Below are positions 1 to 64,000 of a stretch of 64,000 bases of DNA, piece by piece. Position numbers and translations under genes: made by a program. The DNA comes from Spirochaeta thermophila DSM 6578 (GTDB lineage Bacteria > Spirochaetota > Spirochaetia > Winmispirales > Winmispiraceae): positions 1,302,001-1,366,000 of the forward strand of contig NC_017583.1 in the NCBI RefSeq assembly GCF_000184345.1. Direction: 5' to 3'. The notes under the pieces were generated by a model that was given only the letters and a program-made list of their open reading frames with translations, did no database searches and was not told the origin of the DNA. The stretch's first letter is position 1, and every line of letters starts with the position of its first letter.

Positions 1-771
1 GAGAGCCCTTGTCGATGTGGTCCCCACTGCACACACAGGGATGTGTCGGCTTTTTGCGCTTTCTATGACCCGTGCGGTTTCTTCTGAGATATGAAATCTC
101 TCCGTATGCATCCTGTGCTCCTCCACGTTTTCGGTCCTCACCGGCTGGAAGGTGCCCAGTCCCACGTGGAGCGTGAGGAAGGTTACGGTGTGACGCGACT
201 TCAATTCATCCATCAGAGCAGGGGTGAAGTGGAGTCCCGCAGTGGGGGCGGCCGCTGATCCCGGGTGTCGGGCGAATACCGTCTGGTATCGTTCCTCATC
301 CTCAGGGAGATCCGCTCGTTTGATATACGGAGGAAGAGGGACGTGGCCGTGTCGATCGAGATAGGCCTCGTCGATGGGGGGAGAGATGCGGACAAGACGG
401 AGTCCGTCTTCCATACCTACGATTTCCGCTTCCCGTCCACCGGGAAGGTCGTAGACCACACCTGCCCGTTGTCGTCTGGTCCGGGAAACCAGTGCCTTCC
501 ACAGAGAGGGTTCGACTTCCTCGAGGAGAAGGATCTCGACCTTTCCTCCTGAATCTCTCCTCGTGGCCAGGATGCGACTCTTCCTCACCCGGGTATCGTT
601 GAATACGAGACATGAGGGAGGGAGGATCAAGGGAAGCTCCCTCACGTACGAGTGTTCGATCCGGCCCGTTTCCCTGTGGACCACCATGAGGCGGGCATCT
701 TCCCTTCGCTGAGACGGATGTTGGGCGATGAGATCTTCAGGAAGATCAAAATAGAAATCTTTGAGTTTCAT
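1..771 (-). CDS. queA: QueA, tRNA preQ1(34) S-adenosylmethionine ribosyltransferase-isomerase (3' end outside window)
   Basis: QueA transfers and isomerises the ribosyl part of SAM onto preQ1 at the tRNA wobble base, making epoxyqueuosine. The reverse strand reads open from an ATG at 771 to the window edge (257 codons, so the C-terminal quarter or so is missing). The N-terminus [19 protein letters not shown], the early [16 protein letters not shown] region and the GTTSTRAL segment at the edge are typical of the family. Its start lies 26 bp inside the end of ruvB, so the two are translationally coupled, the usual spirochaete order. No sign of damage in the visible part. Confidence 0.93.
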
Positions 772-1774
772 CGTCGCTGTCTTTTCCTCTGGGCGGGATG
801 TTGAGATGGTCATATCCTCGAGGGGTGACTATGCGTCCACGAGGGGTCCTCTGGAGAAAACCGCACTGAATCAAGTAGGGCTCATAGAAGTCCTCGAGTG
901 TATCCACACTTTCTCCAAGGGCGATGGCGAGGGATTCCGCACCTACCGGGCCTCCGTCGAACTTCGTGATGATGGTGTCGAGTATGCGCCTGTCGTGTGC
1001 CTCGAGACCGGCCTCATCGATGCCCAGGCGATCCATGGTGAGTCGTACGATCTGAGGGGTGATCACGCCTTTCCCGTAGACCTCTGCGAAATCTCGCGCC
1101 CTCCGGAGCATCCTATTGGCGATCCGAGGGGTTCCACGGGAACACGAAGAAAGGAGATCGAATGCAGGTTCCTCCACGCTCAACCCGAGGATACGGGCGG
1201 AACGGCGGAGAACCTTGATTATGTCTTCTTTTTCATACAAGTTAAAGTGAAATGTTATGCCGAATCGTGAGACAAGGGGCGTCGCCAGTTTTCCGGCCTT
1301 GGTCGTGGCCCCAACGAGGGTGAACGGGGGTACGGGTATTCTCACGGTCCGTGCCGAAGGACCTTGCCCTATGATCCAGTCGATGACATAATCCTCCATC
1401 GCCACATAGAGCATCTCTTCAATGGCTGGTTTGAGCCTGTGTATCTCGTCGATGAAGAGCACGCTTCGAGGACTGAGAGTGGTGAGTATCCCTGCCAGAT
1501 CCTTGGGTTTTTCGAGAGCCGGGGCGGACGTGATTCTGAGTTCGACCCCCAACTCGTGGGCGATGATACTTCCAAGGGTGGTCTTCCCAAGGCCGGGCGG
1601 CCCACTGAGGAAGACGTGATCGAGTGCTTCCCCACGTTGTCTGGCGGCACGGATGAATACCTTGAGGTTCTCCTTGATTTCCTCTTTGCCCTGGAACTCC
1701 GAGAGAGAGAGAGGACGGAGACGCTCCTCCTGCGCATCCTCCTCTCGTTTCAACGGTGAGAGGGTGTGGTCCAT
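746..1774 (-). CDS. ruvB: RuvB, Holliday junction branch-migration motor ATPase
   Basis: RuvB forms the hexameric AAA+ motor that, with RuvA, drives Holliday junction branch migration in recombination repair. The 342-residue product is of normal length. It shows the Walker A motif GPPGLGKTT, the Walker B/DExx motif FIDEIHRL, the sensor-like GATTKAGKL region and a C-terminal winged helix ([16 protein letters not shown]). It follows ruvA after about 50 bp and overlaps queA, in the leftward operon yebC-ruvC-ruvA-ruvB-queA. Nothing is odd about it. Confidence 0.97.
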
Positions 1775-1823
1775 ATCTCCATCCTACCTCGTGGCTGAAG
1801 GTACGACAAGCCGATGCTCTGGG

Positions 1824-2417
1824 TCATTCGCTCAACCTGATGATCGCTCTTCGCAGTATCTCTTGTTCTTTCCCCTCTACGCTCTCCCCTCCGGAAACTT
1901 CCTGGATGATATCCGGGAGCACGCTCTCGGCGCGCGATCTGTCGAACCCCATTTCCGCCAAGGCTTCCACGAGTTCTCGATGCGGTCCGGCTTTTTCCGT
2001 CCCACCTGGCCCCTGTTTCACATAGCTGCCCTTCAGGGTGAGAAGCAGCTTCTGAGCCGTTTTTTTCCCTATTCCCGGGGTCTTCGCCAGTCGAGCGAGA
2101 TCCTCGTTCTGGATGATTTCCCGGAAGATCGGTACCGGAACGGAGGAGATGATACGCAGGGCCTGTCGCGGCCCGACCCCTTGTACCTTGAGGAGATCCA
2201 GAAAGAGCCTGCGTTCTTCCCTCGATGCGAAACCGATCAGGGAAAGGACATCCTCCCTGTGGTAGAGGTACACATAGAGGAGGAGCGAATCCCCGGGTTC
2301 AGGGAGCTGCGAGAGGATACTGCTCGGCACGTCTATTTCCCAGGTGAGCCCCCCGGTTTCGATGAGCACCTTTTCTCCATCGACGCCTCTATAGACACCT
2401 CTCACACTATAGAGCAT
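1824..2417 (-). CDS. ruvA: RuvA, Holliday junction-binding subunit
   Basis: RuvA is the four-way-junction binding tetramer that loads RuvB. The product from the ATG at 2417 is 197 residues, normal for RuvA. It has an OB-fold start ([20 protein letters not shown]), helix-hairpin-helix motifs around LLKVQGVGPRQALRI and LAKTPGIGKKTAQKL, and a C-terminal UBA-like domain that binds RuvB. The reading frame is open upstream to 2573, but those residues lie inside ruvC and do not resemble RuvA, so I chose the internal ATG, which overlaps the end of ruvC by 11 bp. Confidence 0.95.
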   Translation of the reverse strand: MLYSVRGVYRGVDGEKVLIETGGLTWEIDVPSSILSQLPEPGDSLLLYVYLYHREDVLSLIGFASREERRLFLDLLKVQGVGPRQALRIISSVPVPIFREIIQNEDLARLAKTPGIGKKTAQKLLLTLKGSYVKQGPGGTEKAGPHRELVEALAEMGFDRSRAESVLPDIIQEVSGGESVEGKEQEILRRAIIRLSE

Positions 2418-2916
2418 CTTCCTCTCCCTGGGTGGCGAAGGGTGTGCCATGCTGGTGCACGTGGCAGAGTGCGATGGCCAAGGCATCGGAGGCGTGATCC
2501 GACATTTTTGTGTCCGGAAGGTTGAGCAGGAGTCTGAGGAAGCGTTGGATTTCCGCCTTATCCGCTCTGCCATGGCCTACGATGGCTTGTTTCACCATCT
2601 GGGGTGCGTAGGTATAGACGGGGATGTCCTCCATGGCCGCGGCGAGTGAAACCACCCCCATGGCCTGGGCCACATAGAAGGCGCTGGTGGTATTACGGGC
2701 GAAGAAAAGCTCCTCCATGATGATGGCCTCGGGCTCATACTTCAGGAGGAGCTCCTGCACGTGGCGGAAAATCTTCAGCAGTCGTTCGGACTGGGTGTGG
2801 CCGGAAGACGTCCTGATGGTACCGGCGATGATATATTTATGTCCTCGACCGTCGGTCTCTATCACTCCGTAGCCGGTAGTGGCAAGGCCGGGATCGATCC
2901 CCAGATAACGCTTCAT
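2407..2916 (-). CDS. ruvC: RuvC, crossover-junction endodeoxyribonuclease
   Basis: RuvC is the RNase H-fold resolvase that cleaves Holliday junctions handed over by RuvAB. The 169-residue product starts [19 protein letters not shown], placing the first catalytic Asp at residue 7. The second acidic residue lies in [11 protein letters not shown], and the last pair in the C-terminal [15 protein letters not shown] segment. It overlaps the yebC stop by 4 bp (ATGA), so the two are co-translated. Full length and apparently functional. Confidence 0.96.
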
Positions 2917-3653
2917 TCCACAGTCATGTCGTCGGGGAGTTCCAGGTTCGTGGAGACCGATTGGACGTCATCGTTGTCCTCGAGCGCCTCGATGAGCCTG
3001 AGCACCTTCTCCGCCGTCTCCTTGTCCACGGTGATACGGGCGTCCGGGATGAGGCTTATCTCGGCGGTCTCATATTCGAACCCTTTCTCCGTGAGGCCCT
3101 GCTGGACTTCCTCGAAAGACGAGGGGTCGGTGAGTACCTCTATCACTTCCCCGTCGGAGGAGACGTCCTCGGCCCCTGCTTCCAACGCTGCCTCGATGAT
3201 CTCATCCTCGGTGTATTTTGTCGCATCGAAGGTGATGAGGCCCCGCTTTTTGAAGAGGTAGGAGACACACCCGGTTTCTCCCAACGATCCACCGTGCTTG
3301 GACAGGATGTGCCTCACCTCCGAAGCCGTGCGGTTCTTGTTGTCGGTGAGGGCTTCGATGATGATGGCAACTCCCCCCGGTCCGTAGGCCTCGTAGACGA
3401 TTTCGGTGTAGTCCGCTCCTTCGAGTTCCCCCGTCCCTTTCTTGATGGCCCGCTCTATGTTTTCCTTGGGCATGTTGGCGGCTTTTGCCTTGAGGATCGC
3501 CGTGCGGAGTCGGGGATTGGCCTCAGGATCTCCACCTCCTGTCCGAGCTGCTACCGAGATCTCCTTGATGAGTTTTGTGAAGACCTTACCACGCTTGGCG
3601 TCCATCGCGGCCTTCTTGTGCCGGATCGTCGCCCATTTACTATGTCCTGACAT
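2913..3653 (-). CDS. YebC/PmpR/TACO1-family protein
   Basis: This is a 246-residue YebC-family protein. Members have been described as transcriptional regulators and more recently as ribosome-associated factors easing stalls, so the exact role here is open. The diagnostic N-terminus [19 protein letters not shown], the [17 protein letters not shown] motif and the [19 protein letters not shown] motif are all present. It leads the leftward operon with ruvC, which is its common genomic setting, and has a strong sigma-70 promoter about 60 bp upstream. Confidence 0.95.
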
Positions 3654-3711
3654 CGTGACTCCTGTTGGATGTGATGAAGTTCATTCGTAGAAACGAATCT
3701 CTATGATGATC

Positions 3712-3740
3712 ACCATAACACGAGTGCCTCTTCCTGTCAA
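3712..3740 (-). promoter_or_regulatory. sigma-70 promoter of the yebC-ruvCAB-queA operon
   Basis: On the reverse strand TTGACA (3740-3735) and TATGGT (3717-3712) are separated by exactly 17 bp. Transcription should start near 3705, about 50 bases upstream of the yebC ATG. The leader contains a short inverted repeat, ATTCG..CGAAT. Confidence 0.75.
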
Positions 3741-3753
3741 TGTGGCCTCGATC

Positions 3754-4986
3754 TCAGGGCCAGAGCGGTTTGCCTATCTGCTTTTCCCAGATGAGAATAG
3801 CGATATCCTTGAGGAGAGAGTCAAGGATGTCGAGTCCGTGCTCCGAGAGCCGTACTCCGCTCTCCCCCATCTCGGCCACCCCCCACCCGCACCAGCGCCG
3901 TCCCACCTCCCCCAGCACCTCCTCCACCCCCACCCCCCACACCCTCCGGAACCGCTCCCCCTCCACTCCCTCCCTCGTACGCAACCCCATCATGAACCAC
4001 TCCAGGAGAAACGCCTGTGGGCCGATCACCTCCACCTCCTCCCACACACCCCCCTCTGCCACGAACCGCCCCACATCCCGCACCTGCCGCACCCGCACGG
4101 GCCCCTCCTTCCCCGGCAACGTCGAGACAGCCGAGGGCCCCACCCCCAGGTACGGCTCCAGCCTCCAGTACCGCAGGTTGTGGAGGCACTCCTCGCCCGG
4201 CAACGCAAAGTTCGACACCTCATAGCGTACGAACCCCCGCTCTCCGAACCACCTGCAGATCGCCTCCCACTCCCCCGCCAGCTCCTCCTCGCCCGGCATC
4301 ACCACCTCCCCCCGTCTCACCATCGCCCCCAGCACCGTCCCCTCCTCCACCGTGAGCCCGTACACCGACACATGCCCCACCCCCCATCCCCTCACCTCCT
4401 CGAGCTCCCGCACCACATCCCCGCTCATCCCCCTCGGCCTCCCTGCCAGAAGATCCACACTCACCCGCCCCCCCCAGCCCGCGAGCACCTCCACCGCGCG
4501 CTCCACCTCCCTCCTCCCCGCCCCCCTTCCCATGAGCCGGAGAAACCCCTCATCCAACCCCTGCACCCCCAAACTCACCCGCGTCACCCCCACCTCTCCG
4601 AGCACCCTTACCTTCTCCTCATCCACCCACTCCGGATTCACCTCCACGGTCCACTCCACAGGCCTTCCCCACACCCTCACCCGCTCCCGCACCCCCGTGA
4701 GGAGCCGCTCCCACAACCGCAGGGGGAGCACGTTCGGCGTCCCCCCACCCACGTACACCGTGGGAATCTCCGACGGTCGGAGGAGGACGAACATCTGCTC
4801 CAGCACCTCCAGCACCCGTTCCACGTACCCCTCCATGACCCTCTCACCCGCCCCCGCCACGCTGAAGAAGTCGCAGTACCGGCATCGCCGGGCACAGAAC
4901 GGCACATGCACGTAGACCGAGACTGGATACCCCCCCCTCCCCTCGAGGATGGCCCTCACCGACTCCATATCGAGGAAAGGCTTCAC
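3754..4986 (-). CDS. hemW: HemW-like radical SAM haem chaperone
   Basis: This is a radical SAM protein of the HemN/HemW family. HemW proteins bind haem and are thought to deliver it; they are often misannotated as coproporphyrinogen III dehydrogenase. The cluster motif is VHVPFCARRCRYCDFF (CxxxCxYC), which fits HemW rather than HemN (CxxxCxxCxC). GGGTPNVLP and the C-terminal WFMMGLRTREGV segment also fit. I chose the GTG at 4986 because it overlaps the preceding stop (GTGA) and has GAGGAGG upstream; an ATG at 4968 is the alternative. The coding strand is extremely G-rich, giving many Val, Gly, Arg and Trp codons. Confidence 0.88.
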   Translation of the reverse strand: MKPFLDMESVRAILEGRGGYPVSVYVHVPFCARRCRYCDFFSVAGAGERVMEGYVERVLEVLEQMFVLLRPSEIPTVYVGGGTPNVLPLRLWERLLTGVRERVRVWGRPVEWTVEVNPEWVDEEKVRVLGEVGVTRVSLGVQGLDEGFLRLMGRGAGRREVERAVEVLAGWGGRVSVDLLAGRPRGMSGDVVRELEEVRGWGVGHVSVYGLTVEEGTVLGAMVRRGEVVMPGEEELAGEWEAICRWFGERGFVRYEVSNFALPGEECLHNLRYWRLEPYLGVGPSAVSTLPGKEGPVRVRQVRDVGRFVAEGGVWEEVEVIGPQAFLLEWFMMGLRTREGVEGERFRRVWGVGVEEVLGEVGRRWCGWGVAEMGESGVRLSEHGLDILDSLLKDIAILIWEKQIGKPLWP

Positions 4987-5699
4987 TCCGCCCCCCCTCC
5001 TCGGATCGGCGCCCACACCACCATGGCACGTATCCGCCACCGCTCGAAAGGCCCGAAGATCCGGGAATCCGCCACCAGGCGCCGGTTGTCTCCCACGAGG
5101 AAGTACTCACCCTCGCCGAGCACCATCTCCTCCTGGAGGCCCGGGATCACCCTGTCGAACGGAGGCGGCCCCTCACCGCCACCCCGCAGCCGCGTCATCC
5201 CCGGGAGGAGCACCTCCTCCGAGACCCACCCCCTCTCGTCAGCGCCTCGCACGTACACCACATCGTCGCGCACCCGTATCCGCTCGCCCGGGAGCCCCAC
5301 CACCCGGAGCACCACATAGTGGACCCGCCATTCCGGCCCCGGTATCCAACGCCCGCCCGTCACATAGTCGAGGAGCCGTATCCCTCCACCCGTAGCCCCT
5401 TCCGGAGGATCCCAGAGGGGCGACACCGCCACCACCACATCCCCCCGGGACGGCTCACGCCAACGGGGGAGCGGAACACCGAGCCAGTCCAGATCGAGCC
5501 CATAGGCGAGGGGGGTCGCCACGAGAAAGGCCCCTCGGCGATACAGAGGCGCCATCACCTCGGAGTCGAGCCGGTAGGTGCGCAGGGCACACATCTGGAG
5601 GAGATTGAACAACACCGCCACGAGGAGGAGCCGTTTGATCCAGAGGATTTTCATCTGCCGTCTTCGCTCCTGACGCGAAGCGAAGATCCGCTCTCTCAC
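4983..5699 (-). CDS. signal peptidase I paralogue with both catalytic residues replaced
   Basis: This 238-residue protein has the S26 signal peptidase layout: an N-terminal membrane segment (about residues 17-38), a box-B-like region, VVGLPGE (box D) and GDNRxxxxDSR (box E, intact). The serine position of box B reads DSEVMAP, with Val48 where the nucleophilic Ser should be. The Lys position reads VLRVVGLPGE, with Leu131 where KRVxG is expected. It should therefore be inactive as a Ser/Lys peptidase. It starts with GTG overlapping the stop of the intact paralogue (GTGA) behind a GGAGGGG site, so it is made alongside the active enzyme. A regulatory or partner role is inference. Confidence 0.85.
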   Translation of the reverse strand: MRERIFASRQERRRQMKILWIKRLLLVAVLFNLLQMCALRTYRLDSEVMAPLYRRGAFLVATPLAYGLDLDWLGVPLPRWREPSRGDVVVAVSPLWDPPEGATGGGIRLLDYVTGGRWIPGPEWRVHYVVLRVVGLPGERIRVRDDVVYVRGADERGWVSEEVLLPGMTRLRGGGEGPPPFDRVIPGLQEEMVLGEGEYFLVGDNRRLVADSRIFGPFERWRIRAMVVWAPIRGGGAE

Positions 5700-6703
5700 C
5701 TCACCCCTCCGATCCTCGCAGGCGGCCAGAAGCGGAAAATCGGCCGCCCGAGCACCTTCCTGAGCGAGACCGTCCCGAAGTACCGACCATCCCTCGAGTT
5801 GTCCCTATTGTCACCCAGAGGGAGGAGCCTTCCCGGCGGGATGTACCACCCCATCGCCCCCTGCCACCAGATGCGCGCATAGTCGTGCTCCTCGGGGTGA
5901 AGCCGCGCACGTTCGCCCATCTGGTAGAGCTCAAACGCATAGTAGTCGACGAGTTCCTTGCTGTCTGCGATCCGCTGATAGGCGGCCCGCCCTTCGAGAT
6001 CGGGCGTGAACCCTTCCGAGAACCACACCACCGCCCGGGCCGCCTTCTCCAAGAGAGGGTACATGTCAGGAGACACCAACCGCTGGGGACGATAGGAGAA
6101 CCTCACCCCCTTTCCGAGGAGAGCCCGCTCGGCGATCCATCCCCCCTCGCCGGGAAACCAGTAGAAGACCTCTCCCCTTTCGAGCCTCACCCTGTCCCCC
6201 GCCGTACCCACCGCCCGTTTCACGAGGAGCTGAGCCCGAGGATTGCCCTGTTCGTCGCGATTGATGTCCACCAGGCTCAGTGTCATCATGTAGATGAAAC
6301 GGTGGAGAATCTCGAACGCCACCCCCGGACTGATGTACGAGGGGTTTTCGAACACCACGATGTCACCCCGCTTCGGCGAGCTCAGACCCGGCAGCTTCCC
6401 CACGGTAGGGAGGATCTCCGGACCGAACGTGAGCTTGTCCACCATCACCCTGTCGCCGATCATGAGCGTCTGTTCCATGGAGCCGGAGGGGATCACATAG
6501 GCCTGGATGAGGTACTGCTGAATCACCAGAACGATGAGCACCGTCTCCACCAGTTCCCTGAGCAGCCCCCCCAGTTTTTTGAGGAGCGTATTTCGCCTGG
6601 CCCTGATCGCAGCCTCCCGCTGTTTCTTCCTCGCCTTGCGTCGCGCCCTCCAGGTGAGTAACGCCTCGGTCTTCTCCACGAGCCGGGATGAGAACTCCTT
6701 CAT
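5696..6703 (-). CDS. lepB: LepB, signal peptidase I (active-site residues intact)
   Basis: LepB removes signal peptides from exported proteins at the outer face of the inner membrane. The 335-residue product starts at the ATG at 6703, with AAGGGG 5 bases upstream. It has a basic cytoplasmic N-terminus, a membrane segment (about 50-70), then SGSMEQTL with the nucleophile Ser75, LLVKRAVG with general-base Lys162, and GDNRDNSRDGRYFG. It is longer than minimal LepB because of insertions between the boxes, common in spirochaetes. First gene of the lepB / degenerate paralogue / hemW operon. Confidence 0.93.
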   Translation of the reverse strand: MKEFSSRLVEKTEALLTWRARRKARKKQREAAIRARRNTLLKKLGGLLRELVETVLIVLVIQQYLIQAYVIPSGSMEQTLMIGDRVMVDKLTFGPEILPTVGKLPGLSSPKRGDIVVFENPSYISPGVAFEILHRFIYMMTLSLVDINRDEQGNPRAQLLVKRAVGTAGDRVRLERGEVFYWFPGEGGWIAERALLGKGVRFSYRPQRLVSPDMYPLLEKAARAVVWFSEGFTPDLEGRAAYQRIADSKELVDYYAFELYQMGERARLHPEEHDYARIWWQGAMGWYIPPGRLLPLGDNRDNSRDGRYFGTVSLRKVLGRPIFRFWPPARIGGVR

Positions 6704-6763
6704 CGGTACCCCTTTTCTAAGTCCGTGCAATATCGGAACCTACCCTATCACAAGCCCCCAGCG

Positions 6764-6792
6764 TTGACAAGCGGTAGCCTCACCCCTATACT
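6764..6792 (+). promoter_or_regulatory. consensus sigma-70 promoter placing transcription start on the ATG of the next gene
   Basis: TTGACA (6764-6769), a 17-bp spacer and TATACT (6787-6792) form a near-perfect promoter. The downstream ATG begins at 6800, only 7 bases after the -10 box, exactly where RNA synthesis should begin. The GGAGG just before the ATG would then not be in the transcript. This implies a leaderless mRNA. Confidence 0.8.
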
Positions 6793-6799
6793 GCGGAGG

Positions 6800-8452
6800 A
6801 TGAAAAAGTCCAGACGATCGAAGCGTGCAGGGCACACGCCTCCTATAGCCCCCACCCCGGACGAGAGCCAGGTGAGACTCAGGCCCCTCGCCGGTGTGCC
6901 CCCCACGATCTATGTCCCGGTGGTATGGGCACTCCTCATCGCGCTCGTGCTCTTCGTGCTCCTCCTCCTCCCCGGGATACTCAACCCGGGAGCGTACCTT
7001 ACGGTGATCACCGCCCCTGCTCGGGCCTCGGTATACCTCGACGACGGATTCGCCGGCACCAGCCCGTGCACGGTCTTCCTTTCTGACGGAGTCCACACCC
7101 TGCGAGTACAGAAACCCGGATGGGATACGGCAGTGGAGAGCGTAGAGATACGGGGAAGACGCCTCGCCACTCTCTTCTTCCCCCATCATGTGGAAATGCG
7201 GACATCCCTCTCCCTCGAGGATCCGGCCGTTCCCGTGAACCAGGTGCTCGTCTCCCTCTCCTCCTGGAGTCTCACCACGCCCCCCATCTCCACCTACGCG
7301 CTCCCCCCCCTCCTCACCTGGCTCGCCGATGACGCCCGCACCACCCCCGTACCGGATCACCGGGAGCGACTCACAGAGGCCGCGGCTCACGCACTCGCGC
7401 ACGCAGTCCCCTTCCTCTCCCACACCGATCAGGCCGTGGACCTCGCGCGAGCCCTCCTCGTGCTCTCGGAGGCCCGCACAGGACCCACCCCCTCCTCACC
7501 CCTCGCCGCCCTCCGCATGGCGATCTCTCTCCTCCAGGAACATCCCGGACTCCTCTCCGCGCTCCCCTCTCTTCTTCCCCCTTCCATGACGAACACCTAC
7601 CAGGAGAACGCGTTCTACCATACATATGTCGAACAGCGCCTCTCCTCGCTCTCACCCTACCGCATCACCACTCCCGCCCCCGCGCCCGACACCCTCGGCC
7701 ATGGCCCCTTCGTCTTCAGGGCACTCCCGGGTGGAGAGCTCTACCCCAGCAGTCGGAACGAAGACCTCGGCGACGGGAAAGCCCGCGTCCTCTCTTCCCG
7801 GCCGTGGCGCATCGCCCCCTTCTACATCCTCGACCGTGAGGTCACAAAGGGGATGTATGCCCTCTTTCTCCAGGCACATCCCGAGTGGTCACCACAGGCC
7901 AAGACCGCCCTCGTCGAACAAGGTCTCGTCGACGGGACCTACCTGTACGACTACGCCACCCTCGAGGAAGACGCTCCGCTCCCCTACGTCTCCTGGTATG
8001 CGGCCCAGGCCTTCTGCAGGTGGCTGGAGGACTACCTTCCCCCCTCCATCACGGCGCACTACGAAGTACGACTCCCCGCCGAGCAGGAGTGGGAGTGGGC
8101 AGTGCGCCTCACCGGCCTTGCAGAAATCTCCCAGAGCAGCCGCCCCCGGCCTCCGGAGCCCTTCGCCGGGGCAGCGAAAGACAAGAGAGGCATCGCCTCA
8201 CTCCTCGGCAATCTGTGGGAATGGACGGCCGGCCCCTATTATTCGCTCTATGCGCTCGCTCCACCTGTCGATGAGGTGCTCGGCTGGTATGCGATCGAAG
8301 CAGGCGTGGACGAACCGGCCTCCCGGACCGTCCGTGGGGGAAGCATCCTCCAGGCCAGGTTGGCGCCTCCCATGCGGGGCGTGCTCCACCCCTCCTGGAC
8401 CAGCCCCGTGGTGGGTTTCAGACCCATCCTCATCCGGAGGCACGATGGCTAA
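6800..8452 (+). CDS. membrane-anchored PEGA plus FGE/sulfatase-modifying-factor domain protein
   Basis: This is a 550-residue protein with a basic cytoplasmic start, one membrane segment (about residues 40-62), a PEGA domain (TVITAPARASVYLDDGFAGTSP onward), a helical linker and a C-terminal FGE-sulfatase domain. The last part shows LDREVTKGMYALF, LPYVSWYAAQAFCRWL, RLPAEQEWEWA, LGNLWEWT and TVRGGS. FGE-fold proteins in bacteria do varied jobs, often binding or oxidation, so formylglycine formation cannot be assumed. It probably sits in the periplasm. I chose the ATG at 6800 over an upstream in-frame extension because a consensus promoter ends just before it. It overlaps smpB by 8 bp, so the two are one transcript. 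Confidence 0.83.
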   Translation: MKKSRRSKRAGHTPPIAPTPDESQVRLRPLAGVPPTIYVPVVWALLIALVLFVLLLLPGILNPGAYLTVITAPARASVYLDDGFAGTSPCTVFLSDGVHTLRVQKPGWDTAVESVEIRGRRLATLFFPHHVEMRTSLSLEDPAVPVNQVLVSLSSWSLTTPPISTYALPPLLTWLADDARTTPVPDHRERLTEAAAHALAHAVPFLSHTDQAVDLARALLVLSEARTGPTPSSPLAALRMAISLLQEHPGLLSALPSLLPPSMTNTYQENAFYHTYVEQRLSSLSPYRITTPAPAPDTLGHGPFVFRALPGGELYPSSRNEDLGDGKARVLSSRPWRIAPFYILDREVTKGMYALFLQAHPEWSPQAKTALVEQGLVDGTYLYDYATLEEDAPLPYVSWYAAQAFCRWLEDYLPPSITAHYEVRLPAEQEWEWAVRLTGLAEISQSSRPRPPEPFAGAAKDKRGIASLLGNLWEWTAGPYYSLYALAPPVDEVLGWYAIEAGVDEPASRTVRGGSILQARLAPPMRGVLHPSWTSPVVGFRPILIRRHDG

Positions 8453-8906
8453 ACAGAACGACATCAAGGTGATCGGCGAGAACAAACGCGCCCGCTTCGA
8501 CTATCTCATAGAGGACACCCTCGAGTGCGGGATCGAGCTCAAGGGATCCGAGGTCAAGTCCGTCAAGGAAGGGCGGGTGTCGTTCGGCGATGCCTACGTG
8601 CGGGTGAAGAACGACGAGCTGTGGCTCATGGGACTTCACATCACCCCCTACAGCCACGCCACCATAGAGAACCACGATCCTCTCAGACCCAGGAAACTCC
8701 TCGCCCATGCAGAGGAGATCCACCAGCTCCGGCGGAAGACCGAGGAACGCGGCTATACCCTGGTGCCGCTCAGATTCTACGTGAAGAGGGGCCTGGTCAA
8801 GGTGCTCGTGGGTATCGCGAAGGGAAAGAAGAAGCACGAGAAGCGAGAGGCCATCAAGGAACGGGACATCAAACGAGAGATGGACCGGGAGCTCCGGCGA
8901 TACTAG
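8445..8906 (+). CDS. smpB: SmpB, tmRNA-binding protein of trans-translation
   Basis: SmpB binds the tRNA-like part of tmRNA and brings it to stalled ribosomes. The 153-residue product begins MAKQNDIKVIGENKRARFDY and has ECGIELKGSEVKSVKEG, YVRVKNDELWLMG, LVPLRFYVKRGLVKVL and the basic tail KGKKKHEKREAIKERD, all typical. The ATG has CCGGAGG 7 bases upstream and overlaps the previous stop. Its RNA partner ssrA is encoded about 700 bp downstream on the same strand. Confidence 0.97.
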   Translation: MAKQNDIKVIGENKRARFDYLIEDTLECGIELKGSEVKSVKEGRVSFGDAYVRVKNDELWLMGLHITPYSHATIENHDPLRPRKLLAHAEEIHQLRRKTEERGYTLVPLRFYVKRGLVKVLVGIAKGKKKHEKREAIKERDIKREMDRELRRY

Positions 8907-8909
8907 TCC

Positions 8910-8931
8910 AAAGGGATCACCCTTTATTTTT
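8910..8931 (+). terminator. rho-independent terminator after smpB
   Basis: AAAGGG (8910-8915), loop ATCA, CCCTTT (8920-8925), then ATTTTT. The hairpin is short but sits 4 bases after the smpB stop. Confidence 0.65.
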
Positions 8932-8944
8932 CACGAAAATAGAG

Positions 8945-8950
8945 TATATT
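8945..8950 (+). promoter_or_regulatory. -10 box TATATT immediately upstream of the TPR gene
   Basis: TATATT lies 6 bases before the ATG at 8957. No ribosome binding site is visible between them. The -35 region is T-rich but not consensus. It fits another leaderless start. Confidence 0.5.
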
Positions 8951-8956
8951 GATTGT

Positions 8957-9541
8957 ATGAGCAGTCATCAGGAATGGGATTTCTCCGAGATCGATGCCCT
9001 CCTCCAGCAGGGGCGTTATGAAGAGGCGATCCCCCTCCTTCAGAACATTCTCTATGAAGAACCCGATCACGCCGGGGCCCTCCACAGGCTTGGAGTGGCC
9101 TTCACCGAGTCAGGCAGGCAGGGGGAGGCCATCAAGACCCTGTCCTTCGCCCTCAAGAAGGAAGAGAAAGATCCCGACATCTGGGAGGCGTACGGATGCG
9201 CCTGTTATCGGAGAGGCAAGCTCGAAGAGGCCAAGGAGGCCTTCGAAAAGGCGGTGGAACTCTTCCCCTATCACGCTTCGGCCCTAAGGAACCTCGGCGT
9301 CACTCTTCACGTGATGAAGGATTTCAAGGCGAGTTACCGGTGTCTCGAGAAATCCCGCGAAATCAACCCTGAGGACTACCTCACGCTCTTCGCCCTCAGC
9401 AACGTGTGTATCCATCTCAAGGACTTCGATCAGGCGCGGGAAGTCCTCTATCAGCTTCTCCAGCTCGACATCCCTGAGGAAATCCGAAAACAGGCCGAGA
9501 TCACCCTGCTCAACGTCGAGCTCTACAGCAAGCATCCGTAG
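8957..9541 (+). CDS. tetratricopeptide-repeat (TPR) protein
   Basis: This 194-residue protein consists almost wholly of TPR units, with about four to five 34-residue repeats carrying the W-LG-Y-A-F-P pattern, for example around GRYEEAIPLLQNIL, GRQGEAIKTLSFALKKE and GKLEEAKEAFEKAVELFP. It has no signal peptide or membrane segment, so it is probably a cytosolic scaffold with unknown partners. The frame is open further upstream, inside smpB, but that part is an off-frame shadow; the ATG at 8957 follows a -10 box directly. It lies between smpB and ssrA, a position that need not mean function. Confidence 0.85.
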   Translation: MSSHQEWDFSEIDALLQQGRYEEAIPLLQNILYEEPDHAGALHRLGVAFTESGRQGEAIKTLSFALKKEEKDPDIWEAYGCACYRRGKLEEAKEAFEKAVELFPYHASALRNLGVTLHVMKDFKASYRCLEKSREINPEDYLTLFALSNVCIHLKDFDQAREVLYQLLQLDIPEEIRKQAEITLLNVELYSKHP

Positions 9542-9596
9542 ACCCCTTGACGATTCAGCGAACCGGATGCATTGTTAGAGTAGACACGAGAATGAA

Positions 9597-9942
9597 GGGG
9601 GTGTACAGGATTCGACTGGGAAGGGTTGTGTCTATAGGTTGCAGGTGGAGCGGTACCTCCTAAAACTGCCACGGCAATAAGTGCCAACGACGAACTTGCT
9701 CTGGCTGCCTAAGTAACGCAGCCACGGGCACCCCGGGCGCAGCCCTGAGCACGGGAGTGTCCGACAGAAAGCAGGGCTTACCGTACGGTGTGTCCGGCCG
9801 CCGTGCGGGACATCACACGTCGGACTGGGAAGAAAGAGGCCGGTGCCGGGCCTCCTTTCTTCCGAGATAGCAACCGGCACCTAAACCTGTAGAGGCCTAT
9901 AGGCCGCTTCTCAGGACGCGGGTTCGATTCCCGCCACCTCCA
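9597..9942 (+). ncRNA. ssrA: tmRNA (ssrA), tag peptide (A)ANDELALAA
   Basis: The 5' end GGGGGTG pairs with CACCTCC at the 3' end (discriminator A at 9942; CCA not encoded). GGATTCGACTGGG follows at the 5' side and GGACGCGGGTTCGATTCCCGCC forms the T arm at the 3' side, as in other tmRNAs. The resume codon is GCC at 9683 and the tag reads ANDELALAA with TAA at 9710. Length about 346 nt. A TTGACG at 9547 may be part of its promoter, but no good -10 is spaced correctly. Confidence 0.95.
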
Positions 9943-9951
9943 GTGTAGAAC

Positions 9952-9980
9952 AAAAGAGGCCCCGCAGAGGGGCCTCTTTT
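9952..9980 (+). terminator. rho-independent terminator of ssrA
   Basis: AAAAGAGGCCCC (9952-9963), loop GCAGA, GGGGCCTCTTTT (9969-9980): a 12-bp perfect stem with T-rich end, 9 bases after the tmRNA. Confidence 0.92.
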
Positions 9981-10022
9981 CATGTCCTCGAAAATCCGGC
10001 ACCGCACAATCCGTCTTCTTTG

Positions 10023-10259
10023 TCATACAGTTTGAAGTGTTTTCTTAAGCTCCTCCACTCCGGGGACCTTCCCTACCACCTTCACCTTTCCGTTCACTGC
10101 AAGAGCGGGGGTCATCATCACCCCGAACGACATGATCTCCTGCGGATCGGTCACCTTCACCAGTTCATACGAGAGCCCCAGCTCCCGGGCCGCCTGTTCG
10201 GCCCGTTCAGTGAGCAGTTGGCATTTGGGACACCCCATGCCGAGAATCTGAATCTTCAT
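10023..10259 (-). CDS. small thioredoxin-fold CxxC protein (redox-active disulfide protein 2-like)
   Basis: This 78-residue protein begins MKIQILGMGCPKCQLL, with a CxxC redox or metal-binding motif at residues 10-13, then a cis-Pro-like MTPALAVNGK segment typical of small archaeal/bacterial thioredoxin-like proteins. The start at 10259 has GGAGGTGCGGTT just upstream; the longer frame to 10322 has no such support. It is the last gene of the ferredoxin-HdrA-like-NifX-like-permease operon, 46 bp after the permease, where this protein type is a usual partner. It may service a thiol or metal centre of the system; substrate unknown. Confidence 0.82.
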   Translation of the reverse strand: MKIQILGMGCPKCQLLTERAEQAARELGLSYELVKVTDPQEIMSFGVMMTPALAVNGKVKVVGKVPGVEELKKTLQTV

Positions 10260-10305
10260 AACCGCACCTCCAAAACTTCGATTTGTTGAATACATGACAT
10301 CAGCA

Positions 10306-11607
10306 TTATACCAGGGCTCCAAAGAGCATCCCGGTTATGGTGGCCATCACCACCACGAGCGACACGAACACCACGGTCTTCTTTGTTCCCAGCACGCTCC
10401 GAATCACGAGCATGTTGGGAAGACTCAACGCAGGCCCTGCGAGGAGGAGGGCCAGAGCAGGGCCGTTCCCCATGCCGTTGCCAAGGAGTCCTTGCAGGAT
10501 GGGCACTTCGGTGAGCGTGGCGAAGTACATGAAGGCCCCGGAGACTGCTGCGAAGAAGTTCGACCAGATCGAGTTGCCTCCAACCGCCTGATACACCCAT
10601 TCAGCAGGGATGATTCCCGCGTGTCCCGGTCGTCCGAAAAGGAATCCTGCAACGAGCACCCCGCCCAGTAAGAGGGGGAGTATCTGCTTGGCGAATCCCC
10701 ATGTGGCCGAAAACCACTCACCAGCCTGCCCCTTGTCGGTAGCGGTGATGAGACCAAGACCGACCGAACCCACAGCGAAGGCCGCCTCCGGATGGTGCGG
10801 GAAGGCAACCGCAAGGATACCGGTCACAAGTGCCACCAGTCCCACCTTCCACCAGGCGAGTCCGAACCACACCACCAGCATCAGGCCGAGGCCCAGGGCG
10901 AAGGCCGACGTGAGGAGCCACTTCGCCTGATAGATTACGGCCCATATCCCCCCATCGCCTGAGGGAGCGGCCCAGTTTGCACTCACCAAGATGCCGACCA
11001 GCGCAGCGAAGAAGAGGATCTCCTGCCAGAGGGGGCGCCCCTCGCCTCCCTCGTACGCAAAGGCCGCCTCCATCCGCGACTTCTCATCCTCGTCGTGTCT
11101 GAAGAAGAGGTGCATGAGGAGGCCTATCACAATGCTGAAGAGCACGGCTCCCAGGGCCCGGGCGACGCCGGTGGGCATCCCCAGCACCCTCGCCGTGAGG
11201 ATGATGGCGAGCACGTTGATGGCAGGTCCCGAGTAGAGAAACGTCACAGCCGGACCGAGGCCTGCTCCCATGCGATAGATCCCCATGAACAGGGGAAGCA
11301 CGGTACAGGAACAGACTGCAAGGATGGTTCCCGACACCGAGGCCACGCCATAGGCGAGCACCTTGGGGGCCGACGGCCCGAGATACCGCATCACCGAGGT
11401 CTGGCTCACGAACACCGAGATGGCGCCGGCGATGAAAAAGGCGGGGATGAGACAAAGGATCACGTGTTCCTGAGCATACCACTTTGCGAGCGAAAGCGCC
11501 TCGAAGACCGCATTGTCGAATCGCTCATGCCCTACCGGAAGATAGTAGAAGAAGAGAAACAGGGCGACGATTCCCACAAGGTATTTCCATTCCTCTTTCC
11601 AGTTCAT
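10306..11607 (-). CDS. DUF318/UPF0718-type permease (ArsP/YraQ-like)
   Basis: This 433-residue integral membrane protein has about ten hydrophobic segments and a charged loop near the middle (HDEDEKSRMEAA). The motif AVCSCTVLPLFMGIYRMGAG and the later SLPNMLVI segment are the two conserved half-signatures of this permease family. Some members export trivalent organoarsenicals (ArsP); the substrate here is unknown. The start at 11607 follows AAGGAG. Its neighbours are redox proteins and its operon promoter carries an ArsR-type operator, which suggests metal or metalloid stress. Confidence 0.82.
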   Translation of the reverse strand: MNWKEEWKYLVGIVALFLFFYYLPVGHERFDNAVFEALSLAKWYAQEHVILCLIPAFFIAGAISVFVSQTSVMRYLGPSAPKVLAYGVASVSGTILAVCSCTVLPLFMGIYRMGAGLGPAVTFLYSGPAINVLAIILTARVLGMPTGVARALGAVLFSIVIGLLMHLFFRHDEDEKSRMEAAFAYEGGEGRPLWQEILFFAALVGILVSANWAAPSGDGGIWAVIYQAKWLLTSAFALGLGLMLVVWFGLAWWKVGLVALVTGILAVAFPHHPEAAFAVGSVGLGLITATDKGQAGEWFSATWGFAKQILPLLLGGVLVAGFLFGRPGHAGIIPAEWVYQAVGGNSIWSNFFAAVSGAFMYFATLTEVPILQGLLGNGMGNGPALALLLAGPALSLPNMLVIRSVLGTKKTVVFVSLVVVMATITGMLFGALV

Positions 11608-11708
11608 ATGAGTGCCACTCCTTAGCTGAGAAAATAATATAATCAGTACACAAAAATGCACACCTGGGTATAAGAGACCTCATCTCTTAAAGAACTTTCT
11701 GGTGATAC

Positions 11709-12053
11709 CTATCGGATCTCTTCTCCAGGATCAAGAGGGGCAAGCTCACCTCTTCGGGCAGCCTCCACGACCTGGAGGACCGCTCCCTCGTCTCCTCGAA
11801 GAACACGTATACCTGCTTCGCGGAGTCTGCGATAGGTTTTCTCCGAACAGCGTCCTGTAACCAGGACGTTGGCTCCCTCATCAACGAGCCAACGGATCCG
11901 GTCCTCACCTTCAGGATCGTGGCTATCGGGAGGTGTGTTCCATGCAGTAAATCGATCGGATTCATCCACCACGAGGAGCTGGCGAGCCTCTTCAAACACA
12001 GGGTCGAGCCATGCTCCCAATCCCGCACCCCTTGCCGTGACCGCTATTTTCAA
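11709..12053 (-). CDS. NifX/NifB-type dinitrogenase iron-molybdenum cofactor domain protein
   Basis: The 114-residue product starts MKIAVTARGAGLGAWLDPVF and continues with AWNTPPDSHDPEGEDR and ANVLVTGRCSEKTYRRL, matching the stand-alone NifX-like fold that binds Fe-S or Fe-Mo precursors in other systems. The start codon is TTG with GGAGGGG 5 bases upstream. It lies between an HdrA-like protein and the permease in the same operon. There are no nif genes nearby, so nitrogenase assembly is not implied; a small cluster carrier or sensor is more likely. Confidence 0.75.
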   Translation of the reverse strand: MKIAVTARGAGLGAWLDPVFEEARQLLVVDESDRFTAWNTPPDSHDPEGEDRIRWLVDEGANVLVTGRCSEKTYRRLREAGIRVLRGDEGAVLQVVEAARRGELAPLDPGEEIR

Positions 12054-12111
12054 GAGTCCCCTCCATCTGTATGATACTACGTTCCCCTCCCGGGGGGCAT
12101 GTGTACGGTTT

Positions 12112-12465
12112 CTACCCGCTTATTGCCTTTTTGATGGCTTCCACCGCTTGGTTCGTATCCATGTTCCGAATTTCCACACCATGAAAATGTGCTTTGTCGA
12201 ATCCGGAAGCCTCAAAGGCATCACGGAACATCTTCTGTTGCATCACAGGATCACATGCCCCCACGTAGAGTTCATCTGTTGAATTACCCTCCAGAAGAGC
12301 GGTAAGGAATCCATCTCCATCTGTGGCACAAAGCTGAGGATGAATTGCAATGTAGTCCACAAGTTTCTCTCTCCTGATCGCATTCCCCACCTCGAAGATG
12401 TTCATCTTCTGAAAAGAGGGACAATTCCCCTGACATACACACAGAATCAAGCCTTTTCTTCCCAT
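12112..12465 (-). CDS. HdrA N-terminal-domain-like iron-sulfur protein
   Basis: This is a 117-residue single-domain protein resembling the N-terminal part of heterodisulfide reductase HdrA. It has a Cys-rich start (LCVCQGNCPSFQKMNIF), a middle Cys (HPQLCATDGDGF) and the VGACDPVMQQKMFRDAF segment, which mirrors the ACSPRMHEPTFR region of HdrA. The FAD and ferredoxin domains of full HdrA are absent. It has an AGGAGG site upstream and lies just after a dicluster ferredoxin, a plausible electron donor. Function unknown. Confidence 0.65.
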   Translation of the reverse strand: MGRKGLILCVCQGNCPSFQKMNIFEVGNAIRREKLVDYIAIHPQLCATDGDGFLTALLEGNSTDELYVGACDPVMQQKMFRDAFEASGFDKAHFHGVEIRNMDTNQAVEAIKKAISG

Positions 12466-12486
12466 AGTGCTCCTCCTATGAAGATA

Positions 12487-12693
12487 TTATTGGTTTGTAT
12501 CACCGAAATAGGTGATCGCCTCATTGGGGCATGCTTTCTGACATCCCCGGCAGAACTCGACGCAGTTCTCAGGATGGGCCACGAGAGGATGGTCTGGCCC
12601 CTCCTGGAAGACGTCGTGGGGACAGAAATCCACACATGTGTTGCAATTAGTACAACGATCGGGATCAATGATGGGATACCACTGTGCCGCCAT
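12487..12693 (-). CDS. dicluster [4Fe-4S] ferredoxin
   Basis: This 68-residue protein has two cysteine clusters: CTNCNTCVDFCP and CVEFCRGCQKACP. Both can bind 4Fe-4S clusters; the second has a Cx3Cx2Cx3CP spacing. It is the first gene of a five-gene leftward operon and has AAGGAG upstream. It likely supplies electrons to the HdrA-like and thioredoxin-like partners. Promoter and operator lie 65-100 bp upstream. Confidence 0.88.
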   Translation of the reverse strand: MAAQWYPIIDPDRCTNCNTCVDFCPHDVFQEGPDHPLVAHPENCVEFCRGCQKACPNEAITYFGDTNQ

Positions 12694-12758
12694 CTTTCAC
12701 TCCTTACACGCAGATATTCTCGGTGAACCGTCTCCGGTGTGCCACCGATGTTTGCTTT

Positions 12759-12793
12759 ATTGGTAAAATAACCAAATGTTGTTGACAGGTCAA
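12759..12793 (-). promoter_or_regulatory. ferredoxin-operon promoter overlapped by an ArsR-type operator
   Basis: On the reverse strand TTGACC (12793-12788), 17 bp and TATTTT (12770-12765). The -10 box is framed by a perfect inverted repeat TTGGT-N6-ACCAA (12760-12775). The 18-mer starting at 12760 matches 15 of 18 bases of the site at the arsR promoter, with identical spacing. Confidence 0.72.
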
Positions 12794-12810
12794 GCCTCTC
12801 CGCGTATCAT
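12782..12810 (+). promoter_or_regulatory. candidate upstream promoter for the TehA-type gene
   Basis: TTGACA (12782-12787), 17 bp, TATCAT (12805-12810). Its -35 box overlaps the spacer of the divergent ferredoxin promoter, so a repressor bound there could affect both. Confidence 0.55.
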
Positions 12811-12836
12811 TCACTTGTTTTTTCCATCTGGGGTTG

Positions 12837-12865
12837 TTGAGAATATTAGAATAACTATATATTAT
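12837..12865 (+). promoter_or_regulatory. proximal promoter for the TehA-type gene
   Basis: TTGAGA (12837-12842), 17 bp, TATTAT (12860-12865). It would give a leader of about 23 nt carrying AAAGGAG before the ATG at 12895. The spacer is very A+T rich and partly palindromic. Confidence 0.6.
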
Positions 12866-12894
12866 TCACACACCGTTCGACAAAGGAGCAGGCT

Positions 12895-13938
12895 ATGCGA
12901 CGCATTGTGGAACAGTTCAATCCGGCGTGGGGTGCGGCGGTCATGGGAACAGGGGTATTGAGTATCCTCCTTGCTGGACTGGGAGGAGGGTTTGCGGTGG
13001 GAGCCCTCGTTCTCTTTCTGCTGAATACCCTGATCCTTCTCTATGCCCTCACGTGTTGGTTGCTCATGTGGTTTGTCACCCCGCAGAAAATCAGAAAACT
13101 CATCGACGATGCTGGCATGCTCGTCTTCCTTCCCACCGTCCCGGTGGGAGTGGTAGTATGGGTGAACAACCTCATGGTCCTCCATGGTCGGTTCTTTCCC
13201 TTCATCCCTCAGAGCGTGCCTGCGGCTCTCTGGGCGGGTGCGAGCGCGCTCATTCTCTTCCTTGCCGTCCACTTCTTCGATCGAATCTTTATAAGCAGCC
13301 ACATCGACATCACCCACTCTACTTTCGGCTGGCTCATTCCTCCTGTAGCACTTCTCATCATCCCTCTCGGTGTTCCCTCTTTTCTTCCCCTCTTTTCTCC
13401 GGCCACGGGGAAAGCCGTTCTCGTGGGTGCCTTTGGCGTGTGGGGAGCCGGGTTTTTCTCCTACCTCTTTGTGAACGCAGCGGTGACTCACCGGTACTTC
13501 TTCCACGAGATGCCGCCCTCTCAGATGACTCCCTCCGTGTGGGTGGGACTCGGACCGGTAGGCGCAGGTGCGGCAGGTCTTCTCTCGCTCTCAAAGCTGG
13601 CGGAGTCGTATGAGACCTTTGAGGCCCTCGCCGTCTTCGGCAAAGCCTTTGCCGTGCTCCTGTGGGGCTTCGGGGTGGTGTGGTACATCGTCTCGCTGGT
13701 GCTCACCTTCAGAAAGGCCTTTTTCGAGCGAATTCCCTACACCATGGGGTGGTGGGCATTCACGTTTCCCCTTGGTGCCTACACCCTCGCCACAAGGATG
13801 CTCTTTCTCCTCACTCAGATCGAACTGCTCAGGGCGTTCTCCCTCCTCCTGCTCGTCAACCTCGTGGTGTTCTGGATCATCACTGCGTATCGTACCACTA
13901 AGTTCGTACTCGGCGGGCAGTCCAGAGCGCAAAAGTAG
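12895..13938 (+). CDS. TDT-family (TehA/Mae1/SSU1-like) transporter
   Basis: This 347-residue protein has about ten membrane segments and begins with the family's typical NPAWGAAVMGTGVLSI. The family contains tellurite-resistance TehA, the malate permease Mae1, plant SLAC1 anion channels and the sulfite exporter SSU1; the substrate cannot be read from sequence. It has AAAGGAG upstream. It lies divergently from the ferredoxin operon and convergently with a BASS-type transporter, inside a block controlled at least partly by ArsR. Confidence 0.78.
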   Translation: MRRIVEQFNPAWGAAVMGTGVLSILLAGLGGGFAVGALVLFLLNTLILLYALTCWLLMWFVTPQKIRKLIDDAGMLVFLPTVPVGVVVWVNNLMVLHGRFFPFIPQSVPAALWAGASALILFLAVHFFDRIFISSHIDITHSTFGWLIPPVALLIIPLGVPSFLPLFSPATGKAVLVGAFGVWGAGFFSYLFVNAAVTHRYFFHEMPPSQMTPSVWVGLGPVGAGAAGLLSLSKLAESYETFEALAVFGKAFAVLLWGFGVVWYIVSLVLTFRKAFFERIPYTMGWWAFTFPLGAYTLATRMLFLLTQIELLRAFSLLLLVNLVVFWIITAYRTTKFVLGGQSRAQK

Positions 13939-13951
13939 TCCCAGCACCTAA

Positions 13952-13982
13952 AGAGGGCGCAGGACCGGGTCCTGCGCCCTCT
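13952..13982. terminator. bidirectional hairpin between convergent transporter genes
   Basis: AGAGGGCGCAGGA, loop CCGGG, TCCTGCGCCCTCT. A 13-15 bp GC-rich stem between two convergent stop codons. There is no T tract on either side, so it may act as a barrier or RNA 3' end rather than a classical terminator. Confidence 0.7.
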
Positions 13983-14018
13983 CCTGTTCTCGAGGTATCT
14001 CACCCGCCTGTGTTTCCC

Positions 14019-15008
14019 TCATCTCCGTTCGAAAAAGGACCTTATCTTTGGGGCGAGAAGCACGTAGGCGATCGAGAAGACGATCTGAAAGAGGGGGAGT
14101 GTGGCCGCGGGGATCGCGGTGAGCGGACTGAACCCCATGAGGGCGATGGCGATCGCCGTCCCGTTGTTCTTTCCTGTGCTCAGAAACACGATTCCCATAT
14201 GCTCTTCATAGCTCAAGCCCACATATCGGTTGATCCATGTGATGAGGGGAAACATCACGAGGAGATACAGAAACGTCACCACAAGGAGCGGGATGAGGAT
14301 GGTCCACTTTTCTGTGAGAAGCTCCGCCTTTGTGAAGAATATGAGGGCCACGATCAGGAACATGCCGAGCATTGTCACCGAGGAAAAAAGCGGTTTGAGG
14401 GACTCGTATCCCTTCTGACCCCCTTTTCGTATGATGAGTCTTCGTGTGAGGTCCCCGAGGATCATGGGAAGAAGCAGCACGAGCACCACCGTCCATATGA
14501 GTGTCCCGAGAGGCACATGGACCTCGTACGTCTTACCGAGAAGGTGCATGAGAAACGGAAGGATGACAGGGACGATCACGAAATTGAGTCCCAGGGCGAT
14601 GGCACCGACTTCGAGGTTCCCCCCGGTGAGGCCGGTATACCCAAGGCTCATTGAGGAGCCGGGTATCAGCATGACGAGCCAGAACCCAAGCGCAACATCC
14701 GGGGATCCCTGAAAAAAGAGTCTGGCGAGCAGGTAGGAGAGGCCGGGGGTGAGGAGAAAGTTGTAGAAGAGGCTGAGGAGCACAGGTTTGGGATCCTTTG
14801 CCACGTCGAGGAGTTTTTCCACCCTCAGATTTATCATCATCGGATAGATCATGAGGAACACGAGAATGTTCGCCATTGTCTTGAAGACATCCGCGTGTGT
14901 GCGGGGAAGATCTGGAAACAGGAGCCCTCCTATCCAGCCCAGGCCGATGGATACAAGGGAATACCAGAACAGATGTTCCCTCAAATGTCGTGCGAGCGAA
15001 TTGAGCAT
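14019..15008 (-). CDS. bile acid:sodium symporter (BASS/SBF, ACR3-superfamily) transporter
   Basis: This 329-residue protein has about ten membrane segments and the SBF fold: MLIPGSSMSLGYTGLTGGN in the middle and FLSTGKNNGTAIAIAL near the C-terminus. Arsenite exporters ACR3 belong to this superfamily, but the conserved ACR3 cysteine in the fourth helix is replaced here (PGSSMS), so arsenite export is doubtful. It lies 89 bp after arsR on the same strand with GGGAGGAG upstream, so it is probably co-transcribed with and controlled by ArsR. Confidence 0.75.
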   Translation of the reverse strand: MLNSLARHLREHLFWYSLVSIGLGWIGGLLFPDLPRTHADVFKTMANILVFLMIYPMMINLRVEKLLDVAKDPKPVLLSLFYNFLLTPGLSYLLARLFFQGSPDVALGFWLVMLIPGSSMSLGYTGLTGGNLEVGAIALGLNFVIVPVILPFLMHLLGKTYEVHVPLGTLIWTVVLVLLLPMILGDLTRRLIIRKGGQKGYESLKPLFSSVTMLGMFLIVALIFFTKAELLTEKWTILIPLLVVTFLYLLVMFPLITWINRYVGLSYEEHMGIVFLSTGKNNGTAIAIALMGFSPLTAIPAATLPLFQIVFSIAYVLLAPKIRSFFERR

Positions 15009-15097
15009 ACGCTCCTCCCTTCTTTATGTGGTGTGTAGACCGCACAGGCCGGGGGCCTCGGGGATCGCGATGACCGTAGGTTCCGCCCACCAGAGAG

Positions 15098-15439
15098 TCA
15101 GCTCGAGGATGCCTCGAGCACCTTTGCCCTCTGTTGGAGGAGATCTTCCACCAAGGCGAGGATCCCGGCGACCTGGGGAGCAACAAGACGGTAGCGGACC
15201 TGTCGGCCCTCTTTGGTATCCTCCACAAGCCCTGCACTCTTGAGAAGGGCCAGGTGTTTGGAGACCGTGGAGAAATCCACATCGAGGGCAGCGACGAACT
15301 CACAGACGCATCGTGATTCCCTCGCGAGTTGTTCCAGCATCCAGAGCCGGGTGGGGTGCGCGAGAGCCTTGAGGATCGCGGCTTTCTCCTTGTAGCGACT
15401 TGCTACACGCTCGTCGAGTTCACGTTTTAAGGTGTCCAT
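15098..15439 (-). CDS. arsR: ArsR-family transcriptional repressor
   Basis: This 113-residue winged-helix repressor shows ALAHPTRLWMLEQL, the metal-site motif SRCVCEFV (ELCVCDL type), the recognition helix STVSKHLALLKSAGLV and the wing RQVRYRL. Two cysteines in CVC suggest sensing of a soft metal or metalloid. I chose the ATG at 15439: earlier ATGs at 15475 and 15466 lie within the promoter. It is followed by a BASS-type transporter and probably regulates itself and the ferredoxin operon 2.7 kb away. Confidence 0.9.
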   Translation of the reverse strand: MDTLKRELDERVASRYKEKAAILKALAHPTRLWMLEQLARESRCVCEFVAALDVDFSTVSKHLALLKSAGLVEDTKEGRQVRYRLVAPQVAGILALVEDLLQQRAKVLEASSS

Positions 15440-15475
15440 ATTTGAAAAATTAACCAAATATTTCATGTGAGTCAA
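15438..15475 (-). promoter_or_regulatory. arsR promoter with operator spanning the -10 box and start codon
   Basis: Reverse-strand TTGACT (15475-15470), 17 bp, TAATTT (15452-15447). A perfect 7-bp inverted repeat ATATTTG-N10-CAAATAT (15438-15461) covers the -10 and the ATG. The ATG begins 7 bases after the -10 box, so the mRNA should be leaderless and autorepressed. Confidence 0.78.
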
Positions 15476-15506
15476 TGCGACCCTTTCTCTTTTTTCTTCT
15501 CCACAC

Positions 15507-15512
15507 TATACT
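15507..15512 (+). promoter_or_regulatory. -10 box TATACT immediately upstream of the OmpA-like gene
   Basis: TATACT sits 7 bases before the ATG at 15520; the interval CTTTTC... is pyrimidine-rich with no ribosome binding site. The -35 is weak (TTTCTC at 15484). A leaderless start is likely. Confidence 0.55.
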
Positions 15513-15519
15513 TTTCTCC

Positions 15520-16767
15520 ATGAGAGGCATCTCCTATTCGTCCGTTCTTTTCTTCCTTGTGGGGTTCTCTCTCCTTGCTGAGCCTTCAGAGCTTCCGGTC
15601 ATACGGATCGTAGAGAAGCACAACTACTCCCTCACCAGGAACGGCCGTTATCAGGGACATCTCTACAGAGAGATGAGAGGACGGATCGAGGTCCACCCCT
15701 CATCCCACGGTCCCCACTACAGAGGTACCGCCTTCCTTCTGGAGAGCTTCACCCATCTTGCGCCTTCCGTCCCGCGGAGGGTGGATGAGATCATAGATGT
15801 GAACACCTATCCACTCGCTCTTCATTCGATGGACCTTCCCTCCTCCCCCTTTCCCTCTCACCAGGGAATCCCTGTCATACCACAGGACGGTATCCCTCTG
15901 GAGGGATCCTGGCAGGGCCCCGGGGTGGTGTACGTGGACCCCGAGGGCAAGGGAATGCCCACACGGGTGAACGTCCTGGTGGAGTACCGGTATCAGGGGA
16001 CGACCTCGTACGAGGGAGAGGAGGTGTTCGTCCTGTGGGCCAGGTTCGGTCTCAGGTACAAGGGAGACGATCCAGAAGGTGACCCTCAGCTCGCAAAGAG
16101 CGAGGGCAGTCATGTGCTCACCATCTACCTCTCGAAGGACGGCGTACTCAGGTTCATCAAAGATACCTTCGACGATCGGTTCCTCTATAAGGACGGCACT
16201 ACCCTTTCGGGGAAGGGCTTCAGCCTCATCTGGTATAGGGAGGTGGTCCCCTTCCTGCCCGGCACCACCATTGCACTCCTCTCCGAAAGTCTCTCTCCCC
16301 TGCTCTCTCCCACTCCTTCCCCTCTTGCGACACCAGAGCCCTCCACCACACTCACTTCCCCTTCCCCGGCAGAGGAACTCGCCTCCCTCGGTGAAGAAAA
16401 CTCGGTAGAAAAGGTGCCTGAAGGTATAAAGATCACCCTGCGGACTCTCCACTTCCTCCCCGATCAGGCCGTCCTCCTCCCGGGGGAGGAGGCGAAGCTT
16501 GACATCCTCGCAGAGGCCCTCAAGAAGGCCCCCGACCGAACGATCCTGGTGGTGGGGCATACCGCTGATGTGGGAAAGCCCCAGGGACAGATGGCCCTCT
16601 CGGTGGCCCGGGCGAAGACCATCGTGGAGGAACTGGTGAAACGGGGGATCGAGCCCGACAGGCTCATCTATCTGGGTAAGGGGGGAACCGAGCCGGTCGC
16701 TCCGAACCACACCGAAGAGGGACGACGCCTCAACCGTCGGGTGGAGATCTTTCTGCTCGAGGACTAG
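15520..16767 (+). CDS. exported OmpA-family (peptidoglycan-binding) protein
   Basis: This 415-residue protein has a signal peptide (MRGISYSSVLFFLVGFSLLA), a large N-terminal region without a family I recognise (about 30-270), a Pro/Ser/Thr-rich linker (about 275-310) and a C-terminal OmpA domain. The OmpA part includes LHFLPDQAVLLPGEEAKLD, VGHTADVGKPQGQMALSVARA and NRRVEIFLLED, so it should bind peptidoglycan and tether the envelope. An earlier in-frame start at 15475 lies upstream of the -10 box and is less likely. It converges with the next gene, the stop codons overlapping by 4 bp. Confidence 0.82.
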   Translation: MRGISYSSVLFFLVGFSLLAEPSELPVIRIVEKHNYSLTRNGRYQGHLYREMRGRIEVHPSSHGPHYRGTAFLLESFTHLAPSVPRRVDEIIDVNTYPLALHSMDLPSSPFPSHQGIPVIPQDGIPLEGSWQGPGVVYVDPEGKGMPTRVNVLVEYRYQGTTSYEGEEVFVLWARFGLRYKGDDPEGDPQLAKSEGSHVLTIYLSKDGVLRFIKDTFDDRFLYKDGTTLSGKGFSLIWYREVVPFLPGTTIALLSESLSPLLSPTPSPLATPEPSTTLTSPSPAEELASLGEENSVEKVPEGIKITLRTLHFLPDQAVLLPGEEAKLDILAEALKKAPDRTILVVGHTADVGKPQGQMALSVARAKTIVEELVKRGIEPDRLIYLGKGGTEPVAPNHTEEGRRLNRRVEIFLLED

Positions 16768-17465
16768 TACCAGATTTCCACGGGGAGGCCGCAGGGATCC
16801 CGCTCCTCCTCCGCGGGAACTCTCTCCGCAGTCCCCTCCAGGATGCGCAGGGCACTCCAGAGCACCGCGCACGCGTCCACCACATGCTCGCGCCATATCA
16901 CAGGGAGGGGGCCCACCACCTCCTCCATGCGCCTGCCACACCGTGGGAGAAAGAGGGCCTCATCGAGGAGCGAGATGCGGCAGCGCATCCCTTCCCGCGT
17001 GTGCTTGCTCTTCTCCACCGGTCTTCCTCCGTTCATGGCCGTGAAAGAGAGCTCGGGATGCACCTCCTTCACCCACTCCTGCCGGGAGGGATCTTCTCGC
17101 ATCCACTCGTCGAGTTCACGAAGCGCGGGAAAGAGCCTGAAGCACTGCACCGAGATCCCCCCTCCGGCCTCCCGGTTTATCCCGAGTGCCTCCCTGTAGG
17201 TGGCCGCGCAAAGGCTCTCCCTCACCGGCGGGCTGAAGACGCACACCCCCCTCCTCCCCAGGCGCCTCCTCGCCTCCCTGTCGGCCCGCCTTCCGCCGGG
17301 CTCCCTCCTCGAGGGAAGGCCGATGGGCAGGTCGATCCCCACGAGGACAGGTCGTACATCGAGCAGCTCGCGGATGTGGCTCACCCTCTGGAGGCGCACA
17401 TCAGAGCCATCCCACATCGCCACAGTCCATGCGCCCCCACCCCCGTCTATTCCCGCTACCCTCAT
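16764..17465 (-). CDS. DUF429-family protein (predicted RNase H-like nuclease)
   Basis: This 233-residue protein starts MRVAGIDGGGGAWTVAMWD, followed by LVGIDLPIGLP and a C-terminal HVVDACAVLWSAL, the acidic motif pattern of DUF429, a family predicted to have an RNase H-like fold. No activity is known to me. The ATG at 17465 has a pyrimidine-rich upstream stretch and no ribosome binding site; a TATCCT 8 bases before it hints at a leaderless transcript, more weakly than for other genes here. Confidence 0.75.
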   Translation of the reverse strand: MRVAGIDGGGGAWTVAMWDGSDVRLQRVSHIRELLDVRPVLVGIDLPIGLPSRREPGGRRADREARRRLGRRGVCVFSPPVRESLCAATYREALGINREAGGGISVQCFRLFPALRELDEWMREDPSRQEWVKEVHPELSFTAMNGGRPVEKSKHTREGMRCRISLLDEALFLPRCGRRMEEVVGPLPVIWREHVVDACAVLWSALRILEGTAERVPAEEERDPCGLPVEIWY

Positions 17466-17550
17466 GGGAGGGAAGGATACCACACTCCCCACTGAGTGCA
17501 CATGGGTGTGCGACCATGCAGGTGAAACGGAATGGTGCCGGGACACAAAT

Positions 17551-17567
17551 ATTAGTATATTACTAAT
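17551..17567 (+). promoter_or_regulatory. palindromic operator over the -10 box of the sugar dehydrogenase gene
   Basis: ATTAGTA-TAT-TACTAAT is a perfect palindrome and contains the -10 box TATATT (17556-17561). No consensus -35 is present. The following leader carries AAGGAG before the ATG at 17582. Confidence 0.55.
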
Positions 17568-17581
17568 GTAAGGAGTGAGAC

Positions 17582-18709
17582 ATGAACATTCGATGGATCA
17601 TTGTGGTGAGTCTTCTCATCGAAGGGAGTGTGCTTCTTGCCGCCGAGGAAGGTCTCCTGGTTCGTTCCGAAGAAGAGACATTCCTCCTGGTACAGACGCC
17701 GCACACCTTCTCCCATCCGTGGGGCATGGCAGTCCTTCCCGACGGACGCCTGCTCATCACCGAGCGGGAGGGGAATCTCTGGCTTGTGGACAGAGAGGAG
17801 AAGGTGCGGATCACCGGAACTCCGGCCGTGAGAGCCACAGGCCAGGGAGGCCTCCTCGATGTAGAGGTGGATCCGGCTTTTCCTGAGGAGCCGTACATCT
17901 ACCTCACCTTCTCCGCACCGGGTGCTGGCGACACCTCGGGCACCGCCCTTGCGAGAGCCCGTCTCTCAGGAACGAGCCTCGAGGATGTGCGCATCCTCTG
18001 GGAAATGGAACGCAAGACCTCCTCCGGGAGGCACTTCGGCTCCCGCCTCGCCTGGGCCCCCGACGGTACCCTCTTCGTCTCCACCGGAGAGAGGGGCGAG
18101 CGGGACAGGGCGCAGGACCCCTCCGATACCGCCGGTAAGATCCTCAGGTTTAACAGAGACGGCAGCATTCCTTCCGACAACCCCTTTGTGGGGAGAACGG
18201 GCTTCCACCCTGCCATCTACTCCCTTGGTCATCGGAACGTACAGGGCCTTGCCGTCCATCCGGAGACGGGCATCCTCTGGGCCCACGAACACGGGCCGTT
18301 CGGGGGGGACGAGGTGAACATCGTCCTCCCGGGGAGAAACTACGGGTGGCCGGTCATCACCTACGGCAAGGAATACGGGACCCGGGCACCCATAGGAGAG
18401 GGGACCCACAAACCCGGCATGGAACAGCCGGTGATCTACTGGAGTCCTTCGATCGCCCCCTCCGGAATGCTCTTTTACACCGGAGACGCCTTTCCCCGAT
18501 GGAAGGGCGACCTCTTCATCGGAGCCCTTGCTGGCACCCACCTGAGACGCCTCGTCCTGAAGGGAGATGACCTGGTCCACGAAGAGGTCCTGCTGAAGGA
18601 CACGGTGGGAAGGGTGCGCGATGTGGCACAGGATCCCGCAGGCCGCATCCTTCTCCTCACCGACCACCCCAACGGCAGACTCTACGTGCTCGAGCCGCCC
18701 GCACGATGA
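17582..18709 (+). CDS. exported PQQ-type glucose/sorbosone dehydrogenase-like beta-propeller
   Basis: This 375-residue protein has a signal peptide (first about 20 residues) and the six-bladed propeller motifs of the soluble aldose dehydrogenase (YliI) family: HPWGMAVLPDGRLLITEREG, GGLLDVEVDPAF, GRHFGSRLAWAPDGTLFVSTGERG, YSLGHRNVQGLAV and EHGPFGGDEVN. These usually bind PQQ and Ca2+ in the periplasm; whether this organism makes PQQ is unknown from this window. It has AAGGAG upstream and a palindromic operator over its promoter. Confidence 0.85.
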   Translation: MNIRWIIVVSLLIEGSVLLAAEEGLLVRSEEETFLLVQTPHTFSHPWGMAVLPDGRLLITEREGNLWLVDREEKVRITGTPAVRATGQGGLLDVEVDPAFPEEPYIYLTFSAPGAGDTSGTALARARLSGTSLEDVRILWEMERKTSSGRHFGSRLAWAPDGTLFVSTGERGERDRAQDPSDTAGKILRFNRDGSIPSDNPFVGRTGFHPAIYSLGHRNVQGLAVHPETGILWAHEHGPFGGDEVNIVLPGRNYGWPVITYGKEYGTRAPIGEGTHKPGMEQPVIYWSPSIAPSGMLFYTGDAFPRWKGDLFIGALAGTHLRRLVLKGDDLVHEEVLLKDTVGRVRDVAQDPAGRILLLTDHPNGRLYVLEPPAR

Positions 18710-18759
18710 ATCGGTTCGAAGGCTCGTTTCGATCATGTAGCTCACCGACTCTTGTTTCC

Positions 18760-18788
18760 TTGACAGGGAAAGAGCCGGGGGGTATGGT
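18760..18788 (+). promoter_or_regulatory. sigma-70 promoter
   Basis: TTGACA (18760-18765), 17 bp, TATGGT (18783-18788). It decides the start of the next gene: the first in-frame ATG (18791) would lie before the transcription start, so the ATG at 18821 is preferred. Confidence 0.68.
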
Positions 18789-18820
18789 GAATGTTCGAGA
18801 GCGTGGCACGAGAGTCGAGT

Positions 18821-19306
18821 ATGGTTCCGACCCTGTATCGCGAAGTTCTCCTCCTCATAGAGGAACGGCTGAGAGATATGCCGCATCCCTGGGTGATCAC
18901 CGGTAGCCTGGGGATGGTTCTGCAGGGGCTTCCGCTCGAGATCCACGATATCGATATCCAGACCGACGGGGAGGGCGCCTACGAGATTGAAGCCCGCCTG
19001 AGTGAATACGTCACGCGGCCGGTTGAGTACACCAGATCGGAGCGAGTCCGCTCCCATCTGGGTGCGTGCATGATTGGTACCGTCAAAGTCGAGATAATGG
19101 GGGCGATCCAGAAACGACTACCTGATGGTACATGGGAGTCTCCAGTAGACGTGAGGCCGCATAGATGCTGGATTAGCTTGAACGGCAGAAAGATCCCCGT
19201 ACTTTCACTGGAATACGAATACCATGCGTATCGAACCCTCGGGAGGCTCGAGAGAACGGCCCTGATAAGGGAATGGCTGGAGAAACACCCGCCGACCTGC
19301 AGGTGA
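18821..19306 (+). CDS. nucleotidyltransferase-like protein
   Basis: This 161-residue protein resembles minimal nucleotidyltransferases used for uncharacterised or toxin-like roles: it has TGSLGMVLQGLPLEIHDIDIQTD, the G-S plus D-x-D pattern of the polymerase-beta fold, followed by mixed alpha/beta sequence and a late LSLEYEYHAYRTLGR. No partner gene is adjacent. The start is uncertain between ATG 18821, GTG 18803 and ATG 18791; the promoter position favours 18821. Substrate unknown. The 197 bp downstream to the tRNA cluster show nothing recognisable. Confidence 0.6.
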   Translation: MVPTLYREVLLLIEERLRDMPHPWVITGSLGMVLQGLPLEIHDIDIQTDGEGAYEIEARLSEYVTRPVEYTRSERVRSHLGACMIGTVKVEIMGAIQKRLPDGTWESPVDVRPHRCWISLNGRKIPVLSLEYEYHAYRTLGRLERTALIREWLEKHPPTCR

Positions 19307-19503
19307 GTCACGCGTTTCTAGAGGGTGCTTCCTTGATCTTTAAGAACTTTTCGCGCTCAGACCGAAATTCGTTTTTCCATGGTTCACAAACGCGAGAGGA
19401 CTCCCCCCTTCCACATCTCGTCCCTACTCGTCCACCCCAGATGATTCAATCCATAGAGAAGAAATCACACTTCGTATTTTTTACCGTAACATCGTCTACG
19501 TCT

Positions 19504-19576
19504 TCGGGCTGGCGGGATTTGAACCCGCGGCCTCTTGGTCCCGAACCAAGCGCGCTAGCCCCTGCGCTACAGCCCG
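19504..19576 (-). tRNA. tRNA-Pro (anticodon CGG)
   Basis: Acceptor CGGGCTG/CAGCCCG, D arm beginning TAGCGCAG, anticodon stem CTTGG/CCAAG with loop TTCGGGA, T arm GCGGG-TTCAAAT-CCCGC, discriminator A. CCA is not encoded. Confidence 0.93.
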
Positions 19577-19579
19577 ATG

Positions 19580-19600
19580 AAAAAAAGCCCCTTTCGGGGC
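19580..19600 (-). terminator. rho-independent terminator between tRNA-Asp and tRNA-Pro
   Basis: Reverse strand GCCCC-GAAA-GGGGC followed by seven T. It starts 3 bases after tRNA-Asp and ends 3 bases before the 5' end of tRNA-Pro. Confidence 0.85.
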
Positions 19601-19602
19601 TT

Positions 19603-19677
19603 CGGGAGCGACGGGACTTGAACCCGCGACCTCCGGATTGACAGCCCGGCGTTCTAACCAAACTGAACTACGCCCCC
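19603..19677 (-). tRNA. tRNA-Asp (anticodon GTC)
   Basis: Acceptor GGGGGCG/CGCTCCC (one G-U), anticodon stem CCGGG/TCCGG with loop CTGTCAA, T arm GCGGG-TTCAAGT-CCCGT, discriminator G. CCA is not encoded. Confidence 0.93.
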
Positions 19678-19690
19678 ACGTGACGCGTGG

Positions 19691-19719
19691 ACTATACACA
19701 AAAAGCCGCACTCTGTCAA
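19691..19719 (-). promoter_or_regulatory. sigma-70 promoter of tRNA-Asp
   Basis: Reverse strand TTGACA (19719-19714), 17 bp, TATAGT (19696-19691), about 14 bases before the tRNA 5' end. Confidence 0.8.
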
Positions 19720-19734
19720 GCAGACCTTGAAGAG

Positions 19735-19877
19735 ACAAGTGGAGAACGCCCGCCAGTTCCTCTCTCTCCACATCCCATCATAAGTCATTTCCCTTGCTAC
19801 ACACATCATTCTGCACTAAAATACCCTCGGTATAGTGGGCAATTGTGAATATAACAAGTGGAGGACGACCGCAAGTT
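19735..19877 (+). repeat. 24-bp direct repeat pair at the edge of an accessory patch
   Basis: Two copies (19735-19758 and 19854-19877) begin ACAAGTGGAG and match at 21 of 24 positions, 119 bp apart. They lie between the tRNA promoter and the first accessory gene; the rest of 19720-19932 shows no gene. Confidence 0.55.
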
Positions 19878-19932
19878 GCACGGAGTGCAGAGGGCTTTGG
19901 GGTTTACTGGATGACCGAAGGGGGAGGTCGGA

Positions 19933-20193
19933 ATGCCCAAGATGAATCAGCAAGAGAGCGACACTCTGGAATTCAAGCGCCAGTGGACCGACAGGTTGAA
20001 TGAGCGCCAGATCCAGGCGGTGCTGTATGTGAAGGAACACGGGAAGATTACCAACCGAGAGTTCAGGGCACTTACGAGGATCTCCGATGAAGGGGGAAGG
20101 CGTGATCTCAATCGCTTGGTTGAGTTGGGTATCCTGGAACCTCATGGCAAGGGGAGGAGCACTTACTATGCCCTGCGGAGGGTTGGCGATTAG
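19933..20193 (+). pseudogene. internally deleted AlbA_2 (Schlafen-like)/RecG-type DNA-binding protein
   Basis: The 86-residue frame joins two ends of a longer family. Residues 4-17 (NQQESDTLEFKRQW) match the conserved start of AlbA_2 ATP-binding proteins. From about residue 20 the sequence (LNERQIQAVLYVKEHGKI, LTRISDEGGRRDLNRLVELGIL, STYYAL) is the C-terminal winged helix of the same family. The roughly 300 or more residues normally between are missing, with the frame preserved. It may encode a small DNA-binding protein or be a dead relic. It opens the accessory patch. Confidence 0.68.
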
Positions 20194-20290
20194 TTGGTGT
20201 TTAATTGGCTATTTTGGCGATTATTTGGCAATTGAGGGGAGACGCGAATGAATAGGCCGAGCGAGCAGACTTTAGTGCGTGCGCCCACTT

Positions 20291-20363
20291 CCCCGCCGGC
20301 TCCCCTGACCGAACTCGCCCCTCTGCCCAAGAAGTGACGGATGGTAAGGTTGGGGGAGGTGGA
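20291..20363 (+). pseudogene. hsdS 5' fragment, copy 1
   Basis: The DNA matches the hsdS fragment at 21061-21134 at roughly four in five positions, including CGCCGGCT, GACCGAACTCG and GTTGGGGGAGGTGG. The TGG codon of the EEW motif is TGA here, so it is dead. It ends about 50 bp before the MNT gene. The rest of 20194-20411 holds no gene. Confidence 0.65.
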
Positions 20364-20411
20364 ACTTTGTCGAAGCGGATCGGACACTCTGGCGGTCGGA
20401 AAGGAGGAAGT

Positions 20412-20711
20412 ATGAGGCTCAAGATAGATATACCCGAAGCCGAAATCGCGGCGTTTTGTCGTCGGTATCGGGTGCGACGACTTTCGCTTTTCGGATCCGT
20501 GGTGCGTGGGAATTTCGGTCCGGAGAGTGATGTCGATGTGCTGGTAGAGTTTGAACCCGAGGCACGGATGGGATTCTTGACCCTGAGCCGCATGGCACGG
20601 GAACTTTCCGCCATCCTGGGCCGTCCGGTGGACCTGGTACCGAGAAGCGGTCTCAAACCGGCAATCCGGGACGCCATCCTCAGAGAGGAGCAGGTGATCT
20701 ATGCGTCCTGA
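20412..20711 (+). CDS. mntA: MNT-type minimal nucleotidyltransferase (antitoxin)
   Basis: This 99-residue protein has the nucleotidyltransferase core LSLFGSVVRGNF (Ser29) and ESDVDVLVEF (Asp40, Asp42), the GSX10DXD pattern. In characterised MNT/HEPN pairs the MNT protein AMPylates and silences the HEPN toxin. The ATG at 20412 has GAAAGGAGG 6 bases upstream. It overlaps the HEPN gene by 11 bp. Confidence 0.88.
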   Translation: MRLKIDIPEAEIAAFCRRYRVRRLSLFGSVVRGNFGPESDVDVLVEFEPEARMGFLTLSRMARELSAILGRPVDLVPRSGLKPAIRDAILREEQVIYAS

Positions 20712-21045
20712 GCGGCTATATCTAATCGACATCGTTGAGGCAGCCGATGCCATCGCCCGCTTTCTGGCCGACGTGGACGAGGAAACGTCCATGCAGGACG
20801 AGCTGCGGCAAAGGGCCGTGCTGCAAAAGGTGGTCGTCATCGGCGAAGCGGCGGCCCGGTTGCCTGCCGAATTCAAGAGCCGGCATCCGGAGATCCCGTG
20901 GCCTGACATTGTGGCTTTTCGCAATATCGCGGTCCACGAATATTTCGCGGTTGACTGGCGGATCGTCTGGATAACGGCCACGCAGGAAGTGCCCGAATTG
21001 CGTCGCCGGATTCTTTTCCTGCTGGAGAAAATCGGCGATGATTGA
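20701..21045 (+). CDS. hepT: HEPN-domain RNase toxin of an MNT/HEPN pair
   Basis: This 114-residue all-helical protein carries the RX4HXY catalytic motif in FRNIAVHEYF (Arg74, His79, Tyr81). HEPN toxins of this class cut or otherwise damage RNA and are held in check by the partner MNT enzyme. It overlaps the MNT gene by 11 bp. The motif is intact, so the pair looks functional. It lies between two hsdS fragments. Confidence 0.88.
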   Translation: MRPERLYLIDIVEAADAIARFLADVDEETSMQDELRQRAVLQKVVVIGEAAARLPAEFKSRHPEIPWPDIVAFRNIAVHEYFAVDWRIVWITATQEVPELRRRILFLLEKIGDD

Positions 21046-21280
21046 GGAGAAAAGCGAGTTGCCCGCCGGCTACCACATGACCGAACTCGGCCCCCTGCCC
21101 GAAGAGTGGCGGGTGGTGCGGTTGGGGGAGGTGGCGCATTCTACCTTAAGTGGTGTGCATGAGAGCCCCTCAACTCTTTCCCCGGCGTTGTGCCACACGC
21201 AAAGCTACGGGCTCCGAAAACCTCTGCAATTGACAGCCCCAGGTACTCGTGGTATCGTGAGAACGCTTTCAATAATCTGA
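21038..21280 (+). pseudogene. hsdS 5' fragment, copy 2 (type I specificity subunit)
   Basis: The first about 32 codons (LPAGYHMTELGPLPEEWRVV, then RLGEVA) are a textbook start of an HsdS specificity subunit. After about 21139 the frame drifts into unrelated sequence that includes the promoter of the next gene. The remaining about 370 residues of HsdS are absent. It begins 8 bp before the end of the HEPN gene. Confidence 0.72.
21230..21258 (+). promoter_or_regulatory. sigma-70 promoter of the PpiD/SurA-like gene
   Basis: TTGACA (21230-21235), 17 bp, TATCGT (21253-21258). It marks the return from accessory to core sequence, about 43 bases before the ATG. Confidence 0.72.
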
Positions 21281-21300
21281 CCAGCAGCAAAGGGATAGGT

Positions 21301-22806
21301 ATGGCAAAGAAGGTAAAGGAAGAGCAGAGAGACTCGCACAGGAAGAGAGGGGCTCTCTATTGGGGCAGTATCATCGTATTCGCCATCATCGTGGTGTCGT
21401 TCATCTTCGTGGGAGTGCCATCCGCAGGTGTGGGATCGCAGACGAAGATCGTGTACGGAAAGTACGCAGGGATGCCCGTGGAACAACTCCCTCAGATGCC
21501 CTACACCTATTTTCAGCGTGAAATCGAACGGCTTTCCGACCAGATCCGTCAGCAGAACGTCACTGCCGAGCAAAGTCAGTTTCTCACCTATCAGATACTC
21601 AGGACCGCGTTCAACAATACGGTATTCCACCTCGCCGCTCTGAAGCTCGCCCAGGACGCAGGGCTTCATGTGTCCTCGAAGGCCCTCGATCGCGCGGTGA
21701 TGAGAGAGTACACGGAAGACGGGGAATTCAGCGAGGATCGCTATCTGGCCACTCCGCCCGCCGAACGGCATCAGATCCGCAAGTTCTACCGGGAGACCAT
21801 CCTCTCCCAGCAAGTGGTGAACGATCTCGTGTTCGGGAATGTGGTTTCAGAGGCCGAGCGCTCGTTCATAGCCGAGATGAACTATCCCCAACGCAAGATC
21901 CGCTATCTCGTCTATGATTTCGACGAGTATCCCGAGACCGAGGCGAAGGCATACGGGGAGGCTCATCCCGATCTCTTCAAGACCATGGAGCTGAGTCGCA
22001 TCACCGTCACCTCGAGCCAGATAGAAGCGGAGAAACTCTACCAGACCCTCCTCAAGGAGCCCGAACGGTTCGAAGAGCTTGCACGCGCCTCTTCACGGGA
22101 TCCGAATGCCTCGCAAGGTGGGAAGATGGGGGTGGTCCGGTATGCCGACCTCAAGGACCTCCTCTCGGAGGACGATCTCGTCACCATCTTCTCCATGAAG
22201 AAAGGAGACATCCTGGGCGTCTTCACCACGCTTTCCGGAGCGTGGGTGATCGTGCGTTGTGACAGGGAAGCCGAGGCCCCTGATCTGACGAGGAAGGATA
22301 CCCTCGACTATATCAAGAACTACCTCCTCAGCTACGAGCGGAACATCGTGGAGGAGTACTTCTCCACCAAGGCCTCGGCGCTCCGCGCAGCGCAGTCCCT
22401 GGAGGAGTTCGAGGCCATGGCACGTGACCAGGGCAAGACGCCGGGATCCACCGGCTACTTTGCGATCAACTACGGGAATCTCGAGATTTTCCCCTCGCCT
22501 GTGGCGAACACCGATGACGGGAACATCCTTCAGGCGGCCGTCTACAGCGAGAGCTTTTTCGAACGCGTGTTCTCCACCCCCGTGGGAGGCGTGACGGACC
22601 CGGTGAACCTTCAAGGAGGGCTTCTCGTCGCCTTCATAGAAGCCGAAAAGACAGAATCGGAAGACGATGACACCTTCTCCCGCGATTTCTATTCGTACTT
22701 CGCACAGCGGTTCATGCAAGGGGACGTGGTGAACCTCCTCGTGGACAAGGATCTCCTCGAGGACAGGTTCAACGAAGTGTTCGTGCGCTATTTCCAGGGC
22801 CAATGA
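21301..22806 (+). CDS. membrane-anchored PpiD/SurA-like parvulin-domain chaperone
   Basis: This 501-residue protein has a charged cytoplasmic start, one membrane segment (about residues 17-38), a SurA_N-like helical region and a parvulin-like segment (ISRVTVTSSQIEAEKLYQ-type region, then ASSRDPNASQGGKMGVVRYADL, FSMKKGDILGVF). It likely assists folding of exported proteins in the periplasm. The ATG has AAAGGGAT upstream; the frame extends further 5' only into the accessory remnant. It overlaps the next gene by 4 bp. Confidence 0.82.
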   Translation: MAKKVKEEQRDSHRKRGALYWGSIIVFAIIVVSFIFVGVPSAGVGSQTKIVYGKYAGMPVEQLPQMPYTYFQREIERLSDQIRQQNVTAEQSQFLTYQILRTAFNNTVFHLAALKLAQDAGLHVSSKALDRAVMREYTEDGEFSEDRYLATPPAERHQIRKFYRETILSQQVVNDLVFGNVVSEAERSFIAEMNYPQRKIRYLVYDFDEYPETEAKAYGEAHPDLFKTMELSRITVTSSQIEAEKLYQTLLKEPERFEELARASSRDPNASQGGKMGVVRYADLKDLLSEDDLVTIFSMKKGDILGVFTTLSGAWVIVRCDREAEAPDLTRKDTLDYIKNYLLSYERNIVEEYFSTKASALRAAQSLEEFEAMARDQGKTPGSTGYFAINYGNLEIFPSPVANTDDGNILQAAVYSESFFERVFSTPVGGVTDPVNLQGGLLVAFIEAEKTESEDDDTFSRDFYSYFAQRFMQGDVVNLLVDKDLLEDRFNEVFVRYFQGQ

Positions 22807-24320
22807 GGAACGAGGGAGAGAGGGACCTCGAGATCGTTCCCACCGACGAGGGGGAGGGGCTCAGATACAGAGGTATTTCTCTCTATCATCCTGAAGCACC
22901 GAAGAGCCGCGCCGGGCAGAAAGCCCGGCGCGTTCCTCTCTCTCCACATACCCTCTATGTGATCATCTCACCGCTCTTCTGGTACGGTGTGGAGGAACTC
23001 GTCTCCCGTCTCCCTCCATCGAGCACCCTCGTTGCCCTCGAGGCCGACCCTCTCCTCCGTTCCCTCGCCGCCTCCCGCCGCCCCCCCTCCCTCGCCCACA
23101 TCCCCCTCCTCGCTCCGGACGACCCCCTCCCCCCCGCCCGCTTCCGCGCCATCCAGCCCGTCCACCTCTCTTCCGGCTACCGTCTCGCCCCCCGCACCTA
23201 CACCGAGTGGCTCGAACACCACCGCCGGGAACTCCACCGCGCATGGCAGAACCGCCTCACCCTCATCCGGCTCGGCCCCCGCTACCTCCGCAACCTCATC
23301 CTCAACCTCCCCTTCCTTCCCCACACCGCCCCCTACCCCCGCCCCTCCCGCCCCGTACTCGTCGCCGCAGCCGGTCCGAACCTCTCCCTCGCCCTCCCGG
23401 CCATACGCAGCCACCGCACCTCCCTCTTCATCCTCGCCGCGGACACCGCCGCCCCCACCCTCCTCTCCGCCGGCATCACCCCCGACGCCGTCCTCCTCCT
23501 CGACCCCCAGGCCTTCAACGCCCTGGACCTCGCCGGCATCCCTCCGGGGATCCCCCTCTTCTTCGACCTCGTCGCCCATCCCTCGGCCGTCCGCCACTTC
23601 CACGGCCCGCGCCACCCCCTGTGCTCCCGATTCCTTCCCTCTCGGGTCTTCGACATCCTCTCCGAACACCTCCCCCACCTTCCCCTCCTCCCGCCCATGG
23701 GCTCCGTCGGCACCCTCGCCGCCCTCCTCGCCCTCCTCCTCTCGGACGGCCCCGTGCTCCTCGCCGGCCTCGACCTCTCCTTCCCCCCCGGCCTCACCCA
23801 CAGTCCAGGCACCCTCCACCACACCCTCCAGCTCGCCACCCGCACCCGCATCACCCCCTGGCCCTCCCTCACCTATCCCCCGGGCCACCACCCCCTCCCT
23901 TCACACCCCCACCTCCACATCACCCCCCCGCTGCGCACCTTCGCACGCCAACTCGAAGACCTCTCACACATCCATCCTCGAATCCACACCCTCACCCCCA
24001 TCCCACCCTGCCCCGACATCCCCCTCATCGTCCCCGACACCATCCCCTCTCTCACCGCATCTCCCGCAGCACCCCCCTACACCCCCCCCACTCCCCGCAC
24101 CGTCGCCACCCTCCTCAGCCTCTTCGAGGAAGAACTCGAACACACCCGCACCACCCTCTCCTCCAGCACCCCCACCCTTCCCGACTACCTCGAACCGCTC
24201 CTCCCCGGCATCCAACCCGACCCCACCCACCCCGGCACACGGGCGACCGCCCATGCCCTCGTCGCCGAACTCCTGCGGAGCACGAAGATCGCGCGGACCA
24301 TCCTGGAAAGACCCACCTGA
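22803..24320 (+). CDS. Maf/MptE-like (DUF115) protein, possible flagellin glycosylation factor
   Basis: This 505-residue protein contains VLVAAAGPNLSLALPAI and ILAADTAAPTLLSAGITPDA followed by VLLLDPQ, the signature of DUF115/6-hydroxymethylpterin pyrophosphokinase MptE-like proteins. These include motility accessory factors that glycosylate flagellin in other bacteria, which would suit a spirochaete. The coding strand is extremely C-rich from about 22990, so third positions are almost all C and the product is rich in Pro, Leu, His and Thr. It overlaps the chaperone gene by 4 bp (ATGA). The 212 bp after it contain no recognisable gene. Confidence 0.72.
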   Translation: MRNEGERDLEIVPTDEGEGLRYRGISLYHPEAPKSRAGQKARRVPLSPHTLYVIISPLFWYGVEELVSRLPPSSTLVALEADPLLRSLAASRRPPSLAHIPLLAPDDPLPPARFRAIQPVHLSSGYRLAPRTYTEWLEHHRRELHRAWQNRLTLIRLGPRYLRNLILNLPFLPHTAPYPRPSRPVLVAAAGPNLSLALPAIRSHRTSLFILAADTAAPTLLSAGITPDAVLLLDPQAFNALDLAGIPPGIPLFFDLVAHPSAVRHFHGPRHPLCSRFLPSRVFDILSEHLPHLPLLPPMGSVGTLAALLALLLSDGPVLLAGLDLSFPPGLTHSPGTLHHTLQLATRTRITPWPSLTYPPGHHPLPSHPHLHITPPLRTFARQLEDLSHIHPRIHTLTPIPPCPDIPLIVPDTIPSLTASPAAPPYTPPTPRTVATLLSLFEEELEHTRTTLSSSTPTLPDYLEPLLPGIQPDPTHPGTRATAHALVAELLRSTKIARTILERPT

Positions 24321-24532
24321 GACACCGCACCCGAGAGACCTGCGCACACCCACCCCCGCCACCGAGAGACTCGTTCCGACGACGAATCGACCCGTATCCG
24401 TGCACCCCCGTCTACAGGAGACGGACCCCCCTCACACGCAGGCAACCGGAATCCAGGCCCCTACAGACCTCGGCCTCGTGTAGGCGAGACAACACATCAT
24501 TCACCCTCACCCTGGCCCCATAGACCCCCGAC

Positions 24533-26347
24533 CTACTCCTCACCCTCCCCCGCCTTGAGCGCCGCGAGAAACGCCCGTTGCGGCACCTCCACCTCGCCGA
24601 TCATCTTCATCCGCTTCTTCCCCTCCTTCTGGCGCTCGAGCAGCTTCCGTTTCCGGGTGATATCCCCGCCGTAACACTTCGCCGTCACATCCTTCCGCAG
24701 GGCCGGAATCGTCTCCCGTGCGATGATCTGGCTCCCCACCGCACCCTGGATGGGTATCTTGAACTGATGTCGGGGGATCTCGTCCTTGAGCTTCCTGCAG
24801 ATGGCCCGGGCCCTGACGGCCGCACTCCCCCTGAAGACGAGCTGGGACAAGGCATCCACCGGCTTGCCGTTCACCAGGATATCGAGCTTCACCACATCGG
24901 TGGGACGCAACCCCAGGATCTCGTAGTCGAACGAGGCGTATCCCCTGCTTATGGACTTGAGCTTGTCGTAGAAGTCGAAGAGCACCTCGGCGAGCGGCAT
25001 CTCGTAGATGAGCTCCACCCGTTTGCTGTCCAGATAGATCATGGAGGTCTGCACCCCCCGCTTGTCCATGCACAGCTTCATGATGGGACCCACATACTCG
25101 TCCGGGGTGATGATCGTGGCCTTTATGTACGGCTCCTCCACCTCCTCGATCCTGGAAGGATCGGGATACTCGTCCGGGGTCTCTATGGTGACCACCTCGC
25201 CGTTCCGAAGCCTCACCCGATACTGTACCGAGGGGGCCGTGAAGACCACCGAGAGCCCGAACTCCCGCTCGAGGCGCTCCTGCACCACCTCCAGGTGGAG
25301 CAGGCCGAGGAATCCACACTTGTATCCGAACCCCAGGGCCGAGGACGAAGTCTTCTCGTACACCAGCGAGGCATCGTTGAGCACCAGCTTCTCGAGCGCC
25401 TTCCCCAGCTCCTCGTAGTCGTTGCTGTCCACCGGGAAGATGGAGGAGTAGACCACCGGCTTCACCGCCCTGAACCCGGGCACCGCTTCGGCGGCCGGAC
25501 GCGCGGCCGAGGTGATGGTATCGCCCACCCTCACGTCCCGGATGGTCTTCACCCCGGCGATGAGGTATCCGATGTCCCCCGCCTCGAGACGCTCCACGGG
25601 AAGGCCCCGCATCCTGAGGATACCCACCTCCTCCACCCCGTAGCGGGCGCCGGAGGACATGAGGAGCATCTCGTCCCCCCGACCCACCGACCCTTCGAAG
25701 ACCCTGATGTAGAGCACCACCCCCCGGTAGGGATCGTAGTGGGAGTCGAAGACCAGGGCCTTGAGCGGCCCCTTGGGATCACCGGACGGAGGGGGGATCC
25801 GACCCACGATCGCCTCGTAGAGACTATCGAGACCAGTCCCCATCTTCGCCGAGATGGACACCACCTCGTCCGCCGGGAGCCCCAGTTCGTGCTCGATCTG
25901 TTCCTTCACCCCCTCCACGTCCGCGGCGGGGAGATCTATCTTGTTGATCACCGGGATGATCTCCAGATTGTGTTCGAGGGCCATGTACATGTTCGCGAGG
26001 GTTTGCGCCTCCACGCCCTGCGTGGCATCCACAAGGAGAAGGGCACCCTCACACGCCGAGATGGCGCGAGAGACCTCGTACGAGAAATCCACGTGGCCGG
26101 GCGTGTCCACCAGGTTGAACCGGTAGAGCGTACCGTCGGAAGCCTCGTAGGGGAGATTCACGGTCTGTGACTTTATGGTGATCCCCCGCTCGCGTTCGAT
26201 ATCCATGGTATCGAGCATCTGATCGTGGAACTCCCGATCGTCCACGATGTGCGCGCGCTGGATGAACCTGTCGGCGAGCGTCGATTTCCCATGATCGATG
26301 TGGGCGATGATGCAGAAATTACGCAGAGTCAGCTGGCGTTCGGTCAT
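24533..26347 (-). CDS. lepA: LepA, elongation factor 4
   Basis: LepA is the ribosome-associated GTPase that affects translation initiation and back-translocation under stress. The 604-residue product is full length: [15 protein letters not shown] (G1), DTPGHVDF (G3), [13 protein letters not shown] (G4), and the LepA-only C-terminus with [20 protein letters not shown]. It is the third gene after the response regulator and histidine kinase, 33 bp away. A long open frame on the other strand is a shadow. Confidence 0.97.
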
Positions 26348-26380
26348 AACCTTCTTCTTGGAGGGGATATACGGAGAGAG

Positions 26381-28279
26381 TCAGAACTCCAGTACCTCTC
26401 TCACCTTGCGCAGGAGTGTATCAAGATCGAACGGTTTTTGCAATAAAGGCTCCTCCGGAGAGAGGGAGAAGCGCTCCCCGATCATGGAGGGAGGATACCC
26501 CGAGATGAAGAGCACCTTCGTCTCGGGCCTCGCCTTCCTGAGCCGTTCGACGAGGCGCTTCCCGTCGATATAAGGGAGGATGAGATCCGTGATCACCAGG
26601 TGGATGGGGCCCTTGTACTCTTCGCTCAGGAGGAGGGCCTCCCCGGGGTTCCCCACCACCAGCATCCGGTACCCCCTCCGCTGGAGACTCCGGTGGATGA
26701 AATCCCTCACGTGATCGTCGTCTTCCACCACGAGGATGGTCTCGGACCCCCCGGCCGGGTGCGGCTCCTCCCTCACTTCCTCCGGCTCCTGTGCCTGGCG
26801 GTCCGTGAGAGGCAGGTAGAGCGAAAACGTGGTCCCCCTGCCCGGGGTGGACGAGACGTCCACGAACCCCCCTGCGCCGGTGATCACCGCGTAGACCGTG
26901 GACAGTCCGAGGCCCGTACCTTCGTCCTCCCTGGTGGTGAAGAACGGCTCGAAAATCCTGGGGAGAATCGCCGGAGGGATGCCCGATCCCGTATCCGAGA
27001 CATCCAGCACCACGTACTCGCCCGGGGGCACGGAGATGAGGGCCCCTTTTCTCTCCTCCCGCAGGATCTCGTTTCTCGTCTGTATGGTGAGCATGCCGCC
27101 GTTCGGCATGGCGTCCCGTGCATTCACTGCGAGGTTCACCACCACCTGCTCGAACTGGGCCGGATCGACGTAGACCCGTGGAGATGCCGCCAGGCAGGAA
27201 AGCGTGAGGGTGATATCCTCGCGGAGGACCCTGCGGAGGAGGCGCTCCATCTCCCGGAGGAGCTCGTTCAGGTCCACCACCTCGGGCTGTGCCACCTGGT
27301 GGCGGGAGAACAGGAGGAGCTGACGTATGAGGTGCGAAGAACGAAGGGTGGCCCGTTGTATCTCCTGCACATCGCTCCTGAGCGGGGAATCGGCGGGAAG
27401 CCCCTGGAGGATGAGTTTCGAATATCCCATGAGGACCGTGAGGAGGTTGTTGAAATCGTGGGCCACCCCTCCGGCGAGACGTCCCACCGCCTCCATCTTC
27501 TGCGACTGGAGGAGCTGTCGTTCCCGTTCCCTGAGCTTTCTCTCCGTCTCCATCCAGTGGGTGAAGTCGTGGAACACGTGCACCTTGCCGAACGACTCTC
27601 TCGGCACGTCCCACACCAGATCGGTCTCGGAGTACTCCACGAGGCGATCGCCCAGGACGAACATCCCCTCCCGCCGTTCCCCCTCCTCCTCGTATGGCGA
27701 GAGACGCACCACCTCCTCGAACTTCCGTCCCGATACCTCGGATTCCGACCGTCCCAGCAGGGCCTCCCCCGCCCGGTTCACGAAGCGGACCCTCCCCTCG
27801 GCATCGGTGATGACCACCCCCTCCCTCAGGCTCTGGAGCGTGGTCGAGAAGAGTTTCTCCCGCTCTTTGAGCTCGGAGGCGACCCGGTGTCTGTAGAGGG
27901 CGAGCTCTATGGCTCCTTTGAGTTCCCGCTCGTCGAAGGGTTTGAGGATGTAGGCGAAGGGCTCCACCTCCTTCGCTCGTTCGATGGTGTGCTCGTCCGC
28001 ATATGCGGTGACGAAGATGAACGGGAGATCGCTCTGTTCCTTGAGACGCCGGGCCGCCGAGATCCCGTCGATGGCCCCCTCCAGCTGGACATCGATGAGG
28101 ATGAGATCGGGATCGTATTCCTGCCAATGGGAGAGAAAGGCTTCGGCCGAGGAGAAGACCGCCGGGACATTATAGCCCATGTGCTCGAGGTGCAACTTTA
28201 TGTCGAGGGCGACGACCGGCTCGTCTTCAAGTACGAGGACGGTGAAGACCCCGACCGACTCCTCCTTTTTCAACACCAT
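26381..28279 (-). CDS. hybrid histidine kinase: REC-PAS-HisKA-HATPase-REC
   Basis: This 632-residue cytosolic sensor has an N-terminal receiver (about 12-127, phospho-acceptor Asp63), a PAS domain ([20 protein letters not shown]), a HisKA box ([15 protein letters not shown] with the active His), ATPase motifs ([31 protein letters not shown]) and a C-terminal receiver ([14 protein letters not shown]). There is no membrane segment, so the input is intracellular or comes through the first receiver. It follows a CheY-like regulator by 26 bp. The open frame extends upstream only as a shadow of that gene. Confidence 0.9.
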
Positions 28280-28305
28280 GGTCTCCCATCCTTGGTGGTT
28301 CCCCC

Positions 28306-28707
28306 CTAGTCCACCGGAATCCCCAAGGAGACGAGCTCTGCGTACAAACGCTCCTTGCGTATGGGTTTCACGAGATATCCCTGCGCCCCTCCCTCGTGGA
28401 AGGCCTGGATCACGTTCTGGGGATCGTTGAGCGCGGTGGTCATGAGCACCTTGGTGCTCGTGAAGGGATCCACCCCTCTGGAACGCTCGAACTCCCGGAT
28501 CTTCCTGAGCGTCTCCTGGCCATCCATACGCGGCATCATGATATCGAGGAACACCACGTCGAAGCGCTTCCCCCCCTCCCATGCCTCGACGAAGGCCTCG
28601 AAGCCCTCGACCCCATCCTCTGCCACCACACATTCTCCGAGACGTTCCAGGTACTTGGTGAGCACCACTCGAGCGGCGATATCGTCTTCCACGATCAAAA
28701 ACCTCAT
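28306..28707 (-). CDS. CheY-like single-domain response regulator
   Basis: This 133-residue receiver has MRFLIVEDD at the start, the phospho-acceptor Asp55 in VVFLDIMMPRMDG, the Thr in VLMTTAL and the Lys in YLVKPIRK. It has no output domain. The ATG at 28707 has GAGGAGG upstream. It leads the operon with the hybrid kinase and lepA; a candidate promoter TTGATA-16-TATCAT lies just before it. Confidence 0.9.
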   Translation of the reverse strand: MRFLIVEDDIAARVVLTKYLERLGECVVAEDGVEGFEAFVEAWEGGKRFDVVFLDIMMPRMDGQETLRKIREFERSRGVDPFTSTKVLMTTALNDPQNVIQAFHEGGAQGYLVKPIRKERLYAELVSLGIPVD

Positions 28708-28772
28708 TCCGCTTCCTCCTCTTTCAATGATAATCCCTTCCCCAGAATTATCAAGGGATCCGGTAGAAAATA

Positions 28773-28801
28773 TTGACACTCACCACATCTTTTTGTAGTA
28801 T
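28773..28801 (+). promoter_or_regulatory. sigma-70 promoter of tRNA-Gly
   Basis: TTGACA (28773-28778), 17 bp, TAGTAT (28796-28801), about 20 bases before the tRNA. It is divergent from the response-regulator promoter. Confidence 0.75.
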
Positions 28802-28821
28802 GTGCCTCGCACGGGAAATCG

Positions 28822-28895
28822 GCGCCTGTCGTACAATGGTAGTACCTCAGCCTTCCAAGCTGATGATGTGGGTTCGATTCCCATCGGGCGCTCCA
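28822..28895 (+). tRNA. tRNA-Gly (anticodon TCC), CCA encoded
   Basis: Acceptor GCGCCTG/CGGGCGC, anticodon stem CAGC/GCTG with loop CTTCCAA, T arm GTGGG-TTCGATT-CCCAT, discriminator T (28892) and encoded CCA (28893-28895), unlike the other three tRNAs here. Confidence 0.93.
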
Positions 28896-28900
28896 TGCAC

Positions 28901-28933
28901 GTCCTGCAGGACCTCTCCTGCAGGACTTTTTTT
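28901..28933 (+). terminator. terminator of tRNA-Gly
   Basis: GTCCTGCAGGA (28901-28911), loop CCTC, TCCTGCAGGAC, then seven T. Confidence 0.92.
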
Positions 28934-29024
28934 ATGAGGGACGGCATCCCCCTCACCCACCGCACTGCTGTCGAATCATGATGAATATAGTAATATATAA
29001 AAGACGCCATGAAGGAGGATCGAC

Positions 29025-29945
29025 ATGGGTTCGGCGAAGTTCATCGTGGGGCTCTATCTCATCCTACGCGCTCCGATTCTCGCAGGCCCCTTTTTCGTCA
29101 CCTCCTCCCCTCCTCCGGAGGAACCCGCACCTCCTCCTTTCCCCGAACTCTCCGTGCTCAAGGAGGCCTATCCCGATCTCACCTTCGATCCGGTCTACGA
29201 TCACGAACAGGGGGACTGGCGTCTGGTCGTGACCGCAGGGGGGCGTACCGGGGTCTTCTACCGCGCCGGGGGTCGGTTCCTCCCTCCCGATCGGGTCGGA
29301 GAACAGGATCGGTACCGCATGCTCATCTACCGGTATGCGGAACAGATCCCCGATCCCGGCAGGTTCACCGAGGAAGACATAGAGAGGATCGTCCGATTCG
29401 CCTCCCCGGAGAACCGCAGCTCAGGACGGGTGACCCCCACCTTCTTCTTCGACCTGGTCTACGATTCGGCCTCCATGGAACAGGTGGAGCGGCACATCGT
29501 CCAGGTCTCGTTCCTGGGCAAGAAGGTGAAGATCCACGAGCGGATCGTGGAGCCGCTCGCCCGCATCGAGGCCGCCCTCTTGCGTCTCGCAGAGGAAGAC
29601 CCCGAGACCGCGGCATTCATACATACCCTCGAGGTCGTCGAGGGCTATTCCTGGCGTACCATCAGGGACACCGCCGGAAGGTCGTTCCACAGCATGGGGA
29701 TCGCCCTCGACCTCCTCCCGGCGGGATGGCAGCGAAAGACCCTCTACTGGTACTGGGAACGCAACAAAGGTAACGATCGTTGGATGCTCATCCCCCTCTC
29801 CGAACGCTGGATGCCTCCTCTCAAGGTGATAGAGGTCTTCGAGGCACACGGGTTCATCTGGGGAGGGAAGTGGCCGGTGTGGGACAACATGCACTTCGAA
29901 TACCGGCCCGAGCTCATCGCGGGCAGAAGTCTCTTCACGGACTGA
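29025..29945 (+). CDS. exported M15-family (VanY-like) D-Ala-D-Ala carboxypeptidase
   Basis: This 306-residue protein has a signal peptide (about first 21 residues) and, near the C-terminus, the zinc-binding motifs SFHSMGIALDL (SxHxxGxAxD) and WDNMHFEYRPEL (HFE). These are typical of M15 peptidases acting on peptidoglycan stems. The N-terminal about 150 residues are unassigned. The ATG at 29025 has GAAGGAGG 8 bases upstream. It converges with the next gene, 3 bp between stops. Confidence 0.78.
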   Translation: MGSAKFIVGLYLILRAPILAGPFFVTSSPPPEEPAPPPFPELSVLKEAYPDLTFDPVYDHEQGDWRLVVTAGGRTGVFYRAGGRFLPPDRVGEQDRYRMLIYRYAEQIPDPGRFTEEDIERIVRFASPENRSSGRVTPTFFFDLVYDSASMEQVERHIVQVSFLGKKVKIHERIVEPLARIEAALLRLAEEDPETAAFIHTLEVVEGYSWRTIRDTAGRSFHSMGIALDLLPAGWQRKTLYWYWERNKGNDRWMLIPLSERWMPPLKVIEVFEAHGFIWGGKWPVWDNMHFEYRPELIAGRSLFTD

Positions 29946-29948
29946 CTC

Positions 29949-31685
29949 CTATGTCCTGTCGCGCACCTCGAGATCGAGCGACTCCCTGAGCAGGCCCGCC
30001 ATGAGTGCAACGCCACGCTGCACCTCGGTGAGCGACTTCCTGAGACGCCGGTGTTCCCTCACGTCGAGGTCCTCCAGGTTGGACAGGGTGTCGAAGGGTT
30101 CTCCGCTCCTCCCCCACAGGATGCCGCCGAGCACCTTCCCCAGGAGATCGGCCGCCTCCTGGAGGGAAGAGAGCCAGCGCTCGATCCTCTTCTCCTCCTG
30201 TTCCATGATCACCTCGAGTCGGCGCCGCTTGAGCGGTTTGATGATGGACTCCTGTTCCACCATGTGTCGTCTCCTGCCTATCTCCCCTTCGGGAGAGAAG
30301 CGCAGGGCCAGATCCGCCAATACCTCCCTCATACCGGTGAGCACGGTGAAGGAATCCACGAGCTGGATCCGGTTCTCCTCCTTGTAGAAGGCCCCGTCTA
30401 TCATGATCACGTTCAGCCAGGTGAGATACTGCGGGAAGAACAGTTTTTCGGCGAATTCCACCGTGAAACGGAGTGAGAGGGCGAACTTTCCGGGGAAGAA
30501 CTCGTCGTCGATGAAGTATCCATAGTAGGGAAGCGGAGCAAGGTCCTCCACCCCGAGGAAGGAACACATCCTCTCTTCCAGGTCCTCCTTCTCCCGGCGG
30601 ATAACGAACCGGTCGAAGGACTCCTGCAGCACCTGGTCCCAGTAGCGCCGGACACGGACGAGCCACTCCTCTCCCCCTGCGAAGGGAGAGGGAACGAAGA
30701 CCGGGTTCTCCGAGACGAAGCGTGCCACGTCCAGGAGAGGCAGACGGTGTACCTCCTCCGTGAGATCCTGGAGGACCCTGAGGAGCGAAGCCTCCACATC
30801 GGTTCCGGAAGAAGGGGCCCCGTCCTCTTCCCGGAGGCCGTCCAGGTAGAGAGAGAGGAAATGGAAGAAGCCTCCGGGAGGGGTCTCCACCTCGGCATAG
30901 AGGAGACTCACCATCTCGAGAAGACGTTTCTTCAGATCGGGGTTCTCCCATCCGGGTGAGGAGACCTTGCCCTTTCCCTCCCAGAACGAGAGGATCGTCG
31001 CATAGGGGAACTCGCACACTTTCTTGAGGTATGAGAGAAGTCGGGCGGCTCCCTGCATCCTCTTCCGGGTCGTGGTTGGAATATAGGAGAAGATCCGTTC
31101 CATGCCCTCCGAGAGTCGTCTCTTTATCTCCTTCCGTCTGTCGGGAAACGCAAGCCCCGGCGCCTCACGTTCGACCCTTTCCTCCATGCGGTCCACGAGG
31201 AGGAGCTGTCGCAGTTCCGTGTCGACCTCGGGGCTCACGAAGGCGAAGAGGGCGGCGAGGAAGGCATCTTCGTGGTCCCTCGTCCAGAGCGGGCCGAGCT
31301 CTTCCCTGAGGATGCTCGTCTTTCGGGCGATCTCCCGGATTCCTTCGTAGAGCCTCACCCCCAGGCGTTTCTCCGGAAAGTGGAGGAGGAGGGGGTCCTT
31401 CCGCTGGATACGCCCCCGTACCCTCCTGAGGAGATGCTGTTTGATGGAGAGTTCCCGTGAGATGCCCGTGAAGAGTTCCTTGAGGAAGAGCAGGAACTTC
31501 TGGATGATGGAGAGCCGGTCCCACACCTCCTCATAGTTCTGATCCTCCAGATGGAGTTCCTCCTCCGTGGCACCCAGGGGAAGATCCTCGGGGTGCGTCT
31601 GCTCGTCGAGGAGCTTCTTCCTCAGGGATTCCCGCTCTTCGGCCGAGAGTTCTCTCACCAGGCGGGAGAAGACGCTCACTTCCAT
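29949..31685 (-). CDS. large conserved spirochaetal protein (DUF5312-like), function unknown
   Basis: This 578-residue protein has no signal peptide or clear membrane segment, many charged helical stretches, and sequence such as LFTGISRELSIKQHLLRRVRGRI and a repeated aromatic block YYGYFIDDEFFPGKFALSL. I recall similar proteins only from spirochaetes. Function unknown. I chose the ATG at 31685 because TATACT lies 6 bases before it with no ribosome binding site between; the longer frame to 31835 runs through the divergent EF-G region. Confidence 0.62.
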   Translation of the reverse strand: MEVSVFSRLVRELSAEERESLRKKLLDEQTHPEDLPLGATEEELHLEDQNYEEVWDRLSIIQKFLLFLKELFTGISRELSIKQHLLRRVRGRIQRKDPLLLHFPEKRLGVRLYEGIREIARKTSILREELGPLWTRDHEDAFLAALFAFVSPEVDTELRQLLLVDRMEERVEREAPGLAFPDRRKEIKRRLSEGMERIFSYIPTTTRKRMQGAARLLSYLKKVCEFPYATILSFWEGKGKVSSPGWENPDLKKRLLEMVSLLYAEVETPPGGFFHFLSLYLDGLREEDGAPSSGTDVEASLLRVLQDLTEEVHRLPLLDVARFVSENPVFVPSPFAGGEEWLVRVRRYWDQVLQESFDRFVIRREKEDLEERMCSFLGVEDLAPLPYYGYFIDDEFFPGKFALSLRFTVEFAEKLFFPQYLTWLNVIMIDGAFYKEENRIQLVDSFTVLTGMREVLADLALRFSPEGEIGRRRHMVEQESIIKPLKRRRLEVIMEQEEKRIERWLSSLQEAADLLGKVLGGILWGRSGEPFDTLSNLEDLDVREHRRLRKSLTEVQRGVALMAGLLRESLDLEVRDRT

Positions 31686-31691
31686 AAGGAT

Positions 31692-31697
31692 AGTATA
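31692..31697 (-). promoter_or_regulatory. -10 box TATACT directly upstream of the DUF5312-like gene
   Basis: Reverse-strand TATACT ends 6 bases before the ATG at 31685. No clear -35. It fits a leaderless transcript. Confidence 0.55.
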
Positions 31698-31770
31698 ACC
31701 GAGTATCGAAAGGAAATACAGGCCTTCTCTTTTCCCCTGGAATATGCTACGATCGGTCGCACGAGGAGTT

Positions 31771-33819
31771 ATGGACAGGACGAAAATTCGCAACATAGGG
31801 ATCATTGCACACATCGATGCGGGAAAGACCACCACGACCGAGCGGATCCTCTACTACACGGGGAAGACCCACCGTATCGGAGAGGTGGACGACGGCCAAG
31901 CCACCATGGACTGGATGGAGCAGGAGCAGAACCGCGGCATCACCATCACGGCGGCCGCCACCACCTGTTTCTGGAAGGATCATCAGATAAACATCATCGA
32001 CACCCCGGGTCATGTGGATTTCACCGTGGAGGTGGAGCGCGCCCTCCGGGTGCTCGACGGCGCGGTGGTGATTTTCTGTGCCGTGGGGGGAGTGGAACCG
32101 CAGTCCGAAACGGTGTGGCACCAGGCCGACACCTACGGGGTGCCGAGGATCGCCTACGTGAACAAGATGGACCGCATGGGGGCGGATTTCTTCGCCGTGC
32201 TGGAGGAGATGGAGAAGAAACTCGGTGCGCATCCGGTCCCCCTCCAGATCCCCGTGGGGAAGGAACAGTCGTTCCGGGGGGTGATCGATCTCATAACGAT
32301 GAGGATGATCGAATGGAACCAGGAGGTGCAGGGGGCGGAATACCACTACCTGCCGATCCCCGAGGACATGGAGGAGACGGCCGCCGCGTGGCGTGAACGC
32401 CTCCTCGATTCCCTCTCCAGCCACTCCGACCGGATCACCGAGCTCTTCCTCGAGGGCAAAGAGATACCGGAGGACCTCATCCTGCGCACCATACGTTCGT
32501 GCACGCTCGCACGTCAGATCACGCCGGTGTTCTGCGGCAGCTCTCTCAGGAACATGGGCGTGCAACCCCTTCTGGATGGGGTGATCTCGTACCTCCCCTC
32601 ACCCGCCGATCTGCCGCCCATCAAGGCCTATCACGTGAAGAAGGAAAAGGAGGTGGAGATACCACAGGAGGAGTCAGGCCAACCTCTCGGCCTGGTCTTC
32701 AAGATCCATGCGGACAGGGATGCGGGGAACCTCTGCTTCGTCCGAATGTACGCCGGAAGCATCAAGACGGGCACCACGGTCTACAACGTGGCGAAGAAGA
32801 AACGGGAACGGATCACCCGCATCTTCCGGATGCATGCGAACCGTACCGAACCGCTCGATATGCTGAGGGCCGGGGACATCGGCGTGGTCGTGGGGTTCAA
32901 GCTCGCCCAGACAGGCGATACCGTCTCTTCCGAGGGACAGCCGGTGCTCCTCGAGCGTATGCACCTGCCCGAACCCGTCATCTCCATCTCGGTGGAGCCG
33001 AAGACCCTCTCGGACAGGAAGAAGCTCCTCGACACCCTCTCCGTCCTCACCACGGAGGACCCGTCCCTGGCCATGAAAGAGGACGAGGAGACCGGGGAGA
33101 TCCTCCTCTCGGGAATGGGGGAGCTCCACCTGGAGGTGGTGGTGACCAGGATAAAGGACGAGTTCGGCATGGACGTGAGGACGGGCAAGCCGAGGGTCAC
33201 CTACCGCGAGACCATCACCAGGGAGGCCACGGTCACCGAGACCTTCGACAGGATCATCGGCGGGAAGGAACAGCGCGCCACCGTCACGCTCGCGGTGCGG
33301 CCCAGAGAGCGGGGAACGGGCAACCGCTTCGTCTCTCAGGTGAGGGGGAACAGGATTCCGGAGGAGATCCTGGAGGCGATACGCCGCTCGGTGGAGGCCT
33401 CCTTCACAGGCGGCATCCTCCTGGGATACCCCCTCGTGGACGTCGAGGCCGAACTGCGCGAGGTGGAGTTCGATCCCGAGACCGGTACGGAGTTCGCCTT
33501 CGAGGCTGCCTCGAGCGGGGCCTTCGAGCGAGCCTGCAGGGAGGCGGCCCCCGTGCTCCTTGAGCCCATCATGCGTATCGTGGTCATCACCCCCTCGGAG
33601 TTCCTCGGGGAGGTGGTCAACCAGCTCTCAGGCCGAGGGGGAGTCATACAGGGGATCGAGTCCCGCGGCACCGTGGAGGAGATACATGCGCAGGCTCCCC
33701 TCGAACGCATGTTCGGCTACAGCACCGCCTTGAGGAGCGTCACCCAGGGACGGGCGAGCTTCTCCATGGAATTCAGTCACTTCGCCCCCAAGGAGGACCA
33801 GGCGAGACCGCGTTCGTAG
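31771..33819 (+). CDS. EF-G paralogue, canonical-type G domain
   Basis: This 682-residue translation GTPase has [16 protein letters not shown] (G1), [16 protein letters not shown] (G3), [11 protein letters not shown] (G4) and complete domains II-V. Spirochaetes typically have two EF-Gs that divide translocation and ribosome recycling. This one keeps the classical DAGKT loop, but which job it has cannot be told from sequence alone. The ATG at 31771 has GAGGAG 2-3 bases upstream; an in-frame ATG at 31744 is less likely. It diverges from the DUF5312-like gene. Confidence 0.9.
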
Positions 33820-33862
33820 ATGCACGGCGTTCCGCGGTGCGATCGGGCTCTCTTCGCACGTG

Positions 33863-35791
33863 CTATTCCGCCTGAACCGCCGATGCGTCCGGCTCTTCCT
33901 CGATCCTGAAGGTCTCCACCACCTTGTGGAGTTCCACCATCCGGTTGCGGCTCTCCTGGGCGAGGTCGCTTATGGTGTTCACCGCCTGGAGGATCTCCCT
34001 GGTGCCGCGTTCGATCTCTTCCACCCCCTTCCTCACCTCGAGGGAGACGTCCCGCGATCCCTCCGCAGCGTCCCGGATCTCCCCTGCCCTCTGCATCATG
34101 TCCTCCGCTCCTTCCCGTACACGGGTGGTGATCTCGTTGATGGTGTGCGTGGCGGAGAGAATGGAGGAACTCGCGCGTGAGAGCTCGGTCATGCTGGCGG
34201 CGATCTCGTCGAGGGCGGTGGCGAACTGGGAGACGTCGCGGCGGATGTTCTCGAAGGCGTGGCGGCTCTCGTCGCTGGCGCGGAGGGCCTGCTGGATGCG
34301 GTCTGTGATGCGGGAGAGGGACTGGCTGATGCGGTCGGCGTGCTCGCCGGTGGACTCTGCGAGCTTGCGGATCTCCTCGGCGACGACGGCGAAGCCGCGG
34401 CCGGCCTCGCCGGCGTGGGCGCTCTCGATGGCGGCGTTCATGGAGAGGAGGTTGGTCTGCTCGGCGACGGTGTCGATGATCTCGATGATCTCCTGGATGT
34501 CGGAGATTTCGCGGTGGATGGAGGAGATGACCTCGTTGGTGGTGCTGACCTTTTCTCCGCCGTCGTGGATGACGGAGAGGAGATCGGCGGTGCGCGCACG
34601 GCGGTCCTCTGCGAGGGAGGCGACGTGCTGGACGGAGGCGTTCATCTGTTCGATGGCGGCGGAGCTTTCGGCGATGTTGCGGGCCTGGGTCTGGATCTGG
34701 GAGACGACGGAGTGGATGCGGTCGACGATGGAGGAGATGGCGGAGGAGGTGGCGTCGAGGTTGGCATCAAGGCGGGCGACGAGGTCGCGGATGGACTCGA
34801 TGGTGCGGGTGATCTGGTTGAGGGCGCTGGCGGACTGGGCGGCGCCGCCTGCGAGGACGTCCTTGAGCTCCTCGACGTTGCGGGAGGCCTCGCGGACCGA
34901 GAGGAGGAAGTCGCGGAGGGTGTCGAGCACCTCGTTGAGGTTCCTCGCGAGGCTGCCCAACTCATCCCTTCCTTCCACCTTCGCCACGACCATGAGATCA
35001 CGGTCCTTCACCTGGTTCATCACCTGCTCGAGGTGAATGATCCTCCTCGCGAGCGTCGAACTGATCCGGATCACGAAGAGGGAGGAGAGGACGATCACCG
35101 CCAAGGTGAAGAGCACGAGGGCGATCTGGCTCCAGAGGGTGATCCGGGCCACCTCTGCATCGACCTTCTCTATGACCCCTTCCACCCGGGTGGCAAGGAA
35201 GTCCTTTATCACCCTTCGGGCGATCACCACCTGGTTCCAGGCCTGCTGGATGCGGGAGAGGGCGAGCCCCACTGTAGATGCGATACCCGCATCCTCATGA
35301 TGGAGGGTCTCCTGTTGCTGATAGAGGAAACTCTGTATCTGGAGGATACCGAAGAGCCTGTCCCGCGGTATCTCGCTGGTGTTGATGATGGCCTGAAGGT
35401 ACTCGTAGGCCACCTCCATACGCAAGGGGATGTCCTCCTTCTCCCAGGACTCATAGGCTGCGTCGAGTTCCTGCTGGAGCCCCTTCGGGAGGAGCCGCTT
35501 ACCGGGGTGCGACACGAGGGCCCCGAGCGCGCTGCCGAGGTGGTCGATGCTCTGCCTCCACTCCTCCACCACGGTGTCGAGGTACACCCCGCGTTCCTCG
35601 TAGTCGTAGGCGAGCACCTCGGCGGTGCTCTCCAGGAAACCATGGGCCGCGAAGAGCACGTCGTAGCCGGCCGACTGGAGGGCCCCAAGACCGGTGACGA
35701 GATTGTTGCGGATGGTGATCCCTGCGAGAATGAGCCCTATCCCGGTGAGTACCGTGACGAGGAGGAGAATCAATCTCGTTCTGATGCGCAT
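33863..35791 (-). CDS. methyl-accepting chemotaxis protein
   Basis: This 642-residue protein has two membrane segments (about 8-28 and 220-245) bracketing a helical periplasmic sensor domain, then HAMP and a long cytoplasmic coiled coil. The hairpin tip [20 protein letters not shown] and [20 protein letters not shown] is intact, so it should signal to CheA/CheW at the inner membrane. The ATG at 35791 follows AAGGG. The coding DNA for about 34190-34930 has a sharply different base usage from the rest of the gene. Confidence 0.92.
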
Positions 35792-35819
35792 CCCTTGTCT
35801 CCCGTATGATAATGCTCTC

Positions 35820-35848
35820 ATTATACACCTGATCAACCAACTGCACAA
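35820..35848 (-). promoter_or_regulatory. promoter of the chemotaxis protein gene
   Basis: Reverse strand TTGTGC (35848-35843), 17 bp, TATAAT (35825-35820), about 29 bases before the ATG. Confidence 0.65.
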
Positions 35849-35870
35849 GAAACGATCCAGAATATTTTTC

Positions 35871-35900
35871 TTGACAACTCTTTTTCCCCGCCCCTATAGT
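35871..35900 (+). promoter_or_regulatory. sigma-70 promoter of the second EF-G gene
   Basis: TTGACA (35871-35876), 18 bp, TATAGT (35895-35900). Confidence 0.75.
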
Positions 35901-35940
35901 AGTAAGACCTAGATGTATCACCAGGGGAAAGGAGTGCGCC

Positions 35941-38022
35941 ATGTCTGTGAGTACCGCCACCATCCGAAACCTCTCAGTAGTGGGACACGGGGGAACGGGG
36001 AAGACCACCCTCGTAGAGCACATCCTCTACGCCGCGGGGGTGATAGACAAGCCCGAGACCGTCGAGTCCGGCAGGACGGTGAGCGATTTCCTCCCCGAGG
36101 AGATAGAGAACCGCTTTTCGATAAAGACCGCACTCTCCGCCTTCACCTGGAAGGACATAAAGATCAACCTCTTCGATACCCCGGGAGCCGGCGACTTCAT
36201 AGGTGAAGTGATCTCCGCCTTCCGGGCGTCCGACTGCGCCCTCATGGTGGTGGACGCGAAGTCCGGCGTCCAGATAGAGACGATCAAGCTTTGGCGAAGG
36301 CTCGACATGCGCAACATGCCGAGGATGGTCTTCATCAACAAGATAGAGCTCGACAATGCGGGCTACGACAAGACCGTGGAGGACCTCAAAGAACGATTCC
36401 ATAAGACCTTCATTCCGGTGACCATCCCGCTCGGTGAGGGAACGGACTACAGGGGTGTGATCAACCTGCTCACCATGAAGGCGCATGTCATGGATGGCGG
36501 GCAGGAGAAGGAGGTCGACATACCGGAGGAATACCGGGAGGCGGCGGAACAGGCCCATCTCGAACTCATAGAAGCGGCGGCCGAAGGGGATGACGAGCTC
36601 ACCGAGAAGTACTTCGAGGCCGGGACGCTCACCATCGAAGAGGCGAAACGCGGGCTCGCCGAAGGGCTCAAGGAGAACAAGTTCGTGCCCGTGCTCTGTG
36701 GATCTGCCCTCCTCCACTCCGGTATCAACGATCTGTTCCATGTGATAAACGAGATCGCCCCCTCTCCCGAAGCCCTCTCGGAACCGATCCTCCGCAACGG
36801 GGAGGAGGATCGCCTGCCCGTGGATCCGAATGCGCCCTTCTGCGGATACGTGTTCAAGACATTCTACGATCAGTTCTCGGGAAAGCTCTCCTTTATAAAG
36901 GTCGTACAGGGGAGTCTCACGCCCGGCGCCGAGGTCCTCAACCTCTCCGAACAGAAGAAAGAGCGGGTCTCCAAGGTGTTCACCGCGATCGGGAAGAAAC
37001 TCGTCGAGACCTCGGGGGCAGTGGCAGGGGATATCGCCGTGGTGACGAAGGCCGACTCCCTCAGAACGAACGACACCCTCGCCGTCCAGGAGATCGACTT
37101 CCGTTTCAAGCCACTCGCCCTCCCTCAACCGATCTTCTCGCTCGCGATCGGGACGGACTCCAAGAAGGAACAGGACAAGCTGGGCGAACTCCTCCACAGG
37201 GAGGCCGAGGAAGATCTCACCTTCACCCTCACCTACAATCCTGAGACGAAGGAGACCGTGATCTCCGGAATGGGCGAGCTCCACATCAACATGATCCTCA
37301 ACAAGATCAGGGAGAAGTTCAAGATCAACGTACACACCAAGACGCCGGAAGTGGCCTATCGAGAGACCATCACGAAACCGGCCTCCGCGGAGTATACCCA
37401 CAAGAAGCAGACCGGGGGGCACGGACAGTACGCCCGTGTGGTCATGGAGATCAAACCCCTTCCCAGGGGAGAGATCTTCGCCTTCCACAACGCCATCCAT
37501 GGCGGCGCCATCTCCAAGAACTACATACCCGGCGTAGAGAAGGGCGTGCGAGAGGGAATGGAGGCGGGTATCCTCGCCGGCTATCCGGTGGTGGACCTGG
37601 AGGCCACCGTGGTGGACGGCAAGGAGCACCCGGTGGATTCCTCGGAGCTGGCGTTCAAGATCGCGGCCCGGGAGGCGCTCAAGGACGCTCTCACGAGGGC
37701 GGGCTGCGTCCTCCTCGAACCCATCATGAAGCTCACGGTCTTCATAGAGGAACAGTATCTGGGCGACATCCTCTCCGACTTGAGCGGACGACGGGGGAAG
37801 GTCTTGGGGCAGAAGCCCATAGGAGGTGGTATCGTCGAGGTCGACGCCCTGGTTCCCCAGGCGGAACTCCTCCGCTACGCCATCGACCTCAAGTCGATGA
37901 CCTCCGGCACAGGGTCTTTCGAAATAGAGTTCAGCCACTACGAGCCGATATCGGGTAGAATCGCCGAGGAGGTGATAAAGAGAGCACAGTCGCGCCAGGA
38001 GGAGGTAAAGGCAGGTCAATAG
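35941..38022 (+). CDS. EF-G paralogue, divergent G domain
   Basis: This 693-residue EF-G-like GTPase has a changed P-loop (VVGHGGTGKTTLVEHIL), DTPGAGDFIGEVISAF in place of the classical DTPGHVDF, and FINKIELDNAGYDK for G4. Domains II-V are complete. The His of the DxxGH switch II motif, needed for fast GTP hydrolysis in EF-G, is replaced (PGAGD). Together with the first paralogue it suggests a split of EF-G functions. The ATG has AAAGGAG upstream. Confidence 0.9.
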   Translation: MSVSTATIRNLSVVGHGGTGKTTLVEHILYAAGVIDKPETVESGRTVSDFLPEEIENRFSIKTALSAFTWKDIKINLFDTPGAGDFIGEVISAFRASDCALMVVDAKSGVQIETIKLWRRLDMRNMPRMVFINKIELDNAGYDKTVEDLKERFHKTFIPVTIPLGEGTDYRGVINLLTMKAHVMDGGQEKEVDIPEEYREAAEQAHLELIEAAAEGDDELTEKYFEAGTLTIEEAKRGLAEGLKENKFVPVLCGSALLHSGINDLFHVINEIAPSPEALSEPILRNGEEDRLPVDPNAPFCGYVFKTFYDQFSGKLSFIKVVQGSLTPGAEVLNLSEQKKERVSKVFTAIGKKLVETSGAVAGDIAVVTKADSLRTNDTLAVQEIDFRFKPLALPQPIFSLAIGTDSKKEQDKLGELLHREAEEDLTFTLTYNPETKETVISGMGELHINMILNKIREKFKINVHTKTPEVAYRETITKPASAEYTHKKQTGGHGQYARVVMEIKPLPRGEIFAFHNAIHGGAISKNYIPGVEKGVREGMEAGILAGYPVVDLEATVVDGKEHPVDSSELAFKIAAREALKDALTRAGCVLLEPIMKLTVFIEEQYLGDILSDLSGRRGKVLGQKPIGGGIVEVDALVPQAELLRYAIDLKSMTSGTGSFEIEFSHYEPISGRIAEEVIKRAQSRQEEVKAGQ

Positions 38023-38059
38023 GAGTGAAAGAGAAAAAGGAGGCCTCGCAAGGAGGGAT

Positions 38060-38090
38060 GGGAGGGAGGTTCAACCTCCCTCCCCTTTTT
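38060..38090 (+). terminator. terminator after the second EF-G gene
   Basis: GGGAGGGAGG, loop TTCAA, CCTCCCTCCC, then CTTTTT, about 40 bases after the stop. Confidence 0.88.
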
Positions 38091-38121
38091 GTGTCCCGGG
38101 CCGGGCCACGCACATGACCGG

Positions 38122-39483
38122 TCAACCCCGCTGATCGAGAGGAATGTACTCCCGTTTCCCTATCACGTTCTTGTAGGCGGGACGGATGATCCTCCCTCCG
38201 CTTATGAGCTCCTCCACGAGGTGGGCCGACCACCCGGCGATCCGGGCGACCGCGAATATGGGGGTGTAGAGTTCGGTGGGAATCCCCAGCATCTTGTAGA
38301 CGAAGCCGGAATAGAAGTCCACATTGGGTGCTATCACCTTGTTCGACTTCTTTATCTCGGCGAACAGCTCCGGGGTGAGACGGGCGATGAGTTCATAGAG
38401 ACCGAACTCTTCCTCGAACCCCTTCTCCTTCGCGAGTGTCTCTGCCTTCTCTCTGAGGAGCACCGCCCTGGGGTCCGAAATCGTGTAGACGGCGTGTCCC
38501 ATGCCGTAGACGAGACCGCTCCGGTCGAAGGCTTCCTTGTTGAGGATCTTGACGAGATAGTCCCTCACCTCCTGCTCGTCGCTCCAGTCCTTCACGTGGG
38601 CCTTGATGTCCTCCATCATAGCCATCACCTTGATGTTGGCTCCGCCGTGCTTGGCCCCTTTGAGAGAACCGATGGCCGCCGCGACCGCGGAATACACGTC
38701 GGTGGCCGCCGAGGTGACCACGTGTATCGTGAACGTGGAGTTGTTGCCTCCGCCGTGCTCCGCGTGGAGGACGAGGGCGAGGTCGAGGATCTCCGCCTCG
38801 CTCCTGGTGTACTCCTTGTCGGGGCGTATCAGGTACAGGAAGTTCTCGGCGGTGGAGAGATCGGGCTGAGGAGGATGTATGTAGAGGCTCTCTCCGTGGT
38901 AGTAGTGGCGCTTGGCCTGATAGCCGTACGCCACCAGTACGGGAAATCGGGAGATGAGCTCTATGCTCTGTCTGAGCACGTTCTCTATGGACAGATCCTC
39001 AGGATTGGGATCGAAGGAATAGAGGGTGAGCACCGATCGTGCGAGTTTGTTCATGATGTCGGAACTCGGATTCTTGAGGATCGTGCTCTCGGTGAAATCC
39101 CCGGGGAGATTGCGGTTCTCTCCCAGCACGGCCTGAAATTCCTCGAGCTCGCTCTTCGTAGGAAGGTACCCGAAGAGGAGGAGGAAGACGGTCTCCTCGA
39201 AGCCGAAACGCCCGTCGGCCTGGAAACCCGCCACGAGATCCTCCACCGAGATGCCCCGGTACAGGAGCCTTCCGGGGACGGGAACCACCTCTCCCTCGTC
39301 GATCACATAACCGTGTACCTCACCTATCTCCGTAAGTCCCACGAGGACACCGCTTCCGTCCTCGTTGCGCAGGCCGCGTTTCACGTTGTAGCGTGAGTAG
39401 AGGGCGGGGTCTATGGTGTTGTTCTCTCGTGCGATCGGGGTGATCTTCTCGAGAAAGGCCTTCTCTCTGGCAGTGAGATCCAT
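38122..39483 (-). CDS. gltA: citrate synthase
   Basis: Citrate synthase condenses acetyl-CoA and oxaloacetate. The 453-residue product shows LVLHAEHGGGNNSTFT (first catalytic His), VYGMGHAVYTISDPRA (second His) and APNVDFYSGFVY (catalytic Asp). It is longer at the N-terminus than the E. coli type. It has AAGGGGG before the ATG. No other TCA cycle gene is adjacent. Its promoter carries two matching inverted repeats, so expression is probably tightly controlled. Confidence 0.95.
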   Translation of the reverse strand: MDLTAREKAFLEKITPIARENNTIDPALYSRYNVKRGLRNEDGSGVLVGLTEIGEVHGYVIDEGEVVPVPGRLLYRGISVEDLVAGFQADGRFGFEETVFLLLFGYLPTKSELEEFQAVLGENRNLPGDFTESTILKNPSSDIMNKLARSVLTLYSFDPNPEDLSIENVLRQSIELISRFPVLVAYGYQAKRHYYHGESLYIHPPQPDLSTAENFLYLIRPDKEYTRSEAEILDLALVLHAEHGGGNNSTFTIHVVTSAATDVYSAVAAAIGSLKGAKHGGANIKVMAMMEDIKAHVKDWSDEQEVRDYLVKILNKEAFDRSGLVYGMGHAVYTISDPRAVLLREKAETLAKEKGFEEEFGLYELIARLTPELFAEIKKSNKVIAPNVDFYSGFVYKMLGIPTELYTPIFAVARIAGWSAHLVEELISGGRIIRPAYKNVIGKREYIPLDQRG

Positions 39484-39499
39484 CTGTGCCCCCTTGTAT

Positions 39500-39564
39500 A
39501 TTTTTGCAGTATATTAGCAAAAATCAGGAAAAAATTCAATATTCTTGCAAAAAGACGCAAGAAT
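39500..39564 (-). promoter_or_regulatory. citrate synthase promoter with two tandem operators
   Basis: Reverse-strand TTGAAT (39539-39534), 17 bp, TAATAT (39516-39511). Operator 1 is ATTTTTGC-N9-GCAAAAAT (39500-39524) and surrounds the -10 box. Operator 2 is ATTCTTGC-N8-GCAAGAAT (39541-39564), just upstream of the -35. Both fit ATTYTTGC-N8/9-GCAARAAT and are about 40 bp apart centre to centre. Confidence 0.72.
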
Positions 39565-39571
39565 ATGCAGT

Positions 39572-40261
39572 TCAGCCGGAAGAGGAGGTGCGCTTGAACA
39601 CGAAGACCTCCCAGATGGGGTGGTGCTCCCTCGCCCCCTTCCGCTCGTACTTGGTCACCGGCCGCCACACCTGCCTCGGAGCGAACCCCCCGTACTCGTT
39701 CACGAACGCCGGATGGGAGGAGCATACCTGGAGGATCTGGGAGGCATACTCCTCCCAGTCGGTGGTGATGTAGAGGTAGGCGCCCTCCTTCATGAAGGGA
39801 TGAAGGATGTCGAGGAACGGGGACTGGATCATTCTCCGCTTGTGGTGCTTCCGCTTCGGCCAGGGATCGGGGAAAAAGATGTGTACCCCGTCGAAGGAGT
39901 CCGGGAGGAGGAGCTGTTCGAAGAGGTGGAAGGCATCCGCCTGGACCACCCTCAGGTTGTCGAGTCCCTTCGTATGGATTTCCCTCAGCACCTTCCCGAC
40001 TCCCGGGGAGTGGATCTCCACCCCCAGGAAGCCCGTCCCGGGAAACCGCTCCGCGAGGGCCACGGTGGCGTCCCCCATGCCGAAACCGATCTCGAGCACG
40101 TAACGATCGAAAGGGCGGGGAAAGAGCGACGCCACCGGCCGCCTCCCGCCTGTGAGATCCACGGCGTAGAGTGGTTTGAGTGCATCAAGGGCACGCCGTT
40201 GTCCTTTCGTGATCCGCCCCTGACGCGGGGCATACGTCTTCACACCCCATCCCGATGTCAT
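39572..40261 (-). CDS. trmB: TrmB, tRNA (guanine-N7)-methyltransferase
   Basis: TrmB makes m7G46 in tRNA using SAM. The 229-residue product has VLEIGFGMGDATVALAE (SAM site), LGVEIHSPGVGKVL and the catalytic FFPDPWPKRKHHKRRM motif. The start at 40261 is chosen because the frame further upstream runs into the mfd coding region; there is no clear ribosome binding site, so a start a few codons earlier (TTG at 40297) is possible. It follows mfd by 40 bp. Confidence 0.9.
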   Translation of the reverse strand: MTSGWGVKTYAPRQGRITKGQRRALDALKPLYAVDLTGGRRPVASLFPRPFDRYVLEIGFGMGDATVALAERFPGTGFLGVEIHSPGVGKVLREIHTKGLDNLRVVQADAFHLFEQLLLPDSFDGVHIFFPDPWPKRKHHKRRMIQSPFLDILHPFMKEGAYLYITTDWEEYASQILQVCSSHPAFVNEYGGFAPRQVWRPVTKYERKGAREHHPIWEVFVFKRTSSSG

Positions 40262-40301
40262 GTGCGCAATGGTAGGGGAAAATGCGTCCTCTTGCAAGAC
40301 T

Positions 40302-43300
40302 TTAGAGCAGCCTTCCCAGTTGCTGGACGAGGTATTCGGCCTTCTCCTTGAGACCCACCGAATCACCGGTGAGGCGGAGGACGTGCGGTCTGTGGGGGTC
40401 GAGGCGTATCCTCCCATTGCCTTCCCGTATGAGTCTGAGCACCTTGTCGGGGGAAAGGAGGGATACCTTGCCGAACTCGACCTCCACCTCTCCCTTTCGT
40501 TCCCTGATGGCGCGGATGGCCAGTTTTTTCGCGAGGATTTGGAGCTCGGCGATCCCGAGGAGGCTCGCCACTTCGGGGGGCAACGGACCGTATCTGTCCT
40601 CGAGCTCCTCCTGGACGGCCGCCAGATCCTCCTCCGTGCGCACCGAGACGATCTTCTTGTATACCACCATCTTCTCTTGAGGTTCCTGTATGTAGCAATC
40701 GGGAATGAAGCCGGTGTACTCGAGTTCGAGATAGACCTCTTCTTCGGACCGCTCCTCCTTCTGTTCGAGTTCCCGTATGGCCTCGTCGAGCAGCCTGAGA
40801 TACATGTCGAAGCCCACGGAGTGGATGTCGCCGCTCTGTTCCCGTCCCAGGAGGTTGCCCGCACCCCTCACCTCCAGATCCTTGAGTGCCACCTTGAAAC
40901 CAGCGCCGAGTTCGGTGTGGTCGGCGATCACCTGCAAGCGCTTGGCGGCGAGTTCGGAAATCTCACGTTGGGCAGGATAGAAGAGATAGGCATAGGCCGT
41001 GCGGTCGGAACGGCCCACCCTTCCCCTCAGCTGGTAGAGCTGCGCGATACCGTACATGTCGGCCCGGTCGATGATGATGGTGTTCGCATTGGGGATGTTG
41101 ATGCCGTTTTCTATGATGGTGGTGGAGACGAGCACGTGAAACCCGCCGTGGATGAACCGGTGCATGATCTCCTCGAGCTGGTGAGAACTCATCTTGCCGT
41201 GGGCGACCTCCACCATCACCTCGGGGACGAGGCGCTCGATGAACGTCTTCACCTGGGGAAGGGTTTCCACCCGGTTGTGGAGATAGAAGACCTGGCCTCC
41301 ACGCTCCACCTCACGGCGGATCGCCCGGGCGATGACCTCCTCCGAGAACTCCAGGATGTGCGTCTCTATGGGACGGCGTTCCCTGGGCGGTGTCTCGAGG
41401 AGCGAGATGTCCCGGATCTTGAGGAGCGACATGTGGAGGGTCCGTGGTATCGGGGTTGCGGTGAGGGTGAGACAATCCACCGAGGCCTTGAGCTCTTTGA
41501 GGCGCTCCTTGTCCTTCACGCCGAAACGCTGCTCCTCATCGATGACGAGGAGTCCGAGATCCTTGAACACCACGTCCTTCTGGAGGATACGGTGGGTTCC
41601 TATGAGTATGTCGATCTTTCCCTCCCGGAGGGCTTTCAGGATCTCCTTCTGCTCCGGGACCGGGACGAACCTCGAGAGCATGGCCGCTCGTACGGGAAAG
41701 CCCTCGAGGCGCTCCTGGAAGGTCTCGTAGTGCTGTTCCACCAGGATGGTGGTGGGGGCCAGTATGGCCACCTGTTTGCCGGCCGTCACCGCCTTGAAGG
41801 CGGCCCTGAGGGCGATCTCGGTCTTACCGAAGCCCACGTCCCCGCACACGAGGCGATCCATGGGCCGGGGAGACTCCATGTCGCGCTTCACCTCCTCGAT
41901 ACACCGCAACTGGTCTTCGGTCTCCTCGAAGGGGAACCGGGCCTCGAACTCCATCTGCCACTCGGTATCGGGAGGAAAGGCGAATCCATGGGCGAGCTTC
42001 CGGCGCGAGTAGATGGCGAGGAGACGCTTCGCGAGGTCCTCCACCGACTTCTTGACCCGTTCCTTGCGCTTCTGCCAGCTCGAAGAGCCCAGCTTGTCGA
42101 GACGCGGCGCTGCGTCGGAACTCCCTATGTAGCGCTGGACGAGGTTCACTTGCTCGATGGGAACGAAGACGTACTCCTCGCCGGCATACTCGAGGTGGAG
42201 ATAGTCCCGCTCGTTCTCCCCCACCTTCATCCGTTTTATCCCCAGGAAGCGGCCTATGCCGTGGTGAACGTGCACCACATAGTCGCCGGGGGACAGCTCC
42301 ACGAAACTGTCTATGGGCGCACTCTTCACCCGTTTGACCGACGCGGGGGTGCGTCTCCTGCGGCCGAAGATCTCGTTTTCGTGGAAGACGGCGCGTTTCG
42401 CCTCTGGGAGTACGAAACCGGTGGAGAGAGTGGTGAGCTCCACCTTCACGTCCGGGAACTCGCGCAGGAGGAAGGCGAGGCGTTCCCTCTGCGGCTCCGA
42501 ATCGGTGAGGACGTACACGCGGTAGCCGAGGGAGAGGAGCCGGGAGAGTTCCTCCTTGAGGAAATTCACGTTTCCGAAGAAGACTCTGGGCCCTTCACAG
42601 GAGAAGTGCACCATGGAGTCCTCCTCCTCGAGAAGGAAGATCTCGATCCTGTCGCGACGGGTCTCGAGGTGCGAGAACGGGAGGAGGACATCCTCCGGCG
42701 TGGGCACCGGTCTCAGATGTCTCACCCGCCCATGTACGGTGGAGAGTTCGGTCCTGTAGGCCTCGTCCGCGTGGAGGAGCCGCTCCTTGCCCATGAGGAG
42801 CAGGAGTGGGGTGCCGGGCACGTACTCCAGGAGCGAGGAGGGACTCTCGTAGGCGAGCGGCCAGTAGAGCTCCTCCCCCTGCATCCGCCCCCGCACTGCA
42901 AGCTCCCCGACGAGGCCGTCCACGTCGAGTCTGGGCGCGCGGGCCTTGAGGGCCTCCCTCACGCGGGAGAGCCCCTCCTCATCCCACAGATATTCCCTCA
43001 GGGGCGGAACCACGATCAGGTCCTTTTCCTTCAGGGTGCGCTGACTCGAGGGGTCGAAGAGCCGGATGTGTTCGATCCGGTCGAAGTCCACCACCAGACG
43101 GAAAGCCCCCTCCTCACCCGGCGCGAAGACGTCCACCACCTCTCCGCGCACCGCACACTCCCCTCTCAGGGACACCCGCGGCACCCGGAAATACCCCATC
43201 TCCACGAGACGCCCGGCCAAGGCCGCAGGATCCACCTGCTGCCCCTTCCTCAGGACGAGGAGGCGCTCCCTGAACCGATCCGCGGGGGGGAGGCGCCAGA

Positions 43301-43685
43301 GAAAGGCCCTCAGCGAGGTGCACACCACCTCGAGCTCACCCGCCAGGAGACGGGCGAGGACCTCGGCGCGCCTTCCGAAGACCGGTGCGTGCTCCGCGAG
43401 CCCCTCTCCGTAGAGCGTGATCCCCCACTCGGGGAAACACCCCGCCTCCACCCCCAGGGCACGGAGACTCTCCACCGCATCCTCGGCCTCTTTCTCGGTG
43501 GGGAACACCACACAGAGGGGGCGTCCCAGTCCGGAAAGCCGGGCGAGGAAGAAGGACGAGAATCCACCCTGCACACCGCGGACCCCTATGGGCACCTCTC
43601 CACGGTTGTATCGGGAGAGCAACTCCTTCCACGCCCTGGACGAGGAGAGGACGGAAAATATATCCTGAAAAAATAAGGAATCCAT
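40302..43685 (-). CDS. mfd: Mfd, transcription-repair coupling factor
   Basis: Mfd removes stalled RNA polymerase and recruits UvrA. The 1127-residue product has the UvrB-homology region, the RNA-polymerase interaction domain (LSPGDYVVHVHHGIGRFLGI), translocase motifs DVGFGKTEIALRAAF (Walker A), LLVIDEEQRFGV (Walker B), LTATPIPRTL and QLRGRVGRS, and the TRCF C-terminal domain. A GTG one codon upstream (43688) is an alternative start. Complete and normal. Confidence 0.96.
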   Translation of the reverse strand: MDSLFFQDIFSVLSSSRAWKELLSRYNRGEVPIGVRGVQGGFSSFFLARLSGLGRPLCVVFPTEKEAEDAVESLRALGVEAGCFPEWGITLYGEGLAEHAPVFGRRAEVLARLLAGELEVVCTSLRAFLWRLPPADRFRERLLVLRKGQQVDPAALAGRLVEMGYFRVPRVSLRGECAVRGEVVDVFAPGEEGAFRLVVDFDRIEHIRLFDPSSQRTLKEKDLIVVPPLREYLWDEEGLSRVREALKARAPRLDVDGLVGELAVRGRMQGEELYWPLAYESPSSLLEYVPGTPLLLLMGKERLLHADEAYRTELSTVHGRVRHLRPVPTPEDVLLPFSHLETRRDRIEIFLLEEEDSMVHFSCEGPRVFFGNVNFLKEELSRLLSLGYRVYVLTDSEPQRERLAFLLREFPDVKVELTTLSTGFVLPEAKRAVFHENEIFGRRRRTPASVKRVKSAPIDSFVELSPGDYVVHVHHGIGRFLGIKRMKVGENERDYLHLEYAGEEYVFVPIEQVNLVQRYIGSSDAAPRLDKLGSSSWQKRKERVKKSVEDLAKRLLAIYSRRKLAHGFAFPPDTEWQMEFEARFPFEETEDQLRCIEEVKRDMESPRPMDRLVCGDVGFGKTEIALRAAFKAVTAGKQVAILAPTTILVEQHYETFQERLEGFPVRAAMLSRFVPVPEQKEILKALREGKIDILIGTHRILQKDVVFKDLGLLVIDEEQRFGVKDKERLKELKASVDCLTLTATPIPRTLHMSLLKIRDISLLETPPRERRPIETHILEFSEEVIARAIRREVERGGQVFYLHNRVETLPQVKTFIERLVPEVMVEVAHGKMSSHQLEEIMHRFIHGGFHVLVSTTIIENGINIPNANTIIIDRADMYGIAQLYQLRGRVGRSDRTAYAYLFYPAQREISELAAKRLQVIADHTELGAGFKVALKDLEVRGAGNLLGREQSGDIHSVGFDMYLRLLDEAIRELEQKEERSEEEVYLELEYTGFIPDCYIQEPQEKMVVYKKIVSVRTEEDLAAVQEELEDRYGPLPPEVASLLGIAELQILAKKLAIRAIRERKGEVEVEFGKVSLLSPDKVLRLIREGNGRIRLDPHRPHVLRLTGDSVGLKEKAEYLVQQLGRLL

Positions 43686-43723
43686 CACTTCATCCGATGA
43701 TAATAACAGTCAGGAAGGTACAC

Positions 43724-44668
43724 ATGAAGAGATTGCACACGATCGTGCCCGCCCTGTTCCTCGCATGCCTTGCGCTCCCGGCTCAGGACGTGAGCGGGCT
43801 CGAGTTCTCCATCCGCCTCTACAACCAGCGCATCTACTATCCCGATTCCCCCATACAGATAAAGATCACCCTCACCAACGCCGGCGCGCGGGACATCTCG
43901 TTCAAGATCGCGGATCAAAGGATTCATTCCTTCGGATTCGATATGAGGACCATCTCAAACACTCGGGTCCCGGAGTCGGAGTTTTTTATCACACACCGGA
44001 TCCAAAATCAACCGGTGTTCTACCGTACCATCACCTTGCTCCCGGGTGAGGAGTACGCCATCGTGGAAGACCTGAAGGACTACTGCGCCGTCACCGAACC
44101 GGGGGTCTACGTGATCCAGGGGCTCTTCTATCCCGACCTCTACGCGGCATCGTCGACACCCATTCGCTCCAACCGGCTCATCCTCACCGTACACCCCCCC
44201 ATGGACACCCTCGAAGAGGCCGGGGTACGGGTGGAAACGCAGACCGGCGAGGTCCTCAAGGCCCAGCCCCTGCCTCCCGACGAAGTCGTGCGCACCGTGA
44301 TAGAGGCGCGGCAGAAAGGTCAGTGGGAGAGGTTCTTCCTTTTCATCGACCTCGAGGCCCTCTACACCCGCGACCGGACACGCCGGCAACGCTACCTCAA
44401 CGCCGCGGAAGAAGACCGCATCCGGCTGCTCGAGGAGTTCAAGAAGGGACTCACCCAGCAGGTGGTCGATCAGGACATCGTGCTCATCCCCCAGGAGTTC
44501 GAGATCGTGAAGACAGAGTACACCTCCAGGGAGGGATCGGTACGGGTCATCGAGAAGTTCAGATATCCCACCTACACGGAGGTCAAAGAGTACACCTACT
44601 CCCTCCAAAAACGCGACGGAATCTGGTATATTGTGGACTATACCGTGCAGAACCTGAGGACCGAATAG
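43724..44668 (+). CDS. exported protein of unknown function
   Basis: This 314-residue protein has a clear signal peptide (MKRLHTIVPALFLACLALPA) and then a beta-rich N-terminal domain (IRLYNQRIYYPDSPIQIKI, TNAGARDISFKI) that recalls a secreted Ig-like or BsuPI-type domain, followed by a helical and beta C-terminal half. I do not recognise the family. The ATG has AGGAAGG upstream; a longer frame from 43697 would destroy the signal peptide. It is divergent from mfd and 1 bp from a PilZ gene, so the two are one operon. Confidence 0.6.
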   Translation: MKRLHTIVPALFLACLALPAQDVSGLEFSIRLYNQRIYYPDSPIQIKITLTNAGARDISFKIADQRIHSFGFDMRTISNTRVPESEFFITHRIQNQPVFYRTITLLPGEEYAIVEDLKDYCAVTEPGVYVIQGLFYPDLYAASSTPIRSNRLILTVHPPMDTLEEAGVRVETQTGEVLKAQPLPPDEVVRTVIEARQKGQWERFFLFIDLEALYTRDRTRRQRYLNAAEEDRIRLLEEFKKGLTQQVVDQDIVLIPQEFEIVKTEYTSREGSVRVIEKFRYPTYTEVKEYTYSLQKRDGIWYIVDYTVQNLRTE

Positions 44669-44669
44669 C

Positions 44670-45383
44670 ATGAAGGTGCTCCTCGTCACCGACAGAGAGG
44701 ATCTGCCCCGTCTCGTGGAAGGAGCCCTCCCCCCGCACATGCTGGAGGTGGTGCACTACTGGCATCCGGTGAAAGCCATGGACAACCTCGAGGAGGTGGA
44801 TCCCGACCTCGTGATCTTCAACGCCGAGGACTTTCCCAGACACTGGAAGACCTTCACGAGCTTCCTCAAGGCCACCCTCCCCACTCCTGTTCCCGTGATC
44901 CTCCTGGTGGGAGACTCCTTCTCCGAAGAAGAGAGCGCAAAGGCCACGACGCTCGGCGTCCGTGCCCTCCTGAGCAGCAACCTAGAGGAGAGGGAGGAAC
45001 GCCTGCGGCTCAGGCAGATCCTCACCCGTTACGGCGAGTTCAGGGAGCAGAGGCGGCACGGCAGGTATGTCCCCACTCCCGGCGAACCCGTGCGGTTCAT
45101 CTTCACCCATCCGGGAAGGAACCGCCTCGTCTTCGGCTTGGTCGAAGACATCTCCGAACAGGGTATGAGCTTCAAACCCGAAGCCCCCCATCTGGTCTCC
45201 GATCTCAAGCATGGTCAGATCCTCGACACATGCTCGCTCAGGATAGGAGACCGCATCCATACCCTCTCGTGTACCGTGGCATCCTGCGACGACTCCCTGC
45301 ACCTCGTCTTCACCGAGGCCCCCGAGGACTTCTTCCTCGACGTGAAGCGGTACATCGAGGCCCACACCGCCTCCCCGCTCTGA
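44670..45383 (+). CDS. REC-like plus PilZ-domain protein (probable c-di-GMP effector)
   Basis: This 237-residue protein has an N-terminal receiver-like domain (about 1-115) that keeps the fold pattern (MKVLLVTD..., LVIFNAEDF) but has Asn51-Ala in place of the usual phospho-Asp context, so phosphorylation is doubtful. The C-terminal PilZ domain (about 128-230) has RRHGR (RxxxR) and EDISEQGMSF (D/NxSxxG), the c-di-GMP binding motifs. It probably links c-di-GMP to motility or envelope functions. It starts 1 bp after the previous gene. Confidence 0.8.
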   Translation: MKVLLVTDREDLPRLVEGALPPHMLEVVHYWHPVKAMDNLEEVDPDLVIFNAEDFPRHWKTFTSFLKATLPTPVPVILLVGDSFSEEESAKATTLGVRALLSSNLEEREERLRLRQILTRYGEFREQRRHGRYVPTPGEPVRFIFTHPGRNRLVFGLVEDISEQGMSFKPEAPHLVSDLKHGQILDTCSLRIGDRIHTLSCTVASCDDSLHLVFTEAPEDFFLDVKRYIEAHTASPL

Positions 45384-45490
45384 TTTCCTTGACATCTTCC
45401 GTGATCTTTCATTACTCTGATGGTAGACCCGTCGGGAACGACTACGCCGTCCCGCTGCCGCGGGCGGATGGGACGAGGGAGAGCGGGGAT

Positions 45491-45802
45491 ATGGCGCAGA
45501 AATACCTCGAGGCCCAACCACTCCACGCCTTGCAGCTTCGACACCGATATACCGACTACGCCCTGGAAGGGGTGCCCTTCTCCGGAACCCTCAAGAAGCA
45601 TCCCTACGATCCCCACAAAGTACTCCTGTGGGAACCTCCCTTCAAGGAGGAGGCGGGGTTCTACGAGTTCATCATCGACGACATCCTCCATGTCGAACTC
45701 GAGGCCACCCTCGGGACCGAAGAGGGCCTCGCGGTTCAAGTGGTCACCGTATGGGTGAGAAAGGGAACCCGGGCCGTGAAGATACAACCCTTCGTGGTAT
45801 GA
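45491..45802 (+). CDS. small conserved protein upstream of amrS, function unknown
   Basis: This 103-residue protein starts at ATG 45491 after GCGGGGAT; it has no signal peptide and contains LEGVPFSGTLKKHPYDPHKV and a C-terminal VQVVTVWVRKGTRAVKI strand-rich end. I do not recognise the family. It overlaps amrS by 4 bp (ATGA), so the two are coupled. TTGACA at 45389 could be its -35, but no clear -10 follows. A start further upstream is possible. Confidence 0.55.
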   Translation: MAQKYLEAQPLHALQLRHRYTDYALEGVPFSGTLKKHPYDPHKVLLWEPPFKEEAGFYEFIIDDILHVELEATLGTEEGLAVQVVTVWVRKGTRAVKIQPFVV

Positions 45803-46674
45803 CCATGGACGCCGCGCTTCCGGAGGCACGGTACTACACCCCCCTCGAGGATTCGCGTGTACGGTGCGAGCTCTGCCCCCACCGGTGTATCATACCCGAG
45901 GGGAAGACCGGGGTCTGCACCGTGCGCCTCAACCGCGAGGGCAGGCTCACCCTTCCCTATTACGGCAAGATATCCTCCATCGCACTCGACCCCATAGAAA
46001 AGAAACCGCTCTACCACTTCCACCCCGGCTCGGTGATCCTGAGCATCGGGTTCTTCGGTTGCTCGTTCAAGTGTCCCTTCTGTCAGAACTTCGAGATCTC
46101 CCAGGAGTATCGGACATACCTCCGCACCGCGCTCGAGATACCCACCGACAGGCTCATCCATCAGGCCAAGGCCTACCACTCGATCGGTATCGCCTACACC
46201 TACTCGGAACCGCTCATCCACTTCGAGTACGTAATGGAGGTGGCCGTCGAGGCCCGGAGACACGGGCTCAAGAACGTGCTCGTGACCAACGGGTACATCA
46301 ACCCCGAACCGGCCGACGAGCTCCTCGAGGTGGTGGATGCGGCCAACGTGGACCTCAAGAGCTTCAACGACGAGTTCTATCGCAAGGAGATCAAAGGGAG
46401 CCTCGAGCCGGTCCTCGCCTTCATCGAAAAGGCTGCGAAAAAGATCCACGTGGAGGTGACCACCCTCCTCATCCCGGGCAAGAACGAGAGCGAGGAGGAA
46501 GTGCGGAGCATCGCCCGCCGGCTCGCCGGCATACGCAAGGACATCCCCCTCCACCTCTCCGCCTATTTCCCCCGCTACAAGTACACCATCCCTCCCACAC
46601 CCCGGGCGACCGTATATCGGGCAGTGGAGATCGCAAAGGAGTACCTCGACTACGTGCACGCAGGGAATGTGTAG
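45799..46674 (+). CDS. amrS: AmmeMemoRadiSam-system radical SAM protein (AmrS)
   Basis: This 291-residue radical SAM protein has the AmrS cysteine-rich start (CELCPHRCIIPEGKTGVC) followed by FGCSFKCPFCQNFEIS, the CxxxCxxC cluster motif. Then come YTYSEPLIHFEYVME and VDLKSFNDEFYR, both typical. The AMMECR1 and Memo partners are not in this window. The pathway and substrate are unknown. Start at 45799 (or the ATG at 45805) overlaps the preceding stop. Confidence 0.85.
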   Translation: MTMDAALPEARYYTPLEDSRVRCELCPHRCIIPEGKTGVCTVRLNREGRLTLPYYGKISSIALDPIEKKPLYHFHPGSVILSIGFFGCSFKCPFCQNFEISQEYRTYLRTALEIPTDRLIHQAKAYHSIGIAYTYSEPLIHFEYVMEVAVEARRHGLKNVLVTNGYINPEPADELLEVVDAANVDLKSFNDEFYRKEIKGSLEPVLAFIEKAAKKIHVEVTTLLIPGKNESEEEVRSIARRLAGIRKDIPLHLSAYFPRYKYTIPPTPRATVYRAVEIAKEYLDYVHAGNV

Positions 46675-46680
46675 CTCAGC

Positions 46681-47520
46681 TCAATCGCGAGTGATCGGTG
46701 TGCCTCCGTTCGCCGGAATCCTCACCTCGATCTCCATATCTCTACGTCGTATCCATACCCTCCAGCCTGGTGTGATGACTTGAGCATAGAATACTCCCTC
46801 CCGTGGCCACCCCATGCTCGCATCCGGCCACCACACCTCTTCCATGCGTACCACCTCGCCCTCTCCCCACCGCTCTCCAGCCCAGGCTTCAACCCAACGT
46901 GCACGCCTCGCTGCCTCGGCCCATGTCCCCACGATCCGGCTCGCTCCCTCGAGCCATCCCGGTACACCCGGCCCCCACCACCACCTCCCCTCCTCTCCTT
47001 GGCGTACCAACCGTAGTTCCCAGCCATCAGGCACCGCCTCACCCCACTCATTACCCCTCACCCTTTCCCACACCCCTTCCAGCTCCTCCCACGCCTCAGC
47101 TGCCATTCTGACTTGCACCCACCCCGCCCCCGCACTCACTACATAGCCGGTCCCTTCAGCATCAAGCACCACCACATCCCTGAATCCCGCAATCCCCCCG
47201 CTCCGCCACACCACCCATTCCACCTCCTGGGGCCAGATCGCCTCCCATCCCACCACGTCGAGCACTATCCCCCCAGCCACCTCATACACCTGCACTCGAT
47301 AGCGCCCCCACTCCCCCATCTCCCGGATCCCCACCGCCGGTACCACCCCACCCGGCCCCATAAGCACCCCTTTCAGTCCTCCATACGCCACCCACACCCC
47401 CTCACATACCACCTCTTTACCCGCCAAGGCACTCCCATGAGCGAGAATCTCACCCACTGAGAGCACCTCTTCCCCCATGAGAACACCCGCGACCAGGCAC
47501 AACACCCACGCGCGTTTCAT
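46681..47520 (-). CDS. exported Trp/Gly/Val-rich protein of unknown function
   Basis: This 279-residue protein has a signal peptide (MKRAWVLCLVAGVLMGEEV) and is very rich in Trp, Gly, Val and Glu because the coding strand is G-rich. Nothing matches a family I know. Segments such as VVCEGVWVAYGGLKGVLM suggest a beta-rich (OB-like) first domain. The ATG at 47520 follows AAGGGGGTGGAT. It converges with amrS with 6 bp between stops. The longer frame upstream is a shadow of the ferredoxin region. Confidence 0.6.
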   Translation of the reverse strand: MKRAWVLCLVAGVLMGEEVLSVGEILAHGSALAGKEVVCEGVWVAYGGLKGVLMGPGGVVPAVGIREMGEWGRYRVQVYEVAGGIVLDVVGWEAIWPQEVEWVVWRSGGIAGFRDVVVLDAEGTGYVVSAGAGWVQVRMAAEAWEELEGVWERVRGNEWGEAVPDGWELRLVRQGEEGRWWWGPGVPGWLEGASRIVGTWAEAARRARWVEAWAGERWGEGEVVRMEEVWWPDASMGWPREGVFYAQVITPGWRVWIRRRDMEIEVRIPANGGTPITRD

Positions 47521-47538
47521 ATCCACCCCCTTCTCATC

Positions 47539-47552
47539 GTAACCCAGGTTAC
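47539..47552. promoter_or_regulatory. short palindrome GTAACC-CA-GGTTAC
   Basis: A perfect 6-bp inverted repeat lies 19 bp upstream of the exported-protein ATG. It may be an operator; no good -10/-35 pair is seen around it. Confidence 0.35.
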
Positions 47553-47644
47553 AGTCTTTTTCCACACCATAACGAGGTAGTGTAGCCATGAGGTACCCGG
47601 CGTGGGTATACTGGTAGTGACACCAGTCGTGAAAGGAGTGTGCC

Positions 47645-47836
47645 ATGGCCAAGCGAGTGGTCATCGACCGCGATGAGTGCATAGGGTGCGGCAGCTGCGC
47701 CGACGCGTGTCCCGATGTCTTCGAGATGGACGACGAGGGCAAGGCCCGTGTCATCCTCCCCGAAGGCGGCGACGAATCCTGCATAGACGAGGCCATCTCC
47801 ATCTGCCCGGTGGAGTGCATCCGCTGGGAGGAGTAG
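47645..47836 (+). CDS. [4Fe-4S] ferredoxin
   Basis: This 63-residue ferredoxin has DECIGCGSCADACPDVF and a distal ICPVECIRW cysteine pattern for one 4Fe-4S cluster, as in Thermotoga-type monocluster ferredoxins. AAAGGAG lies before the ATG, and a TATACT at about 47607 may be its -10; a 6-bp inverted repeat ACTGGT/ACCAGT follows that box. The IS256 element is inserted at its stop codon, duplicating GAGTAGCCGG, so the protein is unchanged but its native 3' end is displaced. Confidence 0.9.
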   Translation: MAKRVVIDRDECIGCGSCADACPDVFEMDDEGKARVILPEGGDESCIDEAISICPVECIRWEE

Positions 47837-47913
47837 CCGGGGACTGTAACATCGAGTGTTGAAAAAGGCGGGGAAAAAAGATAAGGGGTATCTCCCACCA
47901 CACTAATCTTTTT

Positions 47914-48838
47914 GGTGATTACCATTTTTGAGCCACCTGTGGTATAATACCGAAGAGAGAGGTGGCACGGATATGGACGTCGTAAGTCTTTCAACACTTG
48001 CAAGCGATAGAGAGAAAACGGTCTCCTATCTGAGAGAGAAAGGTCTCCTCGTCACGTACACCCGGTGTCCCTTCTGTGGAAGTGAGCATATAGGCGAGGT
48101 GAGACGAGAGAAGTACAAGTGCTACCAGTGCAGGAAAGAGTGGAGCATACGACGAGGGAGCATCTTCGAGGGGATGAAGCTCTCCTGGGAGAAGATCCTG
48201 TGGGCAATGAAGCTCTTTGAGATGGAAGTTACCGCCCACAAGGCGGCTTTGCAGTTACGGCTCTCCTATGAGGTGACGCTGAGGCTCTACACATTGTTTC
48301 GGAAGGCGATATGGGTCCACACCCAGAAGGAGGGGAAGAGCCTGCTCGAAGGTGAAGTAGAGATGGACGAAAGTTATTTTGGAGGAAAGAGAAAGGGGAA
48401 GAGGGGGAGAGGGGCGGCAGGGAAGATTCCTGTGTTTGGGATTCTTGAGCGAGGGGGAAAAGTGCAGGTGGAAGTGGTGGAGCAGGTAAGTGCGGAGGAG
48501 CTTGTACGACTGGCAGTGGCCAAAGTGAAGCGGGGGTCGCTTGTGTATACCGACCGGTTCAAGAGCTATGATGGGCTTGTGAGCTATGGATTCAGGCACA
48601 AGCGGATTGATCACGGGAAGCGATTTGCGAATGGGAAAGTGTACATCAATGGGATAGAGGGGTTTTGGAGTTATGCGAAAGGGCGGCTGCTCCAGCATCA
48701 CGGGGTGAGTGTAGAACGTTTTCCGCTCTACTTGAAAGAATTGGAGTGGCGGTATAATCATAGGGAGGAGGATCTATTCGAGCTTCTGCTGGAGGTACTT
48801 AGAGAGTACTCCCGGGTGGCAAATAATGGATAATCACC
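47914..48838 (+). mobile_element. complete IS1595-family insertion sequence
   Basis: Terminal inverted repeats start GGTGATTA and end CCACC over 24 bp (18 of 24 match). The 8-bp target duplication ATCTTTTT is perfect (47906-47913 and 48839-48846). It carries one intact transposase. It is inserted in the 5' untranslated part of the IS256 transposase gene. Confidence 0.92.
47973..48833 (+). CDS. IS1595-family transposase
   Basis: This 286-residue transposase has an N-terminal zinc ribbon (CPFCGS...CYQCRK), a helix-turn-helix region and the DDE catalytic domain with EVEMDESYFGGKRKG (first Asp), VYTDRFKSYDGL (second) and NGIEGFWSYAKGRL (third region). It is complete, so the element may still move. 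The ATG at 47973 is preferred over an in-frame start at 47928, which would lie near the terminal repeat. Confidence 0.93.
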   Translation: MDVVSLSTLASDREKTVSYLREKGLLVTYTRCPFCGSEHIGEVRREKYKCYQCRKEWSIRRGSIFEGMKLSWEKILWAMKLFEMEVTAHKAALQLRLSYEVTLRLYTLFRKAIWVHTQKEGKSLLEGEVEMDESYFGGKRKGKRGRGAAGKIPVFGILERGGKVQVEVVEQVSAEELVRLAVAKVKRGSLVYTDRFKSYDGLVSYGFRHKRIDHGKRFANGKVYINGIEGFWSYAKGRLLQHHGVSVERFPLYLKELEWRYNHREEDLFELLLEVLREYSRVANNG

Positions 48839-48865
48839 ATCTTTTTTTCAAGGAGGAGATACCCC

Positions 48866-50122
48866 CTGAAGCGCGGCAAGACACGCGCATTGACTGAAAC
48901 ACAGTATACCCTCTCTGATCTGATGAAACAAGTGGAAGACCAGCTACGGGAGGAGGTGCGCCACACCTACAAGACGTACCTAGAACACCTCCTTGAGACG
49001 CTGAGAGAGGAGGCAGTGGGACGACCACGATATGCACGAGGAGAGCCTGAGAAAGGGCAGTACTACCGGTAGGGCTACAGGAAATGGAAGACCGTGCAGA
49101 CCCCCTGGGGGCCGATCGAGGATGTACGCGTGCCCCGCATCCGCACCGGCGGGGGGAAGGAGGTGAAGCTGGTCGCCTACGAGCAGAGGCCCGTGGCCCT
49201 CGCCGAGCAGCTCCTTCTCGGGTATGTGGGAGGGATGAGCGCGCGGAGATATGCCATCCTGTTACGGGAGCTGGGGATAGGCGAGGCTCACCCGCAGACA
49301 CTCCTGCGGCTCATAAAGCGTCTTCGTGAGGAGAAGGAGCAGTGGCGGAGGAGGTCCCTTAGAGGAGTGAAGGCCCTTGTGCTGGATGGAGTGTGGGCAA
49401 AGAGGCGTGGGAGGGGTCAGAAGAAGCTGGTTGTCCTGAGTGCCGTGGGGGTGAAGGAGGACGGATCTCATGAGCTCCTCGACTGGGTCGTTGCGGAGCA
49501 GGAGGACCAGGCGAGCTACGAGCGACTCCTTACCAGGCTCTATGAGCGAGGGCTTCATGAGGTGGAGCTGGTGGTGGCCGATGAGGCTGAGGGGATCCGG
49601 CAGGCCGTGGAGACGGTGTATCCTGAGGCGAAGAAGCAGGTGTGTCTGTGGCACCTGCAGGGTACGCTTGAGCAGAAGCTCCTGCAGGACATGGGGGAAC
49701 GGAAGGGGAAGAACGCAGACCTCCAGAAGGAGAGGCGAGCTTTTCGAGCGGAGTACTGGAAGCTCTTTGAGGCAGGAGGGAAGGAGGACGCAGCACGTGC
49801 GTTGGAGGCATTCGTGAAGAAGTGGGCGGCGAAGCCTCCCCGGATGACGGCCTCCCTCCTGTGGCGGAAGGACCGGCTTTTCTCCTATCTGGAGTTACCC
49901 TATGAGTGGAAGGAGAAGGTGAGGACGAGCAACCTTGCGGAGAACATGTTTCGGCACATGAGAAGCTTTCTGCGGAGGTATCCTGGGTATATGAGTCGTG
50001 CCCATGCGGATGAGGTGGTAGGCCTCTACGTGGTGGGCATGCAGGTGATACAAGAGGTGGGGAGACGCACCCCTACGGGCTCCAACTCAATTTCAACACT
50101 CCTCCTTGACAGTGCCGAGTAG
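48866..50122 (+). pseudogene. IS256-family (mutator) transposase with amber stop
   Basis: One continuous frame contains the N-terminus (TETQYTLSDLMKQVEDQL) and, after a TAG at 49070-49072, the catalytic region with ALVLDGVWAKRRG, VVADEAEGIRQAV, CLWHLQGTLEQKL and the C-terminal NLAENMFRHMRSFLRR, YPGYMSRAHADEV. Only the TAG breaks it. The probable start is CTG at 48866, 7 bases after GGAGGAG (TTG at 48890 is the other option). The last codons read out of the IS into the flanking duplication, so the C-terminus is also altered. Confidence 0.85.
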
Positions 50123-50132
50123 CCGGAAACTC

Positions 50133-50162
50133 TTGACAAAGCCCCGGCGGTCGGGATATAGT
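50133..50162 (+). promoter_or_regulatory. sigma-70 promoter of tRNA-Asn
   Basis: TTGACA (50133-50138), 18 bp, TATAGT (50157-50162). Confidence 0.75.
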
Positions 50163-50181
50163 CACGTCACCCGAAGGACAT

Positions 50182-50254
50182 TCCGGCGTAGCTCAGTCGG
50201 TAGAGCGGGTGGCTGTTAACCACTAGGTCGCAGGTTCGAGTCCTGCCGCCGGAG
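50182..50254 (+). tRNA. tRNA-Asn (anticodon GTT)
   Basis: Acceptor TCCGGCG/CGCCGGA, anticodon stem GGTGG/CCACT region with loop CTGTTAA, T arm GCAGG-TTCGAGT-CCTGC, discriminator G. CCA is not encoded. It is sandwiched between two IS256-type sequences. Confidence 0.93.
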
Positions 50255-50258
50255 CGAG

Positions 50259-50283
50259 AACCCACCGTTAAGGTGGGTTTTTT
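50259..50283 (+). terminator. terminator of tRNA-Asn
   Basis: AACCCACC, loop GTTAA, GGTGGGTT, then TTTT. Confidence 0.9.
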
Positions 50284-50360
50284 CGTGCCCATGTGATGCA
50301 ATTTCCCCTTTCCTTTCTATTTTCTATACCCTATACGACGATGCTCACCTTTGGGGCCTA

Positions 50361-50718
50361 TGACATTGAGTGAGGCAGAGAAGGCCCTTGAGGGGTTCTG
50401 GAACGAGTGGGGAGCCCCTGTGCCGCGGATGCACGCTGTGCTTCTGTGGCGGAAGGAGCGACTGTTCTCCTATCTGGAGCTTCTCTATGCGTGGAAAAGG
50501 TAAGGGACAGACAAGTACCCTCGCGGAGAACCTTCTTCAACACATGAGGAGCTTTCTGCGGCGGTATCCTGGGTATACGAATGGCGCCCATGCGCATGAG
50601 GTGGTAGGCCTCTATGTGGTGGGCATGCAGGTGATACAAAAGGTGGGGAGACGTATCTCTTATCAACTCCAGTTCAATTTCAACACTCCTCCTTGACAGT
50701 TCCCTCCTTGACAGTGCC
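50361..50718 (+). pseudogene. 3' fragment of a second IS256-family transposase
   Basis: The DNA is closely similar to the C-terminal third of the first copy. ALEGFWNEWGAPVPRM and LLWRKERLFSYLEL are read in one frame to a stop at about 50500. NLLQHMRSFLRRYPGYTNGAHAHEV then continues in another frame to a TGA within the right end. The right-end sequence CTCCTTGACAGT is present twice in tandem. The stretch 50284-50360 before it shows no gene. Confidence 0.82.
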
Positions 50719-50719
50719 C

Positions 50720-50749
50720 TTGACTCCCGTACTCCTCTTCAGTTATAAT
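50720..50749 (+). promoter_or_regulatory. strong sigma-70 promoter at the head of the defence island
   Basis: TTGACT (50720-50725), 18 bp, TATAAT (50744-50749). It may drive the whole 12-kb rightward island. Confidence 0.7.
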
Positions 50750-50814
50750 AATCTTTGTACTTTGTATACTCATACTCACATCGAGCGGAAGGGTATTCAC
50801 AAAAAGGAGGGGTG

Positions 50815-50858
50815 ATGGCGTCCGGAAGTGGACGAGGGGCCGCGGATGATGCCATGCC

Positions 50859-50862
<4 letters not shown>
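50815..50862 (+). CDS. 15-codon ORF with strong ribosome binding site
   Basis: AAAAAGGAGGGGTG precedes an ATG reading MASGSGRGAADDAMP and a stop. It is the first translatable frame behind the strong promoter. It may be a leader peptide or, more likely, the first codons of a gene whose body was deleted when the downstream S23-type fragment was joined. Confidence 0.35.
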
Positions 50863-53283
<2,421 letters not shown>

Positions 53284-53295
53284 GAGGTTACTTGG

Positions 53296-55626
53296 ATGAA
53301 TATCCCCCAAATAAACGAGGATGAAGTGGAGCTCCTCATCGAAGAACACCTTCGCGAGCGCGGATGGAACCTTACCGACTTCACCGTGACCCGCAAACGC
53401 TGGCGCGAGGGTTTGGACGGCGAGGAAGCTGACCGGGTATTTCTTCGGGAAGGTCGAGTTGTGGCAATCCTGGAAGCGAAGCGACCCGGGAAAGACCTAT
53501 GGGCCGCGCTGGAACAGGCTAAGCGCTACGCCAGAGCCTACAAACAAAATACCGGTCATGATGTCCCACTCCTGTTTGCGAGCGATGGGAAAGTCTACCT
53601 TCGGCAAAACCTGAAGGCCAATACGCTACCAGAGCGCATCAAGCAATTCCCAACACCTGCCGAATTTGGCGAGTTTTTCAGTCCGCAAGCGAAAGAACTA
53701 CACGGCAAACTGCGGGACTACCAGCGTGTGGCAGTTTCTCAAGTACTGGCTGCTGTCCAGGCAGGCCGCCGCCGCATGTATCTCCAGATGGCAACAGGCA
53801 CCGGCAAGACGATTACCGCTGCGGGCATTATTGCAAAGCTCTGGTCCGTTGGCTTAGTCCGAAGGACGCTCTTCCTCGTAGATCGGGATGCGCTTGCCGT
53901 TCAAACCGTCAAGAAGTTCAAAACGCACCTTGGTGACAACTTCAACATTGAGCGGGCAACAGGCTCAAAAGAAGACAAACATCGCGATATCCTGGTCAGC
54001 ACGATTCAACATATGGCAGTGAGAAATAAATACCTCAGCTATCCTGCTGATCACTTTAGTCTCGTTATCCTTGACGAATGTCATCGCTCTTATTTTGGTG
54101 ACTGGTACGGCGTGCTCGATCATTTCGCCAAGGGCGGCGCCATCCTGCTGGGCTTGACGGCCACCCCCGCGGATAAGGAAACCGTCAACACGGATCGCTT
54201 TTTCACCGATCCAGGCCAGTATCCTGGGCCCATTTACCGCTACACGATCCGCCAGGCTGAGACCAATCCCGAGGTGCCGGAGTGGGAGAGACTGGCCCAG
54301 TGCATACACTTCAAGTTCCACACCAATGTGGACCTGGAAGGCGTGCACGATATGGGCTTTGACTTTGAACCCGAACAATTGGGCCGAGCTGTAGATGTCC
54401 CCCAACGCAACCGACTGATCGCTGAAAAATACTTCGAGGTCATCGGAACCCGTCAGCCTGTCAAAACCATCGTCTTCGCAGCCTCTATCGCCCATGCGAA
54501 AAACCTTCGCTACGCCCTGATCGAGAAGTACAACGAGCTGAACAACCTTCCACCCAACGATGCCGCAGCCGAAAAGTTCATCGTTGCGGTCCATAACGAA
54601 ATGCCGGGCGCGCGCACTCTTATTGAAGAGTTCCAAAAAATTACCCCTGCCGAGGAACGCAAGGCGATCATAGAACAGGCGCACAAAGACCCCAACATGG
54701 CTCCCAGACCCATTGTCCTTGTAGGTGTCGGGATGCTGGACACGGGCATCGATGCGCCAGATGTCGAGGTGCTGCTGATGGCCCGCCCGACGAAATCGAA
54801 GGTGCTCTATGTGCAGATGAAGGGCCGCGGCACCCGCAAATGCCGGGAAACGGGCAAGGAGTTCTACAAACTCGTGGACTTTGTGGACATCACACGGCTT
54901 GAACCTGTCATCACCAACGACACGCCAGGCATCGAGGATGAGCCGGTTGAGCAGGAAGAGGAGGAGGTCATCCGGCGCGAGCGGGAAGAAGCCGGTGAAG
55001 GCGCAGGAGCTAAGGGCGAAAAGGTCGGCAGCGAACAGCAGATGGTCATCGCCGATGTCCCCGTGCACCTGGTCTTTTCGGAGACTATCTCCCCTGCTGT
55101 CCTTGAGGAACTGCGCCGTCAGGTTGAAGCACAGCTCAAAGGAGGCATCGAGCGCGAGGGTCTCAAGCAACGCTTCGTCCAAACCATCCTGTGCTGGCGG
55201 TACTTCAAGGGAGCAACCATGCCGGACCACTCATTCCTGGCAACCATGGGGTTTGACCTCTCAACGCTTCGCGATCTCTACGGTGAACCCGAAGCCACGC
55301 TGGAGGACTTTATCGCCGTGGCCATGGGCGAAGCCGATTTCGAAACACTGCACAGACGTCGCGAATTCGAGAAGTGGGCGCTGGGAAAGAGCCTGACCAG
55401 TGAGCAGCGCGAGCTGGTCCTCATGGTTTGCGACTTCAAGCGTGCTAACCCCGATATCAAACCGGAGCAAATCCTCCGCAGCCATCTGCTTGACCAGGCC
55501 GGGGGACTGCCCCGCATCAAGGCGCTTTTCGGCGGGTTGGACAAGCTGCTCTCGCTGGCCGATGAAGCCCTCTCCTTAGAAACCGGAACACCCATTGAGG
55601 AGGAAAACCATGGCAAGAACACCTGA
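53296..55626 (+). CDS. hsdR: type I restriction HsdR, nuclease-translocase subunit (system B)
   Basis: HsdR is the motor and nuclease of type I restriction. The 776-residue product is EcoEI-like: nuclease region with EEADRVFLREGRVVAILEAK (D...ExK), helicase motifs MATGTGKTITAAGI, ILDECHRSYFGDWYG, LLGLTATPADKET, and motif VI region MKGRGTRKCRETGK, then an EcoEI_R_C domain. All catalytic motifs are present. It has AGGAGG 9 bases upstream of the ATG. Its end overlaps hsdM by 17 bp. Confidence 0.92.
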   Translation: MNIPQINEDEVELLIEEHLRERGWNLTDFTVTRKRWREGLDGEEADRVFLREGRVVAILEAKRPGKDLWAALEQAKRYARAYKQNTGHDVPLLFASDGKVYLRQNLKANTLPERIKQFPTPAEFGEFFSPQAKELHGKLRDYQRVAVSQVLAAVQAGRRRMYLQMATGTGKTITAAGIIAKLWSVGLVRRTLFLVDRDALAVQTVKKFKTHLGDNFNIERATGSKEDKHRDILVSTIQHMAVRNKYLSYPADHFSLVILDECHRSYFGDWYGVLDHFAKGGAILLGLTATPADKETVNTDRFFTDPGQYPGPIYRYTIRQAETNPEVPEWERLAQCIHFKFHTNVDLEGVHDMGFDFEPEQLGRAVDVPQRNRLIAEKYFEVIGTRQPVKTIVFAASIAHAKNLRYALIEKYNELNNLPPNDAAAEKFIVAVHNEMPGARTLIEEFQKITPAEERKAIIEQAHKDPNMAPRPIVLVGVGMLDTGIDAPDVEVLLMARPTKSKVLYVQMKGRGTRKCRETGKEFYKLVDFVDITRLEPVITNDTPGIEDEPVEQEEEEVIRREREEAGEGAGAKGEKVGSEQQMVIADVPVHLVFSETISPAVLEELRRQVEAQLKGGIEREGLKQRFVQTILCWRYFKGATMPDHSFLATMGFDLSTLRDLYGEPEATLEDFIAVAMGEADFETLHRRREFEKWALGKSLTSEQRELVLMVCDFKRANPDIKPEQILRSHLLDQAGGLPRIKALFGGLDKLLSLADEALSLETGTPIEEENHGKNT

Positions 55627-57268
55627 TTTCAATCAGTTTGGCGAGGAGCTCTGGGAAATCGCCAACGTCTTTCGCGACGATGCGCTTCACGCCACGGAGC
55701 GCCTGGAAACCTTTAGCCTCTTTCTCTTTCTTAAGCTCTGGGATGAAATGGCCCTGGAGCAGGAGGAGGCCCTTGGCCGTTCCCTGAACGACGAAGAGCT
55801 GGCGATCCCCAACAAGTACCGATTCCACAAGTGGGCAAGCGACCCCGACGGTTATGCTAAGCAACATGGCTTTGAAGACAGCGTAGACTTTTGCCGGCGC
55901 ATGTTCGATGACCTTGCCACCCGCAAGGTCGTGGATCAGTATGGCAAGGACATCACCTTCGACGTGCGGCGCCTCTTCGGCGGCACGGTTTTCCGGCTAC
56001 GCTACACCACGACCATCCGCGCGCTCGTCTCCAAACTGAACGAACTCAATCTTCGCGAGATCATGATGCGCGGCGTCGGCGAACCTGGAGAGCGTTACGA
56101 CATCTTCGGCCGAGCCTATGAGTACCTGCTCCAGAAGTTCGGCCAGAACAAGGAGTTCGCCGAGTACTTCACGCCGCGCCACATCGTGGACCGCATGGTG
56201 CAGATCATTGATCCGGAAATCGGCGAAACGATTTACGACCCGGCTTGTGGCACCGGCGGCTTTATTGTTCGGGCGTTCGAGTGGGTTCGGGCAAAAATAG
56301 AGAGGAAAACGATCTCGGCGGCTGAAAAGGAGCGTCTCCTGCGCAATCTTAAAGAAAAGCACCTCATCGGGGTGGAGCACGTGCCAATCGTCTTCAAGCT
56401 TGCCCTGATGAACATGATCCTCCACAAAGACGGCTCAAGCCTGCTCCAGAACGACGACAGTCTTTCCAACAAAGCCCAGGACATCCACAAGAACAAATAC
56501 GATGTGATTCTTGCCAATCCCCCGTTTGGGCCGACCAAGCAGGAGCGCTTAGCGCAGTTCGAATACCACATCAAGCTTTACGAAGCGCTTTTCATCCAGC
56601 ACATGATGAATGCCTTGCGCCCCGGTGGGCGTGCCGCCGTGGTGCTCAAGGAAGGGCTGCTGTTTGACTCCAAGAAGATGCTGCGCGCGATCTGCCGCAA
56701 GCTCGTGGAGCAGTTCGAGGTTCTGGCCGTGATCAGCCTGCCTAACGGCGTCTTCAACCCCTACAGCGGTGCCAAGACCAGCATCGTAGTCTTCCGCAAG
56801 CCCCTTGGCAGGGATGACGTCCGCACCTCCAAGGTCTGGTTCTATCGGGTGGAAAGCGATGGCCGCGACCTGGGTGCGACGCGCAGGCCTCTGCCCGATT
56901 TTGAGACCGATGGCGACCTGGAGCACATGGTTTCGCTTTTCCCCTACACCTGGCGCCACGAAAAGGATGGCGGCGTGCGGGCCATCCTCAAAGCCGATGA
57001 CCTGAAACAGTTCGAAAGCGAAAAATCCTGGTGGGCAACCATTGAGCAGATTCGTGCCACGGACTACAACCTCACCGCCGGGCGCTACTGCCCGCATCAG
57101 GCCGAGGCCGTCGAGCACGAAAAGCCCGAAGTGCTCATCAATCGCCTGCTGGAGCTGGAGGAGGAAATCACCAAGGACCTCCAAGACCTTTTGACGCTTG
57201 TCACCGTCCCGACATCGCCCGAGGGTCTAAAAGGTGCCATCCGGTTTAGCTCAGAGACTACGGAGTGA
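55610..57268 (+). CDS. hsdM: type I restriction HsdM, adenine methyltransferase (system B)
   Basis: HsdM methylates adenine and, with HsdS, protects host DNA. The 552-residue product is full length with EYFTPRHIVDRMVQIIDPEI, the SAM site DPACGTGGFIV, catalytic ILANPPFGPTKQE and a C-terminal coiled-coil region (LLELEEEITKDLQDLL). The ATG at 55610 has GAGGAGG 6-7 bases upstream and lies within hsdR. It is followed by a PIN-domain gene rather than directly by hsdS. Confidence 0.93.
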   Translation: MARTPDFNQFGEELWEIANVFRDDALHATERLETFSLFLFLKLWDEMALEQEEALGRSLNDEELAIPNKYRFHKWASDPDGYAKQHGFEDSVDFCRRMFDDLATRKVVDQYGKDITFDVRRLFGGTVFRLRYTTTIRALVSKLNELNLREIMMRGVGEPGERYDIFGRAYEYLLQKFGQNKEFAEYFTPRHIVDRMVQIIDPEIGETIYDPACGTGGFIVRAFEWVRAKIERKTISAAEKERLLRNLKEKHLIGVEHVPIVFKLALMNMILHKDGSSLLQNDDSLSNKAQDIHKNKYDVILANPPFGPTKQERLAQFEYHIKLYEALFIQHMMNALRPGGRAAVVLKEGLLFDSKKMLRAICRKLVEQFEVLAVISLPNGVFNPYSGAKTSIVVFRKPLGRDDVRTSKVWFYRVESDGRDLGATRRPLPDFETDGDLEHMVSLFPYTWRHEKDGGVRAILKADDLKQFESEKSWWATIEQIRATDYNLTAGRYCPHQAEAVEHEKPEVLINRLLELEEEITKDLQDLLTLVTVPTSPEGLKGAIRFSSETTE

Positions 57269-57273
57269 AAGGT

Positions 57274-58422
57274 ATGGCTTGGGCGGTTGAGCAGCTACAG
57301 CAAATTTTAAACGGCCGAGTGGTGCAGAAGCCTAAGGTAGCACTCGATACCTGTTGCGTCCAGTACTACATTGGCGATCCGCCCGCGCAACCTTGGGCGG
57401 ACTGCCTCGACCCTGTTTTTCGCGCTGCGCTCGACGGTCGGATCGAGCTCTATGTCAGCACTGTCGTCGTCTCCGAGCTTCTTGCCCATGTTCATTTCGC
57501 CCACCGCAACACGGGCTACGATCCTGAGCTCGATCTCCTCGCCATCTTGGACCGTCATTTCCAGGTGCTCGATGTTAACGGTGATGTGGCGCGGGCCGCT
57601 GGCCGACTGCGCGGGACTTTCGTTCCTGGCAAAAAGATGTCGCTCAAGACACCCGACGCCCTGATCGGCGCAACAAGCATCACCAACGGCCACACTCTTT
57701 TCATAACGAACGATGCTCAACTGGCTCAAGCACTTCCTGCCGGCACCTGCGTTTATCTCAAGGAACTCGCCTTAGAATGGCTGGCGGAAAATTTTCCGCG
57801 TACATGCTTTGATACCAGCAAAACGATAAAGCCCGTTCGTCGAGGTCCAGGGCTGGCAGATCATCTCTTATCAGACACAAACGAGTTTGGCGGAGTTAAG
57901 CTCAAGCCTTCCGTAACCTGCAAGCGAATCCTTGCAGACGCGTGGATCGCTGCAGCCGCAATAAACGAAGCGTGCGTCTTCTTCGTTCTCACGCAGCGCA
58001 ATGGCCGCAAAGAGGAAGCCGCGGAAGTCCTCTTCTGGCAGGAAGCCCTTGAGCAGCAGCGTGCGGCCCAGCGCATTGTCAGATACCTTCGCGAATATCT
58101 TGAAGTCCAATACGACCGAGGCAAGGATCGGTACCTCGCGGCATTGCACAAGCATGCCTATGGCTTCGTCTTCACTTCGCTCAACCGTGAGAGGGCTCGC
58201 CAGTTGCAGCCGTGCTTTGCGTCCAAGAGCGACCATCAGCGCGAAGCGGACGCCTTGAAGGCCTACCTGACACCGCTCTGGCGCTTCCGATCTGCGCTCA
58301 CGCTGCCCGGTACCACCTGGTTCCTCTGTGAGAACGGTGAAGCCAGGTACCTCAAGCCGGCGGAAACGCAGCAATTCCTTGACAAGGCCAATAACGTTCT
58401 TGGATGGGAGGGTGGACGATGA
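57274..58422 (+). CDS. PIN-domain protein inside the type I operon (candidate RNase)
   Basis: This 382-residue protein has an N-terminal PIN domain (about 20-155): VALDTCCVQYYIG (Asp25), STVVVSELLAHVH (Glu68), SLKTPDALIGA (Asp128) and LFITNDAQLAQ (Asp147), the four acidic residues expected for a PIN nuclease. The C-terminal about 225 residues do not match a family I know. The ATG at 57274 follows GGAGTGAAAGG; a GTG at 57265 overlapping the hsdM stop is an alternative. It overlaps hsdS by 4 bp. Its position recalls PrrC, an anticodon nuclease encoded within a type I locus, but the fold is different. Confidence 0.85.
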   Translation: MAWAVEQLQQILNGRVVQKPKVALDTCCVQYYIGDPPAQPWADCLDPVFRAALDGRIELYVSTVVVSELLAHVHFAHRNTGYDPELDLLAILDRHFQVLDVNGDVARAAGRLRGTFVPGKKMSLKTPDALIGATSITNGHTLFITNDAQLAQALPAGTCVYLKELALEWLAENFPRTCFDTSKTIKPVRRGPGLADHLLSDTNEFGGVKLKPSVTCKRILADAWIAAAAINEACVFFVLTQRNGRKEEAAEVLFWQEALEQQRAAQRIVRYLREYLEVQYDRGKDRYLAALHKHAYGFVFTSLNRERARQLQPCFASKSDHQREADALKAYLTPLWRFRSALTLPGTTWFLCENGEARYLKPAETQQFLDKANNVLGWEGGR

Positions 58423-60083
58423 ATAAGCAACAGAACTATCTTCCCAAGGGTTGGCAGTGGGCCAAGTTGGGAGACGGACAAATCGCGACCGTCGTTATGG
58501 GACAGTCACCCCCGGGAACCACGTACAACGAACAAGGACAGGGGCTTCCGTTCTACCAGGGAAAGGCTGACTTTGGTGACGTGTCACCCACCCCGCGGGT
58601 GTGGTGCTCCGCACCCAAGAAGACTGCGGAACCAGGGGATATCCTGCTTTCGGTTCGGGCGCCTGTGGGGCCTACAAATCTCGCAAGCCACCGCTGTTGT
58701 ATTGGCCGCGGCCTTGCGGCAATACGCGGCGAGAGGAATGCGCTGACTCTCTATTTGTACTTCTGGTTCAAGCACATAGAGCCCTGGCTCAGTGAGCAAG
58801 GACAAGGCAGTACGTTCAAGGCTATTGGTAAAGATATACTTGAAAACATCATTGTCCCCCTCCCCCCTCTCCCCGTCCAGGAGCGGATTGTGGAGATCCT
58901 GCAGAAGGCCGACGAGATTCGGCGCAAGCGCAAAGAGGCGCTGGAGCTGGCGGAGAAAATCCTGCCCGCGCTCTTCCTGGAGATGTTCGGCGACCCGGCA
59001 ACGAATCCGAAGGGGTGGGAGACAGAACCGATTGGGTCTTTAGTGCACTTTGACACAGCCCTCATCAAACCGGAACCCGGTAAGACCTATCTCTACTTGG
59101 CACCGGAACACATAGAATCAAATACAGGAAACTACACCGGCCCCCATCCCACAGACGGGCGCGAGATAGGTAGTGCGAAGTATTCCTTCACTTCCGATCA
59201 TGTGCTTTATTGCAAGCTACGTCCCTACCTGAACAAGGTTGTTCTGCCACATACCAGTGGTATTTGCAGTACGGAACTAGTCCCTCTCCGGCCTGGTCCT
59301 AAGCTGCTAAGAGAGTTTTTGGCTATTTACCTTCGCCTCCCCTTTTTTGTGGCCACAGCCGTACAAAAGTCCCAAGGAACAAAGATGCCGCGCTTTGGCC
59401 CGGAGCTTATGAAGCAGGAGAGAATAATTGTCCCGCCAATTCCCCTACAACGATCGTTCTGCTTACAGGCAAGCCAACTGATGGAAGCTTCCCGGAAGCT
59501 GAAAGAGGGATTAAGTCTTTCGTCTAGTTGCTTCGATGGTCTCCTCTCCCGTGCCTTCACCGGCGAGCTGACGGCCGAATGGGAGGCCGCCAACGCCGAC
59601 TGGATTGCGGAGCGGCAGGCATTCTATGAGCGGCTGCCGCGCCTGGTGGTTCTGGCGCTCATCGCCGAGAAGGCGAAACAGACCGGACGGGCCGCTGCGG
59701 TGCTGGTGACGGCGCTCATGAAGTACGTTTTCCTGCTACAAATGGAAGGCAACGCCGACCGCAGGCGTTTTTACCATTTCGTTCCTTACCACTACGGCCC
59801 CTTCGCCAAGGAACTCTATGACGATCTTGCCACCCTGCAGGCCGAGGGCCTGGTGCGGGTGGAGAACGACGCCGAAGAGGAAAAGACGAAAATCACACTG
59901 GCTGACCCGGCCAAGGCCGAGGAGGCACTCTCTGCTCTCCCCGACGATCTCAAAGAAGCAGCTGCGGGGATCATCGAGACCTATGGCGATCTCGACCACA
60001 ACGCCTTGCTCGAAACGGTCTATGAAAAGTATCCGTCCTATGCTCGAAAAAGCCGCCTGCGCAAGCGTGGGAAACGCTCATGA
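58419..60083 (+). CDS. hsdS: HsdS specificity subunit fused to a Panacea/YwgA-like domain
   Basis: This 554-residue protein has two target-recognition domains (about 8-195 and 205-385), each followed by a conserved helical spacer (IIVPLPPLPVQERIVEILQKADE; RIIVPPIPLQRSFCLQASQL). That is a complete HsdS, which normally ends near LSRAFTGELTAEWE (about 400). Here 140 more residues follow: VVLALIAEKAKQTGRAAAVL, ALMKYVFLLQ, YHFVPYHYGPFAKELYDDLATL. This resembles SocA/YwgA (DUF4065, Panacea) proteins, known as antitoxin domains. The fold assignment is from pattern memory. It overlaps both neighbours by 4 bp. Confidence 0.82.
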   Translation: MNKQQNYLPKGWQWAKLGDGQIATVVMGQSPPGTTYNEQGQGLPFYQGKADFGDVSPTPRVWCSAPKKTAEPGDILLSVRAPVGPTNLASHRCCIGRGLAAIRGERNALTLYLYFWFKHIEPWLSEQGQGSTFKAIGKDILENIIVPLPPLPVQERIVEILQKADEIRRKRKEALELAEKILPALFLEMFGDPATNPKGWETEPIGSLVHFDTALIKPEPGKTYLYLAPEHIESNTGNYTGPHPTDGREIGSAKYSFTSDHVLYCKLRPYLNKVVLPHTSGICSTELVPLRPGPKLLREFLAIYLRLPFFVATAVQKSQGTKMPRFGPELMKQERIIVPPIPLQRSFCLQASQLMEASRKLKEGLSLSSSCFDGLLSRAFTGELTAEWEAANADWIAERQAFYERLPRLVVLALIAEKAKQTGRAAAVLVTALMKYVFLLQMEGNADRRRFYHFVPYHYGPFAKELYDDLATLQAEGLVRVENDAEEEKTKITLADPAKAEEALSALPDDLKEAAAGIIETYGDLDHNALLETVYEKYPSYARKSRLRKRGKRS

Positions 60084-61039
60084 AAGCCCGGAGCCGTGAA
60101 CTGCTCGACCGCGCCATCGCCGCCATGGTGGCGGCGATTGACATCTACAACAAACCCGATTTTCCCTATCGGGCCGAGTCATTCACCATCCTGGCGCTCA
60201 ATGCCTGGGAGCTTTTGCTCAAAGCTAAGTGGCTGGCGATGAACAGGAATCGCCTCAGCAGCCTCTACGTGCGGCAAGGCGGAGGCAGCAAGCGGCCGCG
60301 CTACAAGCGGACGCGCTCGGGAAGCCTGCTCACCCATAGCATAGACTATCTGACGAAGAAGCTGACCGAACAGAAGGTTCTGGACGAAGCTTGTCGCAAG
60401 AATCTGGACGCGCTTGCGGAACTGCGCGACATAGCGGTCCACTTCTACCACCGGAGTCCTGAGCTTGCGGAGCGCGTCCAGGAAATCGGTATGGCTGCCG
60501 TCAAGAATTTTGCTGCCGCCGCGCAGGATTGGTTCAACGAAGACCTATCCCGCTTCAACTTTTACCTTATGCCGCTGTCGTTCGTGGCTCCTCCGGTCAC
60601 CGAAGCGGTAGAACTGAACCGGGAGGAAAAGAGGTTTCTAAAGTATCTGGCAAGCCTCGAAAACACCGACGCCGATCCCAATGCCCGCTACTCTGTTGCT
60701 GTCAACATCGAAGTTCGCTTCGTGCGCTCAAAGTCGCTGGCAGCAACACCGGTTCGGGTTGCCATTGATCCCAATGCGCCGGCAGTGCGGCTAACCGAAG
60801 AACAAATCCGCGAGCGTTATCCGTGGGATTACCGTGAATTAACCGAGCAGTGTAGGAGACGGTATTCCAACTTCAAGGTGGATAAGGAATATCATCAGCT
60901 TCGAAAGAGTTTAGCAAACAATCCCCAATTTGCTCACATTCGGCGACTGGACCCTCAGAACCCCAAGTCACCAAAAAAGACCTTTTATAGCCAGGCCATA
61001 CTTCGCGAGTTTGACAAAGCCTACAAGAAGAAGAGTTGA
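60080..61039 (+). CDS. DUF3644 protein with HEPN RX4HXY motif (candidate RNase)
   Basis: This 319-residue protein begins with the DUF3644 pattern ([20 protein letters not shown], then [15 protein letters not shown]). It has [13 protein letters not shown], which fits the HEPN catalytic motif RX4HXY with Arg116, His121 and Tyr123. The C-terminal half is unassigned. HEPN proteins are commonly RNases in defence and toxin systems. It overlaps hsdS by 4 bp and is the last gene of the intact operon. Its final codon overlaps a fragment of another hsdR by 4 bp. Confidence 0.78.
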
Positions 61040-62412
61040 AGGCGATCACCGAACTGCGCCCCGAATGGCACAGCGACGACGATACGAAGGGAAAAATCAA
61101 GGTCGTCATGACCGGCTCGGCCTCCGATCCGCACGACTGGCAACCGCATATCCGCAACAAGGAGCGCCGCGAACTCATCGCCCGCCGGTTCAAGGACCCG
61201 GACGATGAACTGGAACTCGTCATCGTGCGGGATATGTGGCTGACCGGCTTCGATGCCCCGCCTCTGCACACCATGTACATCGACAAGCCGATGAACGGTC
61301 ATACCCTGATGCAGGCCATCGCCCGGGTGAACCGTGTCTTTCGCGACAAGCCCGGCGGGTTGGTGGTGGACTACCTGGGCATCGCCGACTCGCTCAAACA
61401 TGCTCTGGCTGTGTATGCCGAAAGCGGCGGGCGTGGAAAGGCCGCCGTGGACCAGGAAGAAGCGGTGGCCGTCATGAAGGAGAAGTACGAGGTGGTGCAG
61501 GGCATTCTGCACGGCTTCGACTACCGCCGCCTACTCCATGCGTCCCCGGATGAGCGCCTGCAGGGCATTGCCGATGCAATGGAATTCATCCTGCAGCAGG
61601 AAGACGGCAAGAAGCGCTACCTGCAGGCCGTAGCGGCGCTGTCCAAAGCCTTTGCCCTGGCCGTGCCCCACGAGGAGGCCCTGGCGATCCGCGACGAGGT
61701 GGGCCTGTTCCAGGAGATTCGCGCTTCCCTCATCAAGGCAACCGTCAGTTCGGCTGAGCGACCTCCTGAGGAGATCGAGGCCGCGGTGCGGCAGTTGATT
61801 TCCAGAGCAATCTCAGGTCGGGAAGTGGTGGACATCTTTGCAGCGGCAGGGCTTGACCGCCCCGACATCTCCATCCTTTCGGACGAATTCCTGGCCGAAG
61901 TGCGGGCATTGCCCCAGAAGAACCTGGCCGTGGAAACGCTGAAAAAACTCCTGCAGGACGAAATCCGGGTGCGGTTCAGGAAAAATGTGGTGCAGTCCCG
62001 GGCGTTTTCAGAACTGCTGGAAGCGGCGCTCAGGAAGTACCACAACCGTGCCATTGCTGCAGCGGAAGTGATTGAGGAGTTGATCGCCCTGGCCAGGGAA
62101 ATGCGCGAAGCGCAACGGCGCGGCGAAAAACTCGGCCTGTCTGAAGAGGAAGCCGCCTTCTACGATGCGCTGGCCGCCAACGAAAGCGCCGTGCAAGTGC
62201 TGGGCGATGAGACGCTGAAGCAAATTGCTCAGGAGTTGGTGGAGCGCGTGCGCAGGAGCGTGACCGTGGACTGGAGCAAGCGGGAGAGTGCGCGGGCGAA
62301 ATTGCGTGTGTTGGTGAAACGTATCCTGCGTAAATATGGCTATCCGCCTGACAAGCAAGAACAGGCCACTGAGCTTGTATTGGCGCAAACTGAGGTGCTG
62401 TGTAATGAGTGA
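61036..62412 (+). pseudogene. hsdR: type I restriction HsdR, 5'-truncated (system A)
   Basis: The frame reads the C-terminal half of a different HsdR (EcoR124-like): [58 protein letters not shown], and the DUF3387-type C-terminus. The nuclease and first helicase domain (about 500 residues) are gone, with only a TTG at the junction. It is not a duplicate of the upstream hsdR. It should pair with the truncated hsdM at 52285, which suggests one system split in two. Confidence 0.85.
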
Positions 62413-62527
62413 GTCATCTCGCGAAGGTTACGGCTCTGTTGTCATCCGCACGGAGAAGCGCCGAGCCACCGACGTGGGGGCGGTCGCTTTTCATCCCTCG
62501 GTACTGAGACCCACGTCGCTGCCCTGA
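62405..62527 (+). pseudogene. short fragment after hsdR-A, possibly a truncated YgjP-type metallopeptidase
   Basis: An ATG overlapping the hsdR-A stop opens a 40-codon frame ([20 protein letters not shown]...) that then decays to a stop. Type I loci of this kind often carry a YgjP-like peptidase gene here, so this may be its first codons. The call is weak. Confidence 0.3.
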
Positions 62528-62890
62528 GAGAAGCGCAAGCGGGTTCAGGACGCATTCGCCAAGGATGCCCGCATCCTCATCTCGACGGACTCCAGAGGTG
62601 AGGATCTCAACCTCCAGTTCTGCCATGTGATCATCAACTACGACATCCCCTGTAACCCGATGCGCCTGGAACAACGCATCGGCCGGGTGGACCGCATCGG
62701 CCAGACCCACACGGTGCGCGCCATCAACTTCGTGTTCGAGGACTCGGTGGAACACCGCGTCCTCGAGGTCCTGGAGGAGAAACTGGCGGTCATCTTCGAA
62801 GAGTTCGGCATCGACAAGACCGGTGACGTGCTCGACTCTGCCCAAGTGGAGAAGATCTTCAGCGGGTGGTCTATGGGGCCATCCTCATAA
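62528..62890 (+). pseudogene. SNF2/DEAD-type helicase 3' fragment, likely BREX-3 BrxHII
   Basis: From 62528 the frame reads ARILISTDSRGEDLNLQF, VIINYDIPCNPMRLEQRIGR, VDRIGQTHTVRAINFVFED: helicase motifs V and VI of an SF2 enzyme. It then stops early at 62888. The N-terminal several hundred residues are absent. Its place just before a pglZ fragment fits BrxHII of BREX type 3. DISARM DrmD is another helicase with this motif and cannot be ruled out from the fragment alone. Confidence 0.65.
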
Positions 62891-63364
62891 ATCCTTGGTG
62901 TCCTCGAAGGGATCCGGGAACGGGGCTTTGAGCTGATCCCGTTCGAGGATCATGTCGCCTTTCGCTATGCCTACGAATCCAAGTTCCACTCCCGCTGGGA
63001 CCGTGGCGAAGAAACCGACCTGGTGGTGGTGAGATCGCCGTCGAGCGATCTCGAGCCTTGCCCTACGACCTGCTGCAGGCTGGCCGCAAGCTTTCGTTCT
63101 CCGTAAGCGATCTCTTCCCGAATCTCAGCTATCCCATGGTCGCAGCGCTCGACCGGGCTGATCTCGACGCCTTGTTCGATGCGCAGACGAAGCACGCGCC
63201 GGGGCAGCTCGGCGACAACGCTACGAAGGAGTTCGTCCTTCGTCATGTGTTCAAGATCGCGCCGGAACTCATCAAGCAGCCATCGGACCTGCTCCGGGTC
63301 TTGCTGCGCCGCCATTACCGCGGCATGAGAATTCCGGCCATCCTCGATGAGCATTTTATCAAGA
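62891..63364 (+). pseudogene. pglZ: BREX-3 PglZ, N-terminal fragment with frameshift
   Basis: The first part reads VLEGIRERGFELIPFEDHVA and YESKFHSRWDRGEETDLVVV. Near 63050 the frame shifts by one and continues LPYDLLQAGRKLSFSVSDLF, LSYPMVAALDRADLDALFD, LGDNATKEFVLRHVFKIAPE and RVLLRRHYRGMRIPAILDE. This matches PglZ of BREX type 3 as I know it. The phosphatase domain and everything after about 63364 are missing. Confidence 0.72.
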
Positions 63365-63374
63365 TTATTTATCA

Positions 63375-63414
63375 CAAATCGGCAGGACAGCCGATTTGCA
63401 CGGCCCGAAGGCCG
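63375..63414. repeat. two adjacent perfect hairpins between the pglZ fragment and the next gene
   Basis: CAAATCGGC-AGGACA-GCCGATTTG (63375-63398) is followed by CGGCC-CGAA-GGCCG (63401-63414). Neither has a T tract. They sit where the pglZ sequence ends. Confidence 0.6.
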
Positions 63415-63445
63415 CCCGCAAAAGTGGCGCACAGGGGGGTACGCC

Positions 63446-64000
63446 ATGAACAGTCGCCTGACCCAGATCGGTTTCAGCCAGCGGGTCCGTCTTGAATGGC
63501 TGGAGAGAACGGCCAACCTGGTGCTTGCCGGAAACGACAAGGCGTCCATCGGGGGCGCCCTCCAAGCGCTGCTCGAAGACAAGCTGTCTGTCGGCGGGAA
63601 TGCCAAACGCGGCAATCGGGAGAAGGTGATCACCGTCCTGATGAAGATCTTGGTCCGCCCCCGCGCGACCTCCATCCCCCTCAGCGGGAAGGCCTCAAGC
63701 TTCTCTCACACCTGCCGCGTGAGGACCATATCGCGGTCCACTGGGGCATGGCCATGGCGGTTTATCCGTTCTGGGGGGCCGTAGTAGCGGCCCATGTGGG
63801 GCGACTGCTCAGGCACCAGGGAACGGCCACAGCCAGCAAGGTACAGCGCCGTGTGCGGGAGCAATATGGGGAACGCCACACGGTATCCAGAGCTGCACGA
63901 CTGGTGCTGCGGAGCTTCGTCGATTGGGAGGTCCTGAAGGAAACATCGGGAAAAGGCATCTCCACCTCCCCTGGCATGCGCCGGCATACCGTCCAGGTCT
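63446..64000 (+). pseudogene. frameshifted winged-helix-type protein, possibly BREX-3 BrxA (continues past the window)
   Basis: From ATG 63446 (GGGGGGT upstream) the frame reads MNSRLTQIGFSQRVRLEWLE and KRGNREKVITVLMKILVR. At a C-run near 63656 the frame shifts, and REGLKLLSHLPREDHIAVHW, VGRLLRHQGTATASKVQRRV and VSRAARLVLRSFVDWEVL continue in the +2 frame to the window end. The second part looks like a winged helix. In BREX-3 a BrxA gene follows pglZ, so position suggests BrxA; sequence alone does not prove it. Confidence 0.5.

Follow-up and report, generated by a model that had tools for sequence, protein, structure and literature searches.

Three putative ARG boxes at the citrate synthase promoter of Spirochaeta thermophila point to probable control by ArgR

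The window (the whole 64,000-nucleotide, or 64-kb, stretch of the Spirochaeta thermophila DSM 6578 genome that was analysed) carries a citrate synthase gene, separated by an 88-nt intergenic region from an upstream gene on the same strand that we take to be trmB, the name used in the initial annotation. Short and AT-rich in a GC-rich genome, this region holds the predicted promoter, two inverted repeats and three putative 18-bp ARG boxes, while a search for Rfam RNAs within 39484-39571 returned none. The promoter (TTGAAT-17-TAATAT) agrees with the consensus at 8/12 positions, a score under the cut-off of the consensus scan, where it is therefore unlisted, so that we infer it. The features are as follows:

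38122-39483, minus strand: citrate synthase gene (453 aa; Pfam Citrate_synt, 392.5 bits), the presumed target
39489-39495, minus strand: probable ribosome-binding site AAGGGGG, 5 bases ahead of the ATG, assigned by eye
39493-39510, minus strand: putative ARG box A, core TGCAAAAATATACA at 39495-39508, covering the presumed transcription start immediately past the -10; 15.66 bits
39500-39524: inverted repeat 1, ATTTTTGC-N9-GCAAAAAT, with one arm (39500-39507) inside box A and the other in no box
39511-39516, minus strand: predicted -10 TAATAT, 17 bp from the -35
39534-39539, minus strand: predicted -35 TTGAAT
39534-39551, minus strand: putative ARG box B, core TGCAAGAATATTGA at 39536-39549, overlapping the -35; 7.23 bits, the weakest of the three
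39541-39564: inverted repeat 2, ATTCTTGC-N8-GCAAGAAT, its arms being the halves of boxes B and C that face each other
39554-39571, minus strand: putative ARG box C, core TGCATATTCTTGCG at 39556-39569, just past the stop of the upstream gene; 9.94 bits
39572-40261, minus strand: upstream gene, its stop adjoining box C; start codon assigned by eye

Both inverted repeats, which the initial annotation had placed around the citrate synthase promoter, were present as described. The arms of repeat 2 can be extended to 10 bp (39539-39548 and 39557-39566), and the far arm of repeat 1 (39517-39524) sits in the -35/-10 spacer. In 5000 dinucleotide-shuffled versions of the 88-nt intergenic region, an 8-bp repeat arose in 149 and a 10-bp repeat in 11, and the combination of a 10-bp with a second 8-bp repeat in none (0/5000); the repeat pair is more than chance. 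Moreover, the genome scan that had been proposed for the repeat pattern, with its spacer widened (ATTYTTGC-N7..10-GCAARAAT), matched at two places only in the 2.56-Mb genome: repeats 1 and 2 themselves. That the palindromes share half-sites, improbable by chance, would suit an uncharacterised dimeric regulator other than ArgR, binding cooperatively to two GCAARAAT palindromes. On the other hand, the palindrome has no further genomic copy, and therefore neither a regulon nor an autoregulated gene is available for such a protein.

Start-codon alignments were made of the citrate synthase loci of 30 Spirochaetia genomes and of 80 loci of a second collection. Many of the spirochaete loci carried TGCATAAATATACA-like words ~21, 31 or 41 bp apart, and words at such spacings brought ARG boxes to mind. 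To avoid circularity, we derived the motif from the 250 nt preceding argR in 30 other Spirochaetia genomes, leaving out citrate synthase and any member of the window's family. The commonest 14-mers there were TGTATATTTATACA and TGCATAAATATACA, each found in 22 of the 30 loci (at most 2 mismatches), as compared with 4 loci for the best word in shuffled argR upstream regions; a symmetric 18-bp matrix was built from 53 sites. Validation on argJ failed, as none of 30 Spirochaetia loci (L173-L202) had an ARG box upstream of this gene. Validation on carA succeeded: a box of at least 9 bits was found upstream of carA in 13/27 other genomes, i.e., in 13/23 of those with argR and 0/4 of those without, and in none of 236 downstream control tiles. 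Given the 0/30 loci with a box, ArgR appears not to control argJ in this class, or to do so via an operon; in S. thermophila itself, no box of at least 8 bits was found within the 7 kb surrounding argJ.

Under this matrix, box A had the top score of the whole window (the next elsewhere being 10.3 bits), and boxes C and B ranked third and fourth. Box A has 2 mismatches to TGCATAAATATGCA, and 17 of 20000 shuffled versions of the intergenic sequence reached its score, while none (0/20000) gave three sites of at least 7 bits. The 18-bp semi-palindromic box matches the ARG consensus of the lineage, boxes B and C more weakly than A. From centre to centre, A and B are 41 bp and B and C 20 bp apart, in helical phase, and the boxes overlap the predicted -35 and the predicted start of the putative promoter. 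The earlier idea of several sites about four turns apart, on one helix face and over the citrate synthase promoter, is supported. Several observations count against an ArgR reading: the low scores of boxes B and C (7.2 and 9.9 bits), a far arm of repeat 1 that belongs to no box, a spacing unlike that of E. coli, the lack of boxes at argJ and, as given below, the Spirochaetia citrate synthase regions that miss the cut-off, the weak link to argR and the noise of the genome-wide pattern at 3 mismatches. A short AT-rich intergenic region in a GC-rich genome might also produce symmetry by chance, with no regulator bound to the promoter DNA; however, the shuffle controls, the top rank of box A in the window and the conservation of the boxes in two genera of this family and beyond it all oppose this explanation, which we find scarcely credible.

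A site at 50761-50778 came second in the window under the ARG-box matrix (10.3 bits); it lies ~40 bases ahead of the GGAGG-GTGATG start that heads a defence cluster (50182-62412, just past a tRNA gene at 50182-50254); this ARG-like site may be chance. In the cluster, a short ORF (51167-52288) matches only the first 357 of the 1231 positions of the BrxC (BREX) model and is followed by ORFs that match type I restriction-modification parts (methyltransferase, specificity and restriction; 52285-53283, 53296-55626, 55595-57268, 58404-60083 and 61036-62412). The BrxC-like piece beside this run may be a remnant or a rearranged island.

In close relatives the palindromes were not conserved, whereas the ARG boxes were. 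In the genome of the same genus (the sister genome), where citrate synthase is 98% identical, repeat 1 keeps both its arms and repeat 2 is broken: one arm of the latter reads TTCTTAC instead of TTCTTGC, and the spacer is one base longer. Within the ARG box the changed base is at a purine position, and box C goes from 9.9 to 11.2 bits; in box A a TACA to TGCA change again falls on a purine position (15.1 bits), and box B is identical (7.2 bits). A genome of the same family has lost both repeats but has three boxes, at -89 (16.1 bits), -57 (12.6 bits) and -26 (8.3 bits), the outer two being at nearly the same place as in S. thermophila (-89/-26 versus -88/-27). Perfect palindromes, which had been taken for the recognised unit, are hence not what the relatives keep, and the condition named in the initial annotation (no conservation in close relatives) would refute them. 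Read in the register of the ARG motif, the region holds three 18-bp boxes.

The same comparison bears on the dimeric regulator: the intact arms of repeat 1 in the sister genome would favour it, but the ARG boxes persist where repeat 2 is broken and where neither palindrome is left. With no other genomic copy and no conservation of the palindromes, this candidate was rejected, and we consider it very unlikely. Of the initial proposal, one regulator with shared half-sites was supported, while a dimer reading the two perfect palindromes was not.

It had also been suggested that repeat 2 could act as the trmB terminator; were this its main role, as an intrinsic terminator of the upstream gene, the likeness to an operator would be a by-product. 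The minus strand does hold a terminator-like site (11 pairs, tail TGAATTTTTT) whose hairpin reaches -12.4 kcal/mol (z -4.3). However, just 3 of its pairs are G-C, the T run is interrupted, the sister hairpin has only -5.1 kcal/mol (z -1.6), the same-family genome has no such repeat, and box A is left unaccounted for. As the stability of the hairpin is not kept in the sister genome, the terminator was rejected as the main role, for which we see an exceedingly slim chance, and because of this weakening it would be at best a secondary function.

More widely, upstream sequences suggest that ARG boxes at citrate synthase are conserved in part of Spirochaetia: i) a box of at least 9 bits lies upstream of citrate synthase in 12/28 other Spirochaetia, as compared with 4/539 other tiles of those loci; ii) at no less than 9 bits and a shuffle p of at most 0.02, 13 of the 30 Spirochaetia citrate synthase loci have a box (S. 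thermophila and its sister included), and the remaining 17/30 regions miss the cut-off; iii) at the same thresholds in the second collection, boxes were found in 11/34 spirochaete-labelled loci versus 1/45 loci of other phyla. At least two loci are common to both collections (L035=L006 and L040=L008) and were counted once per set, and one locus with 25 bases upstream (L101) was left out of the other-phyla count, giving the 45 loci. Treponema-like loci with a late-starting alignment gained no boxes when rescored nearer the match. The link between citrate synthase boxes and argR is weak (12/25 genomes with argR and 1/5 without), and the sole box-bearing genome without argR (G003) is 81% complete. 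Across loci, the boxes are 20-22, 30-32 or 41 bp apart, i.e., 2, 3 or 4 helical turns (phase test, R = 0.90, n = 20, with related genomes not independent). Six Treponema-type citrate synthase promoters (L081, L093, L098, L103, L104 and L110) have two strong boxes 30-31 bp apart, unlike the 20/41 bp of the window and the classical 21 bp.

The genome also carries an argR gene, whose protein has the DNA-binding and arginine-binding domains (PF01316, 71 bits; PF02863, 74.5 bits), scores 118.3 bits against TIGR01529 (slightly below the cut-off of 130.45) and aligns with solved ArgR structures, the GT-AGDDT stretch included. In relatives, argR (PF02863) was found in 47 of 60, besides the window's genome. 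Two boxes 42 bp apart, a distance resembling the 41 bp at citrate synthase, lie in the argR promoter ahead of an argR-argC-argB-argD-argG run, and the carA promoter has tandem boxes of 20.6 and 17.3 bits. Throughout the genome, sites with at most 2 mismatches to TGCATAAATATGCA are found at eight promoters: carA; argR-argC; citrate synthase; a PRK08637-type aminotransferase; a membrane pyrophosphatase; the pckA/metF intergenic region; purC; and a Bmp-type ABC binding protein. At 3 mismatches there are 54 matches versus 27 in the reversed control, an excess of only twofold, and half of these matches are expected noise. Aspartate kinase is preceded by two weaker sites 40 bp apart, a pair that the sister genome repeats at equal spacing (the gene there was not re-identified). 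The arg run is followed on the same strand by pgi and eno (L256 2437-10338), so that these two genes of glycolysis may be part of the arginine operon. In the bioA promoter (L226 1430-1560), an ARG-like site of 9.3 bits has TGCATATTCTTGC in common with box C and lies beside TGTTAACC direct repeats that are reminiscent of BirA-type sites.

Because of the boxes, their match to those of the argR and carA promoters, the argR gene and the conservation, we propose that the repeats very probably belong to an ArgR operator through which ArgR controls the citrate synthase promoter. The initial annotation had left the regulator unnamed; the most likely candidate is now ArgR, a hexamer. As described for ArgR, the hexamer uses arginine as its co-repressor and binds two 18-bp boxes that usually overlap the promoter (PMC6640053; PMC12341379). 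At citrate synthase, the arginine-bound hexamer would occupy three in-phase 18-bp boxes, which span the region from above the -35 through the start site, and plentiful arginine would shut the promoter, leaving less citrate synthase. With box A on the start site and the other two over and above the -35, a bridging hexamer could exclude or clamp polymerase. As citrate synthase is the first step to 2-oxoglutarate, glutamate and then arginine, this would amount to end-product control at the pathway's carbon entry. From the position of the boxes, arginine-dependent repression is the most likely action, and ArgR is described in PMC12341379 as also able to activate. Binding, repression, the need for arginine and the choice of boxes that one hexamer bridges are what we infer.

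Such an arrangement would be a known kind of system with a new target, citrate synthase. In Bacillus, citrate synthase is under CcpC/CitR-type (LysR) control; the likeness lies in a dedicated control of citrate synthase, and the regulator family and the site differ, with no sign of this type of control at the S. thermophila promoter. PMC3616918 makes mention of a LysR regulator for citrate synthase genes. With E. coli ArgR the arrangement shares the 18-bp semi-palindrome and the several in-phase copies over the promoter, and with known ArgR systems the further boxes at argR, argC-B-D-G and carA of the same genome. It differs from E. coli in its TGYATAWWTATRCA-like spirochaete consensus and in the 20 and 41 bp between centres, as compared with two boxes with a 3-bp gap in the E. 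coli sites described in PMC6640053, and from known ArgR systems in having citrate synthase as target. In lactic acid bacteria, the ArgR targets named in an excerpt of PMC3616900 are transport, biosynthesis and carAB. The reconstructed gammaproteobacterial ArgR regulons, so far as the regulon passages of PMC5343134 describe them, include gltBD and oadABG and thus likewise extend to the precursors that supply arginine with carbon and nitrogen, although by glutamate synthase and oxaloacetate decarboxylase rather than citrate synthase; in the same passages gltA is placed under PsrA and PdhR, not ArgR. No report of ArgR control of citrate synthase was found among the open-licence papers searched, which is not proof of absence; PMC8457756 and PMC5839063 had none of the terms sought, and in PMC12341379 and PMC2880562 the term 'citrate synthase' was confined to the reference lists.

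The case shows that an array of boxes is able to mimic perfect palindromes, and it names a candidate regulator where the initial annotation had a gap. Control by ArgR would tie the arginine level to the enzyme through which carbon is committed to 2-oxoglutarate, in part of Spirochaetia. We tentatively raise a broader possibility: in this lineage ArgR might be a wider governor of anabolic carbon, with arginine signalling for the whole oxaloacetate/2-oxoglutarate family. Beyond the arg genes, its targets would then be citrate synthase, PEP carboxykinase, the membrane pyrophosphatase, the aspartate-type aminotransferase, aspartate kinase and purC, all six of which have boxes, and pgi and eno would perhaps be controlled through the argR operon.
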